Origin: an uncultured Planctomycetaceae bacterium
GTDB lineage: Bacteria; Planctomycetota; Planctomycetia; Gemmatales; Gemmataceae
DNA: 64,000 nucleotides
Assembly: GCA_937888715.1 (NCBI GenBank)
Contig: CALARU010000114.1
Span: 1 to 64,000 of the forward strand
Direction: 5' to 3'
This document shows, piece after piece, positions 1-64,000 of this stretch. Made by a program: the position numbers and the translations under genes. Positions within the stretch are counted from its first letter, which is position 1. Each line of letters begins with the position of its first letter. Under the pieces are notes generated by a model. It ran no database searches. It was not told where the DNA came from and worked only from the letters and a program-made list of their open reading frames with translations.

Positions 1-164
1 GCATCAACAGCATTCCCACCAGATTTAAGGATTTGTAAACCCGCATCAGAACCCGGTTGCGAAACAGAAACCACCACGCCCTTATTGAATGATTCAGCAC
101 CTTGCAAAAAAGTGCAGGTGAGGGCAAGTGTAACTAGAATGCAAAACCTATAAGCAATCTTCAT
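1..164 (-). CDS. ggt: Gamma-glutamyltransferase, N-terminal part (cut by window edge)
   Basis: Translating the minus strand from the ATG at 164 gives 54 residues. They begin with a hydrophobic signal peptide (MKIAYRFCILVTLALTCTFLQ) and continue into a segment with VVVSVSQPGSDAG, LQILKSGGNAVDA. That segment matches the conserved N-terminus of gamma-glutamyltranspeptidases, where the usual pattern is a Val-rich strand, then a region like EAGLEILKKGGNAVDA. The enzyme is exported and cleaves or transfers the gamma-glutamyl group of glutathione and related peptides. The rest, including the autoprocessing Thr, lies outside the window. It lies 75 bases downstream of the DUF1501 gene on the same strand and may be cotranscribed. 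The family call rests on this short stretch only. Confidence 0.75.
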   Translation of the reverse strand, partial: MKIAYRFCILVTLALTCTFLQGAESFNKGVVVSVSQPGSDAGLQILKSGGNAVD

Positions 165-239
165 AATGGCCCCAATAGGAAATCAATTACTTTGGATATG
201 GTAACGATTTATCGGGAATTAAATAAGATGAAAAATGAA

Positions 240-1694
240 TCAAGAAAAAGCAGGGATGGGTGTGCCGTAATAAATATTGTTCGGGCGTTGAGTGGCGTCA
301 TGCCAAACTGCATCTGAGGGGATGCCAAGAGAGTTGTAAATTGTTGCAGCAAAACTTTCTGGTGTGTAAGGTTCAGTAGCGGGGAAGCCGCCATTTTTAT
401 CAGAACTACCAACAACCGTACCACCTGGAATGCCTGCCCCAGCAAAAAAGACGCTTTGAACAGCTCCCCAGTGGTCCCTGCCTGGAAGTTTGTAATGTGC
501 AGGCAAGCCGAAGATTTTTGGAGTGCGGCCAAATTCGCCAGCCATTACTACAAGTGTGCTTTTTAATAATCCGGATTCTTCAAGATCATCAAGCAGCGCA
601 GAGAGGCCTCTATCGGTTGGGGGAAGCAGTTTTTCTTTCAGGTGGGGGAAAGCATTGCCATGGGTATCCCAAGTTTCATTATTACCAAGATTAACTTGAA
701 TGAGCGGGACGCCAGCCTCTGCTAAGTTTTTAGCCATCATAAGAGACCAACCAAAGGAATTCTTGCCATAGCGTTCCTGTTGTTTTTCAGGCGCAGTCGT
801 AACATCGAAGCATGTTCTGACTTTAGGATCAACAAGTAGGGAAAGAGCGCCTTGATGAAAACGATCAAATTGGTTGACGGTAGCCACGGTTTCGAGGTCG
901 CTGACTTGTTTGTCTAGATTTTTCATAAGAGAAAATCTGTTTTGCAAACGGGTGTTGGTCAAGGATTCAGGTAGTGAAAGATTCGGAGCTATAAAGGCCC
1001 GTTTTGCACCTTTGATTTCTCGTTGCTGATGATCAAATTCATAGGTGGGAAATGCGCCGTAAGCTTTGGAATCGAAGGGTGAAGCCTCGATGAACCAAGG
1101 GTCGCCCCTGGTACCCATTTGCCCGCCAAACTGCCCAGGAATAACCCTGCCTGAATTATGAACCAATCTCTCGGGCAAAACTATTGCAGGTGGAAGGTTG
1201 TTGCTTGGTTTGGTGACATTCCCAATGATTGATGCCATTGAAGGCCAATCCGAGTTTTTTGGTTTGCTTGGGTCAAACCCCGCAGGGGAATCTGCGCGCC
1301 CGGTCATCATGATTAAGTGGCCAAGGGAGTGATCATTGGTGCGGTGAGTTAAAGAACGAAGCAATGCCCATTTGGAACTTCGAGCAGCAAGCATTGGTAG
1401 ATGTTCGCAAATGGTGATCCCAGGTGTTTGGGTGGCAATAGGTTTGAACTCGCCTCGGATATTTTCTGGCGCATTCGGTTTAAGATCGAAGCTATCTATT
1501 TGAGAGAGACCACCTGAAAGAAAAATAAAAATCACAGACTTGGCTTTGATCTTAGGCTTTGCAGAGGTTGTTTCCATAGCTCTTAAAGCATGCAAATGAT
1601 TGGTGCCCAAACCCAACAATCCAACTGCGCCCGCCTGTATCGCTTGCCTGCGGTTTAACTTAGGGTGTTGGTAGTTTTGGAAATTAAGCGTCAT
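240..1694 (-). CDS. DUF1501 family secreted protein
   Basis: This is a 484-residue protein of the DUF1501 family (alkaline-phosphatase/sulfatase-like fold), which is greatly expanded in planctomycetes. The N-terminus has a twin-arginine-like start (NRRQAIQAGAVGLLGLG) suggesting Tat export. The family landmarks follow: FIFLSGGLSQIDSFDLKPNAP near residues 56-76, HRTNDHSLGHLIMMTGR, the VNLGNNETWDTHGNAFPHL segment, and VVMAGEFGRTPK near residue 385. The biochemical role of DUF1501 proteins is not established; they often sit beside DUF1549/DUF1553 genes, but none is adjacent here. The gene is divergent from the isochorismatase-ThuA fusion and upstream of ggt on the same strand. The family call is secure and the function unknown. 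Confidence 0.9.
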   Translation of the reverse strand: MTLNFQNYQHPKLNRRQAIQAGAVGLLGLGTNHLHALRAMETTSAKPKIKAKSVIFIFLSGGLSQIDSFDLKPNAPENIRGEFKPIATQTPGITICEHLPMLAARSSKWALLRSLTHRTNDHSLGHLIMMTGRADSPAGFDPSKPKNSDWPSMASIIGNVTKPSNNLPPAIVLPERLVHNSGRVIPGQFGGQMGTRGDPWFIEASPFDSKAYGAFPTYEFDHQQREIKGAKRAFIAPNLSLPESLTNTRLQNRFSLMKNLDKQVSDLETVATVNQFDRFHQGALSLLVDPKVRTCFDVTTAPEKQQERYGKNSFGWSLMMAKNLAEAGVPLIQVNLGNNETWDTHGNAFPHLKEKLLPPTDRGLSALLDDLEESGLLKSTLVVMAGEFGRTPKIFGLPAHYKLPGRDHWGAVQSVFFAGAGIPGGTVVGSSDKNGGFPATEPYTPESFAATIYNSLGIPSDAVWHDATQRPNNIYYGTPIPAFS

Positions 1695-1798
1695 TAGCTA
1701 CAATTTTCCTGATTGCATTAAGGTTGGAACTAAACCATCATGTAAACATTGTGTCATAGGCACATGGTTGTTGGCAACTATATTTCAGGATTAAAACA

Positions 1799-3361
1799 AT
1801 GAATCAAATACTCCGATTAACTGCATTGATGGTGTTAGTTTTAATGGCACCTTTGTTTTATTCGGAAGTGGGCAGGTCGTTTCCTGAGGAAAAAACTGAA
1901 TTAAAATTAACTTTAAGATCAAAGAAAGAAATAAAGGGCGATAAAAAGGATTGGGCAACAGAACTTAAGGAAGAAAAATGGATTGCATCAAAAACCGCAG
2001 TAGTGGTTTGCGATATGGGGGACAAGCACTGGAGCAATAATGCCTCAGTTCGTGTTGGTGAAATGGCACCCACGGTAAACCTTTTTGTAAAGAAAGCCCG
2101 AGAGAAGGGCGCAACTATCATTCATTGCCCCAGTGATACACTCGAGTTTTATAAGGATACCCCTCAAAGGTTACTTGCAAAAAATGCCCCTGTGGTTACC
2201 ACGCAAATCCCCCTGATGCGGTGGTGCAAGCTTGATCCAACTGCGGAGGAAAAACTTCCAATTGATGATACCGATGGCGGGGATGATTCTATTCCTAAAT
2301 GTAAAAATTACCGGGCTTGGACCAGGCAAATTGATGCCATCGAGATTTATCCGCAAGATGCCATTACCGATAGTGCGGAAGCTTTTTACCTGATGAAACA
2401 AAAAGGGATCACGCAAGTGCTGGTGCTTGGCGTGCATACGAATATGTGTGTATTGGGCAGGCCATTTTCTATCAGGCAAATGGTGCAGCAGGGGATGAAG
2501 GTTGCTTTGGTTCGGGATTTAACGGACACGATGTACAATCCGGAAAAAGCGCCATTCGTTAGCCATTTTACTGGTACAGACCTAGTTGTGGAACATATTG
2601 AGAAGTTTTGGTGCCCGACAATTAGCAGTAATCAAATATTAGGTGGAAAGGAATTTCGGTTTAAAGAGGATAAGCGCCCTCGGGTTTTATTTGTTGCTGC
2701 AGAGGATGCTTATAAGTCAAGAAATTGGATTCCAGAGTTTGCGCTAGCAAGACTTGGAAAAGAGTATCAATCTCTATTTGCCTTTTCGTCGGAAGCTAGG
2801 TTTGGCAGCCTCCCTGGATTGAATATGCTTGATTCCGCAGATTTACTTGTGCTCAGTTTGCGAAGACGGGGAGTGCCTGAGGAAGAGATGAAAATGCTAA
2901 AAGAGTACATCAGCAAAGGAAAGCCTTTACTTGCGATCCGGACTGCAACTCATGGTTTTGCGCCTAATATGAAGTTGCCTGCTGGATATGCTGAATGGAA
3001 GGAGTTCGATAAGGATGTTTTGGGCTGTAACTATCAGGGGCATGAAGTTGCAAATTCTTTGACGCAGGTTATGCCTGTACTAGATCAGTTTAAAAACATC
3101 AATTTTGATAAAGTGAAAAATGAAAAGTTGGCTTCACATCTTTATAAAGTGAATCCTCTTGCCAAGGATGCGAAGGTATTGCTCGAGGGTAAATCCGTTC
3201 CTGGTGGAAAAGTGGAGCCCGTGGTATGGATGAGGGAAAAGCCAGAGGGCAGGGTGGGTTGTTTTACTTTGGGCCACTTCGACGAGATGAAGCATGAGGA
3301 AATCCAACAGGTATTAAAAAGCACGATTGATCTGGTGATAGGTAAAAGCAATTTAAAGTAA
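1799..3361 (+). CDS. Secreted isochorismatase-like cysteine hydrolase fused to a ThuA-like domain
   Basis: This 520-residue protein has an N-terminal signal peptide (LRLTALMVLVLMAPLFYSE). Residues about 65-275 form an isochorismatase-like (cysteine hydrolase) domain. The nucleophile aspartate is probably Asp72 in VVVCDMGDKHW and the catalytic cysteine Cys217 in GVHTNMCVLGRPFSIR; the lysine of the Asp-Lys-Cys triad is not assigned with certainty. Residues about 285-515 look like a ThuA/trehalose-utilisation-type flavodoxin-like domain (LDSADLLVLSLRRR, then YISKGKPLLAIRTATHGF, and WMREKPEGRVGCFTLGHFD), common in planctomycete surface proteins. The substrate is unknown. It is divergent from the DUF1501 gene, so the two could share a control region at 1695-1798. 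Confidence 0.82.
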   Translation: MNQILRLTALMVLVLMAPLFYSEVGRSFPEEKTELKLTLRSKKEIKGDKKDWATELKEEKWIASKTAVVVCDMGDKHWSNNASVRVGEMAPTVNLFVKKAREKGATIIHCPSDTLEFYKDTPQRLLAKNAPVVTTQIPLMRWCKLDPTAEEKLPIDDTDGGDDSIPKCKNYRAWTRQIDAIEIYPQDAITDSAEAFYLMKQKGITQVLVLGVHTNMCVLGRPFSIRQMVQQGMKVALVRDLTDTMYNPEKAPFVSHFTGTDLVVEHIEKFWCPTISSNQILGGKEFRFKEDKRPRVLFVAAEDAYKSRNWIPEFALARLGKEYQSLFAFSSEARFGSLPGLNMLDSADLLVLSLRRRGVPEEEMKMLKEYISKGKPLLAIRTATHGFAPNMKLPAGYAEWKEFDKDVLGCNYQGHEVANSLTQVMPVLDQFKNINFDKVKNEKLASHLYKVNPLAKDAKVLLEGKSVPGGKVEPVVWMREKPEGRVGCFTLGHFDEMKHEEIQQVLKSTIDLVIGKSNLK

Positions 3362-3612
3362 AAGATTGCCCAGATTGTAAAAGTTAAAATGGGAGGGGCT
3401 ACGCTTGAAAGGTTCGATTTGATCGCGCCTTGGATTAAATCTGATGGCTTCAGGAAGGAATTTGTTCCTACTATTCAGATTGTGATGAATTTAACATCCA
3501 CCTGTTCGAAACCCATAAGGAATAAAGCTTTGAATCGACTTGCATGCAGTTTTTGTGGGGTACATTCGTTGTATGATGCACAAGTTTGATCTGCGCGCAG
3601 GAGGGTTGCGAG

Positions 3613-3816
3613 ATGTTAGTATTAAGTCGTAAACTTGGAGAAAAGATTTATATTGGAGAGAATGTTTGCATTACTGTCGTGGATATAGACAGGGGCAAAA
3701 TTCGACTTGGTATTGAAGCTCCACGAGATGTACCAATCTACCGCCAAGAATTGCTTCCTTCAAAGGGTGGCGAAGCAACCGCGCAAGAAGATACAACCTC
3801 TGCGATTGTTCAATAA
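3613..3816 (+). CDS. csrA: Carbon storage regulator CsrA
   Basis: The 67-residue product begins MLVLSRKLGEKIYIG, the signature N-terminus of CsrA/RsmA. It continues with the RGKIRLGIEAPRDVPIYRQE core, including the RNA-binding strand around Arg44 of the E. coli protein. CsrA is a dimeric RNA-binding protein that represses or activates translation at GGA motifs. The ATG at 3613 is chosen over upstream starts in the same frame because it begins the conserved domain and has a strong Shine-Dalgarno AGGAGGG (3599-3605) seven bases upstream. A short acidic, Thr/Gln-rich tail follows the domain. A factor-independent terminator follows immediately, so the gene is probably monocistronic. Confidence 0.95.
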   Translation: MLVLSRKLGEKIYIGENVCITVVDIDRGKIRLGIEAPRDVPIYRQELLPSKGGEATAQEDTTSAIVQ

Positions 3817-3834
3817 TCCTAAACCTTTAATAAT

Positions 3835-3877
3835 AAAAACAAGACTCTGATTAACTTCAGGGTCTTGTTTTTATTTA
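3835..3877 (+). terminator. Intrinsic terminator after csrA
   Basis: A long hairpin, AAAACAAGACTCTGA with its complement TTCAGGGTCTTGTTTT (one G-T wobble, short loop), is followed by TTATTT. It starts about 20 bases after the csrA stop codon. The A-rich left arm means it could also act on the opposite strand, but no minus-strand gene reads into it. Confidence 0.85.
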
Positions 3878-3898
3878 GGGGGATGTTTTTTTGAGCAA

Positions 3899-4852
3899 GT
3901 GAATCTTAGATTGATTACAATCGTGAATATGAGCGAGCTTTTCAAAAAATCATTGGCTAAATTTGGGCCCGAAAGAGCCTACCCAGTTCCATCGCTAGAG
4001 TTTTCTCGCCAGTTCTGCCTTACCTTTACAAATAATAATTACGAAAATTTCAGCGTTGTTTCCAGACTGCTTCCCAAACCTTTGATACCCCATTTTCATG
4101 CAGTCTATTCTTTCTGCAGATGGGCCGATGATCTGGGGGATGAAACAGGCGGTGGGGAAACAGCATTAGAATACCTGCGATGGTGGCGCTTAGAGTTAAG
4201 CGAGTGCTACAAGGAAACGCCTTACCATCCGATTTTCGTAGCGTTGGCTTCTACCATCAAGCGGTTTCACATTCCCGAACAATTATTTAAAGACTTAATT
4301 TTTGCATTTGAGCAGGATCAATTGGTGCTTGAGTACCAAACTTATGATCAGTTGCTTCAATATTGTAAATACTCTGCAAATCCGGTGGGCAGGTTGGTTT
4401 TGCTGCTGTGGGAAACATACGACGAAGAAAAAGCTGTTTACTCTGACTATATTTGTACTGCGCTGCAACTTGCAAACTTCTGGCAGGATGTTGCGAGAGA
4501 TTTTCTAATAGGAAGAATTTACATTCCTGCAGAATGTAGATCGAGATTTAATTATAGCTCCGAAGATTATGGCAATCGAACGCAGAATCAAGCTTTTGAA
4601 TCAATGATGGCCGACCTGGTTGATCGTACTGAAAAAATGTTTTTTATGGGCAGCCCATTGCTAAGCATGGTGCCCAAGGCTAGAAAAGTAGACTTGGAGT
4701 TATTTATGGAGGGTGGGCTTTCCATTCTTGGTAAAATAAAAAAAATGAACTACAAAGTGTGGGAAGCTAGGCCTTCTCTATCTAAATGGGAAAAGATGAT
4801 GATTTTAGGGAAATCACTTTTGAAACGCCTGCCATTGCTTACGAGATCGTAG
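3899..4852 (+). CDS. hpnC: Hydroxysqualene synthase HpnC (squalene/phytoene synthase family)
   Basis: This is a trans-isoprenyl diphosphate synthase (head-to-head) of 317 residues counted from the GTG at 3899, or 307 from the ATG at 3929. It has both aspartate-rich motifs: FCRWADDLGDE, and LQLANFWQDVARDFLIGRIY. HpnC converts presqualene diphosphate into hydroxysqualene in the HpnCDE route to squalene. It precedes hpnD by 37 bases, the usual HpnC-HpnD pairing. Neither start has a strong Shine-Dalgarno, so the N-terminus is uncertain; homology begins at about residue 25 either way. The C-terminal basic, hydrophobic tail suggests membrane association, which is an inference. Confidence 0.88.
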   Translation: MNLRLITIVNMSELFKKSLAKFGPERAYPVPSLEFSRQFCLTFTNNNYENFSVVSRLLPKPLIPHFHAVYSFCRWADDLGDETGGGETALEYLRWWRLELSECYKETPYHPIFVALASTIKRFHIPEQLFKDLIFAFEQDQLVLEYQTYDQLLQYCKYSANPVGRLVLLLWETYDEEKAVYSDYICTALQLANFWQDVARDFLIGRIYIPAECRSRFNYSSEDYGNRTQNQAFESMMADLVDRTEKMFFMGSPLLSMVPKARKVDLELFMEGGLSILGKIKKMNYKVWEARPSLSKWEKMMILGKSLLKRLPLLTRS

Positions 4853-4889
4853 TTGCTGCCGTCTTTATTGTTTAGGAGTTGGAAGCGGG

Positions 4890-5747
4890 ATGCTGTCGCA
4901 AAAAGAATCATTTGATTATTGCAGGAAAATCGCCAAGGAACAGGCTGGGAATTTTTATCTCACCTTTCATCTTCTGCCCAAATTAAAGAGCGATTCCATG
5001 TGTGCTCTTTATGCTTTTATGCGTATCAGCGATGATATTGCAGATGAACCGGGCGAGATTAATTTAATACGAAAAGCATTGGGCGATTGGCGTGAACAGA
5101 CTTTAGGCGCATTAAATGGGCAGTTCAGTCATCCAATCCATCCAGCTTTTGCCTTGATGGTTCAAAGGCATCAAATACCTCATCAGTATTTGCTTGATGT
5201 GTTGGATGGGGTTGAAATGGATCTCGATATCCATCGCTATCAAACATTTGATGAGCTTTACAAATACTGTTACCGGGTGGCATCTGCAGTTGGTTTATGT
5301 TGTATTCACTTATGGGGGTTTAATTCTGAAAAAGCCTTGCTGCCTGCTGAATCTGCAGGTATTGCATTACAATTGACCAATATTCTCCGCGATATCAAGG
5401 AAGATTACGCTAGGGGTAGAATCTATCTTCCACAAGAAGACATGGTTAGGTTTGATTATGATGAGATCAAATTAAATAATAAAGTAAGAGACGAGTGCTT
5501 TTTTAATCTGCTTGATTTTCAGGCTAAGAGGGCTGCAAAATACTATGAACAAGCCCAAGAATTGACCCAATATCTGGATGGTAACGCACGGGGTATTTTT
5601 CTTGCAATGTTGCATACTTACAAAGCTATTCTCGATAAAATGCAGAAGAATAATTTTGATTTGTTTAACGACAGAGTCAGGATCGGTACTTTTCAAAAAT
5701 TATGTCTGCTAGCAAAATACCTTCCTTATTCATGGAAGTCATCTTGA
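4890..5747 (+). CDS. hpnD: Presqualene diphosphate synthase HpnD
   Basis: The 285-residue protein belongs to the squalene/phytoene synthase family. The first Asp-rich motif is RISDDIADE (Asp48, Asp49, Asp52). The second is LTNILRDIKEDYARGRIYLP, and the linker carries the substrate-pocket pattern CYRVASAVGLCCIHLWG. HpnD condenses two farnesyl diphosphates to presqualene diphosphate, the substrate of the upstream HpnC. The ATG at 4890 has AGGAG about 12 bases upstream. The third enzyme, HpnE (a FAD-dependent amine-oxidase-like protein), is not next; an FAH-family hydrolase follows 65 bases later. Products would be squalene for hopanoids or, as known for some Gemmata relatives, sterols. Confidence 0.92.
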   Translation: MLSQKESFDYCRKIAKEQAGNFYLTFHLLPKLKSDSMCALYAFMRISDDIADEPGEINLIRKALGDWREQTLGALNGQFSHPIHPAFALMVQRHQIPHQYLLDVLDGVEMDLDIHRYQTFDELYKYCYRVASAVGLCCIHLWGFNSEKALLPAESAGIALQLTNILRDIKEDYARGRIYLPQEDMVRFDYDEIKLNNKVRDECFFNLLDFQAKRAAKYYEQAQELTQYLDGNARGIFLAMLHTYKAILDKMQKNNFDLFNDRVRIGTFQKLCLLAKYLPYSWKSS

Positions 5748-5812
5748 TGCTGGTAATCAGCACAGGGAATTGTATCTTATTATTATGAACTTTTTACCAA
5801 GGAGATTCTGGA

Positions 5813-6676
5813 ATGAAATTAGCAACGATTCAAACCCCACAAGGAAACAGAGCGGTACTTTTTCATGATGGTGCGCATATCGATATCAATGCCACCGATC
5901 CTTCACTACCCTCGAGTGTAAAAGCTATTTTAGAGGCTGGTGATGATGTGTTGAAAAAGGTAAAGGCGCTGGGCGGTTCAGCCAAAGCAGTTAAAATTGC
6001 TGCTGATAAAATCGCTTTTGCATCTCCTGTAGTTGATCCCAACAAGGTTGTTTGCATCGGCCTGAATTATAAAGACCATGCTGCTGAAAGTGGCATGCCC
6101 ATCCCCAAGGAACCTGTTCTTTTTAGCAAATTCCCCACGGCTTTGACCGGCCATGATCAACCTATTCTTCTCCCGCCTGTAAGCTCTAAAGTTGATTACG
6201 AAGCGGAACTGGTTCTCGTTGTTGGTAAAAAAGGTAAAAACCTTAAAGCTCATGATGCCATTAATTGGCTCGCAGGATACACCATCGGGCATGATGTTTC
6301 TGCAAGAGATTGGCAGTTGGAAAAAGATGGTAAGCAATGGATGGCAGGAAAAACATTCGATACCTTTGCACCATGTGGTCCTTATCTTGTTACCTGTGAT
6401 GAAATTCCTGATCCCCATAAATTAGCCATCAAACTTAGATTGAATGGCCAAACCATGCAGGATAGTACTACTAGTCAGCTTATTTTTTCGGTGGGTGAAA
6501 TTCTTGCTTACCTAACGCAGGTGGTAACTTTGTTGCCAGGCGATTTAATATTTACCGGCACGCCCCCAGGCGTGGGTATAGCTCGAAAGCCCCCTGTTTA
6601 TCTTAAGGCAGGAGATCTTTGTGAAGTTGAAATTGAAGGCTTGGGAATTCTTCGGAATCCAGTAGCAATGGGTTAA
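5813..6676 (+). CDS. Fumarylacetoacetate hydrolase (FAH) family protein
   Basis: This 287-residue protein has a short N-terminal domain and a C-terminal FAH catalytic fold. The core contains VCIGLNYKDHAAESGMPIPKEP, then SKVDYEAELVLVVGKKGKNL with the metal-binding acidic residues, GYTIGHDVSARDWQ, and GDLIFTGTPPGVG near the C-terminus. Members act on 2-oxo acids or acylpyruvates, for example acylpyruvase, 2-hydroxyhepta-2,4-diene-dioate isomerase or oxaloacetate decarboxylase; the specificity cannot be read from sequence here. AAGGAG lies eight bases before the ATG. It follows hpnD in the same direction with no visible terminator, but a metabolic link is not evident. Confidence 0.88.
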   Translation: MKLATIQTPQGNRAVLFHDGAHIDINATDPSLPSSVKAILEAGDDVLKKVKALGGSAKAVKIAADKIAFASPVVDPNKVVCIGLNYKDHAAESGMPIPKEPVLFSKFPTALTGHDQPILLPPVSSKVDYEAELVLVVGKKGKNLKAHDAINWLAGYTIGHDVSARDWQLEKDGKQWMAGKTFDTFAPCGPYLVTCDEIPDPHKLAIKLRLNGQTMQDSTTSQLIFSVGEILAYLTQVVTLLPGDLIFTGTPPGVGIARKPPVYLKAGDLCEVEIEGLGILRNPVAMG

Positions 6677-6696
6677 GCGGTGCTATGTATTTTTGA

Positions 6697-7437
6697 TTAG
6701 ATTGAGTTTGGAATGATTCGGGGTGGCGCAGGCTGCCCCGATTTCTTTTTACCAGCGTCTTCTTTAGGTTTCAAGAAATCCCATTCGTCTTTTTGGGGCG
6801 CTTTACCTTTTTGAGCTTCTTCGATTTGCTTGGCAATTGCTGCGATTTGCGTAAGGATCATATGGCCATCCAAAGACTTCTCTGCGGTATCAGTTTTACC
6901 CATTAAGCTTTTGAACAAATCGGTATCTGGTTTATCGCCCGCGGGAAGATGCAGGTTCTCGATGATATTTGGGTGCTGAGTTCCCCAAAGATTTTCATGA
7001 CAATTCAAAGTGACTAAAAGATCTACCGGGGTAGGGTTTACTTTGCCTGCCAGCCAATATGCAGCCGTACCGCCCAAGCCATGCCCTACGATTACAAAGT
7101 GCATTTCCGGATCGTTCTTGCTTAGGGTTTCAATATCCTTTGCGAACTGATGTGCGTGGTAGAGATAGCCAAAGTAAGTGTTATTAAAGCCAGCGGCTCG
7201 AACTTGCGCATTTAATTCACGAAACCCGCCACAATCACAGAAATCGAAATCCTCTATGAAAAAGACTGCGACTTTGCATTTCGAATTCGCAGAAGAGTCT
7301 GCGGTTAAGGTAGCGAAATCTGGTTGCAGAGTTCTGATGAAGGGTTCGTAAGGGTAATAAATCTGACAGCCGAGTGCAGAAAAAAGCATCCCGGTTAAAG
7401 GAATCAAGAACTGGTAAATTGATTTCTGGAAGCCCAT
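6697..7437 (-). CDS. Predicted lipoprotein with alpha/beta-hydrolase-like motif
   Basis: This 246-residue protein starts with a lipoprotein signal peptide (FLIPLTGMLFSALGC, lipobox Cys24). The mature part has the segment MHFVIVGHGLGGTAAYWLAG, which resembles the nucleophile elbow of alpha/beta hydrolases but has Gly-His-Gly-Leu-Gly instead of Gly-X-Ser-X-Gly, so the nucleophilic serine appears missing. The Lys/Pro-rich C-terminal tail looks disordered. It could be a non-catalytic hydrolase-fold lipoprotein. The stop lies 20 bases from the convergent FAH gene. Upstream on the same strand is the Gfo/Idh/MocA gene, 155 bases away. No specific function can be assigned. Confidence 0.7.
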   Translation of the reverse strand: MGFQKSIYQFLIPLTGMLFSALGCQIYYPYEPFIRTLQPDFATLTADSSANSKCKVAVFFIEDFDFCDCGGFRELNAQVRAAGFNNTYFGYLYHAHQFAKDIETLSKNDPEMHFVIVGHGLGGTAAYWLAGKVNPTPVDLLVTLNCHENLWGTQHPNIIENLHLPAGDKPDTDLFKSLMGKTDTAEKSLDGHMILTQIAAIAKQIEEAQKGKAPQKDEWDFLKPKEDAGKKKSGQPAPPRIIPNSI

Positions 7438-7592
7438 GAATAAACCCTACCCAAATAAAACCTATAAGAAGCACTATGTTCTATTCGGGTAAGGCAAAGA
7501 ATGAGCTTTAGGGAAAAGCTAAGAATAATCCGAATTTTACCATGTTGGTAAAAGGGGAAGAATGGGATGCAATCCAATTCGGTTAGGCTTTT

Positions 7593-8621
7593 CTACCCTA
7601 CGATCACCACTTTCTCTGTATTAACGGATTGAATTTCCTTGTGGCACAAAACCAATGCATCGCGTGCCAGGGCGCCACTCAGCAAGTCTGGTTCGATCCC
7701 TTTGACCACTCCGTTAACCGCGGCTTGAATTTCTTTAGTGAATGCAAAAAGTGGATCGCCAACGCCACTCAAAACTGGTTGTTTTGTTTTGCCATCTTTG
7801 GTGAGTAAGGTAAGAGGCTGGCCAACAGAATGATAAGTGAGGGTGGCTTTTTCCATGTAGATATCGAAACCATGTGCAAATGCTCTGCCGTCCATATTAA
7901 GTGCGCCACTGCTGCAAGAAATAGCAGGGCCATTATCCCCATACAAATATTGGGTGGTAAGGAACTCGACGGTGCCATCGTTTCGGGTGATCCCGTTAGA
8001 GAAAACCCTGCCTGGAACGCCGGCAATAAGGCCGATAAAGTGAGTATCGTGGATGTGTAAATCAACAGCAGGGCCGCCAGTTTTAGAGCTGTCATCGATG
8101 TCGCTCGACCAATCAGGTTTAGAGATGACCCTGACAAAATGCGCAGCTTGAAGCCTGCCATATTTTTCCGATTTAATGGCCTCTGCAGCAAAAGCGAATT
8201 CAGGAAAGAAAGGAAGAACATGTGCAACCATCAAAAGTTTACCTGCGTTTTTTGCAGCCTTCACCATCGCATCAGCCGACTTGATATCTAAAGCGATACT
8301 CTTTTCGACAAGCACATGTTTGCCAGCTTTAAGGGCAGCAATCGCCATGCTGGGGTGAAGATGGGTGGGTGAGCAGATATCAATCAGATCGATATCAGGA
8401 TCAGTAATCATATCTTCAAAGCGGTCAAATTTTTTATGTTGTGAAAGGTTCATTTGAGTGCCTGCGGGGCCGAAATTGCCTTGAATCCCGCGCCAGTCAC
8501 CTGCAAGTTTTTTAGGATCTCGACTAGAAATAGCAGTAACCTTTGCACCTTTAAGTTTTTGCGCAGCAAGGTAATGAATCATTCCCATGAAGCCAATGCC
8601 AGCGAGTCCAATGCGAATCAT
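7593..8621 (-). CDS. Gfo/Idh/MocA family NAD(P)-dependent oxidoreductase
   Basis: This 342-residue protein has the N-terminal Rossmann motif GLAGIGFMGMIHY, then DLIDICSPTHLHPSMAIAAL and KAGKHVLVEKSIAL with the conserved EK(S/P) lysine. The substrate-domain motif TGGPAVDLHIHDTHFI includes the HxxD-like catalytic histidine. Such enzymes oxidise or reduce sugars, inositols or related polyols, using NAD or NADP. The planctomycete genome context usually includes many of these. A weak AAAGG Shine-Dalgarno lies eight bases before the ATG at 8621. The substrate is unknown. Confidence 0.9.
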   Translation of the reverse strand: MIRIGLAGIGFMGMIHYLAAQKLKGAKVTAISSRDPKKLAGDWRGIQGNFGPAGTQMNLSQHKKFDRFEDMITDPDIDLIDICSPTHLHPSMAIAALKAGKHVLVEKSIALDIKSADAMVKAAKNAGKLLMVAHVLPFFPEFAFAAEAIKSEKYGRLQAAHFVRVISKPDWSSDIDDSSKTGGPAVDLHIHDTHFIGLIAGVPGRVFSNGITRNDGTVEFLTTQYLYGDNGPAISCSSGALNMDGRAFAHGFDIYMEKATLTYHSVGQPLTLLTKDGKTKQPVLSGVGDPLFAFTKEIQAAVNGVVKGIEPDLLSGALARDALVLCHKEIQSVNTEKVVIVG

Positions 8622-8942
8622 GTCGACAACCTTTCAAATTAAACAAGTAGAGACAAGTGGGTATCATAACCTGATTTGGGCCAAATACCATAGTTATAAG
8701 GGCCTTAAAATGTAACGATTATGCGGGCCTTTGTAGGCCTCGGAAAAATCTTCCCAACGCAATCTACCCTAATAAGTGTTACAGCTTTTTTCAGAATGTG
8801 AAAGTGTATCGGTAGTAAGGTTTCTCTGTGAGAAATTAACTTTCCTGCCCGGGCAATATCCACGGGTAAATTCTTTTATTTGTCGATTTTAAAACCTATC
8901 GCTTAAGGTTATTTGTTTGTTATTGGCTGTTTGGAGGGAATC
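8622..8942. other. Divergent intergenic region without a gene
   Basis: About 320 bases separate the starts of the minus-strand Gfo/Idh/MocA gene and the plus-strand HEAT-repeat gene. It should hold both promoters. I see no convincing -35/-10 pair, no RNA gene and no conserved reading frame; the only candidate upstream start for the right gene is a TTG at 8913. Confidence 0.5.
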
Positions 8943-9638
8943 ATGGACAGTCGCTTTTTTTTGGTAATGATGCTTGGGGTTGCCAGTATGGGGCCTGTGC
9001 AAGCAGGTGTAATTAATGGCAGTTTGTTCTTTGGCAAGAAGCCAGTTAAAAACCCAGTAGAAAGAGTTCCCGAGCTAATCGGAATTCTTAAAACCGATGG
9101 GGATGAAGACAAAAGAGCTGATGCAGCATCGGAGCTAAGGCAATTCGATCCTGCAGCCTTCCCTATGGTGGTGCCTGTGTTAATCGAAGCATTGGCTAAC
9201 GATAAAAAGCCCTCAGTAAGGGCGGAATCAGCCATATCACTCAGCAAGATTAGGCCGGTTTCCCCGTTTGTAGGGCAAGCACTTGAAAATTCGATAAGCA
9301 CAGATGCATCCATGAGAGTGCGTATTCAAGCAAGAAGTTCCTTGCTCCAATATAATCTTGCAGGGTATAGGTCTGCGCCTAAAAATATCGAAAGCGCAAT
9401 CCAAAGCGGTGAACCGCCGCTTGCAGATGCACCAACCATCATTCCAACATTTCCGGTTTCCAACGGGGCACCATTAATTGCCAAGCCAATATCAAGAATG
9501 AATTTGCTGAATCCTGGTACGAACCCAGCATTGAAGCCAGTGCCATCTTCGAAAAAAGCTGAGCCATTGAAATTGGAACCCTTAAAGAAAGACAGTAAGG
9601 TTAAAGTTATCGATGGGCCAGAACTTCTGCCTAACTAG
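8943..9638 (+). CDS. Exported HEAT-repeat protein
   Basis: The 231-residue protein has a signal peptide (MDSRFFLVMMLGVASMGPVQA). Residues about 35-140 form two to three HEAT-like helical repeats (VPELIGILKTDGDEDKRADA, then VPVLIEALANDKKPSVRAE and SISTDASMRVRIQARSSLLQ). The C-terminal 90 residues are Pro/Lys-rich and probably disordered. The ATG at 8943 is preferred to the TTG at 8913 because GGAGGG (8933-8938) stands just upstream and the signal peptide starts there. HEAT repeats usually mediate protein contacts; planctomycetes encode many exported HEAT proteins of unknown role. A terminator follows. Confidence 0.8.
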   Translation: MDSRFFLVMMLGVASMGPVQAGVINGSLFFGKKPVKNPVERVPELIGILKTDGDEDKRADAASELRQFDPAAFPMVVPVLIEALANDKKPSVRAESAISLSKIRPVSPFVGQALENSISTDASMRVRIQARSSLLQYNLAGYRSAPKNIESAIQSGEPPLADAPTIIPTFPVSNGAPLIAKPISRMNLLNPGTNPALKPVPSSKKAEPLKLEPLKKDSKVKVIDGPELLPN

Positions 9639-9670
9639 GGTGGTAAACTGGATTATTATAAAAGGAAGAA

Positions 9671-9702
9671 GGACTGGAGAAATAACTCCAGCCCTTTTTT
9701 TG
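9671..9702 (+). terminator. Intrinsic terminator after the HEAT-repeat gene
   Basis: The stem GGACTGGAG / CTCCAGCCC has a six-base AAATAA loop and is followed by seven T residues. It lies between the convergent HEAT-repeat gene and lpdA, 33 bases after the former's stop. Confidence 0.85.
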
Positions 9703-9734
9703 TGTTTTAGGTTGAAAGCAAAAGCGGATGAAGC

Positions 9735-11144
9735 TTAAGATTTTTTGGGCATTGCATGGGTCGGGTGTCCGAAAATAGATTCAGCAGCTTCTGAAAGGGT
9801 TTCAGAAAGAGTAGGATGCGCATGCATAGTCATGGCTAAATCGCGTGCACAAGCGCCCATTTCGATAGCAAGCATAGCTTCGCCAATCATTTCGCCAGCA
9901 TCGACTCCAACAATACCAATGCCAAGAATGCGCTCCGTTTTTGGGTCTACTAAAAGCTTGGTAAGGCCTTCGGTGCGTTTGCGAGTCATGGCTCTGCCTG
10001 ACCCTGCCCAAGGGAAACGAACGCGTTTAACTTCAATGCCTTTGGCTTGGGCTTCATTTTCAGTTAAGCCACACCAAGCAATTTCTGGATCGGTAAAAAT
10101 AACCGCAGGCACCGCTTTGACATCGTAAACAGCAGGCTCGCCACAAATCACTTCAGCAGCAATCTTGCCTTCGTAGGTAGCTTTATGCGCAAGCATAGGA
10201 TCACCAGCGACATCGCCAATTGCAAAAATATGCTCAACAGCAGTCCGCATTTGATCATCAACCGGGATGAAACCTTTTTGGTCTAAAACGATGCCGGTTT
10301 TATCGAGGCCGATATCGCCAGTGTTGGGCCTTCTGCCAACCGAAACCAGAACCCTGTCAAAAATCGGTTCTTTCTCGGTGACTTCTGGGCCTTCGATAGT
10401 TGCTTTGATTCCCTTTGCAACTTCTTCAACTTTGACAACCTTGGTTTTAAGGAAGATTTTGTGAAAGATGGTTTCAAGTCTGCGGTGTAAAGGCATAACA
10501 AGATCGCGATCAGCGCCAGGCAATAAGCCATCCGACATTTCTACAACGGTGACTTTACTACCCAAAGAAGCATAAACAAAACCCAGTTCTAATCCGATGT
10601 AGCCACCACCAACGACGAGAAGCTTAGCAGGAATATCTTCGAGTTTCAGAGCGCCTGTGGAATCCATGATGCGATTGGTGGGAAGGTTGAAAGCAGGTGG
10701 CTTAGTTGGGCTAGACCCTGTACTAATAATACATTTTTCGAATTTGACAGAGCCTTTGCCTTCGACCTCGATGGTGTTGGGCGAGGTAAACTTACCTTTG
10801 CCTTGAACAAAGTTAATTTTTCGTGCATCGCAAAGCCTTCCCAGATTGGTGGAAAAGGAGCTTACGACATTCTGCCAATGGCCGCGAACGAGATTGAGAT
10901 CGATCTTTGGTTCGCCGAATTTAAGTCCAAAGTGGATACCTTCCTTGGCATCTTGGATTAGTTTAGCGATATGTAAAACAGATTTTGAAGGAATGCACCC
11001 AACATTAAGGCATGTGCCGCCTGGTTTGGGCCCAGTTTCAATAAGTGTAACTTTCATGCCAAGGTCAGCAGCAAGAAAAGCAGCGGCGTATCCCCCTGGC
11101 CCCGCACCTAAAACAGCCAGTTGGGTTTCCTGAATCTGTGCCAT
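9735..11144 (-). CDS. lpdA: Dihydrolipoyl dehydrogenase (E3)
   Basis: This 469-residue flavoprotein is the E3 component that reoxidises dihydrolipoamide of the pyruvate dehydrogenase complex. The FAD-binding motif is AVLGAGPGGYAAAF (residues 10-23). The redox-active disulfide is Cys45-Cys50 in GGTCLNVGCIPSKS. The NAD-binding Rossmann motif is VVGGGYIGLELGFVYASLG, and the second FAD motif is HIFAIGDVAGDPMLAHKA. The C-terminal interface has the catalytic dyad in MHAHPTLSET. It is the last gene of the aceE-aceF-lpdA operon, about 45 bases after aceF. The length is typical and nothing is missing. Confidence 0.96.
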   Translation of the reverse strand: MAQIQETQLAVLGAGPGGYAAAFLAADLGMKVTLIETGPKPGGTCLNVGCIPSKSVLHIAKLIQDAKEGIHFGLKFGEPKIDLNLVRGHWQNVVSSFSTNLGRLCDARKINFVQGKGKFTSPNTIEVEGKGSVKFEKCIISTGSSPTKPPAFNLPTNRIMDSTGALKLEDIPAKLLVVGGGYIGLELGFVYASLGSKVTVVEMSDGLLPGADRDLVMPLHRRLETIFHKIFLKTKVVKVEEVAKGIKATIEGPEVTEKEPIFDRVLVSVGRRPNTGDIGLDKTGIVLDQKGFIPVDDQMRTAVEHIFAIGDVAGDPMLAHKATYEGKIAAEVICGEPAVYDVKAVPAVIFTDPEIAWCGLTENEAQAKGIEVKRVRFPWAGSGRAMTRKRTEGLTKLLVDPKTERILGIGIVGVDAGEMIGEAMLAIEMGACARDLAMTMHAHPTLSETLSEAAESIFGHPTHAMPKKS

Positions 11145-11189
11145 TTCATTAGATCCTTATGTAAACAAAAGTAGTCAAAAGGCCTGAAA

Positions 11190-12461
11190 TTAAGCGTGAA
11201 TAAGAAGCTGATAAGGGTTTTCAAGCATCTCAGCCAACCGCCTCGTAAATCGGGCAGCAATCGCCCCATCAATCACTCTATGATCATAGGAGAGAGACAA
11301 AGGCATCATCAAGCGTGGGACAATTTCCCCGTTATGAACAACTGGTTCAAGCCTGCCTCGCGAGATACCCAGAATTGCAACTTCAGGATAATTGACAATA
11401 GGAGTGAACCCAGTGCCACCAATCCCACCCAGATTCGTGATGGTAAAGGTACCACCGGTAAGATCTTTGGAATCGAGTTTGCGTTGCCTTGCCCGCTCAG
11501 CAATGGAAGTCAATTCTTCAGCAAGTTCAGCAATGCTTTTTTTGTCGACATCGCGGATCACAGGAACAAGAAGGCCGTTTTCTGTATCGACTGCAACGCC
11601 TATATTATAAAACTTCTTGTGGATGATTTGATTACCCGCAACATCAATGCTGCTGTTGAATACAGGGTATTCCTTAAGCAGAACAACCACAGCCTTCATC
11701 GCAAAAGCCGAGATGGTAAGCTTTGGTCCCTTGGTTTGCGATTTGCGAAATGCTTCGAAATCGGTGATGTCTGATAAATCGCTTTGAGTAACATGTGGCA
11801 CAATGCTCCATGAAAGCGACATTTGCCTAGCAGTGGCCCTGCGAATGGCAGACATGGGCTGCCTTTCAACGGTACCAAAATCTTCGAAGCGTGGAAGAGG
11901 CGGAACAGAAATGGAGCCACCCGTGGATCCGTTTGAGCCGCTGCCTCGCACGAAGCTTCGTACATCATCTTCGCTAACTCTGCCATGCCTGCCAGTGCCT
12001 GGAACATGACCAAGATCGACGCCAAGCTCTCGGGCAATTCTTCTGGTGGAAGGGCCTGCGGGGATAACCTTGTTATCATCGTGAGCAAGAACAATAGGTG
12101 CAGTTTTCGTGGCAGTTGCAGTTACAACTGGAGGAACCGCAGCAGGAGCGGGAATAGGAGCAGCCACAGGTGTTTTTTTAGGAACAGGTGGAGGAGATGA
12201 GGAAGCTGCAGCAGCGCCTGCACCAGCAGGGTCGATGACAAAAATAAGTTGCCCTATTTTTACTTGATCGCCTTGCTTGATCAGGATCTGGGTGATTTTT
12301 CCAGCAGCGGGTGAGGGCACTTCGAGTGCAGCCTTATCAGCTTGAACTTCGACCAAAGGTTGATCTTTGGTAACAATGTCACCCACATTTACCTTGATAG
12401 CGTTGACTTCAACAATCTCGACATTTTCTTTGAGGGCTTGCAGCTTGAATTCAATGGACAT
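11190..12461 (-). CDS. aceF: Dihydrolipoamide acetyltransferase (E2), pyruvate dehydrogenase
   Basis: The 423-residue E2 has one N-terminal lipoyl domain (lipoyl lysine Lys43 in VQADKAALEVPSPAAG), then an Ala/Pro-rich linker. A peripheral subunit-binding domain follows (IPAGPSTRRIARELGVDLG, VPGTGRHGRVSEDDV), and then the acyltransferase core with catalytic SLSYDHRVIDGAIAARF near the C-terminus. It transfers the acetyl group to CoA and forms the complex core. The ATG at 12461 is preferred over an upstream ATG at 12503 because the lipoyl domain starts there and AAGGA precedes it. A single lipoyl domain is fewer than the three of E. coli but is common elsewhere. Confidence 0.95.
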   Translation of the reverse strand: MSIEFKLQALKENVEIVEVNAIKVNVGDIVTKDQPLVEVQADKAALEVPSPAAGKITQILIKQGDQVKIGQLIFVIDPAGAGAAAASSSPPPVPKKTPVAAPIPAPAAVPPVVTATATKTAPIVLAHDDNKVIPAGPSTRRIARELGVDLGHVPGTGRHGRVSEDDVRSFVRGSGSNGSTGGSISVPPLPRFEDFGTVERQPMSAIRRATARQMSLSWSIVPHVTQSDLSDITDFEAFRKSQTKGPKLTISAFAMKAVVVLLKEYPVFNSSIDVAGNQIIHKKFYNIGVAVDTENGLLVPVIRDVDKKSIAELAEELTSIAERARQRKLDSKDLTGGTFTITNLGGIGGTGFTPIVNYPEVAILGISRGRLEPVVHNGEIVPRLMMPLSLSYDHRVIDGAIAARFTRRLAEMLENPYQLLIHA

Positions 12462-12531
12462 CGTACAAAATCCTTGCAAGTTAGAACCAGGAACTAAATT
12501 CACAGCTCAATTGAGGCTGGGACAACATATA

Positions 12532-15255
12532 TTAAGCAGTCATCGGGCTGATCTTCTCTGGGTTGATGCCCAACTTTGTAATTGCATCAGCAACAACAGA
12601 AGTTTCAATCAGACCTTTTTTACTAAGTTGGTAAAGCGTGCCAACGGTGATGCATTCGGAATCAATTTCAAAATGTCTTCGAAGGGAGGGCCTGGTTTCG
12701 CTTCTACCAAAGCCATCGGTGCCGAGAGCGAAAAGCCCGCCCGGAACCCATCGTGTAATCATTTCGGGAACCGAGCGCATATGGTCGCTTGCAGCAATGA
12801 AAACGCCTTCCTCTTCAGCTAATATTTTTTCGATATACGAAAGTTTTGGAGTGTGAGTGGGGTGCAGCATATTCCAACGATCCACTTCCAATGCTTCTCT
12901 GCGTAACTCGCGGTAGCTTGTAACGCTCCAAACATCTGCAGCGATGCCAAATTGTTCTGCAAGCATTTGCTGTGCTTTTAAAGTATGAACCAAAATAGGC
13001 CCACTGCCAAACAAATGAACCTTCTTGCCTCCCTGAGCTTCAATGGAGGATTTTTTAAGTTTGTAAATACCCTTAAGCACACCTTCTTCTGCGCCCTCGG
13101 GCATAGGAAGCATGGAGTAATTGTCGTTATAAAGAGTGATGTAGTAGAAAACATCTTCCTGAGCTGGGCCAGTCATCCTGCGAATGCCATCGCGCAAAAT
13201 AATTGCAAGCTCATAAGCATAAGCGGGATCATAAGCTACCAAGTTGGGCACAGTAGAAGCGACCAAATGGCTATGCCCATCTTCGTGCTGAAGCCCTTCA
13301 CCGCTGAGGGTAGTACGGCCTGCAGTCGCCCCTAGCATAAAGCCCCTGGTGCGAAGATCTGCAGCAGCCCAAGCGAGATCGCCTATGCGCTGAAATCCAA
13401 ACATGGAGTAATAAATGTAGAAGGGGATCATCTGCACGCCATGCGTGGTGTAGGATGTTCCTGCTGCGATGAAGGAAGACATTGCACCCGCTTCGGTGAT
13501 GCCCTCTTCAAGAATCTGACCATCAACGGCTTCACGATAAGTGACCGCCATTTTCGAATCGACGGGCTCGTAAAGTTGCCCGACATGGGAATAGATTTTG
13601 AAGGTGGTAAAGAAAGGATCCATACCAAAGGTACGGCCTTCATCAGGGATAATGGGTACAATGCGTGCACCGATATCTTTGTCTTTAAGAAACTGGCCAA
13701 GCATATCGACAAAAACCCCGGTGGTCGAAGGCGATTTATCACCACTACCAGTGACATAACGCTTGATGAATTCTTGTCCTGGAGTTTTTAGATCAGGGGC
13801 CTTGGAAGTTCGAACAGGCAGATAGCCGCCCAAAGCTTTTCGTCGTTCCTGGAGATATTTAATCTCGGGGCTGTTTTGGTCGGGAAGGAAGAAGCGAGCC
13901 TTGCTTACATCTTCATCCGAGAAAGGCAGATTGAAACGGGTTCGAAAATCTAGGAGATGCTTCGCCTTGAGCTTTTTCTGCCCATGAGTGATATTCATTC
14001 CTTCGCCCGCTTCGCCCAAACCGTAACCCTTTACAGTTTTTACAAGAACGACAGTAGGAACGCCCTTGGTTTCGGTAGCAGCTTTGTAGGCAGCATAAAC
14101 TTTTAATGGGTCGTGACCGCCTCGACGAAGCTTGGTGAGTTGTTCATCAGAATAATCTTCAACAAGCTTGAGAAGTTCAGGATACTTGCCAAAGAAATGC
14201 TCCCGCAGATAGGCGCCATCTTCGACTGCATACTTTTGGTATTCACCATCGACGGTTTCATTCATGCGATGTAAAAGAATACCGGTACGATCTTTGGCAA
14301 TAATGGGATCCCATTCGCTGCCCCAAACGACTTTGATAACATTCCAGCCAGCGCCTTTGAAAGCCGCTTCAAGTTCTTGAATGATCTTGCCGTTGCCTCG
14401 TACAGGGCCATCAAGCCTTTGGAGGTTGCAATTGATAACAAAAATGAGGTTATCAAGGTGTTCTCTGGAAGCTAAATTGATTGCACCTAAAGTTTCAGGT
14501 TCATCGCATTCTCCATCACCTAAAAAGCACCAGACTTTGCGGTCAGAAGGTTCAACAATTTTACGATCTTGAAGATAGCGGTTAAACTTAGCTTGATAAA
14601 TCGACATAATGGGGCCAAGGCCCATCGAAACAGTAGGGAATTGCCAGAAATTAGGCATAAGCCAAGGATGTGGGTAGGAAGATAAACCACCGCCTGGCTC
14701 AAGTTCTCTGCGGAAGTTTTTAAGATGTTGTTCGCTGAGTCTGCCCTCAAGGAAGGCTCTGGAATAAATACCAGGTGAAGCGTGGCCTTGGAAATAAACC
14801 AAATCGCCACCGCCAGGGGTCTCTGGACCACGGAAGAAATGGTTGAAAGCTACTTCATAAAGTGTTGCACATGAAGCAAAAGTTGAAATGTGGCCACCCA
14901 AAGTGCCATCTAATTCGTTGGCATGGACAACCATTGCCATGGCGTTCCAGCGGATCAAGCTTTTAATTTTGCGTTCGATTTCGCGGTCGCCTGGGTAGGC
15001 GGGTTGCTTCCCGGGTGGGATGGTGTTGATGTAGGGTGTATTTGCAGTAAAAGGAATATGTACGCCAGCAGTATGAGCTTTTAAGCGTAATTGAGTGAGG
15101 AGATATTCAGCCCGATCGATGCCGCTGGTTTGTAAAACCGAAGAGAGAGAATCGAGCCACTCACGGGTTTCCACCATATCGACATCATTTGGAACCGAAG
15201 TGGGTTCCAAAATTGCAGAAGATGAGCCATTCACACCACTATTGCCATTATCCAT
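12532..15255 (-). CDS. aceE: Pyruvate dehydrogenase E1 component, homodimeric type
   Basis: The 907-residue protein matches homodimeric AceE in length and motifs. The thiamine-diphosphate fold includes GHISTFASCATLYEVAFNHF, then YFQGHASPGIYSRAFLEGRL, and the ThDP motif VWCFLGDGECDEPETLGAIN (GDG...). The C-terminal part holds the pyrimidine and transketolase-C domains (LEEGITEAGAMSSFIAAGTS, HEDGHSHLVASTVPN). It decarboxylates pyruvate and acetylates the lipoyl group of AceF. The ATG at 15255 has GGAG eight bases upstream; a GTG at 15261 is the alternative start. It is the first gene of the aceE-aceF-lpdA operon, so its promoter should lie within 15256-15585. Confidence 0.96.
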   Translation of the reverse strand: MDNGNSGVNGSSSAILEPTSVPNDVDMVETREWLDSLSSVLQTSGIDRAEYLLTQLRLKAHTAGVHIPFTANTPYINTIPPGKQPAYPGDREIERKIKSLIRWNAMAMVVHANELDGTLGGHISTFASCATLYEVAFNHFFRGPETPGGGDLVYFQGHASPGIYSRAFLEGRLSEQHLKNFRRELEPGGGLSSYPHPWLMPNFWQFPTVSMGLGPIMSIYQAKFNRYLQDRKIVEPSDRKVWCFLGDGECDEPETLGAINLASREHLDNLIFVINCNLQRLDGPVRGNGKIIQELEAAFKGAGWNVIKVVWGSEWDPIIAKDRTGILLHRMNETVDGEYQKYAVEDGAYLREHFFGKYPELLKLVEDYSDEQLTKLRRGGHDPLKVYAAYKAATETKGVPTVVLVKTVKGYGLGEAGEGMNITHGQKKLKAKHLLDFRTRFNLPFSDEDVSKARFFLPDQNSPEIKYLQERRKALGGYLPVRTSKAPDLKTPGQEFIKRYVTGSGDKSPSTTGVFVDMLGQFLKDKDIGARIVPIIPDEGRTFGMDPFFTTFKIYSHVGQLYEPVDSKMAVTYREAVDGQILEEGITEAGAMSSFIAAGTSYTTHGVQMIPFYIYYSMFGFQRIGDLAWAAADLRTRGFMLGATAGRTTLSGEGLQHEDGHSHLVASTVPNLVAYDPAYAYELAIILRDGIRRMTGPAQEDVFYYITLYNDNYSMLPMPEGAEEGVLKGIYKLKKSSIEAQGGKKVHLFGSGPILVHTLKAQQMLAEQFGIAADVWSVTSYRELRREALEVDRWNMLHPTHTPKLSYIEKILAEEEGVFIAASDHMRSVPEMITRWVPGGLFALGTDGFGRSETRPSLRRHFEIDSECITVGTLYQLSKKGLIETSVVADAITKLGINPEKISPMTA

Positions 15256-15399
15256 AAGCACAACTCCAATGGCACAAGACTCAAGAAGCAGGCAAACAAA
15301 TTGCCTAACAATTCTATTCTATGTTTCCGACAAGGCTGGTATAGACCAAGCTTGGCCAATACGGAAACATTGAAGGCCTCCAGAGCATTAATAGGACTA

Positions 15400-15423
15400 G
15401 ATTTCTAGAGGTTTCTAGAAATC
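15400..15423. promoter_or_regulatory. 10-bp perfect inverted repeat, possible operator
   Basis: GATTTCTAGA (15400-15409) and TCTAGAAATC (15414-15423) are exact reverse complements separated by GGTT. The site lies about 145 bases upstream of the aceE start and 160 bases upstream of hflX. No U-tract follows either arm, so a terminator is unlikely and a repressor or activator dimer site is plausible. The protein that would bind is unknown. Confidence 0.4.
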
Positions 15424-15531
15424 CATCTTATTAACTTAATGAAATATAAACTTGGATTTAGTTTCTCTAAACCAAAGCCTATAATTTCAATAGAGATCCA
15501 TCCCTCGAGATGCTAATCTTTTCTTGATAAT

Positions 15532-15545
15532 ATACCTAGAGGTAT
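15532..15545. repeat. Small inverted repeat upstream of hflX
   Basis: ATACCT-AG-AGGTAT is a perfect 6-bp dyad 40 bases before the hflX start. It may be an operator half-pair or chance in A+T-rich DNA. Confidence 0.25.
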
Positions 15546-15585
15546 TTTCTTTCCCGGGCTGTTTTTAAGGAGAATAAACCAAACC

Positions 15586-16884
15586 GTGACCCTAGATGTC
15601 CCACGCGATAAAATCACTGTAGGTTCTGAAAAAGCTTTTCTTGTTAGCGTTGTTCTTTCAGAACGACCCGTAAATGAAGACCCACTAGAAGAAATTCGAG
15701 GTCTTGCAACTTCCGCAGGTGCAATAATAGTAGGCGGTATCAGCCAAAAAAGGCATGGAATTGCCCCCGCAACCTATATAGGCAGGGGTAAACTTCAGGA
15801 ATTGCAGGAACAGGTGCTGATGACTGAAGCCGATGTCGTTATATTTGATAATGAACTTTCTCCCGCCCAAATTCGAAACCTCGAAAAAGCCACGAAAGTT
15901 AAAGTTTTAGATCGAAGCGAGTTAATTCTTGATATTTTTGCAACGCGCGCCAGAACTATAGAATCAAGACTCCAAGTTGAACTCGCCCAGCTGGTTTACG
16001 CCTTACCACGCCTAAAAAGAATGTGGACCCATCTTTCCCGAATTGCTGCTGGTATTGGTATGCGCGGCCCAGGCGAAACCCAGTTGGAAGAAGATAAACG
16101 AATCGTTGGGTATCGAATCCGCGATCTTAAAAATAAACTTCGGGAAATCCAAGCTCGTAAAGAAAGGGAAGTCGAATCCCGAATGGGCGAGCACACTGTC
16201 TCCCTCGTTGGTTATACCAATGCAGGTAAAAGCACCCTTATGAATACCCTTACAGGTGCGGGTGTTGGGGTTGAAGACAAGCTGTTTTCAACGCTGGAAA
16301 CACGCACCAGGCAATGGCGCTTGAAGGAATGGGGGAAAGTTCTCTTGAGCGATACGGTTGGGTTTATCCGCGATCTGCCCCATCATCTGGTCGCATCCTT
16401 TAAGGCAACCCTTGAAGAAACGATGCAGGCAAAGTTGCTTATTCATGTTGTTGATGCAAGTAGCCCCCAAGTTGAAGACCAAATTGACGCAGTAAAAAAA
16501 GTGCTTTCTGAACTTGGTTGTTCAACAAAACCAACCTTGCTGGTGCTAAACAAAGTCGACAAAATTACGGATGAATCCATCCTGCATGTATTGCAGGCAA
16601 GGCATCCCAACGCAGTTTGTATTAGTGCAGCAACCCGCCAAGGAATTGATCAATTAAGAGATTCTGTAATCAGTGCGCTTAGTTCTGAATTTTTAATGCT
16701 GAAGATTGAGGCTCATTCCGGGAACGGGAAACTGTTCGCTTATCTTGCATCGAATGCCGAAATTATTAGACAGGAATTTGTTGACGATAAAGCCATATTC
16801 GTTTGCTCTGTGCCCAAGCATCTGCTGCACAAACTGGAAGGCCCCGATGTTACGATTACAAAGATGGATGAAGTCGTAGCGTAA
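15586..16884 (+). CDS. hflX: GTPase HflX
   Basis: The 432-residue protein is a ribosome-associated GTPase of the Obg-HflX superfamily. The N-terminal HflX domain has the glycine-rich segment ATYIGRGKLQELQEQV, and the linker has GIGMRGPGETQLEEDKR. The G domain follows with the P-loop GYTNAGKS (residues 209-216), DTVGF (G3, from residue 256) and NKVD (G4, from residue 322). HflX rescues or splits stalled or heat-damaged ribosomes. The start is a GTG with AAGGAG about 13 bases upstream; no in-frame ATG precedes the conserved domain. A bidirectional terminator follows directly. Confidence 0.95.
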   Translation: MTLDVPRDKITVGSEKAFLVSVVLSERPVNEDPLEEIRGLATSAGAIIVGGISQKRHGIAPATYIGRGKLQELQEQVLMTEADVVIFDNELSPAQIRNLEKATKVKVLDRSELILDIFATRARTIESRLQVELAQLVYALPRLKRMWTHLSRIAAGIGMRGPGETQLEEDKRIVGYRIRDLKNKLREIQARKEREVESRMGEHTVSLVGYTNAGKSTLMNTLTGAGVGVEDKLFSTLETRTRQWRLKEWGKVLLSDTVGFIRDLPHHLVASFKATLEETMQAKLLIHVVDASSPQVEDQIDAVKKVLSELGCSTKPTLLVLNKVDKITDESILHVLQARHPNAVCISAATRQGIDQLRDSVISALSSEFLMLKIEAHSGNGKLFAYLASNAEIIRQEFVDDKAIFVCSVPKHLLHKLEGPDVTITKMDEVVA

Positions 16885-16886
16885 AA

Positions 16887-16914
16887 AAAGCCGGCTTTTA
16901 TAAAAAGCCGGCTT
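16887..16914. terminator. Bidirectional terminator between hflX and the PpiD-like gene
   Basis: A symmetric stem, AAGCCGGCTTTT-ATA-AAAAGCCGGCTT, lies between two convergent stop codons, with A-runs to its left. It can serve both hflX (plus strand) and the minus-strand gene ending at 16939. Confidence 0.8.
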
Positions 16915-16938
16915 AATACTATCTTTTCCTACCCAAGT

Positions 16939-19623
16939 TTAGCTGCCGGAATCTTCCTTGATATTTCTATTGCGGTAAGAATCAGCAATGGGAATTCTGC
17001 CATTATCATCAAGCTTGCCTGAAGCTTCAGTACGCAGCTTTTTCATGGTTTCGATTCTGAAATCCCTGCTGTATTGATCAAGGAATATCTGCCAAAGAGT
17101 GTCAGGTTCCTTAGATCTAGAAGAGGCATTTTCGTAGATCTTTTTAAATTCTTGAAAACCTGGCTCGGCTCTGGAAAGAAGAAGAGCAACATAAAAAGTA
17201 TTTTCTGGGCGGTCCCGAACCACCATGGTGTCGCCAGGTTTTTTCAAGGAAAGCAATTGATCCACAAGATTATTTCTCGGGTAGGGAATAATATCTGTGG
17301 GAATACGGAAAGCTTGATAAACCTTGGATTGCCCTGGGCCTGTGGTGTTTTGCGGTAAAATCCGAGTCACCCCACTAAGTTCCTTCAGGTCGGAATCTTT
17401 CTTGCTCGCAATTAGGTTTGCAAGATAACCCTTTGATTCTCGGACGAGATCATTGTAACTGGTTGGCCAAGTTTTCTTCTTGGCCTCTTCAGCGATTTTC
17501 TCGGCTTCTGCACGGGCTAGTTTTCTTGCCTTTTGCAGTTTCCAGGCTTTGATAATCGCGGGCTTAACTTCTTCAATGGTTCGATCTTTGGGTGAAGAAT
17601 CTTCAGATCGCCAAATCAGGTAGGGTTCCCTGGAGAATATCCACCTGCTGGGGTCGTTTTGGAACATGCGTTCATCAGGCGACCATCGGGTGGTTTCGTA
17701 GGTTCCATTGCCTTGGAAAAATAGCTGCCAGAATTCGGGCGCTTGTGGAGCATCTCGGTAAGATTCAATGAAGGATTTTTTAAGATCAGAGAATTCAGGT
17801 ACGGATGTCATTTCGAAATAAGGTTTGGGAGATTTCATCGATCGAATTTCCAAGCCATATTCTGAAATACCCTTTGCAACCAACTTGCTTGCATCTTCAG
17901 GCTTATTTTTTAGTTTGGCAAGTTCTTCGGTGAAAAGGATGAAGTTTTCGCGCATCATTCTGGGCGAAAGAATGTCGAGATACTTATCAAAAAGAGTGGT
18001 GATAACCGTTTCCATTTCTGGAACCGGTGGCACAAAATTAAAGGGCAGGGCAATCGCAGCGTAAGGGTTTGTGGAGGCACAAGCTAGAATCGTGGAGGTA
18101 AGGATTTTGAGCCTTGCGGAGGCTTCGAAAGCTAATGCCCCACCGGGATAAATTGCAGCAGTAAGAAAAGGGGAACCAAGCGTTTGCTGTGTGCCAGCAA
18201 TCTGGCCAACTAATCCTGCAATCAATGCTGGTTGTTGGGTGCTTTGTTCGTGCAATATCTCAGAGGAAGCAAAGGGCGGATCAAACCACGAAGACCGGGA
18301 ATCTTTGAAAATACGATATTCAGCATACATCGGTTCTTGTGAAAACCCTGGGAGAATGTTGCCAATTGCAGCACCAATAGAGCCACCAAAACTATCGGCT
18401 TGCAAAAAGGCCAAAGTTCTAGTTACAAAGGGCGCCAAGGCATTAGCCTGTGCCTTTTTTCGGAAGACTGGTGATTCTGCTTTTGCAGTAGCATATTCAC
18501 CCTTAACGACGCGGGGCTGGCGAAAACCAGGACGGTCGCTTCCGGGGTTTACTTCGTCATTCTTAAAGCTGTTGTAAAAACTTTTAATCTCTTCTGGTGT
18601 GGGCTCATCCGTCACTTTGGAAATAAAATCTTCCGCTTGGATAGGAAGCATGATCACGCCTAAGCTGGCGCGGTAATCTTTGAAGAAGCTGAAGAATTCG
18701 GAAGGGCTGGGGGTTCCCGCATTTCCCAGACGCTGCATCGGTTCACGCAAATCGCGGTAAGAACGAACACCAGGAGATTCACCCAGAATTGATTCTTTGG
18801 CCATGATCACACGAAACTCATTGGTAAGGCCTGCTAGGAGCTCATCTTCGTTAAGAGCGCCATTTTTGGCCAACCCTTGTACCGTAGGGATTTGTTTTAG
18901 GGGCAGCAATGCGGGCCATACTTCTTGATTTGCAGCTTCGCGGTTTACAGCCACTCGGATATCATCAAGCGCAAGTTTGATGTTAAGCTTGTCTGCAACC
19001 TTAAGCCAAACCATGAAATCCAAAAGATCTTCAGGGTTTTTGCCACCACCAAAATACATCTCTTCCAAGCCCCGCATCGCAGTATTGGTTTCCCAAGCTT
19101 CAAAGCCAAGGGAAATGGATAGGGTTTCCAGCATGCGCATCTGATCTGGATTCTTGATTACGGTGGTTTGTGCGGAAAGAAAACTTAAATCGTTTTGAAC
19201 GCTCATTGCCTGCCAGCCCGGGGGAAGGCGCATTTGTTGTGCAAAGAAAGGATTCCTGCGCATGCCCCAGCCTTGCATTACCCTGCCAAAAGGGTTGTCC
19301 ATGCCTTCTTTAATATCTTTTTGTTGCTTTTCTAGTTCGGTCATCGCCATGTTCACACCCAAGGCTGTGGTGCGCACCATAAAGGAGTTAGTAAGATCGC
19401 GTTGGCGTGCAATTTTGTCTAATTGGCTTTCAAATACAGGTTCACCGTATAAAGTGGTAACTTGGGTGCCTGTCCTTGTTCGGGTGGCTAACCATTCCTG
19501 CAGGGTTTGGAAAAAATCCCCCTGTCCGAAGGAAAAAACAAAGACGATCATGCAGACAATGGCAGCAAAAGCCATGAGTGTGCGTTGATTTTTTCGAAAA
19601 CTTTCAAAAGGGTTAAAAGCCAT
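16939..19623 (-). CDS. Large membrane-anchored PpiD/SurA-like protein
   Basis: This 894-residue protein starts FNPFESFRKNQRTLMAFAAI and has one N-terminal membrane helix (about residues 17-34), with the rest probably outside the membrane. The topology and the N-terminal helical region resemble PpiD/SurA-type periplasmic chaperones. I see no parvulin (PpiC) catalytic domain. A Lys/Ala-rich coiled stretch lies near residues 690-715 (AWKLQKARKLARAEAEKIAE). The most probable role is folding or quality control of exported proteins, but this is inference from architecture. It is convergent with hflX and divergent from topA, and no operon partner is visible. Confidence 0.6.
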   Translation of the reverse strand: MAFNPFESFRKNQRTLMAFAAIVCMIVFVFSFGQGDFFQTLQEWLATRTRTGTQVTTLYGEPVFESQLDKIARQRDLTNSFMVRTTALGVNMAMTELEKQQKDIKEGMDNPFGRVMQGWGMRRNPFFAQQMRLPPGWQAMSVQNDLSFLSAQTTVIKNPDQMRMLETLSISLGFEAWETNTAMRGLEEMYFGGGKNPEDLLDFMVWLKVADKLNIKLALDDIRVAVNREAANQEVWPALLPLKQIPTVQGLAKNGALNEDELLAGLTNEFRVIMAKESILGESPGVRSYRDLREPMQRLGNAGTPSPSEFFSFFKDYRASLGVIMLPIQAEDFISKVTDEPTPEEIKSFYNSFKNDEVNPGSDRPGFRQPRVVKGEYATAKAESPVFRKKAQANALAPFVTRTLAFLQADSFGGSIGAAIGNILPGFSQEPMYAEYRIFKDSRSSWFDPPFASSEILHEQSTQQPALIAGLVGQIAGTQQTLGSPFLTAAIYPGGALAFEASARLKILTSTILACASTNPYAAIALPFNFVPPVPEMETVITTLFDKYLDILSPRMMRENFILFTEELAKLKNKPEDASKLVAKGISEYGLEIRSMKSPKPYFEMTSVPEFSDLKKSFIESYRDAPQAPEFWQLFFQGNGTYETTRWSPDERMFQNDPSRWIFSREPYLIWRSEDSSPKDRTIEEVKPAIIKAWKLQKARKLARAEAEKIAEEAKKKTWPTSYNDLVRESKGYLANLIASKKDSDLKELSGVTRILPQNTTGPGQSKVYQAFRIPTDIIPYPRNNLVDQLLSLKKPGDTMVVRDRPENTFYVALLLSRAEPGFQEFKKIYENASSRSKEPDTLWQIFLDQYSRDFRIETMKKLRTEASGKLDDNGRIPIADSYRNRNIKEDSGS

Positions 19624-19714
19624 ATGTCCGAGTCCTTTACGGAAAAAAATAGCACAAAATTAAAACTCTTCGGCCTTGACATCCCGCAAGACCCTATATT
19701 AATGGAATGTTAGG

Positions 19715-19739
19715 ACAATCCCAATAAGGTAGGGATTGT
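19715..19739. repeat. 8-bp inverted repeat upstream of topA
   Basis: ACAATCCC (19715-19722) and GGGATTGT (19732-19739) are perfect complements with a nine-base spacer. The site lies in the divergent region between the PpiD-like gene and topA. No T-run follows, so it is either a transcription-factor site or a leader hairpin. A second dyad, ATTCAA-TTG-TTGAAT, stands at 19772-19786. Confidence 0.35.
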
Positions 19740-19836
19740 AGCGGGTCTTACTTTCCATACAACCTCAACTTATTCAATTGTTGAATCTTAACTAGATAAT
19801 TATTGAAACTGAAGCAAAAAGTCTGGAGTTAGTTTA

Positions 19837-22509
19837 GTGCCACCGAAAAAGAAAAAAAGCTTGGACACTGTTGAATCACCTGTAAAAGCAAAAACTATAC
19901 CGAAAAAGAAAAAAAGTTTGGTCATAGTTGAATCACCTGCAAAAGCAAAAACGATCCAGAAATATCTGGGTGATTCCTTCGATGTTGCTGCTAGCAAAGG
20001 TCATATCCGTGACTTGCCAAAAAGTAAATTCGGTATTGATATCGAGGCTGGCTGGATTCCTACGTACAGGAATCTTTCTGACCGAAAAGAAGAATTAACT
20101 GCTCTAAAAAAGTTGGCAGCCAAGGCGGACATGGTTTATCTGGCGCCTGACCCCGACCGCGAAGGTGAGGCAATTGCCTGGCATCTTAGCGAAGCTTTAG
20201 ACTTAGACCCTAAAAAAACCTTGCGTGTGACTTTTAACGAAATCACCAAAAAGGCAGTAACAGAAGCCTTTAATACCCCAAGCGCCATTAACATGGGGCT
20301 TGTAAATGCTCAAGAAGCGCGAAGATTTCTTGACCGAGTGGTGGGCTATAATCTTAGCCCACTTTTAAGCCGAGTCTTGGCACGCGAACTCAGTGCAGGC
20401 CGGGTGCAATCGGTTGCAGTTCGCCTAATTGTTGATCGCGAAAAAGAAATCCAAGCTTTTAAACCTGAAGAGTATTGGAGAATTATAGCAACTCTCTCCA
20501 CTCAAGGGAAAGCCACCAAGAAAAATCTTTTGACGGTAAAAAAGGCAAAGGGTTCTGAAAAAGAATCCGAAGATGAAGACGAAGCCGATCCAGAAATTGA
20601 AGCAGGAACTGCGGAAGAAACACCCAGTTCCAACGACCTTCCTGAAGACGTTTTTAAAGCTGAACTCAATGAATGGGATGGAAAGAAATTTTCCACCGTC
20701 AATGAAGAAAGCACCTTGGAAATAGCCAATATTCTTGAAAAAGGCACTTACGAAGTTTCCAAGCTCGAACAAAAAGATCGGGAAGAAAAAGCTCCCCCTC
20801 CTTTCACCACCAGTACCTTGCAGCAGCAAGCAAGTATTAGAATGCGTTACACCGCAAAGCGAACCATGGGCATTGCCCAGCGTTTGTACCAAGGTGTGGA
20901 TTTGGGCAGCGAAGGTTCGGTTGCTTTGATCACCTACATGCGAACCGATAGCACCCGGGTTTCTGATGATGCGCTGAAAGCATGCAGGGAACTAATAACC
21001 ACGACGCACGGTGCAGATTATGTGCCCACAAATCCTAACCGTTTTACTTCTGGGAAGAGCGCTCAGGAAGCACACGAGGCCGTTCGCCCCACCGATTTAA
21101 GCTATACGCCTGAAAAGGTCGCAGCTTTGATTCCACTCGAGCAATCGAAGCTTTACGCCCTGATTTATAATCGATTTGTTGCAAGCCAGATGAAGCCCGC
21201 AGTCTTTTCTGTTACCCAGGTTGAGGTGAAATGCGACAAGGGTTTGTTTAAGGCGCAGGGTAAGATTCTTAAATTTGCAGGCTTTCGAAAAGTGCTTGCT
21301 CCAGGTGGGAAACAGGAAGATACCATGCTTCCCGATCTCAAAGAAAAACAGAAGTTAAATCTTCAAGAGTTGGTTGGCAGTCAGCATTTTACCCAACCAC
21401 CTTCACGCTATGGTGAAGCTAGTTTGGTGAAAGTGTTGGAAAAAGAGGGCATCGGGCGCCCTAGTACTTACGCCACCATTATCAGCAAAATACAGGAAAG
21501 ATTTTATGTTGAAGTCAAAGAGCGCAGGTTCTTTGCAACTGATATAGGAATCAAAGTAATCGATCTCTTGGTCGAATATTTTCCCACGGTCATGGATCTT
21601 AAATTTACCAGCCAGATGGAAGAAGAATTAGATCAGATCGAAACTAATGCAGTTCCTAGAAATAAAGTTCTGGATGATTTCTTTGCGCCGTTTTCTTCTT
21701 CGATGACAGATGCCAAAGAAAAAATGCCAGGCGCTATGGAAAAGTGCCCACAGTGTGGCAAGGAAATTATCGAAAGGTATAGCAGGCGAGGCCGTTTTTA
21801 TGGCTGTGCAGGTTATCCTGAGTGTAATTATATCAAGCGTGCTGAAGGTGTTGAACCCCGCGAAAAACCCGTTCTTACTGAACATATTTGCCCAAGTTGT
21901 GGTAAACAAATGTTGCAGAGATCAGGCAAAACAGGGCCTTTTTTAGGATGCTCTGGATATCCTGATTGTAAAACCACCATGAATTTTGACCCTGAAGGGG
22001 TACCCGTTGTGACAACTAAACCTACTGAACATATGTGCGAAAAATGCTCCAAACCCATGGTTATCCGTGAAGGTAAACGAGGGCCTTTTCTTGCCTGCAC
22101 CGGTTATCCAAAATGCAAAAATGCCAAGGATGTTGATGCAGAGGGAAATCTTATAGTACAAACGGATCTGGGCGTGAAATGCGAGAAGTGTGGCGGTCCG
22201 ATGAATGTCCGAAAAGGCCCTCGTGGCCCTTTCCTTGGTTGTGCTGCATATCCCAAATGCCGCAGCACCAAACCTATTCCTGAAGAATTAAAGGAAAAGG
22301 TTAATATCATGTATCCACCACCACCAAAAGTGGATATCCCCGAAATCGAAATTACTGATACCTGCCCCGAGTGCGATGGGCCCATGAAGTTAAGGCCAGG
22401 CCGTAAGGGCTTTTTCCTTGGTTGCATCAAGTACCCCAAATGCAAGGGTACCAAACCCTTGGATCCCGAGTTGGCAGAAAAACTTGAGTTCCCTGGTATG
22501 AATAAGTAA
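19837..22509 (+). CDS. topA: DNA topoisomerase I (type IA) with duplicated N-terminal segment and five zinc ribbons
   Basis: The 890-residue topoisomerase relaxes negative supercoils. The Toprim domain runs from about residue 26 (LVIVESPAKAKTI with the catalytic Glu), through the DPDREGEAIAWHL acidic triad at about residue 108-120. The active-site tyrosine lies in LITYMRTDSTRVS. Unusual points: the first 19 codons after Pro2 are a second, imperfect copy of the start of the Toprim domain (see the repeat entry), and a roughly 40-residue acidic insertion (GSEKESEDEDEADPEIEAG) lies near residue 243. The C-terminus carries five Cys4 zinc-ribbon repeats with patterns like CPQCGKEI...FYGCAGYPEC. The start is GTG at 19837 with GGAG (19825-19828) eight bases upstream. 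Confidence 0.95.
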   Translation: MPPKKKKSLDTVESPVKAKTIPKKKKSLVIVESPAKAKTIQKYLGDSFDVAASKGHIRDLPKSKFGIDIEAGWIPTYRNLSDRKEELTALKKLAAKADMVYLAPDPDREGEAIAWHLSEALDLDPKKTLRVTFNEITKKAVTEAFNTPSAINMGLVNAQEARRFLDRVVGYNLSPLLSRVLARELSAGRVQSVAVRLIVDREKEIQAFKPEEYWRIIATLSTQGKATKKNLLTVKKAKGSEKESEDEDEADPEIEAGTAEETPSSNDLPEDVFKAELNEWDGKKFSTVNEESTLEIANILEKGTYEVSKLEQKDREEKAPPPFTTSTLQQQASIRMRYTAKRTMGIAQRLYQGVDLGSEGSVALITYMRTDSTRVSDDALKACRELITTTHGADYVPTNPNRFTSGKSAQEAHEAVRPTDLSYTPEKVAALIPLEQSKLYALIYNRFVASQMKPAVFSVTQVEVKCDKGLFKAQGKILKFAGFRKVLAPGGKQEDTMLPDLKEKQKLNLQELVGSQHFTQPPSRYGEASLVKVLEKEGIGRPSTYATIISKIQERFYVEVKERRFFATDIGIKVIDLLVEYFPTVMDLKFTSQMEEELDQIETNAVPRNKVLDDFFAPFSSSMTDAKEKMPGAMEKCPQCGKEIIERYSRRGRFYGCAGYPECNYIKRAEGVEPREKPVLTEHICPSCGKQMLQRSGKTGPFLGCSGYPDCKTTMNFDPEGVPVVTTKPTEHMCEKCSKPMVIREGKRGPFLACTGYPKCKNAKDVDAEGNLIVQTDLGVKCEKCGGPMNVRKGPRGPFLGCAAYPKCRSTKPIPEELKEKVNIMYPPPPKVDIPEIEITDTCPECDGPMKLRPGRKGFFLGCIKYPKCKGTKPLDPELAEKLEFPGMNK
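19843..19956 (+). repeat. Tandem 57-bp duplication inside topA 5' end
   Basis: Copies 19843-19899 and 19900-19956 are adjacent, in frame and identical at 50 of 57 bases by my count. They encode PKKKKSLDTVESPVKAKTI and PKKKKSLVIVESPAKAKTI. The second copy is the canonical Toprim start; the first keeps the Glu and the SP-KAKTI pattern. Confidence 0.9.
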
Positions 22510-22553
22510 ACGATTTGTTTCTACCCAAAGCGAGGGTAGTTCCACTAAAGGAA

Positions 22554-23372
22554 TTACTCTCTTTGGCGGGTCAGATTTTCTTCATAATCCAGCTTATGCA
22601 GAAAGCTTTCCGTTGTAAACAAGGGCATGGGTAAGTCTGATTCCAGCTTTTGTAAATCATCTTCATGCAAATGATTTAGTTTGGTCCCACTTCCGCGGTA
22701 TATAGTCATTCCGCGCTTAATCGCAAGTATTTCTCTTCTGGTACGGCCTCGAGGCGAATCGGGCCAACACCCAATTCTTTCGCTAAAGTTGAAAAAATGT
22801 GAAGTGATACTTTTTGTGTAATCCCAATAAGCTTTACTATCTGTTTGCAGAAAAATTTGCCCATCAGGCACAAGAACCCTGTGTACCGCAGCCATAAATC
22901 TTGGCGTGAGTAATCGTTCGAGAGATTTTTCTGGAGCGTGATAGGGCTGGGGATGATAACAGTGCAGCTCTGAAACCGAACCCTTGGGCAAAAGCTTTTC
23001 AACAAATTTTAGCCCATCAGTAACCAGAAAACGCACATTATTTAAGCCCCGCTGGTTTCCTCTGCGTGTTGCATATCGGATTACAACGGGGAGAATATCT
23101 GCGCCCAAATGATCGAAGGATTCTCGCCAAACAGAACTGCCTAAAATGAATCTTCCGTTGCCACAGCCTACATCGACAACCAAGGGGGCACTTCTACCAA
23201 ATAATTCTTGGATATCCAAGTTGCCATCGAGGGGAAGTTTCTTGAGTGCAGTTTGAGTCCAATGCTGGGGGTCGAGAATTTCGCCTGCAATAGGGACGCC
23301 AAACTCGCGTTCGATTTTTCTGCGCTTTCGGTCCTGCAAGTTGCCCGTCCTTTTTCTAAGAGTTAAGCGCAC
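22554..23372 (-). CDS. trmB: tRNA (guanine-N7-)-methyltransferase
   Basis: The 272-residue protein is the SAM-dependent methylase that forms m7G46 in tRNA. The SAM motif is PLVVDVGCGNGRFILGSS, followed by LGADILPVVIRYATRRGN and the family signature SELHCYHPQPYHAPEKSLERLLTP (usually PDPWPK-like; here HPQPYH). The C-terminal SPRGRTRREILAIKRGMTIY matches the conserved T(N/x)(F/Y)E-type end only loosely. It overlaps the end of trpA by 17 bases, so translational coupling is likely. Divergence of the PDPWPK motif to HPQPYH is worth noting; the fold is nevertheless clear. Confidence 0.85.
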   Translation of the reverse strand: MRLTLRKRTGNLQDRKRRKIEREFGVPIAGEILDPQHWTQTALKKLPLDGNLDIQELFGRSAPLVVDVGCGNGRFILGSSVWRESFDHLGADILPVVIRYATRRGNQRGLNNVRFLVTDGLKFVEKLLPKGSVSELHCYHPQPYHAPEKSLERLLTPRFMAAVHRVLVPDGQIFLQTDSKAYWDYTKSITSHFFNFSERIGCWPDSPRGRTRREILAIKRGMTIYRGSGTKLNHLHEDDLQKLESDLPMPLFTTESFLHKLDYEENLTRQRE

Positions 23373-24174
23373 TAACTAAAGACTCTGCAAGAGTTGCAAT
23401 TGCAGTCTTTACTGCAGGTAAACCTACTTTTTCAGCGGTTTCAATATGTTTTACGATAGCACTGCCCACAATCACGCCATCTGCGTGGTCGCGCAATACC
23501 TTTGCATGTTCGGGTTTACTAATGCCAAAGCCCACGCATAAGGGCAAGGGGGTTTGCTTTCTTAACCAAGCAAGGTTTTTCAAAAGCTCTTCGGGAATTT
23601 TGTCTCTTTCCCCTGTGATGCCAGAAACGCTTACACAATAAACAAAACCGCTGCATGCAGAAAGGATGAGCAAAGCTCTTTCTTTTGGAGTGTTTGGCGT
23701 CACCAACAGAATTAAAGAAAGCCCAGCTTTTTTTAGATCCTTGGCAATCTCGAGCGATTCTTCAACTGGTAGATCCGGAATGATAAGGCCAGAAAACCCA
23801 GCTTTCAAGCATCCCTCAATGAATTTGTCTTTGCCAAATCGGTGGATGATGCTCATGGAAACCATTGCAACAAAGGGAACCAATATCTTTTCTTTTTCTA
23901 AATCTAGCGAGACTTCTGCTATGGCCTTAAGAATGTGTTCGATTTTCAAACCCTTATTAAGGGCTCGGGTGTAGGCCGCTTGAATGACCGGACCATCTGC
24001 GATTGGATCGCTGTATGGGAAACCAATTTCAATAATGCTGGCGCCATTCTTGGCCAGAGTTTTAGCAAGCTCTTTCGTGCTTTCAATGTCGGGGTCTCCG
24101 GCAGCTATGAAGGGAATAAACGCCTTTTTGTTCCCGGTTTTCAAGCGCTCAAAAGCAGCATCTATTGCATTCAT
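23356..24174 (-). CDS. trpA: Tryptophan synthase alpha chain
   Basis: The 272-residue TIM-barrel subunit cleaves indole-3-glycerol phosphate to indole and glyceraldehyde 3-phosphate. Catalytic residues are in IEIGFPYSDPIADGPVIQ (Glu of IEIG and Asp of PIADG). The phosphate-binding loop includes VSVSGITG and VGFGISKPEHA, then DGVIVGSAIVKHIE. It follows trpB by 46 bases and overlaps trmB by 17 bases. Confidence 0.96.
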   Translation of the reverse strand: MNAIDAAFERLKTGNKKAFIPFIAAGDPDIESTKELAKTLAKNGASIIEIGFPYSDPIADGPVIQAAYTRALNKGLKIEHILKAIAEVSLDLEKEKILVPFVAMVSMSIIHRFGKDKFIEGCLKAGFSGLIIPDLPVEESLEIAKDLKKAGLSLILLVTPNTPKERALLILSACSGFVYCVSVSGITGERDKIPEELLKNLAWLRKQTPLPLCVGFGISKPEHAKVLRDHADGVIVGSAIVKHIETAEKVGLPAVKTAIATLAESLVSALNS

Positions 24175-24220
24175 TTATTTGGTTCCTGAATCTATTATTC
24201 AATGGTTTTGGGCGTAAAAA

Positions 24221-25429
24221 CTATTCCAGGCTTTCGCCTGTTACTCGTGCTATTTCGTAGCAGTCTTTATCCCCACGGCCTGAAAAACATACGAGCACCA
24301 CATCGTCCTTGGTTAGTTTGGATGCGATTCGCATTGCTTCTACAACTGCGTGAGCTGTTTCCAGCGCAGGTAAGATGCCTTCCAATTTGGAGCAGAGGTC
24401 AAAACCAGCCAAGGCTTCCTCATCATTTACATTTGTGTATTTAACCCTGCCCGTATCTTTCCAGTAACTATGTTCGGGGCCAACTCCTGGGTAATCCAAC
24501 CCCGCAGAAACGGAATGTACATCCGCAGTTTGCCCATCGGTGTCTTGAAGAACATAGCTGAATGCTCCGTGTAAAATCCCGGGCGCTCCATGCGATAAAG
24601 TCGCAGCATTCCCGCCCGGTTTAGGGCCGCGCCCCCCCGCCTCAACGCCTACTATTTCAACATCTTTGTCGTGAATGAACGGGAAAAACATTCCAGCGGC
24701 GTTGCTACCTCCACCAACACTGGCCACCACCACCTTAGGCAGTTTTCCTGTTTGTGCGATGCACTGTTCGCGTGATTCTTTGCCGATCACTGATTGAAAA
24801 TCCCTGACAATCCAAGGGAAAGGATGGGGCCCGACCGCACTACCAATGATGTAATGGGTGTCGCCTACGGTGGACATCCAGTCACGCATTGCTTCGTTAA
24901 CTGCATCACGAAGGGTTCTACTGCCTGTGGTTACAGGGCAAACTTCCGCCCCCATGGCTTGCATTTTAAAGACATTGAGTTTTTGTCTGCGGATATCTTC
25001 TTCGCCCATGTAAACCCTGCAGGGGAAGTTGAAAAGTGCACAAGCAGTTGCAGTAGCAACGCCGTGCTGACCCGCACCAGTTTCTGCGATAATTCGCTTT
25101 TTGCCCATTCTTTTTGCCAGAAGTGCCTGCCCGATGGAATTATTTATTTTGTGAGCACCGGTGTGATTTAGGTCTTCTCTCTTAAGAAGGATCTTTGCGC
25201 CGCCCGCTTCTTTGGTTAGTCGTTCTGCGAAATATAAACGCGAGGGCCTGCCTACATACTCATTCAAATAACGATGAAATTCTTGTTGAAAAGCCTCATC
25301 TTTGCAGGCCTTTTCGTATTCTGTGGTTAGTTCATTCAATGCTTCTATAAGGGTTTCAGGTACATACCTGCCCCCAAAGAGTCCGAATCTGCCCATAGCA
25401 TCTGGAGTTGATTGAAGTTTAGCGTTCAT
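24221..25429 (-). CDS. trpB: Tryptophan synthase beta chain
   Basis: The 402-residue PLP enzyme condenses indole with serine. The PLP lysine lies in [19 protein letters not shown], and the phosphate-binding Gly-rich loop is [16 protein letters not shown]. The start has AAGG seven bases upstream of the ATG at 25429. It is the first of the trpB-trpA-trmB set; the other trp genes are not in the window. A divergent gene, mutM, begins about 200 bases away. Confidence 0.97.
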
Positions 25430-25630
25430 GTCTAACCTTAAATTAATGCAAAAAACATAATACCCTACTGTTCAAACTAGACTCGAAGGTTCGGGGGGTC
25501 AAGCGAACCTGCATATAAGTTCTACATAATAACTTATTGCTAAATGAGTCGGATTGTTATTCAATAATTGCAGGAAGTAAAAAAGAGAGCAAAAAAGTCG
25601 CCGCAAGGCGATAGAGTTAAGGGAAAAGGC

Positions 25631-26470
25631 ATGCCAGAATTGCCGGAAGTGGAAACAGTAGTCCGAGATTTAATTCCCCTTTTGACCTTAAAAACCATTG
25701 TAAAAGTGGAAGTTCCGGGAAAAAAACTACGCAGGCCATGGAACCCACTCTGGAGCCAATTGCTTGAAAATCAAACAATTGAGAAAGTTGCCCGCCGGGG
25801 CAAATGGATCATTATTTCGTTGCGCTCAAATTTGCAACTGCTGATTCACTTGGGTATGACGGGTCAACTTTGTGTTTTTAATCAAAACACGCCCCGACAA
25901 TCGCATGTCAACCTTGTTTTTTCATTGGATCGTGGGGCAGAAGAACTTCGATTTCGTGACATTCGCAGGTTTGGCTCAGCCGACCTGTTTCTTTCCCAAC
26001 AAGCGCTAAACGAATTTTTCGAATCGAGAGAGTTAGGCCCCGAGCCTTTTAATATTCCCGAAGATTACTGGCTTACTACCCTCGCAAAAAGTTCACGCAA
26101 TTTAAAAGCATTCCTTCTTGATCAAAAAAACATCACCGGCGTAGGCAATATCTATGCAGATGAATCTTTGTTCAAATCGGGATTAAACCCTTCGAGAAAA
26201 GCAGAGTCGTTATCTAAAAAAGAAGCATTAATGTTGGCCAAATGCATAGGGGAAGTGTTAGGCTGTGCCATCGAAAATCGGGGTTCCACAATAAGGGATT
26301 ATGTTGGCGGTTCGGGTTTGATGGGCGGGTATCAGGATGAATTTCAAGCGTATGGAAGAACGGGCGAACCCTGCGGGAAATGTGGACAGCCCATCAAAAA
26401 AATCGTGCTCGCAGGAAGATCCACACATTTTTGCCCGATTTGTCAGCCCAAAAAACCTCGTTCACGGTAG
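25631..26470 (+). CDS. mutM: Formamidopyrimidine-DNA glycosylase (Fpg)
   Basis: The 279-residue base-excision repair enzyme removes 8-oxoguanine and nicks the strand. It must start at the ATG at 25631, because the catalytic N-terminal proline follows Met in MPELPEVETVVRDL; an upstream start in the same frame at 25568 would bury it. Other landmarks are LLIHLGMTGQL, FRDIRRFGSADL and DQKNITGVGNIYADESLFKSG. The C-terminal zinc finger has Cys pairs CGKCG and CPIC. It is the only clear DNA-repair gene here and is followed 44 bases later by the histidine kinase gene. Confidence 0.95.
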   Translation: MPELPEVETVVRDLIPLLTLKTIVKVEVPGKKLRRPWNPLWSQLLENQTIEKVARRGKWIIISLRSNLQLLIHLGMTGQLCVFNQNTPRQSHVNLVFSLDRGAEELRFRDIRRFGSADLFLSQQALNEFFESRELGPEPFNIPEDYWLTTLAKSSRNLKAFLLDQKNITGVGNIYADESLFKSGLNPSRKAESLSKKEALMLAKCIGEVLGCAIENRGSTIRDYVGGSGLMGGYQDEFQAYGRTGEPCGKCGQPIKKIVLAGRSTHFCPICQPKKPRSR

Positions 26471-26514
26471 AATCTCTTTTGGTACTTAATTAGTTAATCG
26501 TATATGTGGGAATA

Positions 26515-28263
26515 ATGTCTTATCGAGCTTTTAAAAGATTGTTGGGCGAAACCAGCCTCGAGCGAAAATGCCGCTTCCTTTTCGGGGGGTTTATCCTCCT
26601 TCTAATCAGTGGCAGCTTTTCGCTTTATGCCTATCAGACCGAGCATCTTGCCTACGAGCAAATTCCTACAACCTGCAGGTTGCTTGTTAGTCAGATTGTA
26701 GATCATCTTTTAACTTCTGTTTGTAAAACGGTTGGAGTGGATGGCAAACCTATTGATGGAGCGCTCCCTGTTGCCCCAGATACAGCCAGAGCTTTGGCAG
26801 ACTTTCGCAGACAGTGGGAAAAAAACTGGCCCAGAGCTCTCAAAGAATATCGCTATCGGCTTATAACCCCAAATGCAACCAAAGCCGAAAATAAACCTGA
26901 TGACCCTTATGGCCATGAACAGCTAAATGAATTTATCAACAATCCTGAGCGGAACGAAGAGAACAAGTTGTTCCTTTCAAGGTCGGTGAACCATTATTAT
27001 GCAGCGATTCGTGCCAGCAAATCTTGCATGGGGTGTCATACGCAATTGCAGGGCGCAATTAAAGAAAATGATCTCCTCGCAATGATTCAAATTGATGTGG
27101 ATATCCCGATCGATTCAATAGAAAAACAAGTGCATATCAACCGTGCAATTCTTATTTCTAATGCATTGATAACCGCGCTGTTAATCATGGGCGGAAGTTA
27201 CCTGATTGTGCGTTATGTGATCGTGAAACCAGTAAAGCACTTGAAGGAAGTAAGCGATGCGATCAGCGCAGGAGAATTGAATGTTCGGAGTGAAATCCAG
27301 ACAGGCGATGAATTTGAAGATCTCAGCCATGCGTTTAATCGAATGCTAAGAAACCTTGTAAGCATGCAGGATCGATTGAAAAAGGTGAACACAAACCTTG
27401 ATCGAAAAGTGGATGAATTGGCCCATGCAAACTTGGCATTATTTGAATCAAATAAGCTGAAAAGTGACTTTTTGGCAAAGATGTCGCACGAACTCCGAAC
27501 CCCCTTGAACTCGATTCTTGGTTTCAGCGACTTGTTGATCAACACCCAAAACTTTACAGAGAAACATATTCGTTGGGCAGGAAACATTCGAAGTTCTGGG
27601 GAACAACTTCTCAGCTTGATTAATGAAATTCTCGATCTTGCAAAAATTGAAGCGGGCAAGATGGAAGTCTCGATCACTGAATTTAGATTCGATGATGTTA
27701 GCGAAGGCCTTTTAACGATGACTAGGCCCCTTGCTGAAAAGAAAAATATCGATCTTCAATCGGTCATCCCTGTGGATATTAAAAACCTTAGACAAGATCG
27801 AGTTAAACTTAGGCAAATTCTTGCCAACTTGCTTTCGAATGCGGTGAAATTTACCCCAGAAGGCGGGAAGGTTGTTTTGAAAGTTGAGCAGGAAGGCAAA
27901 AATCACATCATGACTGTCTCGGATACTGGTGTTGGTATTGCCCCCGAAGAGCAGGAGCTCGTTTTTGAAAAATTCAGGCAGGCTGGGAATACTCTCACCC
28001 GCGAACATGATGGCACCGGCCTTGGTTTGTCTATCGTTAGAGAACTTACCAAGTTGCTTGGGGGAGAAGTTTCACTTCAAAGTGAATTAGGCAAGGGTAG
28101 TACCTTTACCGTTGTAATTCCAATCGAGCTAAGTACCGAACCCCGGCTCGAAGTTGATTTATATTATGGAAGTGTTGATTTTTCGAAGGCCAAACGGGTG
28201 GAGCCTCAGTTGGAAGATGATGGTTCACTGGGCGGTAAAGATTCTGAAACCAAGGCTTCGTAA
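26515..28263 (+). CDS. Membrane histidine kinase with Tll0287-like (DUF3365) heme-motif sensor
   Basis: The 582-residue sensor kinase has a membrane helix near residues 22-42, an extracytoplasmic domain to about residue 210, a second helix (about residues 216-240), a HAMP domain, HisKA and HATPase. The extracytoplasmic part resembles DUF3365/Tll0287 and holds a c-type heme motif CMGCH (residues 171-175), suggesting heme or redox/NO sensing. The phospho-acceptor is His325 in KMSHELRTPLNSILGFSDLL. ATP-binding motifs are N-box LLSNAVKFTPEGG, SDTGVGIAPEEQ (G1) and GTGLGLSIVRELTKLLGG (G2). The ATG at 26515 is used; a GTG at 26506 is an alternative. No response regulator is adjacent. Confidence 0.88.
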   Translation: MSYRAFKRLLGETSLERKCRFLFGGFILLLISGSFSLYAYQTEHLAYEQIPTTCRLLVSQIVDHLLTSVCKTVGVDGKPIDGALPVAPDTARALADFRRQWEKNWPRALKEYRYRLITPNATKAENKPDDPYGHEQLNEFINNPERNEENKLFLSRSVNHYYAAIRASKSCMGCHTQLQGAIKENDLLAMIQIDVDIPIDSIEKQVHINRAILISNALITALLIMGGSYLIVRYVIVKPVKHLKEVSDAISAGELNVRSEIQTGDEFEDLSHAFNRMLRNLVSMQDRLKKVNTNLDRKVDELAHANLALFESNKLKSDFLAKMSHELRTPLNSILGFSDLLINTQNFTEKHIRWAGNIRSSGEQLLSLINEILDLAKIEAGKMEVSITEFRFDDVSEGLLTMTRPLAEKKNIDLQSVIPVDIKNLRQDRVKLRQILANLLSNAVKFTPEGGKVVLKVEQEGKNHIMTVSDTGVGIAPEEQELVFEKFRQAGNTLTREHDGTGLGLSIVRELTKLLGGEVSLQSELGKGSTFTVVIPIELSTEPRLEVDLYYGSVDFSKAKRVEPQLEDDGSLGGKDSETKAS

Positions 28264-28280
28264 CGCTTAGGCAAAAGCTA

Positions 28281-29198
28281 TTAACGGGTTTGCAGAAACT
28301 CCGTAACTTGGTCTTTGGTGGGTGCTCCTTTTTGTGCTCCAGGATGTAAAGATTTCATCGCTGCAGCACCTGATGCAAACTTTATTCTTTCATGAATTGG
28401 TAAGCCTGCAGCAAGGCAAGCACTATAAACCCCGTGAAAAACATCACCACAACCCGTGGTGTCGATTGCTTTTACTTTAAAGGCAGGGAAGTGTTTTAGA
28501 ATTCGATTTTCTTCAACATACCAACATCCTTCTTCGCCACCTGTAACCACCACAACTTTTTTTCCAGGAGTGAAAAGCTTGTGGGCAATTGCACCGGGAG
28601 AACTACAGCCCGATATTTTGCGTGCAAATTTTATCGAGATGATTAAATGATCGACTAGAGAAAGTAGTTCGTCGAACCCTTGCCATTCATTTCTTTCGAG
28701 GTCTGCTACAACGGGAATTCCAGCCCGCCTTGCAATTTTTGCACTTCGGATCATTCCTTCGATACCGTAATGATCAACAAACAAAACTTTGCTGGAACGG
28801 ATTACATCTTCTGGGGGTGAGTCTGCGGGTGCCCCCGTCGAACCATTCAAATGAAATAGTATGGTTCTTGTATCATTGGACTCATCAACAATGATGAAAG
28901 AGTGGATGGGCATGGAATCGGTTTTCCAAGGCACATGATCTAGATTGATGTTTTCTTTAAGGAATGAGCTTTTGACAAAATCAGAATTGGAATCAAGCCC
29001 CAGATGTCCAGCGAAGGCACAGTTGGCGCCAAAGCGCGAAGCCGCGACTAGTGCGTTTCCTGTCAAGCCGCCACATTGCCTGTCGTAATGCGTTAGGCGC
29101 ACTTTGGTGTCTTGTTCGGGCCATTTTGGAATGCGTAAGATTTCATCAACCGCAACACAACCCATGCCCAATACATCGAAGATTTTATTGTCACTCAT
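28281..29198 (-). CDS. PfkB-family carbohydrate kinase
   Basis: The 305-residue protein belongs to the ribokinase/PfkB fold. The N-terminal signature is GMGCVAVDEILRIPKWPEQD and GGLTGNALVAASRFGANCAFAG. The C-terminal active-site motif is DTTGCGDVFHGVYSACLAAG with the catalytic Asp of GCGD (GAGD in most members). It phosphorylates an unidentified sugar or nucleoside-like substrate. It lies seven bases downstream of the DUF1549/DUF1553 gene on the same strand, so the two may be cotranscribed. Confidence 0.88.
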   Translation of the reverse strand: MSDNKIFDVLGMGCVAVDEILRIPKWPEQDTKVRLTHYDRQCGGLTGNALVAASRFGANCAFAGHLGLDSNSDFVKSSFLKENINLDHVPWKTDSMPIHSFIIVDESNDTRTILFHLNGSTGAPADSPPEDVIRSSKVLFVDHYGIEGMIRSAKIARRAGIPVVADLERNEWQGFDELLSLVDHLIISIKFARKISGCSSPGAIAHKLFTPGKKVVVVTGGEEGCWYVEENRILKHFPAFKVKAIDTTGCGDVFHGVYSACLAAGLPIHERIKFASGAAAMKSLHPGAQKGAPTKDQVTEFLQTR

Positions 29199-29204
29199 AT
29201 AAGA

Positions 29205-31619
29205 TCAAGGCCTGTATACAAATTCGTTGGTGTTAAATAAAGCGAGACACAAATCTGAAAAAGCTGCAGCATGAATAGGGGCTATCTGTTGCTTTTTAGA
29301 AGTTTTAGGTATGCGCAGAACGATTTTTTCCGAAATCGCAGCTTCAATTCTCTGGGCCTGCTCTTTGAGGAAAGTGATCGCATTTTCCTGTTCGATCGGG
29401 GTGGGGCTTCTCCCTAAAACCCGTTGCCAAAGTAGAGTGGTCCAGTCTTCTTGCTTGGAACCTGCAGCATCAATAATATTGGCAGCCAAAGCAAGGCAAA
29501 GTTCTTGAGAAAGAGGCCCGTTTAGCATGGTCAGGGCTTGGGGGGCATGTGTGGAAGAATTTCTAATCGGGCAGGTAACCAGGGTGTCGGGTTGGTCAAA
29601 CACTTCAAGCAAGGGCAATCTTACATTGCGTTTATTAAACAAATAAACACTTCTACGGAAATGTTCATGCGGATCAGGGTTGGCAAGCCATAATCCATCG
29701 GGCTCACCTTCGGTGAATATAAGATCGTATACCTCGGGTTCCAGCGGGATTTTGATCATCGGACCATGAAATTTTTGATTCATCTGCCCCCCGACAAATA
29801 TCATCGAATCACGCAGAATCTCTGCATCCATCCGCTTGCGATTCATTCGCCATAAATACTTGTTATCGGGATCAGCCTTCAATCCTGCCATGTTTTCATT
29901 TTTAGATGTTTGTCGGTAGGTAGACGATAAAACAATCTGCTTATGTATGTGTTTGATCGACCAGCCAGAATTTACGAATTCCAATGCCAGCCAATCGAGT
30001 AATTCCGGATGGGTTGGGGATACCCCCTTGATGCCATAATCGCTTGGAGATGCAACAAGACCTGTGCCGAAATGCTGTTGCCAGATTCGGTTTGCCATCA
30101 CCTTGGCAGTAAGCGGATTTTCAGATCGGATGAGCCATTGGGCAAGATCGAGCCGATCGGGCGTCTTGCCTTTGCCTGCTTGTAATCCTTCGGGGGCCAG
30201 CAATCTGGGAAAACCCGGTTCAATCCTAGCCCCTTTGCTTTTTGGATTACCTCGTTTTAAAAAGTTTGTTCCCCCAGTGCCGTTGTCTGCAATCGTAAAT
30301 GATTGTGGTGATGGTTGGGGCTTTCGTGCTTCGATGTCATGCATACGGGTTTTGATTTTATCTCGTTCCTCCTTTGCTTTGGGAGTGAGAGCTTCAAGCA
30401 CCTCATCCCAAGTTACCTTTACTAAAGGGTTTGCCATGGAAACCAATTTGTGCTGTTGAGGAGATCGCTGTTTGACATCGGTCGTCAAAGCAATTCGAGT
30501 TTCTTTATCAAGCGTTTCAATTTTTGCCCTGACCAGTTTTTCACGCACTGGTTTGTCGATGGCATCTACAGAAGCTTTAAGGGGCGTTAATTGTTGCTTA
30601 TATCTAAAGGCCTCATCTTCACGAGCTTTTTTTTGTGCCGCACTTACCATGTCGATTTCTTTGAAATAAGTGCTGCCGAAGAATGCCTGCATGCGGTAAT
30701 AATCAACTTGGGAAAGTGGATCAAATTTGTGATCATGACAACGGGCACACCCGATTGTAAGGCCCATGAAAACACTGCCAACAGCAGTGGTCATTTCTGT
30801 CAAATTTTCCTGTCTCAGAATCTCTTGATCCGTATTTCCACCCACCATGTGGGTAGGGCCACAACGATTAAAACCCGCTGCGTTGAATAGCTCAGCAATT
30901 TTCGGATTGCGAAGGATTGCCTGGGAAATGTCCTCGTTTGGTTTGATCATGCTCTTGGCAAGAATATCGCCGCCTAGCTGTTCCAATATGAACTCGTAGT
31001 ATGGTTTGTCCGAGTTAAAAGCATTTAGCACATAATCGCGGTAGCGCCAGAACTGGGATCGTTCTCCGTCAGCTTCGTACCCGTTCGATTCAGCGTATCG
31101 TGCCAGATCAAGCCAAAATAAGCTCCAGCGTTCGCCATAGTGTGGCGAGCTTAAAAGCCTATCGATCAAGGATTCGTAAGCGTTGGGGTTTTGATCATTT
31201 TGGAAGGCGTTAATTTCATTAATTGTGGGTGGCAACCCAATCAGGTCAAGAGTCGCTCTTCGAATAAGGTGCTCTTTGCTTGCGGGTTGAGAGGGTGCGA
31301 GTTTTTTTGCATCGAGCTTTTCCAGAATGAAAAGGTCGATGGGGTTAGTGGCCCAGGTGGAATTTTTTACGGTTGGAAGGTGCCTGTTTTTAGGGGATTG
31401 GAACGCCCAGTGGGATTTATCAGCAGGTGTAAGTTCGGGTTCTGAGGGTACCTTTTCCTGCCCCAAGGTACTGTTTGCAACTACAAGCAGAGCAAATGGT
31501 ACAAGTAATCCCATCTTTTTGAGAATTTTAGAAGAAATTTGGTCAAAGCAGGCAAAAGCAATTGACTTAAGCCTAATAATAAAAGTGTTCGGAAAGCTAT
31601 CAAGATAATTTTTATGCAT
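29205..31619 (-). CDS. DUF1549/DUF1553 protein
   Basis: This 804-residue protein carries a DUF1549 domain (HLIRRATLDLIGLPPTINEI, then SSPHYGERWSLFWLDLARYA) and a DUF1553 domain (LDLAQWLIRSENPLTAKVMA, NRIWQQHFGTGLVASPSDYG, LSSTYRQTS). DUF1549 contains a heme-like motif in GCARCHDHKFDPLSQVDYY. There is no N-terminal PSCyt1 cytochrome domain, unlike many relatives. Either the first ATG at 31619 or an internal ATG at 31514 could start it; the latter begins a good signal peptide (GLLVPFALLVVANSTLG). In planctomycetes these genes usually pair with a DUF1501 gene directly downstream; here a PfkB kinase follows instead. Confidence 0.88.
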   Translation of the reverse strand: MHKNYLDSFPNTFIIRLKSIAFACFDQISSKILKKMGLLVPFALLVVANSTLGQEKVPSEPELTPADKSHWAFQSPKNRHLPTVKNSTWATNPIDLFILEKLDAKKLAPSQPASKEHLIRRATLDLIGLPPTINEINAFQNDQNPNAYESLIDRLLSSPHYGERWSLFWLDLARYAESNGYEADGERSQFWRYRDYVLNAFNSDKPYYEFILEQLGGDILAKSMIKPNEDISQAILRNPKIAELFNAAGFNRCGPTHMVGGNTDQEILRQENLTEMTTAVGSVFMGLTIGCARCHDHKFDPLSQVDYYRMQAFFGSTYFKEIDMVSAAQKKAREDEAFRYKQQLTPLKASVDAIDKPVREKLVRAKIETLDKETRIALTTDVKQRSPQQHKLVSMANPLVKVTWDEVLEALTPKAKEERDKIKTRMHDIEARKPQPSPQSFTIADNGTGGTNFLKRGNPKSKGARIEPGFPRLLAPEGLQAGKGKTPDRLDLAQWLIRSENPLTAKVMANRIWQQHFGTGLVASPSDYGIKGVSPTHPELLDWLALEFVNSGWSIKHIHKQIVLSSTYRQTSKNENMAGLKADPDNKYLWRMNRKRMDAEILRDSMIFVGGQMNQKFHGPMIKIPLEPEVYDLIFTEGEPDGLWLANPDPHEHFRRSVYLFNKRNVRLPLLEVFDQPDTLVTCPIRNSSTHAPQALTMLNGPLSQELCLALAANIIDAAGSKQEDWTTLLWQRVLGRSPTPIEQENAITFLKEQAQRIEAAISEKIVLRIPKTSKKQQIAPIHAAAFSDLCLALFNTNEFVYRP

Positions 31620-31697
31620 GACTAATTCTACGATTTTGAACAGTAATTGTTAATTGAAATTTATGCATATAAGTATTTTTAGGCAAAAATATCTCTT

Positions 31698-31729
31698 TTG
31701 AAACAAGTTCTTGTTCAAGCGTATATAAT
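31698..31729 (+). promoter_or_regulatory. Putative promoter with overlapping palindrome upstream of the sigma gene
   Basis: TTGAAA (31698-31703) and a perfect TATAAT (31724-31729) lie upstream of the sigma gene start at 31771, but the spacer is 20 bases rather than 17. The palindrome AACAAG-TT-CTTGTT (31702-31715), overlapping CTTGTTCAAG, fills the spacer and could be an operator. This is a motif-level inference. Confidence 0.35.
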
Positions 31730-31770
31730 TTTTTAGGCTTAAGAGTTGCTCACTAAGGATGGTTTGAACT

Positions 31771-33360
31771 ATGAAAAAAAACATTAAAAAAGTGCTAACC
31801 AATCAAAAAAAGATTATCAATCTTTCACCACTTAAAAAAACCGCTAAAACTTTAACCTCGGTCTCTTACCAAGCTGACGAGGGGTTTTCTCCTGCTGTTG
31901 CTGAAGAAATCTATTCGGAAATTGAAGCAGAGGTTGGCGAAGAAAATGCTGCGGTTGCAGTGGCTAAGCCCATTGCCAGCCAAGGTGCCGATGATGCTTT
32001 GGGTTTATACCTCAAGCAGATGGGTTCCATTCCACTTTTAAACCGAAAGGAAGAGCTAAAACTGGCAGTCAGCTTAGAGCGCCATCGTTCCCGATTTCGT
32101 AAAGCTGCCTTGTCTAACCTCTTGAATCTGACGCGTGTGGTTGAGATGTTTGAAAAGATTCAGGCGGGAGAACTTCCAATCGATCCCCATGTAGATGTTG
32201 TGGGCACCATGGGAATTACTCGGGAAAAAATTCTGGCCAGATTGCCTTTTCATCTTCGCACCTTAAAGCGAGTTATTAATGCTGCCAAGAGTGATTTTCA
32301 AGCGATGTTTCGCACCACATCTATGGCTGTAAAAAAGCGTCTGGGTAAAGAGATTTGGTTAAAAACCCGCAAGGCGATCAAGCTTGCGGAGGAACTCGCA
32401 CCGCGCATTGATCTTATCGATGTTTGGGTTGATGATCTAATAAACCGATCGAACCGAATGAAAGAGATCACCTTTGAAATGCGAGGTAGTTTGCGCTCTA
32501 GGCAGCACCGGGAAAAGCATACCCGACTTGTCAAAGAACTTCGGGACCTTAGTTTTTCTTCGTTTTCCAACGCAGATGACTTCTTTGCTTTCAATGAGGT
32601 TTTAATCTCTCGAAGAGAGCATTATCGCAATGCCAGAAGATATCTTGCAGAGGGAAATCTTAGGCTTGTTGTTTCGATTGCCAAGCGTTACCGCACTAGG
32701 GGCCTTGCTTTTTCTGATCTTATTCAGGAAGGAAATCGGGGCTTGATGCGTGCAGTTGATAAGTTTGAACACCGATTGGGCTATAAGTTTGGTACTTACG
32801 CCACCTGGTGGATCAGGCAGGGAATTACCCGAGCCTTGGCAGATCATGCTCGCACGATCCGTGTTCCCTGCCATCAAGTGGGTATGCTTGCTGCTGTCGA
32901 ACGGGTTCGAAATGAACTGTCCAGTTTGACTGGTAAAGAGCCTACAGCAGAAGAAATCGCAAAAATAGTCGGGGTAAGTGCAGAAGAAACACAATTGTTA
33001 CGGATTGTTGCGAAAAACCCGCTGAGTATTCACGAACCCATGGGGGGCGATGGCGAAAGGGCTCTGGAAGATTTTCTTGATGATCGCAATACCTGCAGTC
33101 CGGGTGTTGCTGTGGATCGACATCTTTTAAAAGATCGTGTTCAGGAAGTTCTGAAATCTCTTAGCCCTAGGGAAAGGGAAGTTTTAGAATTGAGATTTGG
33201 ATTATTGGATGGGCATCCAAGAACTTTAGAGGATGTAGCAAGTACTTACGGCATCACTCGTGAAAGAATCAGGCAGATAGAAGCAAGGGCCATCGTTAAA
33301 CTTCGCCAACCAGCACGCAGTCAGCGTCTGGAAGCGTTTAGGGAAAATAGCTTGTCATAG
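31771..33360 (+). CDS. RNA polymerase sigma-70 factor, RpoD/SigA type
   Basis: The 529-residue sigma factor has region 1.2 ([20 protein letters not shown]). Regions 2.1-2.4 include [40 protein letters not shown] and [19 protein letters not shown], and region 3 includes [17 protein letters not shown]. Region 4.2 is [20 protein letters not shown] then [20 protein letters not shown]. The region 2.3-2.4 and 4.2 match group 1/2 sigmas (RpoD-like). The N-terminus is Lys-rich without an extended region 1.1. Whether it is the sole primary sigma or a group 2 paralog cannot be told from this window. Confidence 0.93.
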
Positions 33361-33380
33361 TCCCTAATAGTCATTTTTAT

Positions 33381-33409
33381 AATAAGGCCCGGAATCCCGG
33401 GCTTTATTA
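33381..33409. terminator. Bidirectional terminator after the sigma gene
   Basis: The hairpin AATAAGGCCCGG-AATC-CCGGGCTTTATT stands between the sigma gene stop (33360) and the stop of the minus-strand 83-residue gene at 33407. One G-T wobble interrupts an otherwise complete 12-bp stem, and T/A-rich flanks lie on both sides. Confidence 0.8.
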
Positions 33410-33658
33410 GTTATTATCGGGCGACAAATCCAAGGGTTCCTGATAAGCCTTGCTAACTTCTTCCTCAAGATTTGCAAGCATCTTGGTTGCGTTATCAGTA
33501 TTAATTTGGTCTGCCATCACTGGAATCTTGTCGTTAGACAATCCCCGCGTTTTTTCTAAGCTGCTGCTGATTTCAGCCTTTTTATCGATTTCTGGTAATG
33601 TTACGCAACCCGTTGTTGCAAAAACTCCCAGCAATAAGGCTGTGGTTAGGTTCTTCAT
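33407..33658 (-). CDS. Small predicted lipoprotein
   Basis: The 83-residue protein begins MKNLTTALLLGVFATTGC, a lipoprotein signal peptide with the lipobox Cys18. The mature 65 residues are acidic and helix-prone, with no recognised domain. The gene is two bases downstream of the 171-residue secreted-protein gene, suggesting joint translation. No function is assigned. Confidence 0.7.
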   Translation of the reverse strand: MKNLTTALLLGVFATTGCVTLPEIDKKAEISSSLEKTRGLSNDKIPVMADQINTDNATKMLANLEEEVSKAYQEPLDLSPDNN

Positions 33659-33660
33659 GA

Positions 33661-34176
33661 CTAATTATCCTTTCTCTGGGCAGATTGATTTTTGTTGGAT
33701 TTGGTTGAGGAAGGCGTGAGCAATTTTTCCACATCTTTATCAAGATTGGAATCTAACTCCGTCAGGCCGCCCCCACTGGGCATTTGCGTAGGTAATTGTA
33801 AATTTGAAGTTTTTCGATTGTAAACTGCTTGGATTTTTTCCTGCAGAGTGATGATCTTTTCCTGCATTGGATTATCGTTTTTGGTGATAGCTACTTGCAT
33901 CAGACGATCGCAAGCTTCCAGCCTTCTGAAATAAGCCTTTTCTTCGCGGTTTAGAACTTTGCGGTTTTGTTCGCTGACCACCGTTTTCGAGATGGTTTCT
34001 TGGTCGTTGGTTTCTGTTTCTGGAACAATTTCTTTTTCTTTTTTAGCAGTTCCACCCATACCCCACCAAGATTTGGATTTTGGAGCTGTAGTAGATGCGC
34101 TTCCGGTATCCCCGGTAGCAAGATTTGTGATCGAGATGGCAAAAATGCCTGCATACGCTATTTTTCTAATATTCAT
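33661..34176 (-). CDS. Secreted protein of unknown function
   Basis: The 171-residue protein has a probable signal peptide (MNIRKIAYAGIFAISITNLATG). A Ser/Lys/Trp stretch follows (SKSWWGMGGTAKKEKE), then a Glu/Lys-rich helical region (REEKAYFRRLEACDRLMQVA...) and a Ser/Asn-rich tail. It is directly followed by the small lipoprotein gene. The helical centre may form a coiled coil. I recognise no family. Confidence 0.65.
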   Translation of the reverse strand: MNIRKIAYAGIFAISITNLATGDTGSASTTAPKSKSWWGMGGTAKKEKEIVPETETNDQETISKTVVSEQNRKVLNREEKAYFRRLEACDRLMQVAITKNDNPMQEKIITLQEKIQAVYNRKTSNLQLPTQMPSGGGLTELDSNLDKDVEKLLTPSSTKSNKNQSAQRKDN

Positions 34177-34330
34177 TTAGTCCCCTCAAAAAATCGATTT
34201 AAATCCAGTCAGCACGCCCCCGCGGCTGCTTGGCTTTTCAATCACTTGAGGGGCCTATCGTTTTTTATTGCCTACTTGTCTACACCAGTTTGGCACATAA
34301 TTATCATGTTTTTTTTGATGGTTTGGTAGT

Positions 34331-34525
34331 TCAGGTGGTTGGGGGAGCAGGGGAATCTTTGCTCTTAAATGCTTCTTTACAATACTTCTTAAATCCATCC
34401 ATGTTGTACGATATAAACAAAAACGCATGATGCAGAGCCATATAATTAGGATCTGTTGGTTCATCCTCATCCTGAAAATCTTTTCTTAATTCGTAAAGCT
34501 TGGCTAGCAATTGTTCCGGTGTCAT
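34331..34525 (-). CDS. Small protein, unknown
   Basis: The 64-residue protein (MTPEQLLAKLYELRKDFQDE, ending SKDSPAPPTT) is soluble, with an amphipathic N-terminus and aromatic centre. GGAAAG lies five bases before the ATG. It lies 46 bases downstream of the metallo-hydrolase gene on the same strand, and its codon use looks ordinary. No family recognised; it may be a real short gene. Confidence 0.5.
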   Translation of the reverse strand: MTPEQLLAKLYELRKDFQDEDEPTDPNYMALHHAFLFISYNMDGFKKYCKEAFKSKDSPAPPTT

Positions 34526-34571
34526 GGGGACTTTCCAATATTATCTAAGGATGTTGAGAAGTTGTATTCTA

Positions 34572-35444
34572 CTAATAATTTTCTGTTAGATGCTCTGCAA
34601 ATGCAAACAGGTTTCTTTCGAGAAGATTAATCGGGCTAGTCGTTTTTTTAGATTGTGCTGTTTGAAGCCTCATGTTTATCGTGCTGTCTTTAAGAAATAA
34701 CTTTAATGCTGCTTGAGCATGTTCAGGCGAATTGCATTGTTCACTTAAATGAACTTGTACCAGATGCTTGGGCAGCTTGCTTACCCCTAGGCTTTTCAAA
34801 TAATCCAAGAAGCAAACGGCTTGATGGTTGGAAAGATGGCCATCATTACCCATGATTCGTTCAATTAAGAATTGTGGCCTTTTGCTGTTTTTTTGCAGAG
34901 TCTCGTCGTGATTGAATTCTAATGCCAGTAAATCTAAATCCGTAAATTGTTCTACAAGTGCTTTGTCCCAAATTCCCAAATCTGCAAGATAACCAATCGA
35001 AACGCAAGGCACTTGTGCGTTTTTTATATCGAGGCGAAAGCCAAAAGTTTCTGAAGAATCATGGGATAGGTTTACAGGAAACCAATTCCAGCCCGGTGCA
35101 GTTTCAAAAGGAGTGTTGGGCAGATAGAAACGCGCCAATCCCGATTCCCAAAAGGCTTTAAATTCTGGGAGTTGGTCGTAAATCGTTCGGGCATGGGTTT
35201 TATGAAGATACCAAGGGATTTTCTTTTCAGCACAATAAGCTAATAATCTTGGGTTCCAATGGTCGCCATGCGTATGGGTTAGAATAAGGCCCCGAAGCCT
35301 TTGTGGGGTGAAACCTGAAATTTTTAAGTGGGTTTCAAGAGTTCGCGGGCTAATGCCGCCATCGATTAAATACGAGCTTTGCCCATCATCTATGATAGAG
35401 CAATTGCCCTTGCTTCCGCTTGCCAGCGTGGTAAATCGCATCAC
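34572..35444 (-). CDS. MBL-fold metallo-hydrolase, WalJ/VicX-like
   Basis: The 290-residue metallo-beta-lactamase-fold protein begins FTTLASGSKGNCSIIDDGQS, the N-terminal signature of the WalJ/YycJ group. The metal-binding motif is ILTHTHGDHWNPRLLAYCAEK. It is likely a nuclease or phosphodiesterase acting on nucleic acid; in Firmicutes the family is linked to the WalKR two-component system. Here no walKR genes are adjacent, although a lone response regulator starts about 190 bases away on the opposite strand. An alternative start one codon downstream (35441) is equally possible. Confidence 0.8.
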   Translation of the reverse strand: MMRFTTLASGSKGNCSIIDDGQSSYLIDGGISPRTLETHLKISGFTPQRLRGLILTHTHGDHWNPRLLAYCAEKKIPWYLHKTHARTIYDQLPEFKAFWESGLARFYLPNTPFETAPGWNWFPVNLSHDSSETFGFRLDIKNAQVPCVSIGYLADLGIWDKALVEQFTDLDLLALEFNHDETLQKNSKRPQFLIERIMGNDGHLSNHQAVCFLDYLKSLGVSKLPKHLVQVHLSEQCNSPEHAQAALKLFLKDSTINMRLQTAQSKKTTSPINLLERNLFAFAEHLTENY

Positions 35445-35635
35445 CTAACATCCTTGTTTTCTTGGTCAGTCTATCTAATTTTTCAATGTTAATCGATTAT
35501 TCTGCAAGTGCAACAATTGTTCCCCCTAATGATTGCTTTTTATGCATATTAATTTAAAGTATTGTGCCGTTGCTTGAAGATTGTTAATCTATTAGCTTCC
35601 TGCCTGTATTGTTTGTTAATAGAGGAATGATTAAA

Positions 35636-36022
35636 ATGGTTGATTCCAAGACCATACTGCTGGTCGATGATGATTACGAATTAAGTGATGGGCTTAGGCT
35701 AATTCTTGAAAAGAACGGCTACAAAGTTCTTCAGGCGAGAGATGGCGTGCAGGGAAGGCAATTGATTTACAATCAGCGGCCGGATTTGGTCATTATTGAC
35801 ATGATGATGCCTAAAATGGGTGGGTATCCCGTTCTTGAGCATTTTAGGGGCAAAGAAGATGTTCCGCCCTTTATCATGATGACTGCAAACGAAGGCCAAA
35901 GGCACAAGGCCTATGCAGAGTACCTTGGCGTGGTTGATTACCTGCGCAAACCCTTTTCGATGGATGAGTTGCTTGAAGCCGTTAAAAAAGCTATCAATGC
36001 CCCTTTAAAAGCTAAAGAGTAA
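35636..36022 (+). CDS. Single-domain response regulator
   Basis: The 128-residue receiver domain has the acidic pocket in TILLVDDDYELSDG, the phospho-acceptor Asp in PDLVIIDMMMPKMGGYPVL, and the conserved Thr and Lys of IMMTANEG and DYLRKPFSMDELLEA. No output domain is present, so it acts by protein contact, like CheY or SpoF. The start at 35636 has AGAGGA nine bases upstream; earlier in-frame starts at 35609 (TTG) and 35627 are less well placed. Its partner kinase is not next to it. Confidence 0.9.
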   Translation: MVDSKTILLVDDDYELSDGLRLILEKNGYKVLQARDGVQGRQLIYNQRPDLVIIDMMMPKMGGYPVLEHFRGKEDVPPFIMMTANEGQRHKAYAEYLGVVDYLRKPFSMDELLEAVKKAINAPLKAKE

Positions 36023-36077
36023 GTTTTTATTAATCTCCATGAAATTAAGTATCAATTCATGAACATGGAGGAAGGTT

Positions 36078-37583
36078 TTGTCTAATCCTTTGCCCGCTGC
36101 CTCGATAATTCTCGAAGATCGTTATTCTCCTGGAAGCATTTTTCTGGTTCAGCGAGCCAAAGCTTTGAAGTTTCTGGGAGGATTTTACGCTTTTCCTGGG
36201 GGCAAAGTCGATCCCCCTGATGCAGATATAGCGCAGTCTCAAAACCCTTGGGATGTTGCATTGGTAGCTGCTGTGCGCGAGTTATTCGAGGAATCAGGCG
36301 TGCTTTTATGCCGCGATAGTTTAAATAATTCAATCAAGTCGAGCCCCCAATTAGCACAAATAAGGTGCGATCTTCTCGAAAAAAGAAGTGATTTTGCCAC
36401 AATTCTTCGCGATAACAAATGGGTTTTATCCGCTTCCGATCTTTATCCGATCGGGTATTTTACCACGCCGCTTTTTTCTCCTATGCGCTTTGAAACTAGA
36501 TTCTTCCTCGCAAAAATCCCTTCTGGTCAGACCCCCGAAGTCTTTAAGAATGAACTCGAAAACGGTGTCTGGGGAACTCCTGCAGAGCATCTGAAAAAAT
36601 GGTACTCCGACGAGATCCTGATTTCCCCTCCGGTCTTATTACTGTTGGAAATATTGAATAAAATCCCAACCTCGGATTGGAGGTTGTCTTCAGGAGCAGG
36701 TTTAGTTTCGCAGGATGAATTTGTTTTAGACAGAGTTCGTTTTGCATCCTGGATCCAAGTCGTTTCGGTCGCTTGCCCTGGGCCTTCCGTTCCCCAAATA
36801 GGGAATGTTTTTCTTGTCGGCCTTTCCAAGTTTTATCTGATCGACCCAGGGGCACTCGATGAGAGTGGCGTACTGGCCATCCAAAATGCCATCCAATCTC
36901 GAGTGAGTGATGGTGATTCATTTAATGGCATCTTGCTCACCCATCATCATCCAGATCACACCAACTCTGCTAACCATTTTGCAGACCTTTGGGATGTACC
37001 TGTGTTGGCCCATATTGCAACTGCTGAAAAACTCTTAAACAAAATTCAAATAAACCAGAACCTTGATGATTGTGACCAAATCCCTTTGGGCTTTAACCCT
37101 TTTACAGGTTCCAACCTTGTGCTGACGGCTTACCATACCCCTGGCCATGCACCGGGGCATCTTGTCTTTTTTGAAGCCAAAACCAAAACCTTGTTTGCTG
37201 GAGACTTGGTTTCCACCTCCACCACAATTCTTGTGTCGCCCCCCGATGGCCACCTTGCCACTTATATTCATTCCATGAATCGGATGGCGGATTTTAACCC
37301 TGCATTACTAATGCCTTTTCATGGTTGCCCAAGCGCTAATGGTAAAAGCGTTTTGCAAACAGCGGTTTTTCATAGGGATAAAAGAGAAACTGCTTTGCTT
37401 GCAGCCTTGGGGAATAATTGCAATTCCGTAGAGGCTTTAGCTAATGAAGTGTATCGCGGGTTGCCCGATCCTTTGATGAAGTTGGCTCAAAAGCAAATAC
37501 TTGCAGGTTTGATTAAACTTAGCGAAGAGGGGATCGTTTTAGCCCCAAGCGATGATTCAAATGAGTGGAGATTAGCCCAATAA
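36078..37583 (+). CDS. Nudix hydrolase fused to an MBL-fold hydrolase
   Basis: The 501-residue protein joins an N-terminal Nudix domain to a C-terminal metallo-beta-lactamase domain. The Nudix box is spread over GGFYAFPGGKVDPPDAD...AAVRELFEESGVLLC. The MBL part has ILLTHHHPDHTNSANHF, then YHTPGHAPGHLVFFEA and LFAGDLVSTSTT, as in the LACTB2/RNase-like subgroup. It starts at TTG (36078), supported by GGAGGAAGG six to seven bases upstream; the ATG at 36065 is closed by a stop after six codons. The combination suggests sanitation or processing of a nucleotide- or RNA-linked metabolite, but the substrate is unknown. Confidence 0.88.
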   Translation: MSNPLPAASIILEDRYSPGSIFLVQRAKALKFLGGFYAFPGGKVDPPDADIAQSQNPWDVALVAAVRELFEESGVLLCRDSLNNSIKSSPQLAQIRCDLLEKRSDFATILRDNKWVLSASDLYPIGYFTTPLFSPMRFETRFFLAKIPSGQTPEVFKNELENGVWGTPAEHLKKWYSDEILISPPVLLLLEILNKIPTSDWRLSSGAGLVSQDEFVLDRVRFASWIQVVSVACPGPSVPQIGNVFLVGLSKFYLIDPGALDESGVLAIQNAIQSRVSDGDSFNGILLTHHHPDHTNSANHFADLWDVPVLAHIATAEKLLNKIQINQNLDDCDQIPLGFNPFTGSNLVLTAYHTPGHAPGHLVFFEAKTKTLFAGDLVSTSTTILVSPPDGHLATYIHSMNRMADFNPALLMPFHGCPSANGKSVLQTAVFHRDKRETALLAALGNNCNSVEALANEVYRGLPDPLMKLAQKQILAGLIKLSEEGIVLAPSDDSNEWRLAQ

Positions 37584-37614
37584 AAAAGGTGGGTTCCATT
37601 TAAGGAACCCACCT
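37582..37614 (-). terminator. Minus-strand terminator of the TIGR03000-like gene
   Basis: The 11-bp stem AGGTGGGTTCC / GGAACCCACCT with a six-base loop is followed, in minus-strand direction, by TTTTTTA. It lies 20 bases beyond the stop of the gene at 37635 and overlaps the stop codon of the opposite Nudix-MBL gene by a base or two. Confidence 0.85.
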
Positions 37615-37634
37615 GATTAGTTGACAACCGATTA

Positions 37635-38210
37635 TTATCTAGCAACAGTTTGCGTTGCGTTGAATTCTTCAAACTCTACTACTACAGAAGTACCTGGCTT
37701 AATTGATACCTTCTTGGAGAAGGATACATTCTTGCCATCTTCTTCTTTTGTTGCTTGAACATTGTAGCTGTAGGTTTTGCCATTTTCCAGAACTGGAGTG
37801 GCAAATGCTTCTTCAATGTTGGTTCGGTTGATTACGTTTCCTTCGATGGAAATTTTTACATCCAAAGGAGCTTTGAAAACAACCGTAGCCTTATTGGAAT
37901 CGATTGCGCCTTGTTTAGGGGCTGGCAGAGGTTTTGCTTGTGCTGGTTCTTGGGATCTTGCAGGTGCACTTGGAGCATACATTGGCATTGCTACCGCAGA
38001 TGAACCATAGCAGCCACCGCATGAATATGCAACAACTGGGTAGCCATAGCAGCTGGCGTAGGGTGCGTAAACTACTGGACGGTAAGCGATATGACCATAG
38101 CAACCACCGCAGCAAGTATAAACTCGTGGTGGCGGATAGCAGCATTTCCACCAGCAATCAGGGGCAGCGGTCGAAGTACTCATCATCGCAGCAAGAACTA
38201 CACTGTACAT
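37635..38210 (-). CDS. Exported Cys/Tyr-rich protein with TIGR03000-like domain
   Basis: The 191-residue protein starts at the ATG at 38210 (AGGAG six to seven bases upstream), not at the longer ATG at 38240. A signal peptide (MYSVVLAAMMSTSTAA) is followed by a Cys/Gly/Tyr-rich stretch with CCGGCYGH and SCGGCYGS, and a Pro/Ala linker. Residues about 105-170 form a compact domain (ATVVFKAPLDVKISIEGNVI...FATPVLENGKTYSYNVQA) resembling the planctomycete TIGR03000 domain. The role is unknown; the N-terminal Cys-rich part could be disulfide cross-linked in the cell envelope, which is inference. Confidence 0.75.
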   Translation of the reverse strand: MYSVVLAAMMSTSTAAPDCWWKCCYPPPRVYTCCGGCYGHIAYRPVVYAPYASCYGYPVVAYSCGGCYGSSAVAMPMYAPSAPARSQEPAQAKPLPAPKQGAIDSNKATVVFKAPLDVKISIEGNVINRTNIEEAFATPVLENGKTYSYNVQATKEEDGKNVSFSKKVSIKPGTSVVVEFEEFNATQTVAR

Positions 38211-38473
38211 AGAAAACTCCTCAATAAAATAAGTGTACATTTGAAAGGTTAAACTCAGGTAACCTTTACTAATAAAGTAAGATAGGGCAATTGGCTAAGT
38301 GTGTCAATAAAATTAGGAGGATATCGAGAAAATGTACTGATTATTCCTAGGGGCTCAATTGGTCAGTTTTATACTCCTTGTTTTTCTTCTCTTCCTTTTA
38401 AAATTTACGCAATTCTCCACTCCCTTTATTATCATGATTTGTATTACAATAACTTGGATTAGAGGATTGCACC

Positions 38474-38496
38474 GGCCCTGTAAATTTTTACGGGCT
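38474..38496 (+). promoter_or_regulatory. Leader hairpin just before the ctp ribosome-binding site
   Basis: GCCCTGTAAA and TTTACGGGC form a stem with one bulged position and a short loop, ending about four bases before AAGGAG (38500-38505). It might influence initiation of the protease gene. Without comparison to relatives it remains a structural observation. Confidence 0.35.
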
Positions 38497-38514
38497 TTCA
38501 AGGAGTGAAAAGTT

Positions 38515-39882
38515 ATGTCAAGGCGCAACTTGGGTTGGTTACTCGGTATTATTTCTGTTTCTTTGCTTGGCCTAGTTATTGTTGCCAATGCTCCTTCCCG
38601 CGAAAACGACCGTGATTACGAACTCGTTAGGCTTGTAGTTGATGTTCTACACGAAGTTCGTGGTAGGTACGTCACCGAGATTTCACCCCAGCGCGAACGC
38701 AAATTAGTGGAAGACATGATCAATGGAGGGCTCGAGCGACTCGACCCTCACTCCTCGTACATTAATAATCGCGATTTCAAACAATTTAGTCGTAATAACA
38801 AGGGTAAGTTTGGCGGCATTGGTATTCAAGTGGGTTATGATCGATCCAATCGTGGTTTGCTAACGGTGATAAGCCCAATGGTTGGAACCCCTGCATATGA
38901 AGCGGGTGTTTTAGCGGGCGACACCATAGTGAAAATTGATGGTAAAAATACGGATAATATGCGTATCGACGAAGCAGTTGATTTGATTCAAGGTGATCCA
39001 GATTCCTTAATTACCCTCACCGTGGTTCATGATGGTGGCAAAGAGCCTGTAGAAATCGGCATTCGAAGGGCCATTATTAAAGTGCAAAGTGTTTTGGGTG
39101 ATAAGCGTAAGGAAAACAAAGAGTGGGACTATTTCCTCGACCAGAATTCGAAAATTGGCTATTTGAGAATTAGTTCGTTTAGTGAAACTGCATCCGCAGA
39201 AGTTAAAGATGTTATCGTAAATCTTCAGAAAGAGGGTGCAAAGGGATTGATTTTGGACCTTCGAAATAATCCCGGTGGGCTGTTAAAGGCTGCTGTAGAA
39301 ATTTCAGACATGTTTCTTTCCGAGGGAAAAATCGTTAGTACCCGGGGTAGAAACCAGCAGGAAGAAGTAATCGATGCCCGGCCCGAAGGTACGATGTTTT
39401 TGCCCGCAGAAAAATACCCGATCGCTGTCTTGATCAATCGTAATAGCGCAAGTGCAAGCGAGATTTTAGCTGCTGCTTTGCAAGATCACAACCGAGCAGT
39501 TGTGATTGGCGAACGCAGTTATGGTAAGGGCAGTGTGCAAAACATCATAGATTTAGAAAACAAATCCAGTGCGTTGAAATTAACCACTGCAAGTTACTGG
39601 CGCCCAAGTGGCAAAAACATCCATCGTTTTCCTGATAGCAAAGAAACTGATGAGTGGGGCGTAAAGCCAAACCCTGATTACGAGATTATTTTGAAAGATG
39701 AGGAAAGGCTTGAATTTCTGCTTGATCGAAGCGACAAGGATGTTATTCGCGATAAAAAGCCTGATGTTAAAAAAGCTGATAAAAAGCCTTTTGTAGACCG
39801 TGTATTAGAAAAAGCGGTTGAATATATCAACAATCAGAAGGAAAAAGCTGCGCTCGATAATCTTCAACCACGGGTATCGTAA
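38515..39882 (+). CDS. ctp: S41-family C-terminal processing peptidase
   Basis: The 455-residue protease has an N-terminal hydrophobic anchor (LGWLLGIISVSLLGLVIVAN). A PDZ domain (FGGIGIQVGYDRSNRG, GDTIVKIDGKNTDNM) is followed by the S41 catalytic domain. The catalytic pair is Ser313 in INRNSASASEILAAALQD and Lys338 in ERSYGKGSVQNI. The C-terminal Lys-rich tail is likely disordered. AAGGAG lies nine to ten bases before the ATG. Such proteases process or degrade periplasmic proteins; the substrate is not known. The gene is followed closely by the pseudouridine synthase. Confidence 0.93.
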   Translation: MSRRNLGWLLGIISVSLLGLVIVANAPSRENDRDYELVRLVVDVLHEVRGRYVTEISPQRERKLVEDMINGGLERLDPHSSYINNRDFKQFSRNNKGKFGGIGIQVGYDRSNRGLLTVISPMVGTPAYEAGVLAGDTIVKIDGKNTDNMRIDEAVDLIQGDPDSLITLTVVHDGGKEPVEIGIRRAIIKVQSVLGDKRKENKEWDYFLDQNSKIGYLRISSFSETASAEVKDVIVNLQKEGAKGLILDLRNNPGGLLKAAVEISDMFLSEGKIVSTRGRNQQEEVIDARPEGTMFLPAEKYPIAVLINRNSASASEILAAALQDHNRAVVIGERSYGKGSVQNIIDLENKSSALKLTTASYWRPSGKNIHRFPDSKETDEWGVKPNPDYEIILKDEERLEFLLDRSDKDVIRDKKPDVKKADKKPFVDRVLEKAVEYINNQKEKAALDNLQPRVS

Positions 39883-39916
39883 GCGGATTATTCCTTCAAT
39901 TTTTTGCGAGAAGTAT

Positions 39917-40657
39917 GTGGTTATAGAGCCTAGGGTTTTATTTGAAGATAACCACTGCTTGATTATCGAAAAGCCAGCAGGATTAGCGACTCAGGCCCCT
40001 GATCCCTACTCTAGCCTTGAGTCTTGGGCTCGCTCTTACCTTAAAACCAAGTATGTAAAAGCAGGCAGGCCTTATCTTGGCATTCCACACCGTTTAGATC
40101 GCCCGGTATCGGGAATTGTATTTTTCACCCGTAGTAGTAAAGCTGCTGCAAGAATTGCAGAACAGTTTCGTGAAAGAACTATCAGCAAACGATACCTTGC
40201 GTTGGTGGAAGCGGAACTCGACCCGGATGCACCTGAAAACCAATGTTGCTGGCTGGATTACATGGTTAAAATTCCAGATGTAGCAAAAGCGATGTTATGC
40301 AGCCATGATCAAGCAGGGGCAAAATTAGCCCAACTTGAAATGAACGTACTTAAAACTTCAAGCGGGCACTCCTTACTGGATATACATCTCCAAACAGGCA
40401 GGATGCATCAAATCCGGTTGCAATCTTCTTCACGAGGCTTTCCTATTGTTGGTGATTCCCATTATCATGCAAAAGTGAGTTTGGATTTAAACCCTTCGGA
40501 TAAGCGCATCCTCTTGCATTCTTATTATCTAAAATTCCTGCATCCTATTAGTTACGAACCAATGGAAGTTTTGTCGGAATTACCCAACTACTACCCGCAA
40601 TGGGCTCAAGATTATATCCGCAATAATTTCTTTCCTTTGCTTTCTGAGAAAGCTTGA
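39917..40657 (+). CDS. RluA-family pseudouridine synthase
   Basis: The 246-residue protein belongs to the RluA/RluC group of RNA pseudouridine synthases. It starts with VLFEDNHCLIIEKPAGLATQ, and the catalytic Asp is in LGIPHRLDRPVSGIVFF. Later motifs are TISKRYLALVEAEL and LLDIHLQTGRMHQIRLQSS. An ATG in the same frame at 39818 would overlap the ctp gene by 65 bases, so I prefer the GTG at 39917, just before the conserved start; the Shine-Dalgarno is weak. The RNA target cannot be told. Confidence 0.88.
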   Translation: MVIEPRVLFEDNHCLIIEKPAGLATQAPDPYSSLESWARSYLKTKYVKAGRPYLGIPHRLDRPVSGIVFFTRSSKAAARIAEQFRERTISKRYLALVEAELDPDAPENQCCWLDYMVKIPDVAKAMLCSHDQAGAKLAQLEMNVLKTSSGHSLLDIHLQTGRMHQIRLQSSSRGFPIVGDSHYHAKVSLDLNPSDKRILLHSYYLKFLHPISYEPMEVLSELPNYYPQWAQDYIRNNFFPLLSEKA

Positions 40658-40661
40658 TGCC

Positions 40662-41396
40662 ATGCGTGTGATCGCTGCTATCGATATTTTAAATGGTCAG
40701 GTTGTTGCAGGATTATCGGGGGTCCGGGAGTCGTATAAGCCGTTAATTTCAAAGCTTGTAAGTGCAACTAATCCATTTGAATTGATTATGGAAATGCGAG
40801 AGGCTTTGGGCCTCAATGATTTTTATATCGCAGATTTAGATGCGATTTTAACTGGGAAAAAGAATGAGAATCTTTATTCTTTGTTGGTAAAAGAGGGTGT
40901 CCACATTTATTTGGATGCTGGCTCCAAGAATTGTGCAGACCTTCAATATTTGATGAACATGAATGTTTTTAAAGTGGTTGCAGGATTGGAAACTATTGAA
41001 AGCAGTGAAGAGCTGGAAACCGCAGCCAAGAGGTTTGGGAGCCGGTTGGTTTTTTCATTGGACATGAAAAATGGTGTACCTTTTACCACCCGAGAGGAAC
41101 TGGTTTTAAAATCACCTCAATCCATAATGAAGGATGCCATTAATGCTGGCGTTGATCATCTTTTTATTCTTGATTTAGCAAAAGTTGGAACAGGAAAAGG
41201 GGCTTTAACTGATGGTCTGGTTGCAAAAGCAAGAACCCTATCAGAAAAAATCTTCATCATGGCGGGGGGTGGGATTGGGAGTTTTCAAGATGTAATAGGC
41301 TTGAAAAATTCAGGTGCGAATGCGGTGGTTGTTTCTCGTGCGTTGCACGATGGAACTTTTGATAGGCAAGCAATAAAAGTAATATCAGCCTTGTAA
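40662..41396 (+). CDS. HisA-like TIM-barrel protein of the H4MPT neighbourhood
   Basis: The 244-residue protein resembles HisA/HisF phosphate-binding TIM barrels: RVIAAIDILNGQVVAGLSG (Asp8 position), DFYIADLDAILTGKK, VFSLDMKNGVPF (second Asp), and the C-terminal phosphate site IMAGGGIGSFQDVIGLKNSG. HisA-like genes of this kind accompany the tetrahydromethanopterin C1 genes in methylotrophs and planctomycetes, and are thought to act in cofactor biosynthesis, but the reaction is not settled. It starts four bases after the pseudouridine synthase and converges on the PTPS gene, overlapping it by 12 bases. It is not the histidine-pathway HisA on the evidence of context alone; real HisA activity cannot be excluded. 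Confidence 0.72.
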   Translation: MRVIAAIDILNGQVVAGLSGVRESYKPLISKLVSATNPFELIMEMREALGLNDFYIADLDAILTGKKNENLYSLLVKEGVHIYLDAGSKNCADLQYLMNMNVFKVVAGLETIESSEELETAAKRFGSRLVFSLDMKNGVPFTTREELVLKSPQSIMKDAINAGVDHLFILDLAKVGTGKGALTDGLVAKARTLSEKIFIMAGGGIGSFQDVIGLKNSGANAVVVSRALHDGTFDRQAIKVISAL

Positions 41397-41876
41397 TTCG
41401 CAGGTTGCTGATTGGCCAAAACTTTCTTCGACCTCAACCCGCAAAATATCAGGCGTATAATTGTGCTGTTTCTTCAAGCTTTCTAGAAGGGTTTTTCCAA
41501 TATAAAGCGCCAGTTGTTCTGCAGTGGTGTTTGATATGGGCAAAATTACGCAGTCTTCTGCAGGGAAAACCCATTCTTTTTCTTTGTATTTAACGCAAAC
41601 TCTGGTGCCTTCTTCCCGGACTTCGATGACTTTATTGTTTTTTGCAAGCATCATGCGATGATCAAGTAGATCGGTGATTTCTTTGGTACGGTGTTTTAGA
41701 GCGATAAAGTCGAAAACATAGTGGTTCTCGTCGAGTTTGCCTTCAATTTCAATCTTGGCTCGATAGTTATGCCCATGAATTCTTTCGCATTTGCTGTTCT
41801 CATAGCTAATGAAATGCCCAGAGCAGAAAACCAGGTGATCTTTGGTTACAGTGATCTTGTATTTTTCATTTGCCAT
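41385..41876 (-). CDS. 6-pyruvoyltetrahydropterin synthase (PTPS/QueD) family protein
   Basis: The 163-residue protein has the PTPS zinc ligands in FCSGHF (first His) and CERIHGHNYRAKIEIEG (second and third His), and a QueD-like CxxxHGH arrangement of the cysteine (SKCERIHGH). A second family motif, HYVFDFIALK and LLDHRMML, follows, and ISNTTAEQLALYIG near the end. PTPS-family members act on dihydroneopterin triphosphate or related pterins in folate, biopterin and queuosine pathways. Being next to H4MPT genes, a role in the pterin part of H4MPT is plausible, but queuosine synthesis is an alternative. It is the last gene in this minus-strand set, 57 bases after the CitG-like gene. Confidence 0.82.
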   Translation of the reverse strand: MANEKYKITVTKDHLVFCSGHFISYENSKCERIHGHNYRAKIEIEGKLDENHYVFDFIALKHRTKEITDLLDHRMMLAKNNKVIEVREEGTRVCVKYKEKEWVFPAEDCVILPISNTTAEQLALYIGKTLLESLKKQHNYTPDILRVEVEESFGQSATCELQG

Positions 41877-41933
41877 GCCGTTTTCCAGTCAATGAATGAG
41901 TGCGCCTTGATCGTATAGATATTTTATGAATAA

Positions 41934-42860
41934 TTAAAAGTCTGGCGCAGTTCTTCGTAAAGCATTTTCAATTCCATCCGACCAAGGGAAGGTTAGGGGT
42001 AGAGAGATTTGCCCTAGGCGCAGGGCGATAAAAAGGGTGACAGCAATTAAATCAGCAGTGGCGCCCGGGTTTCGTTTGTTGCCTTCCATGCGAAGCCAGC
42101 GGTCAAGATCTTTGAATTCGGCCCAGCCAGATTCTTTCAAAGGCCATTGTTTTTCTAAAACTTTTTTGGCCCTTTCAGAAGATTCTTTGGCATCATTGGG
42201 GCCACATTTGCGCAAAATCAGTGAGTCGGGGTACTTCCCCATTAAATATAGATGGGTGAAAATGATGGCGCCTTCCATGCAGCCCAGTTGCTCTAGCGCA
42301 CCGCCCAGGGTTGGAATTGCATCATTGAAAATCGCACAATACCCATCCGCATATTGTTGGGCAATTAGGTCGCGATCTTGCGCCAATCGCATGGCTTCTA
42401 AAAGTGTGCAGGTCGGAACCTCGTTAATATCAGCTTGAGGTTCTTTACCCATGCCGCCTGGGGATGCAAGTCTGATTGCATCATAAATGATTTTGGTTTC
42501 TTCGATGGAGATGTCTGCAATTGCTTTTTGCATTTCTTTTTTGAGTTCTGCGCCATTGTTGGCGAATGCAACCGGAGCAAATAAAAGGATGATTCCAAGG
42601 TTGGTATTGGTTCCAACGGAGGTTTTAGTTGTTTTGACTGATTCAAAAATAGCATTAGCCAAGCCTAATTTTCGGGTTTTGCAAAGAATGGGAGCAATGG
42701 CCCCGGCACTTAAAATAAAATCTGTGAAATGAAGGTTATGAAACGAAGCAAGAGGGTGGACATTTCCGATTTTTCGGGCAGTTGCCTCCCATATACATGC
42801 TGCATGAATTTGTCGTGAGAGTTCTAATTCAAGCATAGTTTCTTCAGGAATGGTTTGCAT
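41934..42860 (-). CDS. CitG-like triphosphoribosyl-dephospho-CoA synthase family protein (H4MPT cluster orf7-like)
   Basis: The 308-residue protein belongs to the CitG family (EATARKIGNVHPLASFHNLH, SVGTNTNLGIILLFAP, KRNPGATADLIAVTLFIAL). In methylotrophs and planctomycetes a homolog stands with mch and the ATP-grasp genes (orf7), where its reaction is not established; no citrate lyase genes are near. I take the ATG at 42860, overlapping the stop of the RimK-like gene by 17 bases; an ATG at 42836 is possible. An earlier ATG at 42962 would lie inside the upstream gene. Translational coupling with the upstream ATP-grasp gene is likely. Confidence 0.78.
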   Translation of the reverse strand: MQTIPEETMLELELSRQIHAACIWEATARKIGNVHPLASFHNLHFTDFILSAGAIAPILCKTRKLGLANAIFESVKTTKTSVGTNTNLGIILLFAPVAFANNGAELKKEMQKAIADISIEETKIIYDAIRLASPGGMGKEPQADINEVPTCTLLEAMRLAQDRDLIAQQYADGYCAIFNDAIPTLGGALEQLGCMEGAIIFTHLYLMGKYPDSLILRKCGPNDAKESSERAKKVLEKQWPLKESGWAEFKDLDRWLRMEGNKRNPGATADLIAVTLFIALRLGQISLPLTFPWSDGIENALRRTAPDF

Positions 42861-43701
42861 AAATAAGGATTTCTCTTGCGATATCGATTTCTGTAACTGG
42901 TGCAAAGGCCTTCCATCCCGGAACAGCATTGACTTCCAAAACCAACCATTTTCCATTCTCATCTAATATCAAATCAACTCCTGCAATTTCAGCCCCCACT
43001 GCGTTGGAAGCCTTGATGCCAATCTCTTCAAGATTAGAGTTTAGTTTGTAGGATTCGCCTTTTCCACCTTGTGCAACATTGGTCATCCAAGCGCCTTGGG
43101 GAGCGGTTCGCTTCATCCCCCCAAGAACTTTTTTACCGAGAATAAATATGCGAAGATCCCATCCTGGGTGTTTGATATAGGGTTGCAGATAAATGACGCC
43201 CCCGATCTTTTCGATCGCACGGAATACTCTCCATGCCAGTTGCTCATCTTCGATCCGTAATATTCCCCGGCCTTCTGCACCAAATAAAGGTTTTACAACG
43301 ATATCTTTGCCAAATCTTTCGAAGGCTTCCATTGCGGTATCAGAATCTTGACAGCAAAAAGTATGTGGAATATCCAGCCCGTGTGTTTGCAGGAGTTCGC
43401 TTGCAAGAAATTTATCCACTGCAGATTCGAGTGCCCGGGGTGGGTTTAAAACTTTTTTGCCCTGGCGCTGTAGGGCATGAAGTACATCCATTCTAAAAAC
43501 AACCTGCTCCAAAGAACCTGGTGGCATGGTTCGGATGATGGTGCAATCTGCTTCTTCAAACGCTTGTTTTGAAGGCTGTGCCAGAGAGTGGGATATTAAG
43601 CGGAAGTCGGTTACATGGGCTTTAACCCCAAGGGATTGTGCTGCTCGCAGCAAGTCTTTGACATGCCAACCTTCTTTGCCACCCATGATGTTGAAAATCA
43701 T
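42844..43701 (-). CDS. RimK-like ATP-grasp protein (H4MPT cluster orf5-like)
   Basis: The 285-residue protein has the ATP-grasp fold: an N-terminal domain with PPRALESAVDKFLASELLQT, the ATP-binding strand IVVKPLFGAEGRGILRI, and the Mg-binding end LVLEVNAVPGWKAFAPVT. It is close to the RimK/MptN group, which ligates an amino acid to a cofactor or protein. In H4MPT clusters this gene (orf5 in Methylobacterium) is next to mch; the archaeal MptN adds glutamate to tetrahydromethanopterin to give tetrahydrosarcinapterin. A glutamate-adding or related role in making the cofactor is plausible. It lies 27 bases downstream of mch. Confidence 0.8.
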   Translation of the reverse strand: MIFNIMGGKEGWHVKDLLRAAQSLGVKAHVTDFRLISHSLAQPSKQAFEEADCTIIRTMPPGSLEQVVFRMDVLHALQRQGKKVLNPPRALESAVDKFLASELLQTHGLDIPHTFCCQDSDTAMEAFERFGKDIVVKPLFGAEGRGILRIEDEQLAWRVFRAIEKIGGVIYLQPYIKHPGWDLRIFILGKKVLGGMKRTAPQGAWMTNVAQGGKGESYKLNSNLEEIGIKASNAVGAEIAGVDLILDENGKWLVLEVNAVPGWKAFAPVTEIDIAREILIYANHS

Positions 43702-43728
43702 AAATAATGTCCGTGAATGAAAGTGGAA

Positions 43729-44682
43729 TTAGTTCCAAGATTTGTTAAGCAAGTTGGTTTCAAACTTACCGAACTGGAAACACCTTCCTGTTTTCAAATT
43801 GTAAAAGTGGACAGTTGCAGGGGAAAAGAGGAGGGGATCAATTTTGTAGAAATCTCCTTTCACTTTGCGAAAGATTTCAGCAAAAGGTTGTCCATGATCG
43901 GAAGAAGAGTTTGAGGGAACTTTGGGGCCAAAGCTTGCAATGATATCATCTTCGGTATCGACCCAAAGATGTACTGCTGCGCCATATAAGATTGCATCAT
44001 TGGTGCGGCCAATTGCTTCGGTAAAGTCTGGGGATGGTGGCGCAAGGGGTGCCCAGCCTGCACCTTGTTTGATCGCATCTATAGGAAATTTTAACTCATG
44101 AAGTTTGTGCATTGCTGTTTCAACACTTCGTGCAACTATCTGAATGGAGCCTGCGATACTGCCAGTTGGTGCACCTAAAAGGGTTATGTTTTCATGAGGC
44201 AATTCCAGCTTGGAAGATAAATAATCAAAGACTGCAGAGTCGGGCGCTTTGCTTGTTTCGAGGATGCCAACAACATGGGGGGATTTTTCTCTGCCTGGAA
44301 TATGGTTGAATAAATCTTCGCTGCCATAGTGGGCGCGCATGGGGCCTGAACCCATTGCAAAAAACTTTCCCACAGCAATTTGCCAGCCTGCATACTGCGA
44401 TGCCAGGCATGAAAGAACGGGGTGATCGGTCGCTACTGCGATGGCGGGCCCTTTCCATAAATCTAGATGGCTGGGGGCCAAAGAAATTTTAGCAAGGCCG
44501 GACATGCAAGCACGTGCTAGTTCCAATCCTGCTTGAATTCCACCTTTGCTTTTTATGCCAAAATCGAGAAAAGTTCCATTCGCTTCTGTTTTGCTTTCAT
44601 CCAAACCAAGTTCGTTAATTCTAGCTTGGGCACGATTTACAATGCGCAGAGCGCCAGCGTTAAGATTTAAATTGACTGTCAT
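43729..44682 (-). CDS. mch: Methenyl-tetrahydromethanopterin cyclohydrolase
   Basis: The 317-residue protein matches Mch of methanogens and methylotrophs: NLNAGALRIVNRAQARINEL, LDFGIKSKGGIQAGLELARA, WQIAVGKFFAMGSGPMRAH, NITLLGAPTGSIAGSIQIVA, and the C-terminal GRTNDAILYGAAVHLWVDTE. It hydrolyses methenyl-H4MPT to formyl-H4MPT in oxidation of formaldehyde. The start at the ATG 44682 has GAGGA about five bases upstream; the ATG at 44763 would overlap the ATP-grasp gene by 32 bases. This is the clearest H4MPT enzyme in the window. The formaldehyde-activating enzyme, methylene-H4MPT dehydrogenase and formyltransferase genes are not nearby. Confidence 0.96.
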   Translation of the reverse strand: MTVNLNLNAGALRIVNRAQARINELGLDESKTEANGTFLDFGIKSKGGIQAGLELARACMSGLAKISLAPSHLDLWKGPAIAVATDHPVLSCLASQYAGWQIAVGKFFAMGSGPMRAHYGSEDLFNHIPGREKSPHVVGILETSKAPDSAVFDYLSSKLELPHENITLLGAPTGSIAGSIQIVARSVETAMHKLHELKFPIDAIKQGAGWAPLAPPSPDFTEAIGRTNDAILYGAAVHLWVDTEDDIIASFGPKVPSNSSSDHGQPFAEIFRKVKGDFYKIDPLLFSPATVHFYNLKTGRCFQFGKFETNLLNKSWN

Positions 44683-44731
44683 GCGATCCTCGATTTTATG
44701 TTGATCAAAACTAATACCTTTAATCAGACAA

Positions 44732-45922
44732 TTAAACCAAGTTGTTTTGCAAAGTGCCAACATGGAATAGTGAGTCTAATTGAGAAGTTCGTGTTTTCAA
44801 TTGAACTTTGACTTCGGTTAAAGAGTCTGCTTTTGCGAAAACAGTAATAACCGGTGAGCCCTTGTGAATGGCAGAGCCGGTTTTTGGAATATCTGCAAAA
44901 GGTGAAAACAACAGAGGATTTGCCTCGATTGAATGCCAAGGTGCTTCTTTTGGAATCAAAACATCATGTGGAGCATAGTAGATGGCTTTCCCAATTACGG
45001 TTGTTTCGCTGGGAGCAGGATTTTCATAAATAGGCTTGATGCCAAAAGCTTGCAAATGTTTAGTTATAAAATTTTGGCCTAGGGCTAATTCCAATACTTC
45101 CATGGAAGCTGTATAGCGAGGATTTATCTCAAGTGGATAAACCTTTGAATCATTTAAAATGTAGTCCAACCCTAGTAGACCACGGGGGCGATAATTGCTG
45201 GATATTATTTTGCCAATAGTTTGAAGTTCTTTTAGTTCGGAGTTACAAGGTTTTACTGGCCCCATGTTGCCCGAGTATAAAAAATCATTTGCATGCAAAG
45301 ATTGTGTGCCTGAAGATTGAATGCTCAAGCCTAAAAGTTCAAAGCCTGATTCGGTAAAGCAAAAGATGGCACTACGGCTTTCGCCATTTTTGAATTCTTG
45401 ATAGTAAAAATCAGAATCATCTACCATTGCTTGTTTACTTGGATCAAAAGGCTTTATTCCAAGCCCTCCAGAACGGTATTTAGGTTTGCGGAGATATGAG
45501 GTTTCGTTATTTAAATCCTTCATACTAATAATAATTGCAGGTGTATTTATTTGCTTGGACTTTAACAGTTTATAAAATCCAGGAATGTTTCTGAGATTAT
45601 AAAGAGTACGTCCAGTTATACCAAGAATAGTTCGCTGGGCGGATAGGAAATGTAACAGTGCTGAATGGTTTTCCAGGCCACCTGTATAAAGTATGGGTAC
45701 TTTCGGGGCAGCTTTGATCAAGTCCGAGATTTCGTCGGGAAACGATTTTGTAATCAAGGTGGTGGGGCAGTTTTTTGCGAGGTCTTCATCTGCATAAAGA
45801 TCGATGCACCATGGCTGATAACCTGCTCTTATGCACGAAAATGCCAAGGAGCGAACGCTTGCCCCTATTAATATTAAGGTTGCATTGTCGCCCTTGCGAG
45901 GTAAATTAAATCTTCCTGCCAT
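44732..45922 (-). CDS. ATP-grasp protein (H4MPT cluster orf17-like)
   Basis: The 396-residue protein has an N-terminal Rossmann-like part (LILIGASVRSLAFSCIRAGY) and an ATP-grasp domain with LRKPKYRSGGLGIKPF, SNYRPRGLLGLDYILND and the Mg-binding PLEINPRYTASMEVLEL. It resembles the orf17 protein (COG1821-type ATP-grasp) that stands in methylotroph H4MPT clusters; its substrate is unknown, a carboxyl-amine ligation in the cofactor tail being one hypothesis. The stop lies 49 bases before the mch start. It is divergent from the heme/HEAT dehydrogenase gene, 60 bases away. Confidence 0.8.
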   Translation of the reverse strand: MAGRFNLPRKGDNATLILIGASVRSLAFSCIRAGYQPWCIDLYADEDLAKNCPTTLITKSFPDEISDLIKAAPKVPILYTGGLENHSALLHFLSAQRTILGITGRTLYNLRNIPGFYKLLKSKQINTPAIIISMKDLNNETSYLRKPKYRSGGLGIKPFDPSKQAMVDDSDFYYQEFKNGESRSAIFCFTESGFELLGLSIQSSGTQSLHANDFLYSGNMGPVKPCNSELKELQTIGKIISSNYRPRGLLGLDYILNDSKVYPLEINPRYTASMEVLELALGQNFITKHLQAFGIKPIYENPAPSETTVIGKAIYYAPHDVLIPKEAPWHSIEANPLLFSPFADIPKTGSAIHKGSPVITVFAKADSLTEVKVQLKTRTSQLDSLFHVGTLQNNLV

Positions 45923-45981
45923 GATTAAGAACCTTTTGGATACACTTGATTAAAGCAGTCTACTGGAAAACAGGATCAATC

Positions 45982-48978
45982 ATGAAATTAACTCCAGTTA
46001 TTTTATCAATTGGGACGCTAATATTTGGGACCATAGGTTTGATGGGCCAGAATGCTAAACCTCTGGATTTAAGTAATCCGGGTGCCCTGACACCTGCCGA
46101 AGAAAAGAAAACCTTTAAGCTCGCATCAGGTTTTAAAATCGAACTTGCAGCTTCAGAACCAACTATCATTGACCCCGTTGCACTTGCAGAGGATGAACAA
46201 GGCAGGTTGTTTGTCACCGAAATGATTGGCTATCCAAATGGGGGCGTTGGCACGGGGGATGTTTCTTCCGGGCGAATTAAGTTGTTGGAAGATAAAGACA
46301 AAGATGGGTTTTACGAAACAAGCACTATTTTCGCAGAGGGTTTGCGCTTTCCTATAGGGTTATTTCCTTGGAAAAAAGGCCTTATTGTGGCAAATGCGCC
46401 AGACCTTATTTATCTAGAAGATACTAACAATGATGGTAAAGCGGATTCTTCCAAAGTTCTTTTCACTGGTTTTCACACTTCCAATATTCAACAAATGTTG
46501 AACAGTTTTAGATGGGGCCTCGACAATCAAATTCATGCGGTAGCAGGAGGCAACGGCGGAACTATTACCAGCAAAGAAAACCCCAAGATGGTTCCAGTTG
46601 AATTGCGGGGCAGGGGGATTCGATTCAGGCCTGATATTCCTGATAGCCTTGATCCCGTTACCGGTGGCGGGCAATATGGTTTGACCATGGATTCTTTCGG
46701 AGCTCTTTTTTCTTCCACCAACAGTCAACATTTAAGGCACATGGTTTTGCCTGATGATCAGATTCGTAGAAATCCTTATCTTGCTGTGGGGAGCATGGCT
46801 TTGGATATTGCGGAACATGGTGCAGCTTGCAAGGTGTTTCGGATTAGTCCGTTTGAAGCGTGGCGGGTGGAACGCACGAGCAGAAGAAAATCTAGCGAAT
46901 TAGCCAAGAGGTTGCCAGCAACGGAATTGGTTCCGGGAGGATATTCTACATCATCTTGCAGTCCGCTTTTGCTGGATTCTGATTCGGTACAGGCCCCTTA
47001 CCGAGATAGTATCATCATTTGCGAACCTGCGAATAATGTAATCATGCGTGATGTTTTAGAACCTAAAGGTGTAACCTTTATTTCTAGGCGGGGCGATCCT
47101 GAAAAAGAATTTCTCGCTTCAACGGATAACTGGTTCAGGCCTGTGCATTTAAATCTTTGTTTGGATGGTTCTATATTGGTGCTTGATTTTTATCGTGAAG
47201 TAATAGAAACGCCTTTGTCACTTCCCGAGGATATGAAAGCTGTTTTACCCTTAAAAACTCAGGGAAAAGGGCGTATTTGGAGAATCATTCCAGATGGGAT
47301 AAAGAAAGTACAACCTTTTCCAGAGGCTTCAAATTTTATCGGATTGGTTGCAGAGTTAGAGTCAGGAAATCAAACCAGACGAATGATGGCCCAGAAATTA
47401 CTTGTCGAGCGTAATCAAGTTGGTGCCCAAGATTTACTCGTCAATCTTGTCCAGAAAAGTCTATCGCCACAAGCCAGAATGCATGCCCTTTGTACCCTTG
47501 ATGGTTTAAAGTTGCTGCAAGAGAAGCAGGTGGTTCATGCGCTTGCAGATTCATCGCCTGGCGTCAGGTTGCATGCTGTAAGGCTTTCAAATAAATTCAT
47601 CAGTCAATCGGATGCGGTGTTGAAATTAGTTTCAAATCTTGGTGGGGATCAAGATGCGCGCGTTCGCTGCCAAGTCGCTTTTGCCATGGGTAATGTCGGG
47701 CCTGATAAATGTAAAGATACTTTGATTAAGCTCGTGAAAAGTGATGGAGAAGATCGTTGGATGCAAACCGCAATTCTTAGCTCATCAGCTCAGGTTGGGG
47801 GTAAACTTCTTTTAGAACTTCTTGAGGATGAATCAATTGGTGCAGGGGAAAACACGGGTCGGGAAGCTTTTCTTTCGCGGCTTTCTGCAGTATCTTCGAC
47901 CCGTTTGGAAAATGCTGAGATGGCAAAATTGTTGATGCTGGTGCAAAGGCCAAACTTTAAACCTACTTTACGCGCAGCTATTCTTGAAGGCATTGCCCAA
48001 AGTCAGGTTGCAATCGGGAATTCTGCTGAAGATCTCTGGGAAAAACCGGATGATCAATTGAAAAAGGCTCTCGATAGTTTGATGCCATTGTTTGTTAATG
48101 CAGCAAATACTGCTCGACTTTCCAACGCCCCGATTACAAGCAGGTTGTCTGCATTGCGATTGCTGGCAATGGGGCCATTTTCTGTTATTTCGCAACTTGC
48201 ACCTGAATTACTTCAAGCGCAAACACCTCCCGCAATTCAAACAGCCACTCTTCAGGTTTTGTCTGCGTTTAAAAAAACAGAAGTGAGTAAGATCATTCTT
48301 AATGCATGGCCTTCTTTCAGTCCAGCGTTAAGGCGTGAAGCGGTGGAAACTCTTTTTTCTAGAAAAGATCGCATTGAAGCTATTATTTATGGGATGGAAA
48401 AAGGGATCATCCAACCATCGCATCTTGAGGCTTCCAGAATAGACCAGCTTAAAAAATTAAACCAAGTTTCTCTGCAACAAAAAGTGATTGCGATACTTGC
48501 AAAAACCACTTCAACTAATCGTAAACAGGTGGTGGATTCGTATGCCAAGGTTTTGGAAATGAAGGGTGATCATTTAAAGGGAAAAGAAGTATTCAGGAAA
48601 AACTGTGCGACTTGCCATAAATTTGATGACATGGGCTATCAGGTTGGACCAGATCTTCTTGCTGCCATTCGTGGTAAAAATTCGGAATACCTTCTAATTG
48701 CGATTCTCGACCCCGGCAGGGAAGTTGATTCCCGATATGTTAATTACACTATCGAAACAAAGCAGGGGCGAATATTTAGCGGTTTGTTGGCATCAGAATC
48801 CGGGACTTCTGTGAATCTCAAGCGTGGCGAAAATGCTGAAGATACCATCCTTAGAAATCAAATTGAATCGATTCAGGCTAGTGCCAAATCTCTTATGCCC
48901 GAAGGTTTGGATATGCAGGTAAAGCTAGAAGATATGTCAAACTTATTAGCTTATCTTTTACAAGTTTCTGGAAAGTAG
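45982..48978 (+). CDS. Secreted PVC-type dehydrogenase with HEAT-like repeats and c-type heme
   Basis: The 998-residue protein starts at the ATG 45982 (AGGAT nine to ten bases upstream; an in-frame TTG at 45946 is less likely). It has a signal peptide (LTPVILSIGTLIFGTIGLMG). The N-terminal part is a beta-propeller dehydrogenase-like domain (TIGR02604 type: IDPVALAEDEQGRLFVTEMI, LYSG-like repeats, GLRFPIGLFPWKKGLIVANA). A central helical region of HEAT-like repeats follows (VRLHAVRLSNKF, DARVRCQVAFAMGNVG). The C-terminus is a TIGR02603-type cytochrome c with CATCH (residues 875-879) and MSNLLAYLLQ. The architecture is typical of planctomycete surface oxidoreductases of unknown substrate. Confidence 0.88.
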   Translation: MKLTPVILSIGTLIFGTIGLMGQNAKPLDLSNPGALTPAEEKKTFKLASGFKIELAASEPTIIDPVALAEDEQGRLFVTEMIGYPNGGVGTGDVSSGRIKLLEDKDKDGFYETSTIFAEGLRFPIGLFPWKKGLIVANAPDLIYLEDTNNDGKADSSKVLFTGFHTSNIQQMLNSFRWGLDNQIHAVAGGNGGTITSKENPKMVPVELRGRGIRFRPDIPDSLDPVTGGGQYGLTMDSFGALFSSTNSQHLRHMVLPDDQIRRNPYLAVGSMALDIAEHGAACKVFRISPFEAWRVERTSRRKSSELAKRLPATELVPGGYSTSSCSPLLLDSDSVQAPYRDSIIICEPANNVIMRDVLEPKGVTFISRRGDPEKEFLASTDNWFRPVHLNLCLDGSILVLDFYREVIETPLSLPEDMKAVLPLKTQGKGRIWRIIPDGIKKVQPFPEASNFIGLVAELESGNQTRRMMAQKLLVERNQVGAQDLLVNLVQKSLSPQARMHALCTLDGLKLLQEKQVVHALADSSPGVRLHAVRLSNKFISQSDAVLKLVSNLGGDQDARVRCQVAFAMGNVGPDKCKDTLIKLVKSDGEDRWMQTAILSSSAQVGGKLLLELLEDESIGAGENTGREAFLSRLSAVSSTRLENAEMAKLLMLVQRPNFKPTLRAAILEGIAQSQVAIGNSAEDLWEKPDDQLKKALDSLMPLFVNAANTARLSNAPITSRLSALRLLAMGPFSVISQLAPELLQAQTPPAIQTATLQVLSAFKKTEVSKIILNAWPSFSPALRREAVETLFSRKDRIEAIIYGMEKGIIQPSHLEASRIDQLKKLNQVSLQQKVIAILAKTTSTNRKQVVDSYAKVLEMKGDHLKGKEVFRKNCATCHKFDDMGYQVGPDLLAAIRGKNSEYLLIAILDPGREVDSRYVNYTIETKQGRIFSGLLASESGTSVNLKRGENAEDTILRNQIESIQASAKSLMPEGLDMQVKLEDMSNLLAYLLQVSGK

Positions 48979-48993
48979 AGGGGTGCAGATTTT

Positions 48994-50097
48994 ATGACAA
49001 AAGTTTCAGAGCTGGCATCTTGGTTTGATCAAATTGCGCCGCGTTCGCTTGCTGCGGATTGGGATAATACCGGCCTATTAATGGGCGATTTTTCTTCTGA
49101 TGTCAATAAAGTTTTGGTTTGCCTGACTCTTACCAAAGAAGTTGCTGATGAAGCCATCAACCGAAAAGTTCAGATGGTTGTCACGCATCACCCGTTGCCT
49201 TTTAAACCAATTAAAAACATGAATACGAGTAGTTCGGAAGGGTCGATTCTTTGGAAGCTTGCAACGAAAGGGATAGGGGTTTATTCGCTGCATACCCGTT
49301 GGGATGATGCGCAAGGTGGCATCAATGAATCTTTATTGGAAATGATTGGTGCGAAAAATCTTGGCCCGATCATTTCGTCGCAAAGTAAGGAAGAAGTAAA
49401 ATTGGTTACCTTTGTGCCTGGGGAGAATCTTCAAAAAGTAAGTGAGGCATTGTTTGAAGCAGGCGCAGGGGTTATTGGTAATTACAGGGAATGCAGTTTT
49501 ACTATGGAAGGGACAGGCACTTTTTTTGGCAATGAACAAGCCAGCCCGGTGGTAGGGAAAAAAGGGCAGCGGGAAAAAGTTCTGGAGCAACGCCTTGAGG
49601 TTGTTTGCCCAGCTTCACGAATTCAAGCAGTTGTCTCTGCGCTTAAAAATTCTCATCCTTATGAAGAGCCAGCTTTTGATCTTGTCATGCTTAAACCTAA
49701 ACCAACAGGTTCAGGCACGGGTAGAATTGGATTGCTAACGCTGCCTACTTCGATTGCACAACTTGCTGAAAAATTCGAGAAAGCTTTAGGTATCACCCGG
49801 GTTTCATTTGCGGGGAATGTGGAGCGATTGGTTTCCAAGGTTGCGGTAGTGTGTGGCAGTGGGGCATCACTGATGACTCAAGCTTTCATGCAAGGTGCGG
49901 AAAGTTTTATTACCGGGGAAGCACGGTTTCATGATTTGTTAAGTGCTAAAGATCAGAACAAGTCGATTCTTTTGCTGGGGCATTATAAATCAGAGCGATT
50001 TGGTATTGATGCGTTGGCTACTAAGCTTCAATCCCGATTTACTGCAGTGGAAGTTATAGCTTCTGAGTCGGAAAGTGATCCTTTAGAATCATTTTGA
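48994..50097 (+). CDS. Nif3-like dinuclear metal centre protein
   Basis: The 367-residue protein is of the Nif3/YbgI/YqfO family: WDNTGLLMGDF, the metal-binding VVTHHPLPFKPIKN, IGVYSLHTRWDD, and the C-terminal TGEARFHDLLSAK and LGHYKSERFGIDALA. The middle region (about residues 125-230) is the YqfO-type inserted domain (LVTFVPGENLQKVSEALFEA, HPYEEPAFDLVMLKPK). The molecular role of the family is not established; GTP cyclohydrolase I activity was reported for one homolog, but general function is unclear. It starts 15 bases after the heme/HEAT gene. Confidence 0.9.
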   Translation: MTKVSELASWFDQIAPRSLAADWDNTGLLMGDFSSDVNKVLVCLTLTKEVADEAINRKVQMVVTHHPLPFKPIKNMNTSSSEGSILWKLATKGIGVYSLHTRWDDAQGGINESLLEMIGAKNLGPIISSQSKEEVKLVTFVPGENLQKVSEALFEAGAGVIGNYRECSFTMEGTGTFFGNEQASPVVGKKGQREKVLEQRLEVVCPASRIQAVVSALKNSHPYEEPAFDLVMLKPKPTGSGTGRIGLLTLPTSIAQLAEKFEKALGITRVSFAGNVERLVSKVAVVCGSGASLMTQAFMQGAESFITGEARFHDLLSAKDQNKSILLLGHYKSERFGIDALATKLQSRFTAVEVIASESESDPLESF

Positions 50098-50353
50098 AAT
50101 ATGTGCAAGCTTAGGTAGTGCATGAGTACAACCGATCGGTAATATTTTCAAATATTGAAGCTTGGGTAATCTTTTTCTAAATGAATGGGAAAAGGTTTTA
50201 TCAGGCTTTTTGTAATGGTTTAGAGTGGTTTGATATTTCTAATAGCAAAAAATAAAGTCTTAGGCATAGTTATTGCATTAGTGTTGATTAACTTAAAAGT
50301 TGCTGAAGATTTAATCTTGGCTTTTAAGGAAGAATGCACAAGGAAGTGTTGCA

Positions 50354-50572
50354 ATGCAAAAATGGGTAATCGGAATTGTTGCCAGCTTTTTGGTTCTGAG
50401 TGGATTGATGTTTTTAGGTGCAAACAAAAAAGCAAAGGCTAACGAAGTTGGTTCTAGGACTGTAATGAATGACTCGTTAAATACCGAAGCTGCCCAGCGC
50501 TACAGAAAAGTTCAGCCCAAGCATTGGCGTGCAGCCATGGTTAAAGGGTTTGGCTATTCAGCAATGCGATAA
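50354..50572 (+). CDS. Small membrane or secreted protein, unknown
   Basis: The 72-residue protein has one N-terminal hydrophobic stretch (WVIGIVASFLVLSGLMFLG) and a basic C-terminal half (YRKVQPKHWRAAMVKGFGY). AGGAAG lies seven bases before the ATG, which supports a real gene. It is isolated in a gap between the Nif3 gene and a minus-strand gene. No family recognised; it could be a single-pass membrane protein or a secreted peptide. Confidence 0.6.
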   Translation: MQKWVIGIVASFLVLSGLMFLGANKKAKANEVGSRTVMNDSLNTEAAQRYRKVQPKHWRAAMVKGFGYSAMR

Positions 50573-50575
50573 AAA

Positions 50576-52210
50576 TCAAGGTAGAGCAGGGGGCTCGTTG
50601 CTTGCAGGGGCCTTGCTTGAAGGAAGAATCGAAATAGTTTCTTCCGCCTTACCCGAAATTCCTTCATCTGCTGAATATTCCAGTCTAAAAGTCCCATCTC
50701 CAGTTTTTTTTGCCTGCAAAAATAATGAGTAAGTTACTTCTTTTCCTGGCTCCAAGCTGGGCAATGGCAGGAAGCCCACTTTATCTGGTTGCCTGCTGAA
50801 GTTTGTTGGGCCACGCCCTTCGGTTACAATTGTAGTATCAGGCGATATCGCACTTAAGATCAAATTTTTAATAGGGTTTGGGCTGTTATTAATTAGCCTT
50901 AAGGTGAGTGCGGTTTGCTCTCCTAGTTCCATGGGATCAATGCTTTTGTCAATTTCAGCAACCAAGCCATTGTTGTTTTCAAAAATGGTGATCTTCTCAA
51001 CCTGCCAACCTGTTGGGATTTTATCTGCTGTTACTTCCGTACGATTTTTTAAAGTGCCTGCAATGGTGGGTTTGATTACCATTTGCACGGTTTGCCTTTG
51101 TTTGGGCGCAAGTTGAGGAATCAGCCATTTGATTTCCCCGTTTTCGTTTCTACCGCCGCCACTCGCTGCAAGAAATTGCGTAGATGCATCTAATTTCGTC
51201 GAGACTTTTATTCCTCGAACCAATTGATTCCCGGAATTGGTGATGGTGATTTGGTAGCTTGTAGGTCGATTGATGTTACGGCGATCGGGGCCACCAATAT
51301 TTAATGCAAGTTTAACTTCTCCAACTTCAACTTTGGAGGAGGTTTCTTTTTTTATCCCAGAAGTTGTTGTTACGGTTGCTTTGTTTATGAATTTTCCTGT
51401 TTTCTTGGCAGCAGCTTGAAATTCTAACCGCTTAGATTGTCCGCTTGGGATGGCGCCTATATTCCAAATTAACGGGTTTTCACCCGAGGTTGAAGGCTTG
51501 CTAGTTAAGAACTCAAGTCCATCAGGAATAATGTTGGTTAGTTGAACACCCGTTAGTTCTGAATTACCGGTGTTGAATATATCTATTTGGTAACTCAGTG
51601 TGTCGTACAACATGGCTTGAATGGGCCCTGTCATTTTTATGAGTAGGGGAGATGCTAGTTGGGTTTTAACAGCTTGGCCATGTTCGTATTGGACTCGAGA
51701 AATGCAATCAACTTCGCCAGTACCAGTTACCATCACAACTAATTTGATTTCTTTGCTGGAATTGCCTGGGAGGGAGCCGAGTTTCCAGATGAGTTCGCCT
51801 TCGAGGCTATCGGGTGGAGGGGTGGCCCTGAGGAATTTAGCATTCGTGGGGATATTATTTCTAACACGGACTTGGTGTGCTTCAGCTGGAGAATGATTTT
51901 CGATGAGGATGCGGTACTCTAATTCATCATTGGGGCTGGCTTGGGCGGAAACTCGCACACGAATAGTTACAAAAGGTGCGGGTGGATCAGAAGGGGAGAA
52001 TGTGCCCAATGAACTTTTTGCAGGGATGGATTTTGCTGGAGATTGGCCTTCAATAGGGGGTTCTGCCCCTGAATTAGGTGCCGATATTGTCGGGGAAATT
52101 GTTTCTTGTATCCCGTAACCTTTGTTGGTTGGAACAAGAAGGTAATGCAAGCAAATCAAGCAAATAACTGAAAACGAAAACAGTTGCATTAAATGTTTTG
52201 GTTGTTTCAT
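50576..52210 (-). CDS. Exported DUF11-repeat protein
   Basis: The 544-residue protein has a signal peptide (HLMQLFSFSVICLICLHYLL) and four or more tandem DUF11-like (CARDB-like) beta-sandwich repeats. Each opens with a pattern such as ASPNDELEYRILIENHSPAE, IQAMLYDTLSYQIDIFNTGN, NINRPTSYQITITNSGNQLV and EQTALTLRLINNSPNPIKNL. Such repeats are found in surface proteins and probably form rods. A Ser/Pro-rich N-terminal spacer precedes them. The stop lies only three bases from the stop of the convergent 72-residue gene. It has no obvious enzyme domain. Confidence 0.85.
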   Translation of the reverse strand: MKQPKHLMQLFSFSVICLICLHYLLVPTNKGYGIQETISPTISAPNSGAEPPIEGQSPAKSIPAKSSLGTFSPSDPPAPFVTIRVRVSAQASPNDELEYRILIENHSPAEAHQVRVRNNIPTNAKFLRATPPPDSLEGELIWKLGSLPGNSSKEIKLVVMVTGTGEVDCISRVQYEHGQAVKTQLASPLLIKMTGPIQAMLYDTLSYQIDIFNTGNSELTGVQLTNIIPDGLEFLTSKPSTSGENPLIWNIGAIPSGQSKRLEFQAAAKKTGKFINKATVTTTSGIKKETSSKVEVGEVKLALNIGGPDRRNINRPTSYQITITNSGNQLVRGIKVSTKLDASTQFLAASGGGRNENGEIKWLIPQLAPKQRQTVQMVIKPTIAGTLKNRTEVTADKIPTGWQVEKITIFENNNGLVAEIDKSIDPMELGEQTALTLRLINNSPNPIKNLILSAISPDTTIVTEGRGPTNFSRQPDKVGFLPLPSLEPGKEVTYSLFLQAKKTGDGTFRLEYSADEGISGKAEETISILPSSKAPASNEPPALP

Positions 52211-52442
52211 GATCTAATTGCCCAGCGGTTAAATCTTTCAAGTCAAAATTTATTATCCTTGAAAAACAGCTAGTGTGCGAACATTTTAAGATAAATCTTG
52301 GATGTTTTGTTGGGCCAAAAGAGAAAATAACTCTGCTGATAATATAAGGGTAAGTCTTTAAGGGTAAATAGTTTGAAATAATCAAGAATTGATCTATGAT
52401 GCATTCAATGATGGAACTTTATTGTGATACAGGAGCGAAGTT

Positions 52443-54239
52443 ATGAAGTCGTTAATAATATTTTCTGTTACGGTTGCTTGCTTTTTCAATGCGCAGAATT
52501 TAATTCTTGCCCAGGATAAAAAGGCTGAAGAAAAGCCTAAGCCTGTTGCGATTGCACATATTCGAATCAGTGGATCTTTGGAGGAAGGCGCAGCACCTGC
52601 AGAACCTTTGTTTTCCAGTTTAAAGGAAACACTTAAAAGCAAATTAGATCGGATAAAAAAAGCCTCCACAGATGCTAATGTCAAAGGCTTGATTCTCGAA
52701 ATCGATGGGATTGATGTCGGCTGGGGGAAACTTGATGAATTGACGGAAGCACTTAATAATTTCAAAAAGTCTGGGAAGAAGATTTATACTTATTTGGAAT
52801 CAGGCGAGATGAAGGATTACCTTATTGCGTTGTCTAGCAATAAAATAATGCTGCCTGAATCTGGCTGGTTGATGCTTACGGGTTTACGGGCGGAAGTTAC
52901 TTTTTATAAGGAAATGCTCGAGAAAATAGGCGCTCAAGCAGACTTCTTAAAAGTAGGGGATTTCAAATCAGCGATTGAGCCCTACACTCGGACCACAATG
53001 AGCGAAAGCAGCCGCAAGCAAATGGAATCCATGCTCGATGATTTTTATGAAAAATCTATTGTGGCAAGAATTCAGATGGAACGAGAGGCTAAAAAATGGG
53101 CTCCCGAGGATATCCGCAAGATTATTGATAATGGCCCTTACACTGCCAAAAAAGCGAAAGAATTGGGGCTTGTTGATTTGGTGGGCTATTTCCCCGCAGT
53201 TACAGAAGCTTTTAAAAAGGAACTAAAAGTCGATGATATCACTTTGCTTAAAAATTATGGCAAAGACAAAATTGATGACATTGATCTTTCCAACCCCTTT
53301 GCACTATTAAAACTTTTTGCTGCTCCAAAAATTTCAAGTAATTCTAAACCTAAAATTGCTGTCATCTATGCCTCTGGCACCATTAATACTGGAAAGAGTG
53401 AACAGAGCCTGTTGGGCTCTGAATCTTGTGGTTCTACTTCTATGATTCAGGCGATTAAACAGGCTGAAAATGATAAAAATGTTAAAGCTATTGTTTTAAG
53501 GGTGGATAGCCCTGGTGGTTCTGCTCTTGCAAGTGATCTTATCTGGGCGGAATTAATGCGATGCAAAAAACCAATTATTGCTTCGATGTCTGATGTTGCA
53601 GCCAGTGGCGGTTATTACATTTGCATGGCGGCATCCAAAATTTATGCTGAGCCGGGCACCATCACTGGTTCTATCGGTGTATTTGGTGGAAAGATCAACA
53701 TGGGTGGCACCTATGCGAAACTTGGAATTACATCCGAGGTTATTACCCGTGGAGCGAATGCTAATCTTTTTTCTTCCACCAATTCTTTTTCCAAATCAGA
53801 GCGTGAAGCAATGACTAAACTCATTGATGATTGTTATGATCAATTCCTTACCAAGGCGCTAACAGGGCGTGAAAAAGCAGGCAGCAAACTTGATCGAAAA
53901 ACTTTGGAAGGGCTTGCTGGTGGTCGCGTTTGGACCGGTAGGCAAGCAAAGGAAAATGGTTTGATCGATGAATTAGGTACCATGCAAGATGCCATCAAGA
54001 TGGCCGCAAAGCTTGGCGGGCTTGCTGTGGATACCGATCCGGAGCTTCTCCTTCTTCCTAAGGGTAAAAGCTTTTTGGATTCTTTATTAGAACCTAAAAC
54101 TCAATTATCCCTGAAGTCGGGGTTGGATATCTCCGGGATTTCATCTCTTTTTAACGAAGTAAAAGGGCTTGATACGTTTTTGCGTATGCGCAATGAACCC
54201 TTATGGCTTATGCTTCCTTACAACTTAAAAGTGAAGTAA
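52443..54239 (+). CDS. sppA: Signal peptide peptidase SppA (67K type)
   Basis: The 598-residue protein has two S49 domains, as the long SppA form. The catalytic lysine is Lys175 in KVGDFKSAIEPYTR (the E. coli Lys209 equivalent), and the nucleophile is Ser388 in SDVAASGGYYICMAA. The supporting motif VDSPGGSALASDLIWAE stands before it. It has an N-terminal signal (LIIFSVTVACFFNAQNLILA) and so acts outside the cytoplasm to degrade released signal peptides. GGAG lies before the ATG at 52443. A 114-residue gene follows three bases later. Confidence 0.92.
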   Translation: MKSLIIFSVTVACFFNAQNLILAQDKKAEEKPKPVAIAHIRISGSLEEGAAPAEPLFSSLKETLKSKLDRIKKASTDANVKGLILEIDGIDVGWGKLDELTEALNNFKKSGKKIYTYLESGEMKDYLIALSSNKIMLPESGWLMLTGLRAEVTFYKEMLEKIGAQADFLKVGDFKSAIEPYTRTTMSESSRKQMESMLDDFYEKSIVARIQMEREAKKWAPEDIRKIIDNGPYTAKKAKELGLVDLVGYFPAVTEAFKKELKVDDITLLKNYGKDKIDDIDLSNPFALLKLFAAPKISSNSKPKIAVIYASGTINTGKSEQSLLGSESCGSTSMIQAIKQAENDKNVKAIVLRVDSPGGSALASDLIWAELMRCKKPIIASMSDVAASGGYYICMAASKIYAEPGTITGSIGVFGGKINMGGTYAKLGITSEVITRGANANLFSSTNSFSKSEREAMTKLIDDCYDQFLTKALTGREKAGSKLDRKTLEGLAGGRVWTGRQAKENGLIDELGTMQDAIKMAAKLGGLAVDTDPELLLLPKGKSFLDSLLEPKTQLSLKSGLDISGISSLFNEVKGLDTFLRMRNEPLWLMLPYNLKVK

Positions 54240-54242
54240 TCG

Positions 54243-54587
54243 ATGGCGAAATGTGATAAAGGTTACCTTTGCAAAGTGTGTGGTAAGGCAGTCGATGAAA
54301 TAACTGAATCTGACCTTTACCTACGCTATCTCCTTCATGAGATTAAAGCAGAAGTTTTGCATCTTGAGCCCGACTGCCATATCCGATGTAATTCTGAGCG
54401 CGCTCAATACATTGTGGATTCAGGTTTTGAACCTTTGAATGATGTAAATACTCTTGGCCCTTTCGCTAAGAGTTTTCTAGATGTTGGTTATGTCGCAGAG
54501 GAAGAAGCCAGAGTTACCGCTGCGTGGCTTAAATTAAAGCAACTCGCAGCTTCAGGCATTGCTATTTTCGATTATCCTCAAACTTGA
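54243..54587 (+). CDS. Small Cys-rich protein coupled to sppA
   Basis: The 114-residue protein begins MAKCDKGYLCKVCGKAVDEI and has four Cys in CxxC-like arrangements (GYLCKVCGK, HLEPDCHIRCNSER), suggesting a small zinc site. Hydrophobic helices follow (SFLDVGYVAEEEARVTAAWL). It starts three bases after the sppA stop and is almost certainly cotranscribed. I recognise no named family. Confidence 0.65.
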   Translation: MAKCDKGYLCKVCGKAVDEITESDLYLRYLLHEIKAEVLHLEPDCHIRCNSERAQYIVDSGFEPLNDVNTLGPFAKSFLDVGYVAEEEARVTAAWLKLKQLAASGIAIFDYPQT

Positions 54588-54650
54588 ACATTCTCGGGGT
54601 CTGATATTTTTCTAAAAACTGAACTTTTTGCTGACTCTGATTATGCATCT

Positions 54651-56663
54651 TTGGGCAATTACTTTTCTAAAGATGGGGTTCTTGCTCAAAACTTTTCTGG
54701 GTTTGAACCACGCGCCCAGCAGTCACAAATGGCGAAAGCTGTTGATAATGCCTTGGCTAGTGGTGCGACTTTACTCGCAGAAGCTGGAACCGGGGTGGGT
54801 AAAAGTTTTGGATATCTAGTCCCTGTTTTTCTTTCCGCCCTTAATAAAAAACGAACCCCCATTGTTATTTCAACCCATACGATCAGCCTGCAAGAGCAAT
54901 TGCTTTTAAAAGATATCCCGGCGCTGCAAAAAATTATACCGTATCCATTAAAAGTGGTATTGGTCAAAGGGCGGGGCAATTACATCAGCTTGCGTAGATT
55001 GCGGGTCGCCCAAATAAAAGCGCCCACACTCATTCAATCTGATGAATTTCACGAACAACTTTATAATGTCAGTCGGTGGTCGCTTGATACCAAGGATGGC
55101 AGCAGATCTGATATGGAGTTTGAACCAGACGGTATGGTTTGGGATCTTGTGCAAAGTGATAGTAGCAACTGCATGGGCAGAAGTTGCAAGGATTACCAGC
55201 GCTGTTACTATTATCAGGCAAGGCGAACTATCGCCAACGCTGATATTCTTGTGGTTAATCATGCCCTTTTCTTTGCAGACCTTTCTGTACGGGGTAAAGG
55301 TTCCAGCCTGCTGCCTGATTATCGCGCAGTTATTTTTGACGAAGGCCACATGGTGGAAGATGTCGCAATTGATCAATTGGGCGACCGCCTTAGCCAGGGA
55401 GCCTTTCATTATCTTTTCGAAAGGCTGGCAAGTTCCGGCAAAAAAGAACGAGGCTTACTCGCTGGCGATGGTTTTACTGCAGCTAAACAACAATTGCATT
55501 CTGCACGGGCAGAGGTTGATTTGTTTTTCTTGAATATTCAAAACTGGATGAATTCCCACTCTGGTGCTGGCTCTGATCGCACTTCAGGAGCGGTACGCGA
55601 TGCAGGACATTTCAGGGTTCTCGAAAAAAACATTGTCGAAAATAATATCACGGATACTCTTACCGATCTTTCCAAGAAGCTTGAAGATGAATCTGCTGAT
55701 TTGCCCGATGAGGAAAAAATTGAATTTCAATCGATGGCAGATAAAGCTGTTGATCTCGGGGTTAGAGTTCGAGAATGGCTCGAGCAGCAACATAAAGGGA
55801 ATGTGTTCTGGCTGGAATTAGCAGGTAAGCGAGCACTTAGGTTGAATCTGTGTAGGGCTCCTGTTGATGTTGCCCCTATTCTTAAAGAACAGCTTTTTTC
55901 AAAAGATATTCCAATTATCCTCACAAGCGCAACACTCTCAACCGGTGGTAAAGAAGGATTCAAGGCTGCTAAAGAAAGGCTTGGGATTGATAAGGCTGAG
56001 GTTCTTGCTCTTGAAAGCCCATTTGATTATTACAATCAATCAGAGTTATATCTTTTTAAGAATATGCCCGATCCTGCTTCTCAACCGCGAGAGTTTGAAG
56101 AAGCATCGCTGGGTATGATTTGCAAGTTTCTTGAAAAATCGCAAGGCAGTGCGTTTGTACTTTTTACTAGTTATCAATTCTTGCAGCGCACGGGAAAGGT
56201 GCTTGAATCTTGGTGCAGGCAGCGCGGTTTCCCCTTGTTTGCTCAAGGGCAGGGCATGACTAGAAATCGTATGTTGGATGAGTTCAGGGCTTCGAAAAAT
56301 GGAGTTCTTCTTGGCGTGGATAGTTTTTGGCAGGGCGTTGATGTGCAGGGCGAGGCACTCTCCAATGTTATTATCACCCGTTTGCCCTTTATTGTTCCTG
56401 ATCTTCCTTTGGCCCAGGCTCGGCACGAAGCTGTTCAGCAAAAGGGAGGCAATGGCTTCTACGACCTTCATATTCCGCAAGCGGTTCTTAAGTTAAAGCA
56501 AGGCGTTGGCAGGCTGATTCGTTCCTCTACGGATAAGGGCATTATCGTTATCCTTGATCCTAGGATTCTTACCAAGGGGTATGGGAAGCGGTTCTTGCAA
56601 GCGCTGCCGAAATCCCGGCTTTTTGTAGATGAGGTTGAACAACCTTCTTCGGGGGTTGGTTAG
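54651..56663 (+). CDS. dinG: DinG-like ATP-dependent DNA helicase
   Basis: The 670-residue protein (from the TTG at 54651) is a superfamily 2 XPD/DinG-type helicase. Walker A is LLAEAGTGVGKSFGYLVPVF, motif Ia is TPIVISTHTISLQEQ. An Fe-S-like cysteine region follows near CMGRSCKDYQRCYYYQARR, then motif II YRAVIFDEGHMVEDVAID (DEGH) and motif III/IV with PIILTSATLSTGG, GVDVQGEALSNVIITRLPF. The last motif VGRLIRSSTDKGIIVILDPR closes the helicase core. The start is uncertain: no in-frame ATG precedes the conserved start, and the frame is open back to a stop at 54585-54587. The Cys pattern is like the Fe-S cluster of DinG. Confidence 0.92.
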   Translation: MGNYFSKDGVLAQNFSGFEPRAQQSQMAKAVDNALASGATLLAEAGTGVGKSFGYLVPVFLSALNKKRTPIVISTHTISLQEQLLLKDIPALQKIIPYPLKVVLVKGRGNYISLRRLRVAQIKAPTLIQSDEFHEQLYNVSRWSLDTKDGSRSDMEFEPDGMVWDLVQSDSSNCMGRSCKDYQRCYYYQARRTIANADILVVNHALFFADLSVRGKGSSLLPDYRAVIFDEGHMVEDVAIDQLGDRLSQGAFHYLFERLASSGKKERGLLAGDGFTAAKQQLHSARAEVDLFFLNIQNWMNSHSGAGSDRTSGAVRDAGHFRVLEKNIVENNITDTLTDLSKKLEDESADLPDEEKIEFQSMADKAVDLGVRVREWLEQQHKGNVFWLELAGKRALRLNLCRAPVDVAPILKEQLFSKDIPIILTSATLSTGGKEGFKAAKERLGIDKAEVLALESPFDYYNQSELYLFKNMPDPASQPREFEEASLGMICKFLEKSQGSAFVLFTSYQFLQRTGKVLESWCRQRGFPLFAQGQGMTRNRMLDEFRASKNGVLLGVDSFWQGVDVQGEALSNVIITRLPFIVPDLPLAQARHEAVQQKGGNGFYDLHIPQAVLKLKQGVGRLIRSSTDKGIIVILDPRILTKGYGKRFLQALPKSRLFVDEVEQPSSGVG

Positions 56664-57618
56664 TTTCATTGTTTGTGGTTTCAGAGAATAGCTTGGGTAC
56701 CTTTCCTTGCCATTCTTGAAAGCTAAAGTGAAGTGTATCGGCATCTTCAATTTTTACAAAAACCCCTGTAGGTTTTGCCCAAGCTTGGCCAGATGCGCTT
56801 AAAATTATTTCTCCCTTCATGCCTTTTTCAACTTCTGCAAGGGATACTCGTTTTAGATTCTTGTTCTTTTCGAGTATTAATAGTTCGGGGTAGAACCCTC
56901 CATTTGCTAGAAATCGCATGTGCTTGTTTTTGGGGTCAAGAATTGCAATGAGCCCGATAGCTTCGCGCCAAATGGGTAGAAAAGTAAAGTGACTAGGTAT
57001 TTTTGAACTTACGATTTTGATGGATAATATTTCAGTGCCTGTAAATTCTCCAAGAATAATGGCAGGCTTTTTAGGGAATGATTCTGCCCTCTGTTTTAAT
57101 AAAGAATCTAGCGAACCAGTAACAAGACAATCTGCGGACGCAAAAATACCACTCCAATTCGGGGTGAAGTATTCGGAAGGTGATGCAGATAAAAGTTTTA
57201 GCCAAGAAGGTAAATGTGCCCAAGAGATTGAATGGTTGTAAAGGTTGGAAGCGATCAGCCAATCAGAGTTAAAGATGGGCCAAGGGTGCCAACCAGCGAT
57301 CAATTCAAATACGCGGGTGATACCCCGAGTACGAGCAGGGCTGTTTTCAATTGCTTGTTTGTTGCTTGTAGGTTCAGAAAGCGTTTGGTTGCCCATGGGG
57401 ACAAGCCTTTGGAAGTCTGTTGGGTTTTTAAGCCTGCTAAAGTCGTTGAGTTTTCCGAAGGGTTTTGATTTGTTGTTTTTTATGAGTTTTAAAAGCGCAC
57501 CTTGGAATTCAGACTTCCAAAAGCAGCGGGCTTTTTCATGATCTAATTGGTAGATGCCTTTAAGCTTGAAAAACAAGCTAGCTATACTCTGAATAAGGTT
57601 GTTCTTTATTGACGACAT
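56569..57618 (-). CDS. Degenerate GH3-like (acyl-adenylate-fold) protein
   Basis: The 349-residue protein resembles GH3-family (jasmonate/auxin-amido synthetase-like, ANL fold) proteins in the N-terminal part: FQGALLKLIKNNKSKPFGKL, LKNPTDFQRLVPMGN. A later segment is like the GH3 core (REAIGLIAILDPKNKHMRFL, ANGGFYPELLILEKN). The SSGTTG-type nucleotide-binding motif is absent, the conserved SEG is replaced by REA, and the protein is shorter than typical GH3 proteins (500 or more), so the catalytic function is probably lost. Its 3' end overlaps the end of dinG by 95 bases antisense. Function unknown; pseudogene-like decay is an alternative. Confidence 0.5.
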   Translation of the reverse strand: MSSIKNNLIQSIASLFFKLKGIYQLDHEKARCFWKSEFQGALLKLIKNNKSKPFGKLNDFSRLKNPTDFQRLVPMGNQTLSEPTSNKQAIENSPARTRGITRVFELIAGWHPWPIFNSDWLIASNLYNHSISWAHLPSWLKLLSASPSEYFTPNWSGIFASADCLVTGSLDSLLKQRAESFPKKPAIILGEFTGTEILSIKIVSSKIPSHFTFLPIWREAIGLIAILDPKNKHMRFLANGGFYPELLILEKNKNLKRVSLAEVEKGMKGEIILSASGQAWAKPTGVFVKIEDADTLHFSFQEWQGKVPKLFSETTNNETNQPPKKVVQPHLQKAGISAALARTASHTPW

Positions 57619-57727
57619 TGTGATAGCAATCCTTGGCCATAGTCGTTTACATTCTGAAATCTATCAGACTTAAGATATTTTACACAAAGGCATGGCAAAT
57701 AGAAGAGAATAATTGTGTGTATCAAAT

Positions 57728-57766
57728 AAAAGAAGAGCCCAGGAAAACTGGACTCTTCTTTTTGAT
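57728..57766 (-). terminator. Terminator of the minus-strand DUF1501 gene
   Basis: AAGAAGAG-CC-CAG and CTG-GA-CTCTTCTT form a hairpin with an internal mismatch; reading the minus strand it is followed by TTTTATTT. It lies 17 bases beyond the stop at 57783. It also has T-rich sequence on the plus side, so it may be bidirectional. Confidence 0.75.
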
Positions 57767-57782
57767 ATTAAAAGGTTTGCGA

Positions 57783-59090
57783 TTAAACAACGCCTTCGAG
57801 AGGCTTGCCATCAGCAATGGCCATAGGTCGGCCAAGGTTATCGCGAACTTGGGAAGTTGGATCAAGTCCAAGGCCCTTGTAAACAGTTGCGAAGAGGTCG
57901 CCAATGGAGCAAGGCTTATCTTTGATGTCCATACCATCGGCGCTGGTTGAGCCATAAGCTTGGCCACCCTTGATGGCGCCACCACCGATAACAACGGACC
58001 AGCATCGTGCCCAATGGTCACGACCACCATTTTGGTTAATCTTGGGGGTACGACCAAAGTCGCCCATCCACATAACAACGGTGTCTTTCCACTTATCTCT
58101 TTCAACAAGTTCCTTAACCAAGTTGCCCATGCCTTTATCAAGGCGGGGGCCGTTCCCGGTTCGGATGGTGTTGAAGATGCCAGCGTGGTTATCCCAGCCG
58201 CCCAAATCGATTTCGACGCAGGTTACATTCTTCTCGACCAATTTCCTGGCAAGAAGGCAACCCATACCGAAGTTGTTGGTTCGACCGCCGTATGCTTCGA
58301 TTACGCTTGCGGGTTCGGTTGAAACTTCGAACACGGTTCGCAAAGGAGAAACAGTAAGGTCGAAAGCCTTTTTGTAGATTGAAGTGTGAGCTTGAGCAGC
58401 ACTGCCAGCGGCTTCACGATCTTCAGGCTTCCTCATGTGTGGGAAGCTGTTTTCTGCAAAAGTATCTTCAACAGAATAGAACAAGCGTTGGCGTCTGCGA
58501 AGCCTTTCCATGGTTTCGGTTTCACTGCCAAGGGAAGCAGGAGCCTTGATATTTTCAGGAGGCTGACCAGCATTCTGGACGGTGAAAGGAGCATTCATCA
58601 TGCCCAAGAAACCGGGTCCAATTCGCTGAGCTGTTCCGCCTACGCCGATGAATCCAGGCAAAGCAAGATCTTTAGGAGTCAGAAGCGAAGATGCCTGTGC
58701 ACCCAATGCTGGGTACTGAACTACAGGGCTAACCATACGGCCAGTGTTCATCAACACGGTGCCTCGTTCGTGGCTACCTTCGTTGGTAACAAGGGAACGA
58801 ACAGCAACAAGGTGTTTGAACTGGGAAGCGATAGTAGGAAGTACTTCGCTGATTTCCACGCCTGGAGCAGTGGTTTTAATAGTTTTGAATTCGCCACCGG
58901 TTTGAGCGTTTGGCTTGAGGTCCCAAAGATCCATATGGCTAGGGCCGCCGCCCATCCAGAATATGATTAAGCTTTTATTAGCTTTCTTAAGATTGGTTTC
59001 TGCTGCACGCAGATTTTGCATGAAACCGGTGCTTGGAAGCATTACTGCTGATGCACCTGCAACATGTTGCATAAAATGACGACGATCCAT
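57783..59090 (-). CDS. DUF1501 family secreted protein
   Basis: The 435-residue DUF1501 protein has a Tat-like start (MDRRHFMQHVAGASAVMLPS). Family motifs are LIIFWMGGGPSHMDLWDLKP, EGSHERGTVLMNTGRMVSP, VEIDLGGWDNHAGIFNTIRT and VVMWMGDFGRTPKINQNGGR with the RDHW that follows. It differs from the other DUF1501 protein of the window. The ATG has AGGAG six to seven bases upstream. A TTGACA on the minus strand at 59169-59164 lies upstream of the gene, with no clear -10, so the promoter is unconfirmed. It is not next to a DUF1549/DUF1553 gene. Confidence 0.9.
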   Translation of the reverse strand: MDRRHFMQHVAGASAVMLPSTGFMQNLRAAETNLKKANKSLIIFWMGGGPSHMDLWDLKPNAQTGGEFKTIKTTAPGVEISEVLPTIASQFKHLVAVRSLVTNEGSHERGTVLMNTGRMVSPVVQYPALGAQASSLLTPKDLALPGFIGVGGTAQRIGPGFLGMMNAPFTVQNAGQPPENIKAPASLGSETETMERLRRRQRLFYSVEDTFAENSFPHMRKPEDREAAGSAAQAHTSIYKKAFDLTVSPLRTVFEVSTEPASVIEAYGGRTNNFGMGCLLARKLVEKNVTCVEIDLGGWDNHAGIFNTIRTGNGPRLDKGMGNLVKELVERDKWKDTVVMWMGDFGRTPKINQNGGRDHWARCWSVVIGGGAIKGGQAYGSTSADGMDIKDKPCSIGDLFATVYKGLGLDPTSQVRDNLGRPMAIADGKPLEGVV

Positions 59091-59362
59091 AGTTATCTCC
59101 TAAAATACGAGTTTTAAACTCTAAGCCTTTAGCTATCCTAAGTTTCTGATCTTATTGAGACATTGTCAACAAATTATCAGAATCTTTTACAATTATTCGG
59201 GAAATTAATCTATCACATTAAGTTAGTCGGCTTATTCGTGATAAGGTTCCAAAATAATTGTGAATATTTCATTCTTTTAAAGTTTGCTTTGAATATTCGA
59301 TAAACAATTGCAGATAAGTGTTAAAATGGGTGCCTCCTGCTAATTAGGCTATTGGAGTTATA

Positions 59363-60700
59363 ATGAAGCCATCAACTCAGTCGAGAAAAAAGCTGGAAGT
59401 CATTTGGAATAAAGGGGTTAAGGCTGTTGATCCTAGAGATTTAGTGGCCCATTTTGTTCAGTCCGATGCTTCATTTCAGTCGGTTTTAAGCGAGGCTGCA
59501 AGTATTTTGGTCGTGGGCGGTGGTAAAGCCACTGCAGCCATGGCACTTGGTCTTGAACAAGAAATAAAGCCGTTTTTATCTAAAACCGTTGGGATTTTGA
59601 ATGTTCCCGAAGCAAATTACCCAAAGTTAGAAAAAATTAAGCTTAATTTAGCTAGGCCAGCGGGAATGAATCAGCCTACCGTTAAAGCAGTTGAAGGCTC
59701 TAAAGCGATGATCCAGCTTGCCCAAGAGGCAAAAGAAGGCGATTTGCTCCTCGCTTTGATTTCTGGAGGGGGCTCTGCCCTAATGCCTTTACCCAGCCTT
59801 GGGGTTTCTCTTGAAGACAAACAAAAAATTACCTCACTTCTTTCCGGAACTTCCGCTTCTATCAATGAATTAAACTGCGTTCGAAAGCACCTTTCCCAAA
59901 TTAAAGGGGGCAGACTTGCTCAGGCCTTCCTTGAAGCTACTCAAGGAAAAGGAAAAATTGTTACTTTGATTTTGTCCGATGTTATTGAAGATAAGCTCGA
60001 TGTAATAGGTTCCGGCCCCACCGTTAACGATCCCACAACCTTCAACGATGCTTTTAACATCCTCCAAAAACATCTTCTATTAGATAAAACCCCTGCCTCC
60101 ATTCTTCAGCATTTGCAATCGGGAATAGCAGGGAAGATTTCAGATACGCCCAAGGATTTGCCTGCAAGTATTCGAAATAAAGTTCTCGGGAATAATGCCC
60201 TAGCACTCGATGCTGCTGCCAACCAAGCTAGGCAACTTGGTTATCAGGTAATTAATCTCGGGTCTTGCATGGAGGGCGATACCGCTGGGTTGGCATCGAT
60301 TCACGCTTCGATCGCCCGATCTATTCTTAAGTATGATCAGCCTTGCCAGCCCCCGGTATGTATTTTATCGGGTGGCGAGACAACGGTGAATTTAGGTCAA
60401 AACCCTGGTAAAGGTGGCAGAAACCAAGAGATGGCGCTCGCTTTCCTTTGTGCGCTTAAAGATCACAATTTGGAGAGAATCACTTTTCTTGCAGCGGGGA
60501 CCGATGGCGAAGATGGCCCGACCGATGCCGCAGGGGCATTTGCAGATTCCAGTACGCTCAAGCAGTCTGGAACAATGAACGCTTCCGATTTTCTTGCGCG
60601 CCATGATGCTTATCATTATTTCAAAACTGCTGGTTCACTTTTTCAACCCGGCCCAACCGGAACTAATGTGATGGATTTGAGAGTTTTGATTGTTGAATAA
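59363..60700 (+). CDS. Glycerate 2-kinase (MOFRL/GckA family)
   Basis: The 445-residue protein belongs to the glycerate 2-kinase (GckA/TtuD-type, DUF4147 plus MOFRL) family. Motifs are ILVVGGGKATAAMALGLEQE, LLLALISGGGSALMPLPSLG, NELNCVRKHLSQIKGGRLAQ, and the MOFRL part VCILSGGETTVNLGQNPGKG, GRNQEMALAF, AAGTDGEDGPTDAAGAFADS. It phosphorylates glycerate to 2-phosphoglycerate in glyoxylate/serine or hydroxypyruvate metabolism. GGAG stands five to nine bases before the ATG. It converges with the isocitrate-lyase-family gene, 11 bases apart. Confidence 0.9.
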   Translation: MKPSTQSRKKLEVIWNKGVKAVDPRDLVAHFVQSDASFQSVLSEAASILVVGGGKATAAMALGLEQEIKPFLSKTVGILNVPEANYPKLEKIKLNLARPAGMNQPTVKAVEGSKAMIQLAQEAKEGDLLLALISGGGSALMPLPSLGVSLEDKQKITSLLSGTSASINELNCVRKHLSQIKGGRLAQAFLEATQGKGKIVTLILSDVIEDKLDVIGSGPTVNDPTTFNDAFNILQKHLLLDKTPASILQHLQSGIAGKISDTPKDLPASIRNKVLGNNALALDAAANQARQLGYQVINLGSCMEGDTAGLASIHASIARSILKYDQPCQPPVCILSGGETTVNLGQNPGKGGRNQEMALAFLCALKDHNLERITFLAAGTDGEDGPTDAAGAFADSSTLKQSGTMNASDFLARHDAYHYFKTAGSLFQPGPTGTNVMDLRVLIVE

Positions 60701-60711
60701 GCTGCTCGCAG

Positions 60712-61584
60712 TTATTTGCTTTCAATGCGCTGTTTCAATGCGGAGATAGATTCGAGCCCTAGGGTTTCTTTAAGTTCTGTAAAGTTAAACATGGCGCCCG
60801 CATCTGGTCGATCGACTCTGCCATGTTTCATGTACACCTTAAGCAATTGCTTCATGGCTGCAGCGGTAACCATAAGGCTTTCAATTGGGCAGACAGCAAT
60901 TTTGTAGCCCATGGTTTCAAGTTCACTTGCTGAAAGAATAGGGGTAGCTCCACCTGTTAGCATGTTGGCGAGTAGGGGAAGTTTGACTTCCTTGGCAACG
61001 AGTTGAAGTTCTTCGATGGATTGCGGGGCTTCAACAAAGCAGACATCAACGCCCAGATCTTTTGCCTGATTGGCACGATCGATTGCAGCATGAATTCCTT
61101 CAATGGCCCGTGAATCTGTTCTGGCGATGATGATAAAATCAGGGTTTTTTCTAGCGTCGAGCCCTGCTTTCAGGCGATCAAGCCATTCTTTTGTAGAAAC
61201 TATTTGCTTGCCGGAAAAATGCCCGCACCTCTTTGGGTTTGCCTGATCTTCAAGAAGAATGCCAGCAGCGCCTGCATTTTCAAACTCGCGAACAGTGCGC
61301 TGAACATTATGGATATCGCCATGCCCGGTATCTCCATCCGCAACTACGGGTATGTGAAGCCTAGAAGCCATGCGTCTAACCGCATCGGCCATTTCGGTAA
61401 GGGTGATTAAGCCAACATCTGGAAGGCCAAGTAAGCTTGCAGAGGTACCAAAGCCGCCAAGGAAAACGGTTTCAAGGCCTGCTTGTTGAACAAGAAGTGC
61501 GGTGAAAACATCGTGTGCGCCTAAGCTGCGAATGATTCCCGGTTTTGCGAGCAGATGGCGAAGTTGGGAAGGGGAGGTGCTCAT
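60712..61584 (-). CDS. Isocitrate lyase/PEP mutase family protein (PrpB-like)
   Basis: The 290-residue protein has the family landmarks SLGAHDVFTALLVQQAGLET, VVADGDTGHGDIHNVQRTVR, the active-site loop NPKRCGHFSGKQ with the catalytic Cys, and IIARTDSRAIEGIHAAIDRA. The Cys loop favours 2-methylisocitrate lyase, oxaloacetate hydrolase or phosphonomutase-type reactions over PEP mutase itself. The start at 61584 (MSTSPSQLRHL) is chosen over an in-frame ATG at 61641 because homology begins at RHLLAKPGIIR. The exact substrate cannot be told. The gene converges with the glycerate kinase gene; any shared pathway (C2/serine) is speculative. Confidence 0.85.
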   Translation of the reverse strand: MSTSPSQLRHLLAKPGIIRSLGAHDVFTALLVQQAGLETVFLGGFGTSASLLGLPDVGLITLTEMADAVRRMASRLHIPVVADGDTGHGDIHNVQRTVREFENAGAAGILLEDQANPKRCGHFSGKQIVSTKEWLDRLKAGLDARKNPDFIIIARTDSRAIEGIHAAIDRANQAKDLGVDVCFVEAPQSIEELQLVAKEVKLPLLANMLTGGATPILSASELETMGYKIAVCPIESLMVTAAAMKQLLKVYMKHGRVDRPDAGAMFNFTELKETLGLESISALKQRIESK

Positions 61585-62008
61585 GATGTTTTGTAATCCC
61601 TGCTCGATGATTGAAATTTTTACCAAACAAAAGTCTAGCAATTGTAGAAACTACCATAATGATTGAATGCGAATGATTCTACAGAAAACATGACTTTGAT
61701 CAAAACGCCTTGTATTACAGGCTTTTCAACTTGCTTTGAAATAATATTAGTTATTGGCACGCATGTTGCTTTACTTATTATCAGCGGCCTTGAAGCAATG
61801 GAACATATTGTCAAAGGGGCCGGAACAGAGAAAAGTGGCCCTGCAGATCTGGAACATTTGTTGGGCAAAGTAGCAGTGAAAACCGTCCCCCGGCGGAGAC
61901 CCATGAAGTGTGGATGGCACCCCCCAATTAGCCAACTACACTACCCCAATTGATCATGGGAAATTTACCCGCATATCGATCCCCCTCGGTATGCGGGTTT
62001 TATCTTTT
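61585..62008. other. Unassigned segment with a plus-strand terminator
   Basis: About 420 bases separate two minus-strand genes. Most of it could be the leader of the isocitrate-lyase-family gene. I recognise no tRNA, SRP RNA, RNase P RNA, tmRNA or 6S RNA. One plus-strand reading frame of 87 codons from ATG 61690 is listed separately with low confidence. A strong plus-strand terminator at its right end suggests a plus-strand transcript, protein or RNA, that ends there. Confidence 0.5.
61690..61953 (+). CDS. Possible small membrane protein
   Basis: An 87-residue frame from the ATG at 61690 has one hydrophobic segment (CFEIILVIGTHVALLIISGL) and a basic tail (VPRRRPMKCGW). A longer form from a TTG at 61663 adds nine residues. 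There is no convincing Shine-Dalgarno and no family is recognised. The main reason to list it is that a strong terminator stands 14 bases after its stop codon on the same strand. Confidence 0.3.
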   Translation: MTLIKTPCITGFSTCFEIILVIGTHVALLIISGLEAMEHIVKGAGTEKSGPADLEHLLGKVAVKTVPRRRPMKCGWHPPISQLHYPN

Positions 62009-62010
62009 TT
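61967..62010 (+). terminator. Strong plus-strand intrinsic terminator
   Basis: ACCCGCATATCGA (61967-61979) pairs with TCGGTATGCGGGT (61986-61998), with one G-T-type mismatch and a TCCCCC loop, followed by TTTATCTTTTTT. On the minus strand the hairpin lacks a U-tract, so it works for a plus-strand transcript. The minus-strand mrp gene ends at its right edge. Confidence 0.85.
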
Positions 62011-62827
62011 ATAGCTCTAGTTTTGGCAATTCTTTTGGGGCAACCATGGTGCCTAGTTCGCTAATCACAGATTTGGCTAAAGCCATAAACGCTTTGCTCA
62101 CGGGGTTTTCAGGATGCTTTAGAACGATTGGTAACCCTTCATCGCCAGATTCAGCTACTTTAGGATCGATCGGTATTTCACCTAAAAACGGTACATTATA
62201 TTCTTGAGCAAGTTTGGTTCCGCCCCCATGACGGAAGATTTCATACCTTTTACCATCGTCTCCAATAAAGTAGCTCATGTTTTCGATGATGCCTAAGATT
62301 GGAACTCGAACTTGCTTAAACATTTCGATGCCTTTTCTGGCATCAATCATGCTGACTTCTTGGGGAGTAGTAACAATAACCGAGCCATTCAATGGAACAG
62401 TTTGAGTCAAGGTAAGTTGGGCATCGCCTGTGCCTGGTGGTAAATCAATTACGAGGTAATCAAGTACGCCCCAATCAAGGTCTGAGAGAAACTGTGTGAG
62501 TGCTCTGTGGACCATGGGGCCACGCCAGATAACAGCTTGAGTGGGTGGAACCAGAAAGCCCATGGACATGATTTTTAAGCCATGCTTTTCGAGGGGAAGG
62601 GGGGTGGTTGCTTGATCGATTACTCCATTGATACCCATCATCGTAGGCATGCTTGGGCCATAAATATCCGCATCCATCAACCCAACTTTATTTCCGCTTG
62701 CAGCAAGTGCTAGAGCCAAGTTCGCAGAAACGGTTGATTTTCCAACCCCGCCTTTTCCGCTTGCTACTGCAATGATAGTCCGAATATTAGGCAGGCTTAA
62801 CTTTGGCATTGTTGCTTGTGGCTGCAT
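62009..62827 (-). CDS. mrp: Mrp/NBP35-family ATP-binding protein (Fe-S carrier)
   Basis: The 272-residue P-loop ATPase has the deviant Walker A IIAVASGKGGVGKSTVSANL, LMDADIYGPSMPTMMGI, the switch DYLVIDLPPGTGDAQLTLTQ and GIIENMSYF. It stores or transfers Fe-S clusters. The usual N-terminal MIP18 (DUF59) domain is absent, so this is the short ATPase-only form. The CxxC of NBP35/Mrp near the C-terminus is not evident in this copy (IIENMSYFIGDDGKRYE rather than M(S)xFxCPxC), so it may rely on other ligands. It lies 24 bases downstream of the DUF971 gene on the same strand. A second ATG at residue 7 (PKLSLPNIRT) is an alternative start. Confidence 0.88.
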   Translation of the reverse strand: MQPQATMPKLSLPNIRTIIAVASGKGGVGKSTVSANLALALAASGNKVGLMDADIYGPSMPTMMGINGVIDQATTPLPLEKHGLKIMSMGFLVPPTQAVIWRGPMVHRALTQFLSDLDWGVLDYLVIDLPPGTGDAQLTLTQTVPLNGSVIVTTPQEVSMIDARKGIEMFKQVRVPILGIIENMSYFIGDDGKRYEIFRHGGGTKLAQEYNVPFLGEIPIDPKVAESGDEGLPIVLKHPENPVSKAFMALAKSVISELGTMVAPKELPKLEL

Positions 62828-62851
62828 GACTTATTTCCTTATGGTAAATCT

Positions 62852-63208
62852 TTAGGTAGTAGTTTTCTTTGCTATGCATTCTTGGCACTGGCACAGGGCG
62901 CGCAAGCTTTCCAAGGTATATATTCCAGAATCGTGCCCATCGTTCCAAACTATTCGATAGGCATAATGGCCTACGGGAACCAGCGATGTAGGGGCAGGTT
63001 GCACCAATTCAGAAGGTTTAAGAATATGGAAAGGGTTGGCAGGTTTATCCCGTTCGTCCCTGCAAGTTGCACAGGGGCAATTTCCCCTGAGATGTTTCCA
63101 CCCCAAGATGCCTTGATGGCCATCATTCCAATCGATAAATAGGGAGTCGTCCCCCTGTTTTTTCAAGGAATTTGGGAAAAGCGCAAAGTTATTCTCAGTC
63201 ATAAACAA
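62852..63208 (-). CDS. DUF971 protein with two CxCxxC motifs
   Basis: The 118-residue protein belongs to the DUF971 family (DDSLFIDWNDGHQGILGWKH, PVGHYAYRIVWNDGHDSGIY, TLESLRALCQCQEC). It has two cysteine triads, CPCATC and CQCQEC, each of the CxCxxC form, which could bind a metal or an Fe-S cluster. The gene is 24 bases upstream of mrp on the same strand, so the pair is probably cotranscribed. DUF971 is often fused or adjacent to Fe-S-related proteins. A second ATG (63202) would remove two residues. Confidence 0.82.
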   Translation of the reverse strand: MFMTENNFALFPNSLKKQGDDSLFIDWNDGHQGILGWKHLRGNCPCATCRDERDKPANPFHILKPSELVQPAPTSLVPVGHYAYRIVWNDGHDSGIYTLESLRALCQCQECIAKKTTT

Positions 63209-63254
63209 AAACCCTCTTCTGCCTATGTTTTACTATAGGAAAGAAGGAGGGATT
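63206..63254 (-). terminator. Minus-strand terminator upstream of the DUF971 gene
   Basis: CCCTCTTCT-CCTAT and ATAGG-AAGAAGGAGGG pair into a long hairpin with a bulge, followed on the minus strand by GGGTTTTTGTTT. It would end transcripts of the partial gene at the right edge, and separates that gene from the DUF971-mrp pair. Confidence 0.8.
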
Positions 63255-63284
63255 TGGTTGTAGTCTGGGGCAAAAAGTATCGAA

Positions 63285-64000
63285 CTAGTTGTTCGGAGTG
63301 GGCTTTGTTTCGGGTTGATTTTCCACCAGATCGATTCGTATTTGCTCTGCACTTTTGGTTGCAGAAATAAGAAATCTTTTATTCTGGAATGTTAATAAGC
63401 CATTGGATGGAATTTTACTATCCTGCCAAAGAGTTGAGGTTTCATCGCGTAGCTCGAGCCTTATTTTTCTTTGTACTTCCACCCAATCTTGGGGAAGTGA
63501 GGGTAAAATTAGGCTTGCAACACTGGATTGGCCATTACTTGGAATTGCAACGGTTGTTGCAACAGGAACGCCAGACCTGCTAGCGGGGGTTCTTCTTTCT
63601 TCCACTAATTCAACAGGCAAAGTCATGGTTGGTAGTGGCGCTTTACCTAGCGAGGCATCTTCACTTCGAACAAGTTCTCCAGTAAGCCTGAGGACTTTTC
63701 GGTCTGCTGAAATTGTCAGCAAGAGATTTCTTACAGACTGAAGTTTAAAAACGCCTGGGTCGAGAATCATTCGGGTTCTTTGCCCTAGTCGCAAAATTTC
63801 TCCGGAAGGGGTTTGAAAGCGAACATCACCGAAGGTGAAATTGGGCCTTGCAGCCAGTTGCCTTTCGAAAGGAAAAATCGGGTCACTATGTTCAGGAAGA
63901 AAGGTGGTTGAAAAAGTGCCATTGCGATTGGTTTTTTCAACATTAATACCAGTATCTGAAATGGTGAGTAGTGCGGTAACAGTGCCTTCAGGCGGTTCCA
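63285..64000 (-). CDS. Unidentified protein, C-terminal part (cut by window edge)
   Basis: The frame is open from the right edge through 63285 without a stop, giving 238 visible residues; the start lies beyond 64000. The visible part is rich in beta-strand-like sequence (TVTALLTISDTGINVEKTNR, then PNFTFGDVRFQTPSGEIL and VSVRNLLLTISADRKV-like stretches), with a TPASRSGVPVATTV spacer and a Pro-rich tail (ENQPETKPTPNN). It could be a secreted or surface beta-sandwich protein; no family is recognised. A terminator follows. Confidence 0.7.
   Translation of the reverse strand, partial: EPPEGTVTALLTISDTGINVEKTNRNGTFSTTFLPEHSDPIFPFERQLAARPNFTFGDVRFQTPSGEILRLGQRTRMILDPGVFKLQSVRNLLLTISADRKVLRLTGELVRSEDASLGKAPLPTMTLPVELVEERRTPASRSGVPVATTVAIPSNGQSSVASLILPSLPQDWVEVQRKIRLELRDETSTLWQDSKIPSNGLLTFQNKRFLISATKSAEQIRIDLVENQPETKPTPNN

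Follow-up and report, generated by a model that had tools for sequence, protein, structure and literature searches.

The residue equivalent to Glu9 of E. coli topoisomerase I (TopA) is a metal ligand in the Toprim domain and the proposed general acid of the enzyme, and its mutation abolishes both DNA cleavage and relaxation (PMC7587558). The segment that precedes the first Toprim strand was surveyed in family and phylum. The TopA proteins started either with a head of 7-10 amino acids of the V-P/A-x-R/K-K-K type or with a Lys/Ala/Pro-rich tail of 32-72 amino acids, and the 32-72-residue tails found at this same site in several other planctomycetes were unrelated in sequence to the Toprim start. 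Long, histone-tail-like N-termini of this kind occur in many planctomycete TopA proteins (L017, L024, L028-L030, L045-L056) and are varied and lineage-specific in sequence, with for instance KKTSA repeats in L052 and KKPAA repeats in L049. The tail of L083 contains KQSLATRK twice and that of L080, from the same genus, once in another form; this tail apparently grew by internal repeat. A search of open-licence papers gave no biochemical data on TopA N-terminal tails and no published report of a duplication of the topA start.

The window, i.e. the whole 64-kb stretch of DNA analyzed here, contains a topA gene in which the start of the Toprim domain occurs twice. The relevant features are as follows.

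Positions 19825-19828, forward strand: Shine-Dalgarno-like GGAG, 8 nt upstream of the GTG start codon at 19837-19839, from the sequence and a start-codon scan.
Positions 19837-22509, forward strand: topA, encoding DNA topoisomerase I, GTG start, 890 amino acids, assigned from TIGR01051 and Pfam domains.
Positions 19842-19898, forward strand: upstream repeat copy (copy 1), PKKKKSLDTVESPVKAKTI, from repeat search and TRF, drifting and predicted to be disordered.
Positions 19899-19955, forward strand: downstream repeat copy (copy 2), PKKKKSLVIVESPAKAKTI, from repeat search and TRF, the true first Toprim strand and loop with the catalytic Glu32.

The topA product matched TIGR01051 (topA_bact) with 818.5 bits against a cut-off of 456.4 over residues 28-668. 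Pfam recognized a Toprim domain, a Topoisom_bac domain and five C4 Zn_ribbon_Top1 stretches. This domain set is that of a normal bacterial topoisomerase I (type IA), and relaxation activity is predicted for the enzyme. The core also carries an acidic low-complexity insert, KGSEKESEDEDEADPEIEAGTAEETPSS (window positions 20500-20640, residues ca. 225-267), which was modeled as disordered. Upstream, an 894-aa open reading frame on the reverse strand (16939-19623) adjoins topA divergently; its product has an N-terminal hydrophobic segment and gave no Pfam match.

The two 57-nt copies are adjacent and head-to-tail, with 51 of 57 bases matching (89%) and no indels. The duplication is in frame and lies immediately 3' of the GTG start, the unit being 19 codons (codons 3-21). 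A first-pass annotation of this DNA had described the catalytic start of TopA as tandemly duplicated in frame, with about 50 of 57 matching bases. The repeat search and TRF confirmed the duplication, including the two peptides, and in the codon register used there (19843-19899 and 19900-19956) we obtained 50 of 57. Its assignment of the second copy to the true Toprim start also held, since the Pfam Toprim domain begins at residue 28, within copy 2. TRF found no other tandem array in the window (score 187, period 57, 0% indels). Over a 390-kb sample of this genome that includes the window, it returned eleven rows, that of topA among them, with periods mostly divisible by three (12, 15, 45, 105, 348, 375). 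A 57-bp in-frame tandem duplication is therefore unremarkable here and calls for no special mechanism. Two loci on contig C104 of this genome, L110:4873-7229 and L110:11657-11824, hold tandem arrays of 348-375 bp (x 6) and 45 bp (x 3.7).

The distribution of the duplication was followed in seven genomes of the genus, one per species (G000-G006). It was present at the same topA position in six of them (G000, G001, G002, G003, G005 and G006), in agreement with the earlier suggestion of a lineage trait. The seventh, G004, has the single copy VPPKKKKSLVIVESPAKAKTI behind the same upstream leader, and the GGAG sequence and GTG start are kept in all seven. All relatives read outside the genus had one copy of the topA start. 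In a maximum likelihood tree of topA without the repeat, the six duplication species grouped together with 100% bootstrap support, to the exclusion of G004. The six differ from one another at 4-7% of topA nucleotides and from G004 at about 20%. The first-pass annotation had offered a recent duplication as one possibility; recent is too strong a word because the duplication predates the split of species that are 4-7% apart.

Since six species have the same duplication, chance and misassembly are excluded. The window does come from a 414-contig draft genome and misassembly had been raised as a possibility, but the six species genomes were assembled separately and each has its own substitutions at the same site, which makes an artefact vanishingly improbable. 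The public records of the relatives are separate metagenome-assembled genomes (MAGs), including ZE-17MAR17, Loc090116, MiH-14oct19, UBA969 and LacPavin. The ZE- MAGs are freshwater Planctomycetes from Lake Zurich (PMC6461901).

A search covered 392 genomes of the phylum, 346 of which gave a match; a duplication of another length might escape it. Among the matches listed, none outside the genus started at query residue 1-2. Long N-terminal matches were inspected in 11 of 12 candidates and consisted of unrelated, mostly Lys-rich sequence with no copy of the Toprim start. In two drafts (G029:C6:266017-268574 and G035:C84:186-3426) the topA matches were split over several frames, possibly due to sequencing errors or gene decay. 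The distribution is most simply explained by a single duplication that became fixed on the stem of the six-species clade. Loss in G004 through exact recombination between the copies is possible and requires one extra step.

The two copies have since had very different fates. The protein sequence of copy 2 is identical in the six species, whereas 9 of the 19 unit residues of copy 1 vary and ten are unchanged. Selection was quantified by codon maximum likelihood (F3x4) under a gene-wide synonymous clock; kappa and the branch lengths came from a fit to topA outside the repeat. For copy 1 the omega was 0.416 (95% CI 0.244-0.688), as compared to ca. 0.001 for copy 2 (upper bound 0.063) and 0.037 elsewhere in topA. 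Copy 1 thus lacks a constraint like that of copy 2 (0.42 vs ca. 0), and holding it to the gene-wide omega was penalized by a 2dlnL of 38.7. Pairwise pN/pS values showed the same order, with 0.57 for copy 1, 0 for copy 2 and 0.044 for the rest. When copy 1 was instead held to omega = 1, the 2dlnL was 13.0 under the gene-wide clock, which favors an omega below 1, and 0.8 with a free local rate, which does not reject omega = 1. These two tests disagree because synonymous changes are scarcer in both copies than in the rest of topA. Based on the omega values and the two-clock tests, copy 1 is strongly relaxed, as the first-pass annotation had proposed, and it may retain a weak constraint.

The changes in copy 1 include its core. 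Residue 10 corresponds to a Val of the LVIVE strand; four species have Asp there and two have Glu, and the outgroup and all copies 2 have Val at the equivalent position. Apart from this acidic residue, no amino-acid difference from copy 2 is common to all six copies 1, so the core Val was most likely replaced early. An intact hydrophobic LVIVE is absent from copy 1, which reads LDTVE, LDIVE, LDNVE, LEIAE, LEIVE and LDIAE in the six species. The reading frame, Glu13 and the lysines at positions 4, 5, 17 and 19 are invariant. In G002 (L020:1495-1540) the start of copy 1 is a nearly pure A run that encodes VKKKKKNS, derived from VPPKKKKS; the run directly follows the start codon and is likely slippage-prone.

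The structure was predicted with AlphaFold2 on a 30-sequence alignment (A1), which gave a mean pLDDT of 73.8 and a pTM of 0.56. Residues 1-22 were modeled as coil with pLDDT below 50, so copy 1 is predicted to be disordered. The Toprim fold opens with a strand at residues 27-31 and a helix at residues 34-44, which lie or begin in copy 2. Pfam, alignment and model agree in placing the catalytic Glu on the first Toprim strand in copy 2: Glu32 is invariant in the 30 sequences and aligns to E. coli TopA Glu9 (LVIVESP). These results bear on the term decoy in the first-pass annotation if it is read as a function, i.e. on the proposal that copy 1 competes with copy 2 for the position of the first Toprim strand, or regulates TopA by binding Mg2+ or DNA with its own Glu and Lys. 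Glu13 and Lys17 of copy 1, which correspond to E. coli Glu9 and Lys13, are retained throughout the six species; they are, however, two of the ten unchanged residues among 19. The Val to Asp/Glu replacement breaks the strand core in all six species, the adjacent Ile is gone in two, and the model shows disorder. With its hydrophobic core broken by an acid, copy 1 is unlikely to form a second strand 1, and we consider a working decoy very unlikely. A related reading, in which copy 1 would be an intramolecular pseudo-active-site segment whose Glu13 and Lys17 touch Mg2+ or the G-strand path and tune cleavage and religation in this clade, appears highly improbable.

Instead of being a part of the protein, copy 1 could be a leader or untranslated sequence if a short isoform started inside the repeat. 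Both copies do contain an in-frame TTG, which in copy 1 is codon 9 in five of the six species, but G005 has TTA there and a start-codon scan of copy 1 in the six species found no start codon with a Shine-Dalgarno sequence, the TTG included. A protein started at the TTG of copy 2 would have its N-terminus right at the beginning of the LVIVE strand. The conservation of GTG and GGAG in the six species and in the single-copy sister and the weakly structured 5' region further argue against such a start, which is very unlikely. An mRNA structure formed by the repeat was also considered and rejected, since shuffled versions of the 5' region gave more stable folds than the native sequence (z +1.6 for the latter).

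What the duplication did change is the segment ahead of the fold. Between the start codon and LVIVESP there are 27 residues in the duplication clade and 8 with a single copy, and the net charge of this head went from +4 to +8 (+7 to +9 across the six species over the 27 residues). Together with the coil predicted for residues 1-22, this makes the segment a basic tail that is predicted to be disordered. We best read the duplication as another independent lengthening at a site that tolerates length change; its one unusual feature is that it copied the catalytic strand and loop of TopA. By analogy with the C-terminal tail of actinobacterial TopA, which is rich in lysine (PMC7587558), the longer basic tail could plausibly make slightly more non-specific contact with DNA.

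A stronger claim would be that the duplication was kept since a longer basic, histone-tail-like N-terminus improves DNA binding or processivity of TopA, as with the actinobacterial C-terminal tail. The doubled charge of the head, the invariance of four of the six copy 1 lysines (Lys4, Lys5, Lys17 and Lys19), the still more Lys-rich copy 1 of G002 (VKKKKKN), the recurrence of unrelated basic tails at this site across the phylum and the gene-clock omega of copy 1 (0.42, below 1) are consistent with it. On the other hand, a lysine was lost in G001 (Lys6 to Ile) and in G002 (Lys7 to Asn), and neutrality of copy 1 is not rejected under the free local rate. An adaptive origin is possible but on balance doubtful. 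Since Glu13, the four lysines and the frame were kept, the tail may have a mild function.

Very probably, a single 57-bp duplication occurred in the ancestor of the six species, after which the downstream copy remained functional and the upstream copy was expelled as a near-inert tail. In this scheme, an in-frame tandem duplication of topA codons 3-21 would have become fixed in the common ancestor of the six. Because the unit is exactly 19 codons and was inserted after the start codon and ahead of the Toprim fold, copy 2 would still build β-strand 1 and the catalytic loop with Glu32. Copy 1, pushed outside the fold, would have become a flexible lysine-rich N-terminal tail. The early change of Val to Asp or Glu would have removed its strand-forming core, with much weaker constraint since. 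Copy 1 probably has no catalytic role, and the biochemical effect of the duplication is most likely nil to slight, i.e. a longer basic tail with perhaps weak non-specific DNA contact.

The locus gives a clean, tree-placed example of how part of a catalytic fold, once duplicated, can be displaced from the fold and end up as a tail. Within one gene and one species, one copy is frozen and the other evolves at ca. 10 times the omega of the gene. Tandem duplication at the gene start may be one way in which planctomycete TopA proteins acquire their diverse basic N-termini. Knowledge of the enzyme itself is unchanged, and the protein is an ordinary lineage-specific TopA variant of lake-dwelling planctomycetes.

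Compared to other bacterial TopA proteins (TIGR01051), the enzyme has the same Toprim and Topoisom_bac domains, five C4 zinc ribbons, the catalytic glutamate (here Glu32) and the DPDREGE motif. It differs from close relatives in its head, which usually counts 7-10 residues and here, through the 57-bp tandem duplication, 27. The tails of other planctomycete TopA proteins (e.g. L017, L024, L028-L030, L046, L048) likewise form a basic, probably disordered stretch from the start codon to the first Toprim strand, but they are 32-72 residues long and of low complexity, whereas the present tail is a copy of the Toprim start. Actinobacterial TopA has a Lys-rich C-terminal tail (PMC7587558), also a basic flexible extension of the TopA core. 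This tail is located at the opposite end of the protein and its DNA binding is supported by experiment (PMC7587558), whereas the N-terminal tail described here is known from sequence and a structural model.

Follow-up and report, generated by a model that had tools for sequence, protein, structure and literature searches.

A CitG-like protein of a planctomycete one-carbon gene block as a candidate enzyme of H4MPT synthesis

Genome comparison suggests that the CitG-like protein (Orf7) encoded in a one-carbon gene block of this planctomycete belongs to the pterin side of the system, that of H4MPT, the one-carbon carrier of methanogens, methylotrophs and many archaea. We give an even chance to the more specific proposal, drawn from sequence comparison, that it would transfer the alpha-ribosyl unit of H4MPT. 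To our knowledge, some steps of H4MPT synthesis after the RFAP synthase have no assigned enzyme. Roles for the CitG-like protein and for DUF447 (Orf19), its likely partner, were not found in the searchable literature, although an orf7 or orf19 mutant may have been described earlier. We place the protein in pterin assembly because it tracks RFAP synthase or Mch across genomes and MfnB only weakly, because DUF447 and PTPS are among its neighbours, and because it keeps core residues of E. coli CitG.

The block lies in a window of 64,000 nucleotides (the whole stretch of DNA analysed), in which the ORF list and profile searches confirmed all six ORFs between 40662 and 45922, each matching its expected family (Table 1).

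Table 1. Genes of the block, with positions in the window and profile scores.
Gene product	Position	Strand	Profile match
HisA-like TIM-barrel protein, Orf17 family	40662-41396	+	PF00977, 107.5 bits
PTPS, CExxHGH type	41385-41876	-	PF01242, 83.4 bits
CitG-like protein, Orf7 by position	41934-42962	-	PF01874, 198.9 bits
RimK/MptN-like ATP-grasp, counterpart of Orf5 (MyfB)	42844-43701	-	PF08443, 114.5 bits
mch, methenyl-H4MPT cyclohydrolase	43729-44763	-	TIGR03120, 370 bits (cut-off 228.8)
ATP-grasp_3, counterpart of OrfY (MyfA)	44732-45922	-	PF02655, 57.9 bits

This block is the core of a bacterial H4MPT/methylofuran system of a kind already known, and its order is not due to chance, since it recurs in relatives' loci and has counterparts in Phyllobacterium and Azospirillum islands. 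The comparison across planctomycetes that the first-pass annotation had proposed, made on 20 relatives' loci taken from 37 CitG-positive genomes, returned the complete six-gene order in four loci (L016-L019, all of one genus) and the order without the HisA-like gene in three more (L023, L027 and L028); the CitG-like and PTPS genes adjoin in 16 of the 20. PTPS aside, the other five genes are matched, with their order kept, in one island on a Phyllobacterium plasmid and one of Azospirillum. On the Phyllobacterium plasmid (NZ_CP088274) the ATP-grasp, mch, RimK and CitG-like genes run as in the window and a convergent HisA-like gene follows after fae; the position of fae in the alphaproteobacterial island is that of PTPS in the planctomycete block. 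The Methylosinus trichosporium island, as given in the accessible part of PMC3615186, reads mch-orf5-orf7-fae1/1-fae1/2-orf17. The earlier description of an H4MPT-linked C1 block common to methylotrophs and planctomycetes is borne out.

Other genes of the system lie elsewhere in the genome. The fae gene, rightly said to be missing from the block, was located by genome search on another contig (G000:C210:1169-1642, E 2.4e-68). An RFAP synthase is encoded on G000:C312 (E 2.6e-25); it is 32% identical to the RFAP synthase annotated in Azospirillum (4e-43), and its 89.7 bits fall below the curated cut-off of 113.5, as is often the case in planctomycetes (16 of 41 score above it). A DUF447 gene stands directly upstream, and MfnB is found on C263 (E 4.5e-52). 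Unlike the Phyllobacterium island, the planctomycete thus carries RFAP synthase with DUF447, MfnB and fae on contigs other than that of the block. A lack of all other H4MPT genes had been named as evidence against an H4MPT block; with Fae, RFAP synthase and MfnB all present, and Mch well above its equivalog cut-off, this genome shows no such lack.

Mch is the C1 enzyme of the block. Its relatives in the PDB include 1qlm, 4gvq and 4fio, it is 44% identical to the Phyllobacterium Mch, and its TIGR03120 match begins at residue 34; the real start is probably about 30 codons into the ORF. The RimK-like ATP-grasp reaches 254.8 bits with the MptN profile NF040720, under the cut-off of 350, and is 33-36% identical to the RimK proteins adjoining mch in the proteobacterial islands. 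ATP-grasp_3 is 24% identical over 380 columns (3e-25) to the ATP-grasp just upstream of Phyllobacterium mch. The ATP-grasp at this place in the proteobacterial islands is presumably OrfY, by position. OrfY and Orf5 are now named MyfA and MyfB (PMC8141765). The accessible part of the same source describes MyfB as the methylofuran polyglutamate ligase of M. extorquens, its glutamate ligase activity having been shown in vitro, and assigns the role of MyfA from intermediates piling up in its mutant. With functions carried over from that work, the RimK-like protein corresponds to MyfB as a predicted methylofuran polyglutamate ligase, and ATP-grasp_3 to MyfA, predicted to add the second glutamate of methylofuran to a chain that MyfB would extend. 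The initial label of "orf17-like ATP-grasp" was wrong, Orf17 being a HisA-type protein of PF00977 according to the accessible part of PMC8141765. Given that the ATP-grasps are counterparts of MyfA and MyfB and that Orf17 is a published methylofuran gene, half of the block would serve methylofuran. The first-pass view of a cofactor-building block thus stands as far as the link to H4MPT goes, but not for H4MPT throughout, and the reactions of the ATP-grasps, which it listed as open, no longer are.

Orf17 would act early in methylofuran synthesis. In the accessible part of PMC8141765, its deletion left no methylofuran, yet methenyl-dH4MPT could still be detected. The window's HisA-like protein is 28-29% identical to those of the Azospirillum and Phyllobacterium islands and scores 112.2 bits with TIGR00734, below the cut-off of 179.85. 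Its Asp8 and Asp134 align with the Asp residues of true HisA in six of six members, and in the alignment with true HisA the first phosphate loop is changed and one phosphate loop is kept. The Asp pair and the kept loop hint at a step of isomerase type whose substrate bears a single phosphate. It is very improbable that the gene is a spare histidine-pathway isomerase placed here by chance. Such an isomerase would explain the HisA family match and the aligned Asp pair, but not the altered loop, the 77.2 bits with TIGR00007 (HisA) against an equivalog cut-off of 228.95, the loss of methylofuran on deletion reported in that source, or the location of the gene, which adjoins PTPS in 6 of 20 relatives' loci and occupies the same place in both proteobacterial islands.

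The PTPS carries the motif CERIHGH, read from the ORF. All 25 block-linked PTPS counted at other loci likewise fit the pattern CExxHGH; L111, where the PTPS is partial, and L038 and L082, where it is distant, were left out of the count. This pattern marks PTPS-I/III hybrid enzymes able to replace FolB, as described in the accessible part of PMC5041015. As an enzyme of I/III type, the window's PTPS is predicted to make and supply 6-hydroxymethyl-dihydropterin in place of FolB. This suggests how the planctomycete block, which has no FolB gene, may obtain its pterin. The MfnB of Phyllobacterium carries a fused FolB domain, whose job the PTPS could do in the planctomycete.

The CitG-like ORF (342 aa) and the RimK gene share an overlap of 119 bases; orthologous ORFs of the same genus measure 308 aa (L017), 323 aa (L018) and 342 aa (two others). 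Given the overlap and the 308-aa ortholog, the real start is probably near 42860. The resulting 310-aa protein is 21% identical to E. coli CitG, a true triphosphoribosyl-dephospho-CoA synthase, and shares with it E27, K32, G34, N87, G91, D214, P267, G268, A271 and D272. Its model shares the fold of archaeal 3h9p, the solved structure of a putative triphosphoribosyl-dephospho-CoA synthase from A. fulgidus (Z 22.9, rmsd 2.5, 218 residues, 25% identity). Nearly all of rows 2-24 of the structure search are ARH3/DraG-type ADP-ribosyl hydrolase chains, matched weakly (Z 3.3-4.2, below the tool's safe level). The name of family PF01874, and the same product name on many plasmid orthologs, would make the protein a real triphosphoribosyl-dephospho-CoA synthase for the carrier protein of citrate lyase or malonate decarboxylase, which is scarcely conceivable. 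Its 37.5 bits, against equivalog cut-offs of 272.3 (CitG) and 282.35 (MdcB), led us to reject it as a true CitG. E. coli CitG is flanked by citrate lyase genes, whereas neither citrate lyase nor malonate decarboxylase appeared among the nine window proteins scanned or in two annotated plasmid islands. Moreover, the CitG-like gene is linked with RFAP synthase or Mch across genomes.

This link was measured in a sample of 250 genomes from a single archaeal phylum (that of G061), where 123 of 125 CitG-positive genomes have RFAP synthase or Mch, 16 genomes have one or both of these without CitG and 109 have neither these nor CitG (phi 0.86 on raw counts that ignore phylogeny, as do all those below). 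RFAP synthase and Mch are themselves unlinked (phi 0.06), with RFAP synthase counted at E <= 1e-10, a threshold chosen after the values were known (182 genomes at E <= 1e-3, 102 kept, the weak ones presumed to be other GHMP kinases). CitG and MfnB are weakly associated (phi 0.35), and 89 of the 125 CitG-positive genomes have no MfnB; weak matches to MfnB (G172, G226) and DUF447 (G144, G273) were dropped. Against the link, thirteen Mch-positive genomes lack CitG, three of them with RFAP synthase, and among 41 relatives three (G018, G024 and G029) have RFAP synthase without CitG. Fifty CitG-positive genomes across phyla, picked from 80 loci to spread taxa, include 45 with a convincing RFAP synthase (43 above the cut-off; G067, at E 6e-4, was scored negative) and 28 with MfnB; 18 have RFAP synthase without MfnB, one has MfnB only, and four have neither (two Theionarchaea, a Chloroflexi and a Thermoplasmata). 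Among 14 named controls, M. jannaschii, H. volcanii, S. acidocaldarius and M. acetivorans possess RFAP synthase, DUF447 and CitG, the last also found in E. coli, and only M. jannaschii and M. acetivorans have MfnB. The idea that the CitG-like gene tracks methanofuran synthesis was rejected on the weak MfnB link and the RFAP-positive, MfnB-negative genomes.

Gene neighbours differ between domains. In 23 of 62 archaeal loci the gene right after CitG is DUF447, which adjoins CitG in none of 18 bacterial ones; the split was made from record titles, many archaeal loci are from haloarchaea or Lokiarchaeota (L048 and L049 are one genome), and haloarchaeal loci with over-extended ORFs are missed. These pairs, from haloarchaea, Methanomicrobia, Archaeoglobales, Hadesarchaea and others, contain the same CitG-like family as the window. 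The planctomycete also has DUF447 and RFAP synthase genes, but there DUF447 adjoins RFAP synthase. All eight planctomycete RFAP loci inspected (of 37 RFAP-positive genomes) have DUF447, just upstream in seven and fused in one. DUF447 is found no more than 1.5 kb from CitG in 16 of 82 genomes and from RFAP synthase in 36 of 86. Near archaeal CitG we also found CofD (21 of 62 loci) and a pterin-binding DHPS-like gene (7 of 62). Of the bacterial loci, 11 of 18 have MyfB next to CitG, as does 1 of 62 archaeal ones, and the two are fused in one relative (L025). Taken with the surrounding block and the bacterial CitG genes without adjoining DUF447, this would fit a protein serving methylofuran like MyfA, MyfB and Orf17, for instance by placing a side-chain branch or activating a precursor. 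We consider this improbable: in the phylum sample MfnB is missing from most CitG-positive genomes, as it is from H. volcanii and S. acidocaldarius, and the archaeal neighbours are DUF447, CofD and the DHPS-like gene.

On the pterin side, the chemistry of the CitG family and the structure of dH4MPT make ribosyl transfer the simplest open step. The CitG-like protein would place an alpha-linked (5-phospho)ribosyl unit on the 5-OH of the ribitol in the growing pterin, using the same chemistry as CitG does for its alpha-ribosyl O-glycoside. DUF447, perhaps a flavoprotein, would be a flavin-dependent reductase converting the ribofuranosyl ring to ribitol. Alternatively, the CitG-like protein could act on an H4MPT-type pterin at another step, such as a different sugar or phosphate transfer, or on a modified folate of haloarchaea and Sulfolobales. 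This seems rather unlikely: it would suit the presence of CitG in lineages not known for H4MPT proper (H. volcanii, S. acidocaldarius), but nothing in our data favours any specific step other than ribosyl transfer. It would also suit 27 Mch-positive genomes among the 29 CitG-positive ones of the phylum sample without RFAP synthase, none of the 29 having DUF447. These genomes count against ribosyl transfer: in them either CitG acts without its usual acceptor or another RFAP synthase exists. According to the accessible part of PMC8305020, haloarchaea use folate; they nonetheless possess the set of CitG-like protein, RFAP synthase and DUF447, a further point against ribosyl transfer.

Ribosyl transfer by the CitG-like protein can be extended to a wider proposal, which we regard as possible rather than probable: in bacteria and archaea alike, CitG-like and DUF447 proteins would be methanopterin enzymes, DUF447 opening the ribofuranosyl ring by reduction once RFAP synthase has acted, and the CitG-like protein next adding the alpha-ribosyl unit from a ribose derived from ATP or PRPP. 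If so, the pair would imply that haloarchaea and Sulfolobales also make a methanopterin-type pterin, and archaea with Mch and CitG but neither RFAP synthase nor DUF447 would hold a second arylamine-sugar route. The label "triphosphoribosyl-dephospho-CoA synthase" on the CitG-like proteins of annotated plasmids would then need correction. Tied to the pathway by co-occurrence, gene order and fusions, the two candidate genes make unassigned steps of H4MPT synthesis testable.

The six-gene block belongs to a known system, of which it is an ordinary example, with PTPS in the position of fae. It is retained whole, with its flanks, in 4/4 same-genus genomes examined (loci L016-L019). Because its core proteins match those of a Phyllobacterium plasmid island one to one (identities of 44% for Mch, 33% for the CitG-like protein, 33% for RimK, 29% for the HisA-like protein and 24% for the ATP-grasp), we regard it as a Phyllobacterium-type core in which PTPS replaces fae. 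In the Phyllobacterium island the genes run RFAP synthase, an mtdB-type dehydrogenase, ATP-grasp, mch, RimK, CitG-like and fae. There follow the HisA-like gene (minus strand), a hydantoinase-family protein, which we take to be MfnF-like, and five further minus-strand genes: DUF447, DUF6513, one for a flavoprotein, one for a protein of the amino-acid-kinase family, and MfnB. An Azospirillum island has a core resembling this one, and in a Thermofilaceae archaeon the Fwd-type genes, mch and those for MptN/MyfB-like and CitG-like proteins follow the bacterial order. The accessible text of PMC3615186 gives the methanotroph islands as mch-orf5-orf7-fae1/1-fae1/2-orf17 and orf19-orf20-afpA-orf21-orf22; by gene position, we equate Orf7 with the CitG-like protein, Orf19 with DUF447, Orf20 with DUF6513 and Orf17 with the HisA-like protein. 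The convergent HisA-like and PTPS ORFs of the window share 12 bases at their ends, as they do in four same-genus relatives examined.

Coordinates of the block and of related loci
Feature	Location	Strand	Description
HisA-like	window	+	first gene of six-ORF block
PTPS, CitG-like, RimK-like ATP-grasp, Mch, ATP-grasp_3 protein	window	-	remaining five ORFs of block
Shared HisA-like/PTPS ORF ends	window 41385-41396		convergent overlap
DUF447; RFAP synthase	L128: 9790-10368; 10328-11326		window's own genome; DUF447 directly upstream
DUF447-RFAP synthase fusion	L008:1489-3009		single 506-aa ORF, relative's genome
RimK (MyfB)-CitG-like fusion	L025:8744-10462		single 572-aa ORF, relative; then PTPS; counter to pterin-arm reading
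MfnB-FolB	L136:17994-19795		Phyllobacterium
Fwd-type, Mch, MptN/MyfB-like, CitG-like	L061:1457-8846		Thermofilaceae archaeon
CofD, CitG-like, DUF447	L062, L064, L077, L078, L100: about 6000-9400		haloarchaeal clusters

Three members of the block can be placed from published work. The accessible text of PMC8141765 gives OrfY the new name MyfA and Orf5 that of MyfB; both are ligases for the glutamate chain of methylofuran (MyfB from an in vitro test, MyfA from intermediates). Deletion of Orf17, a PF00977 protein, achieved there in Methylorubrum extorquens PA1 already deleted for mxaF, abolished methylofuran with methenyl-dH4MPT still detected; we therefore assign both ATP-grasps, together with the HisA-like gene, to methylofuran. 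The same text exposes the 'orf17-like ATP-grasp' of the first-pass annotation as a naming error, Orf17 being the PF00977 (HisA-like) protein and the ATP-grasps OrfY/Orf5. Two Asp aligned with D8 and a second Asp of true HisA are kept in all six aligned Orf17-type proteins, that of the window included. In HisA we take both to be catalytic. The second phosphate loop is likewise kept in 6/6, and the first is of the DAG type, as against GGGIRS in HisA. This pattern suggests that the HisA-like protein acts by acid-base chemistry at an early methylofuran step, on a substrate that is smaller and bears a single phosphate.

The PTPS of the window has the motif CERIHGH, and CExxHGH occurs in 25/25 PTPS adjoining CitG (loci of Planctomycetota, Gemmatimonadetes and one Ardenticatenia record). 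According to the accessible part of PMC5041015, ExxHGH is the PTPS-III motif (folate; tetrahydromethanopterin in specific archaea), CxxxHGH that of QueD, and CExxHGH hybrids do both jobs. The Phyllobacterium MfnB bears a FolB domain fused at its C-terminus (PF04476 + PF02152); the MfnB ORF in the window's genome, a draft of 4.56 Mb, has just 240 aa. We infer that PTPS-I/III and FolB may be alternative sources of 6-hydroxymethyl-dihydropterin for the pathway. The gene beside the Phyllobacterium MfnB-FolB carries the annotation 'dihydroneopterin aldolase', yet its match is to the amino-acid kinase family.

Which cofactor the CitG-like protein serves was approached through co-occurrence. Among 14 named controls, RFAP synthase and DUF447 have one and the same distribution, namely four archaea (M. 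jannaschii, H. volcanii, S. acidocaldarius and M. acetivorans), CitG in these four and E. coli (true CitG), and MfnB in M. jannaschii and M. acetivorans only. The 41 genomes surrounding the window are too uniform in gene presence (CitG 37, RFAP 37, MfnB 39, Fae 38) to separate the pterin from the furan arm; RFAP stands without CitG in G018, G024 and G029, and CitG without RFAP in G002, G011 and G017. A CitG-alignment scan of named genomes gave 478 related loci, of which we used the best 80 (62 archaeal). Fifty of the genomes behind these 80 were examined: 45 have an RFAP synthase that is convincing (46 at E <= 1e-3; 43 above cut-off) and 28 have MfnB; 18 have RFAP without MfnB, one the reverse and four neither.

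A sample of 250 genomes from the phylum of the Thermofilaceae MAG, which are related genomes and not independent events, contained CitG in 125, RFAP in 102, DUF447 in 87, Mch in 68 and MfnB in 40. CitG and RFAP coincide (both 96, CitG only 29, RFAP only 6, neither 119; phi 0.73), as do RFAP and DUF447 (86/16/1/147 in the same order; phi 0.86); CitG and MfnB give phi 0.35. The 29 genomes with CitG and no RFAP have Mch in 27 and DUF447 in none. RFAP and Mch are unlinked (phi 0.06) and CitG against Mch alone gives 55/70/13/112 (phi 0.38), whereas CitG against either RFAP or Mch gives 123/2/16/109 (phi 0.86). CitG therefore marks the pterin carrier, and not a single C1 enzyme or the furan cofactor. 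Perhaps the 27 genomes with Mch and CitG, lacking RFAP and DUF447, make the arylamine sugar by another route; G091, G142, G219, G231, G246 and G335 are among them (RFAP synthase absent at E <= 1e-10).

Five haloarchaeal loci cluster CofD, CitG-like and DUF447 genes. All five genomes have an RFAP synthase match above cut-off; haloarchaea are reported, in the accessible text of PMC8305020, as folate users without methanopterin-specific enzymes.

Gene neighbours bear on both arms. Among the best 80 of 478 CitG loci, the gene immediately after CitG is DUF447 in at least 23 of 62 archaeal and 0 of 18 bacterial loci, and CofD (21/62) or a DUF6513 DHPS-like pterin-binding gene (7/62) lies close by in archaea. 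In the phylum sample, 86 genomes have both DUF447 and RFAP, and in 36 of them the start of DUF447 lies no more than 1.5 kb from RFAP; for DUF447 and CitG the figure is 16/82. Chance in a 1.6-Mb genome would give fewer than one for each. All eight planctomycete RFAP loci examined have DUF447, directly upstream in seven (the window's genome included) and fused in one; locus L133 reads DHPS-like, DUF447, RFAP, MfnB. CitG adjoins PTPS in 16/20 relatives; in six of these 16 the sequence extracted has neither Mch nor MyfB. Against a pterin role, MyfB adjoins CitG in 11 of the 18 bacterial loci (best 80 of 478), and in one relative the two are fused. We consider it likely that the CitG-like protein serves the pterin arm, a new assignment.

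The second ribose of dH4MPT is presumably alpha-linked to ribitol, and CitG forms an alpha-ribosyl O-glycoside from ATP and dephospho-CoA. According to White's work, reportedly, the pathway after RFAP synthase still has to open the ribose ring, reduce it and add the second ribose. M. extorquens dH4MPT is described in the accessible text of PMC8141765 as lacking phosphate as well as the hydroxyglutaric acid moiety, so it should retain the second ribose. The CitG-like proteins share E27, K32, G34, N87, G91, D214, P267-G268 and A271-D272 with E. coli CitG (numbering of the 310-aa window protein). The sole good structure match of the AlphaFold2 model (pLDDT 93.6) is the A. fulgidus CitG-like 3h9p (Z 22.9); nearly all rows after it are ADP-ribosyl hydrolases, whose substrates are alpha-ribosyl O-glycosides, at a Z of about 4, too low for reliance. 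One DUF447 member (L038) has a weak PNPOx_N match, below cut-off, and the solved relatives of the own-genome DUF447 are 3b5m, 2iml and 2ptf, some of which we assume to bind FMN.

Neither the pterin-arm assignment nor ribosyl transfer with DUF447 as partner was found in the searchable literature, a scope outside which most subscription papers lie. On this second, also new and less certain proposal, that the CitG-like protein is a ribosyl transferase and DUF447 its partner, our judgement is evenly balanced. DUF447 would let the para-amino group drive ribose ring opening, after which a flavin would give the hydride, a proposal we make because both steps are chemically plausible; the CitG-like protein would transfer the second ribose, as an alpha-ribosyl group, onto the ribitol of the pterin.
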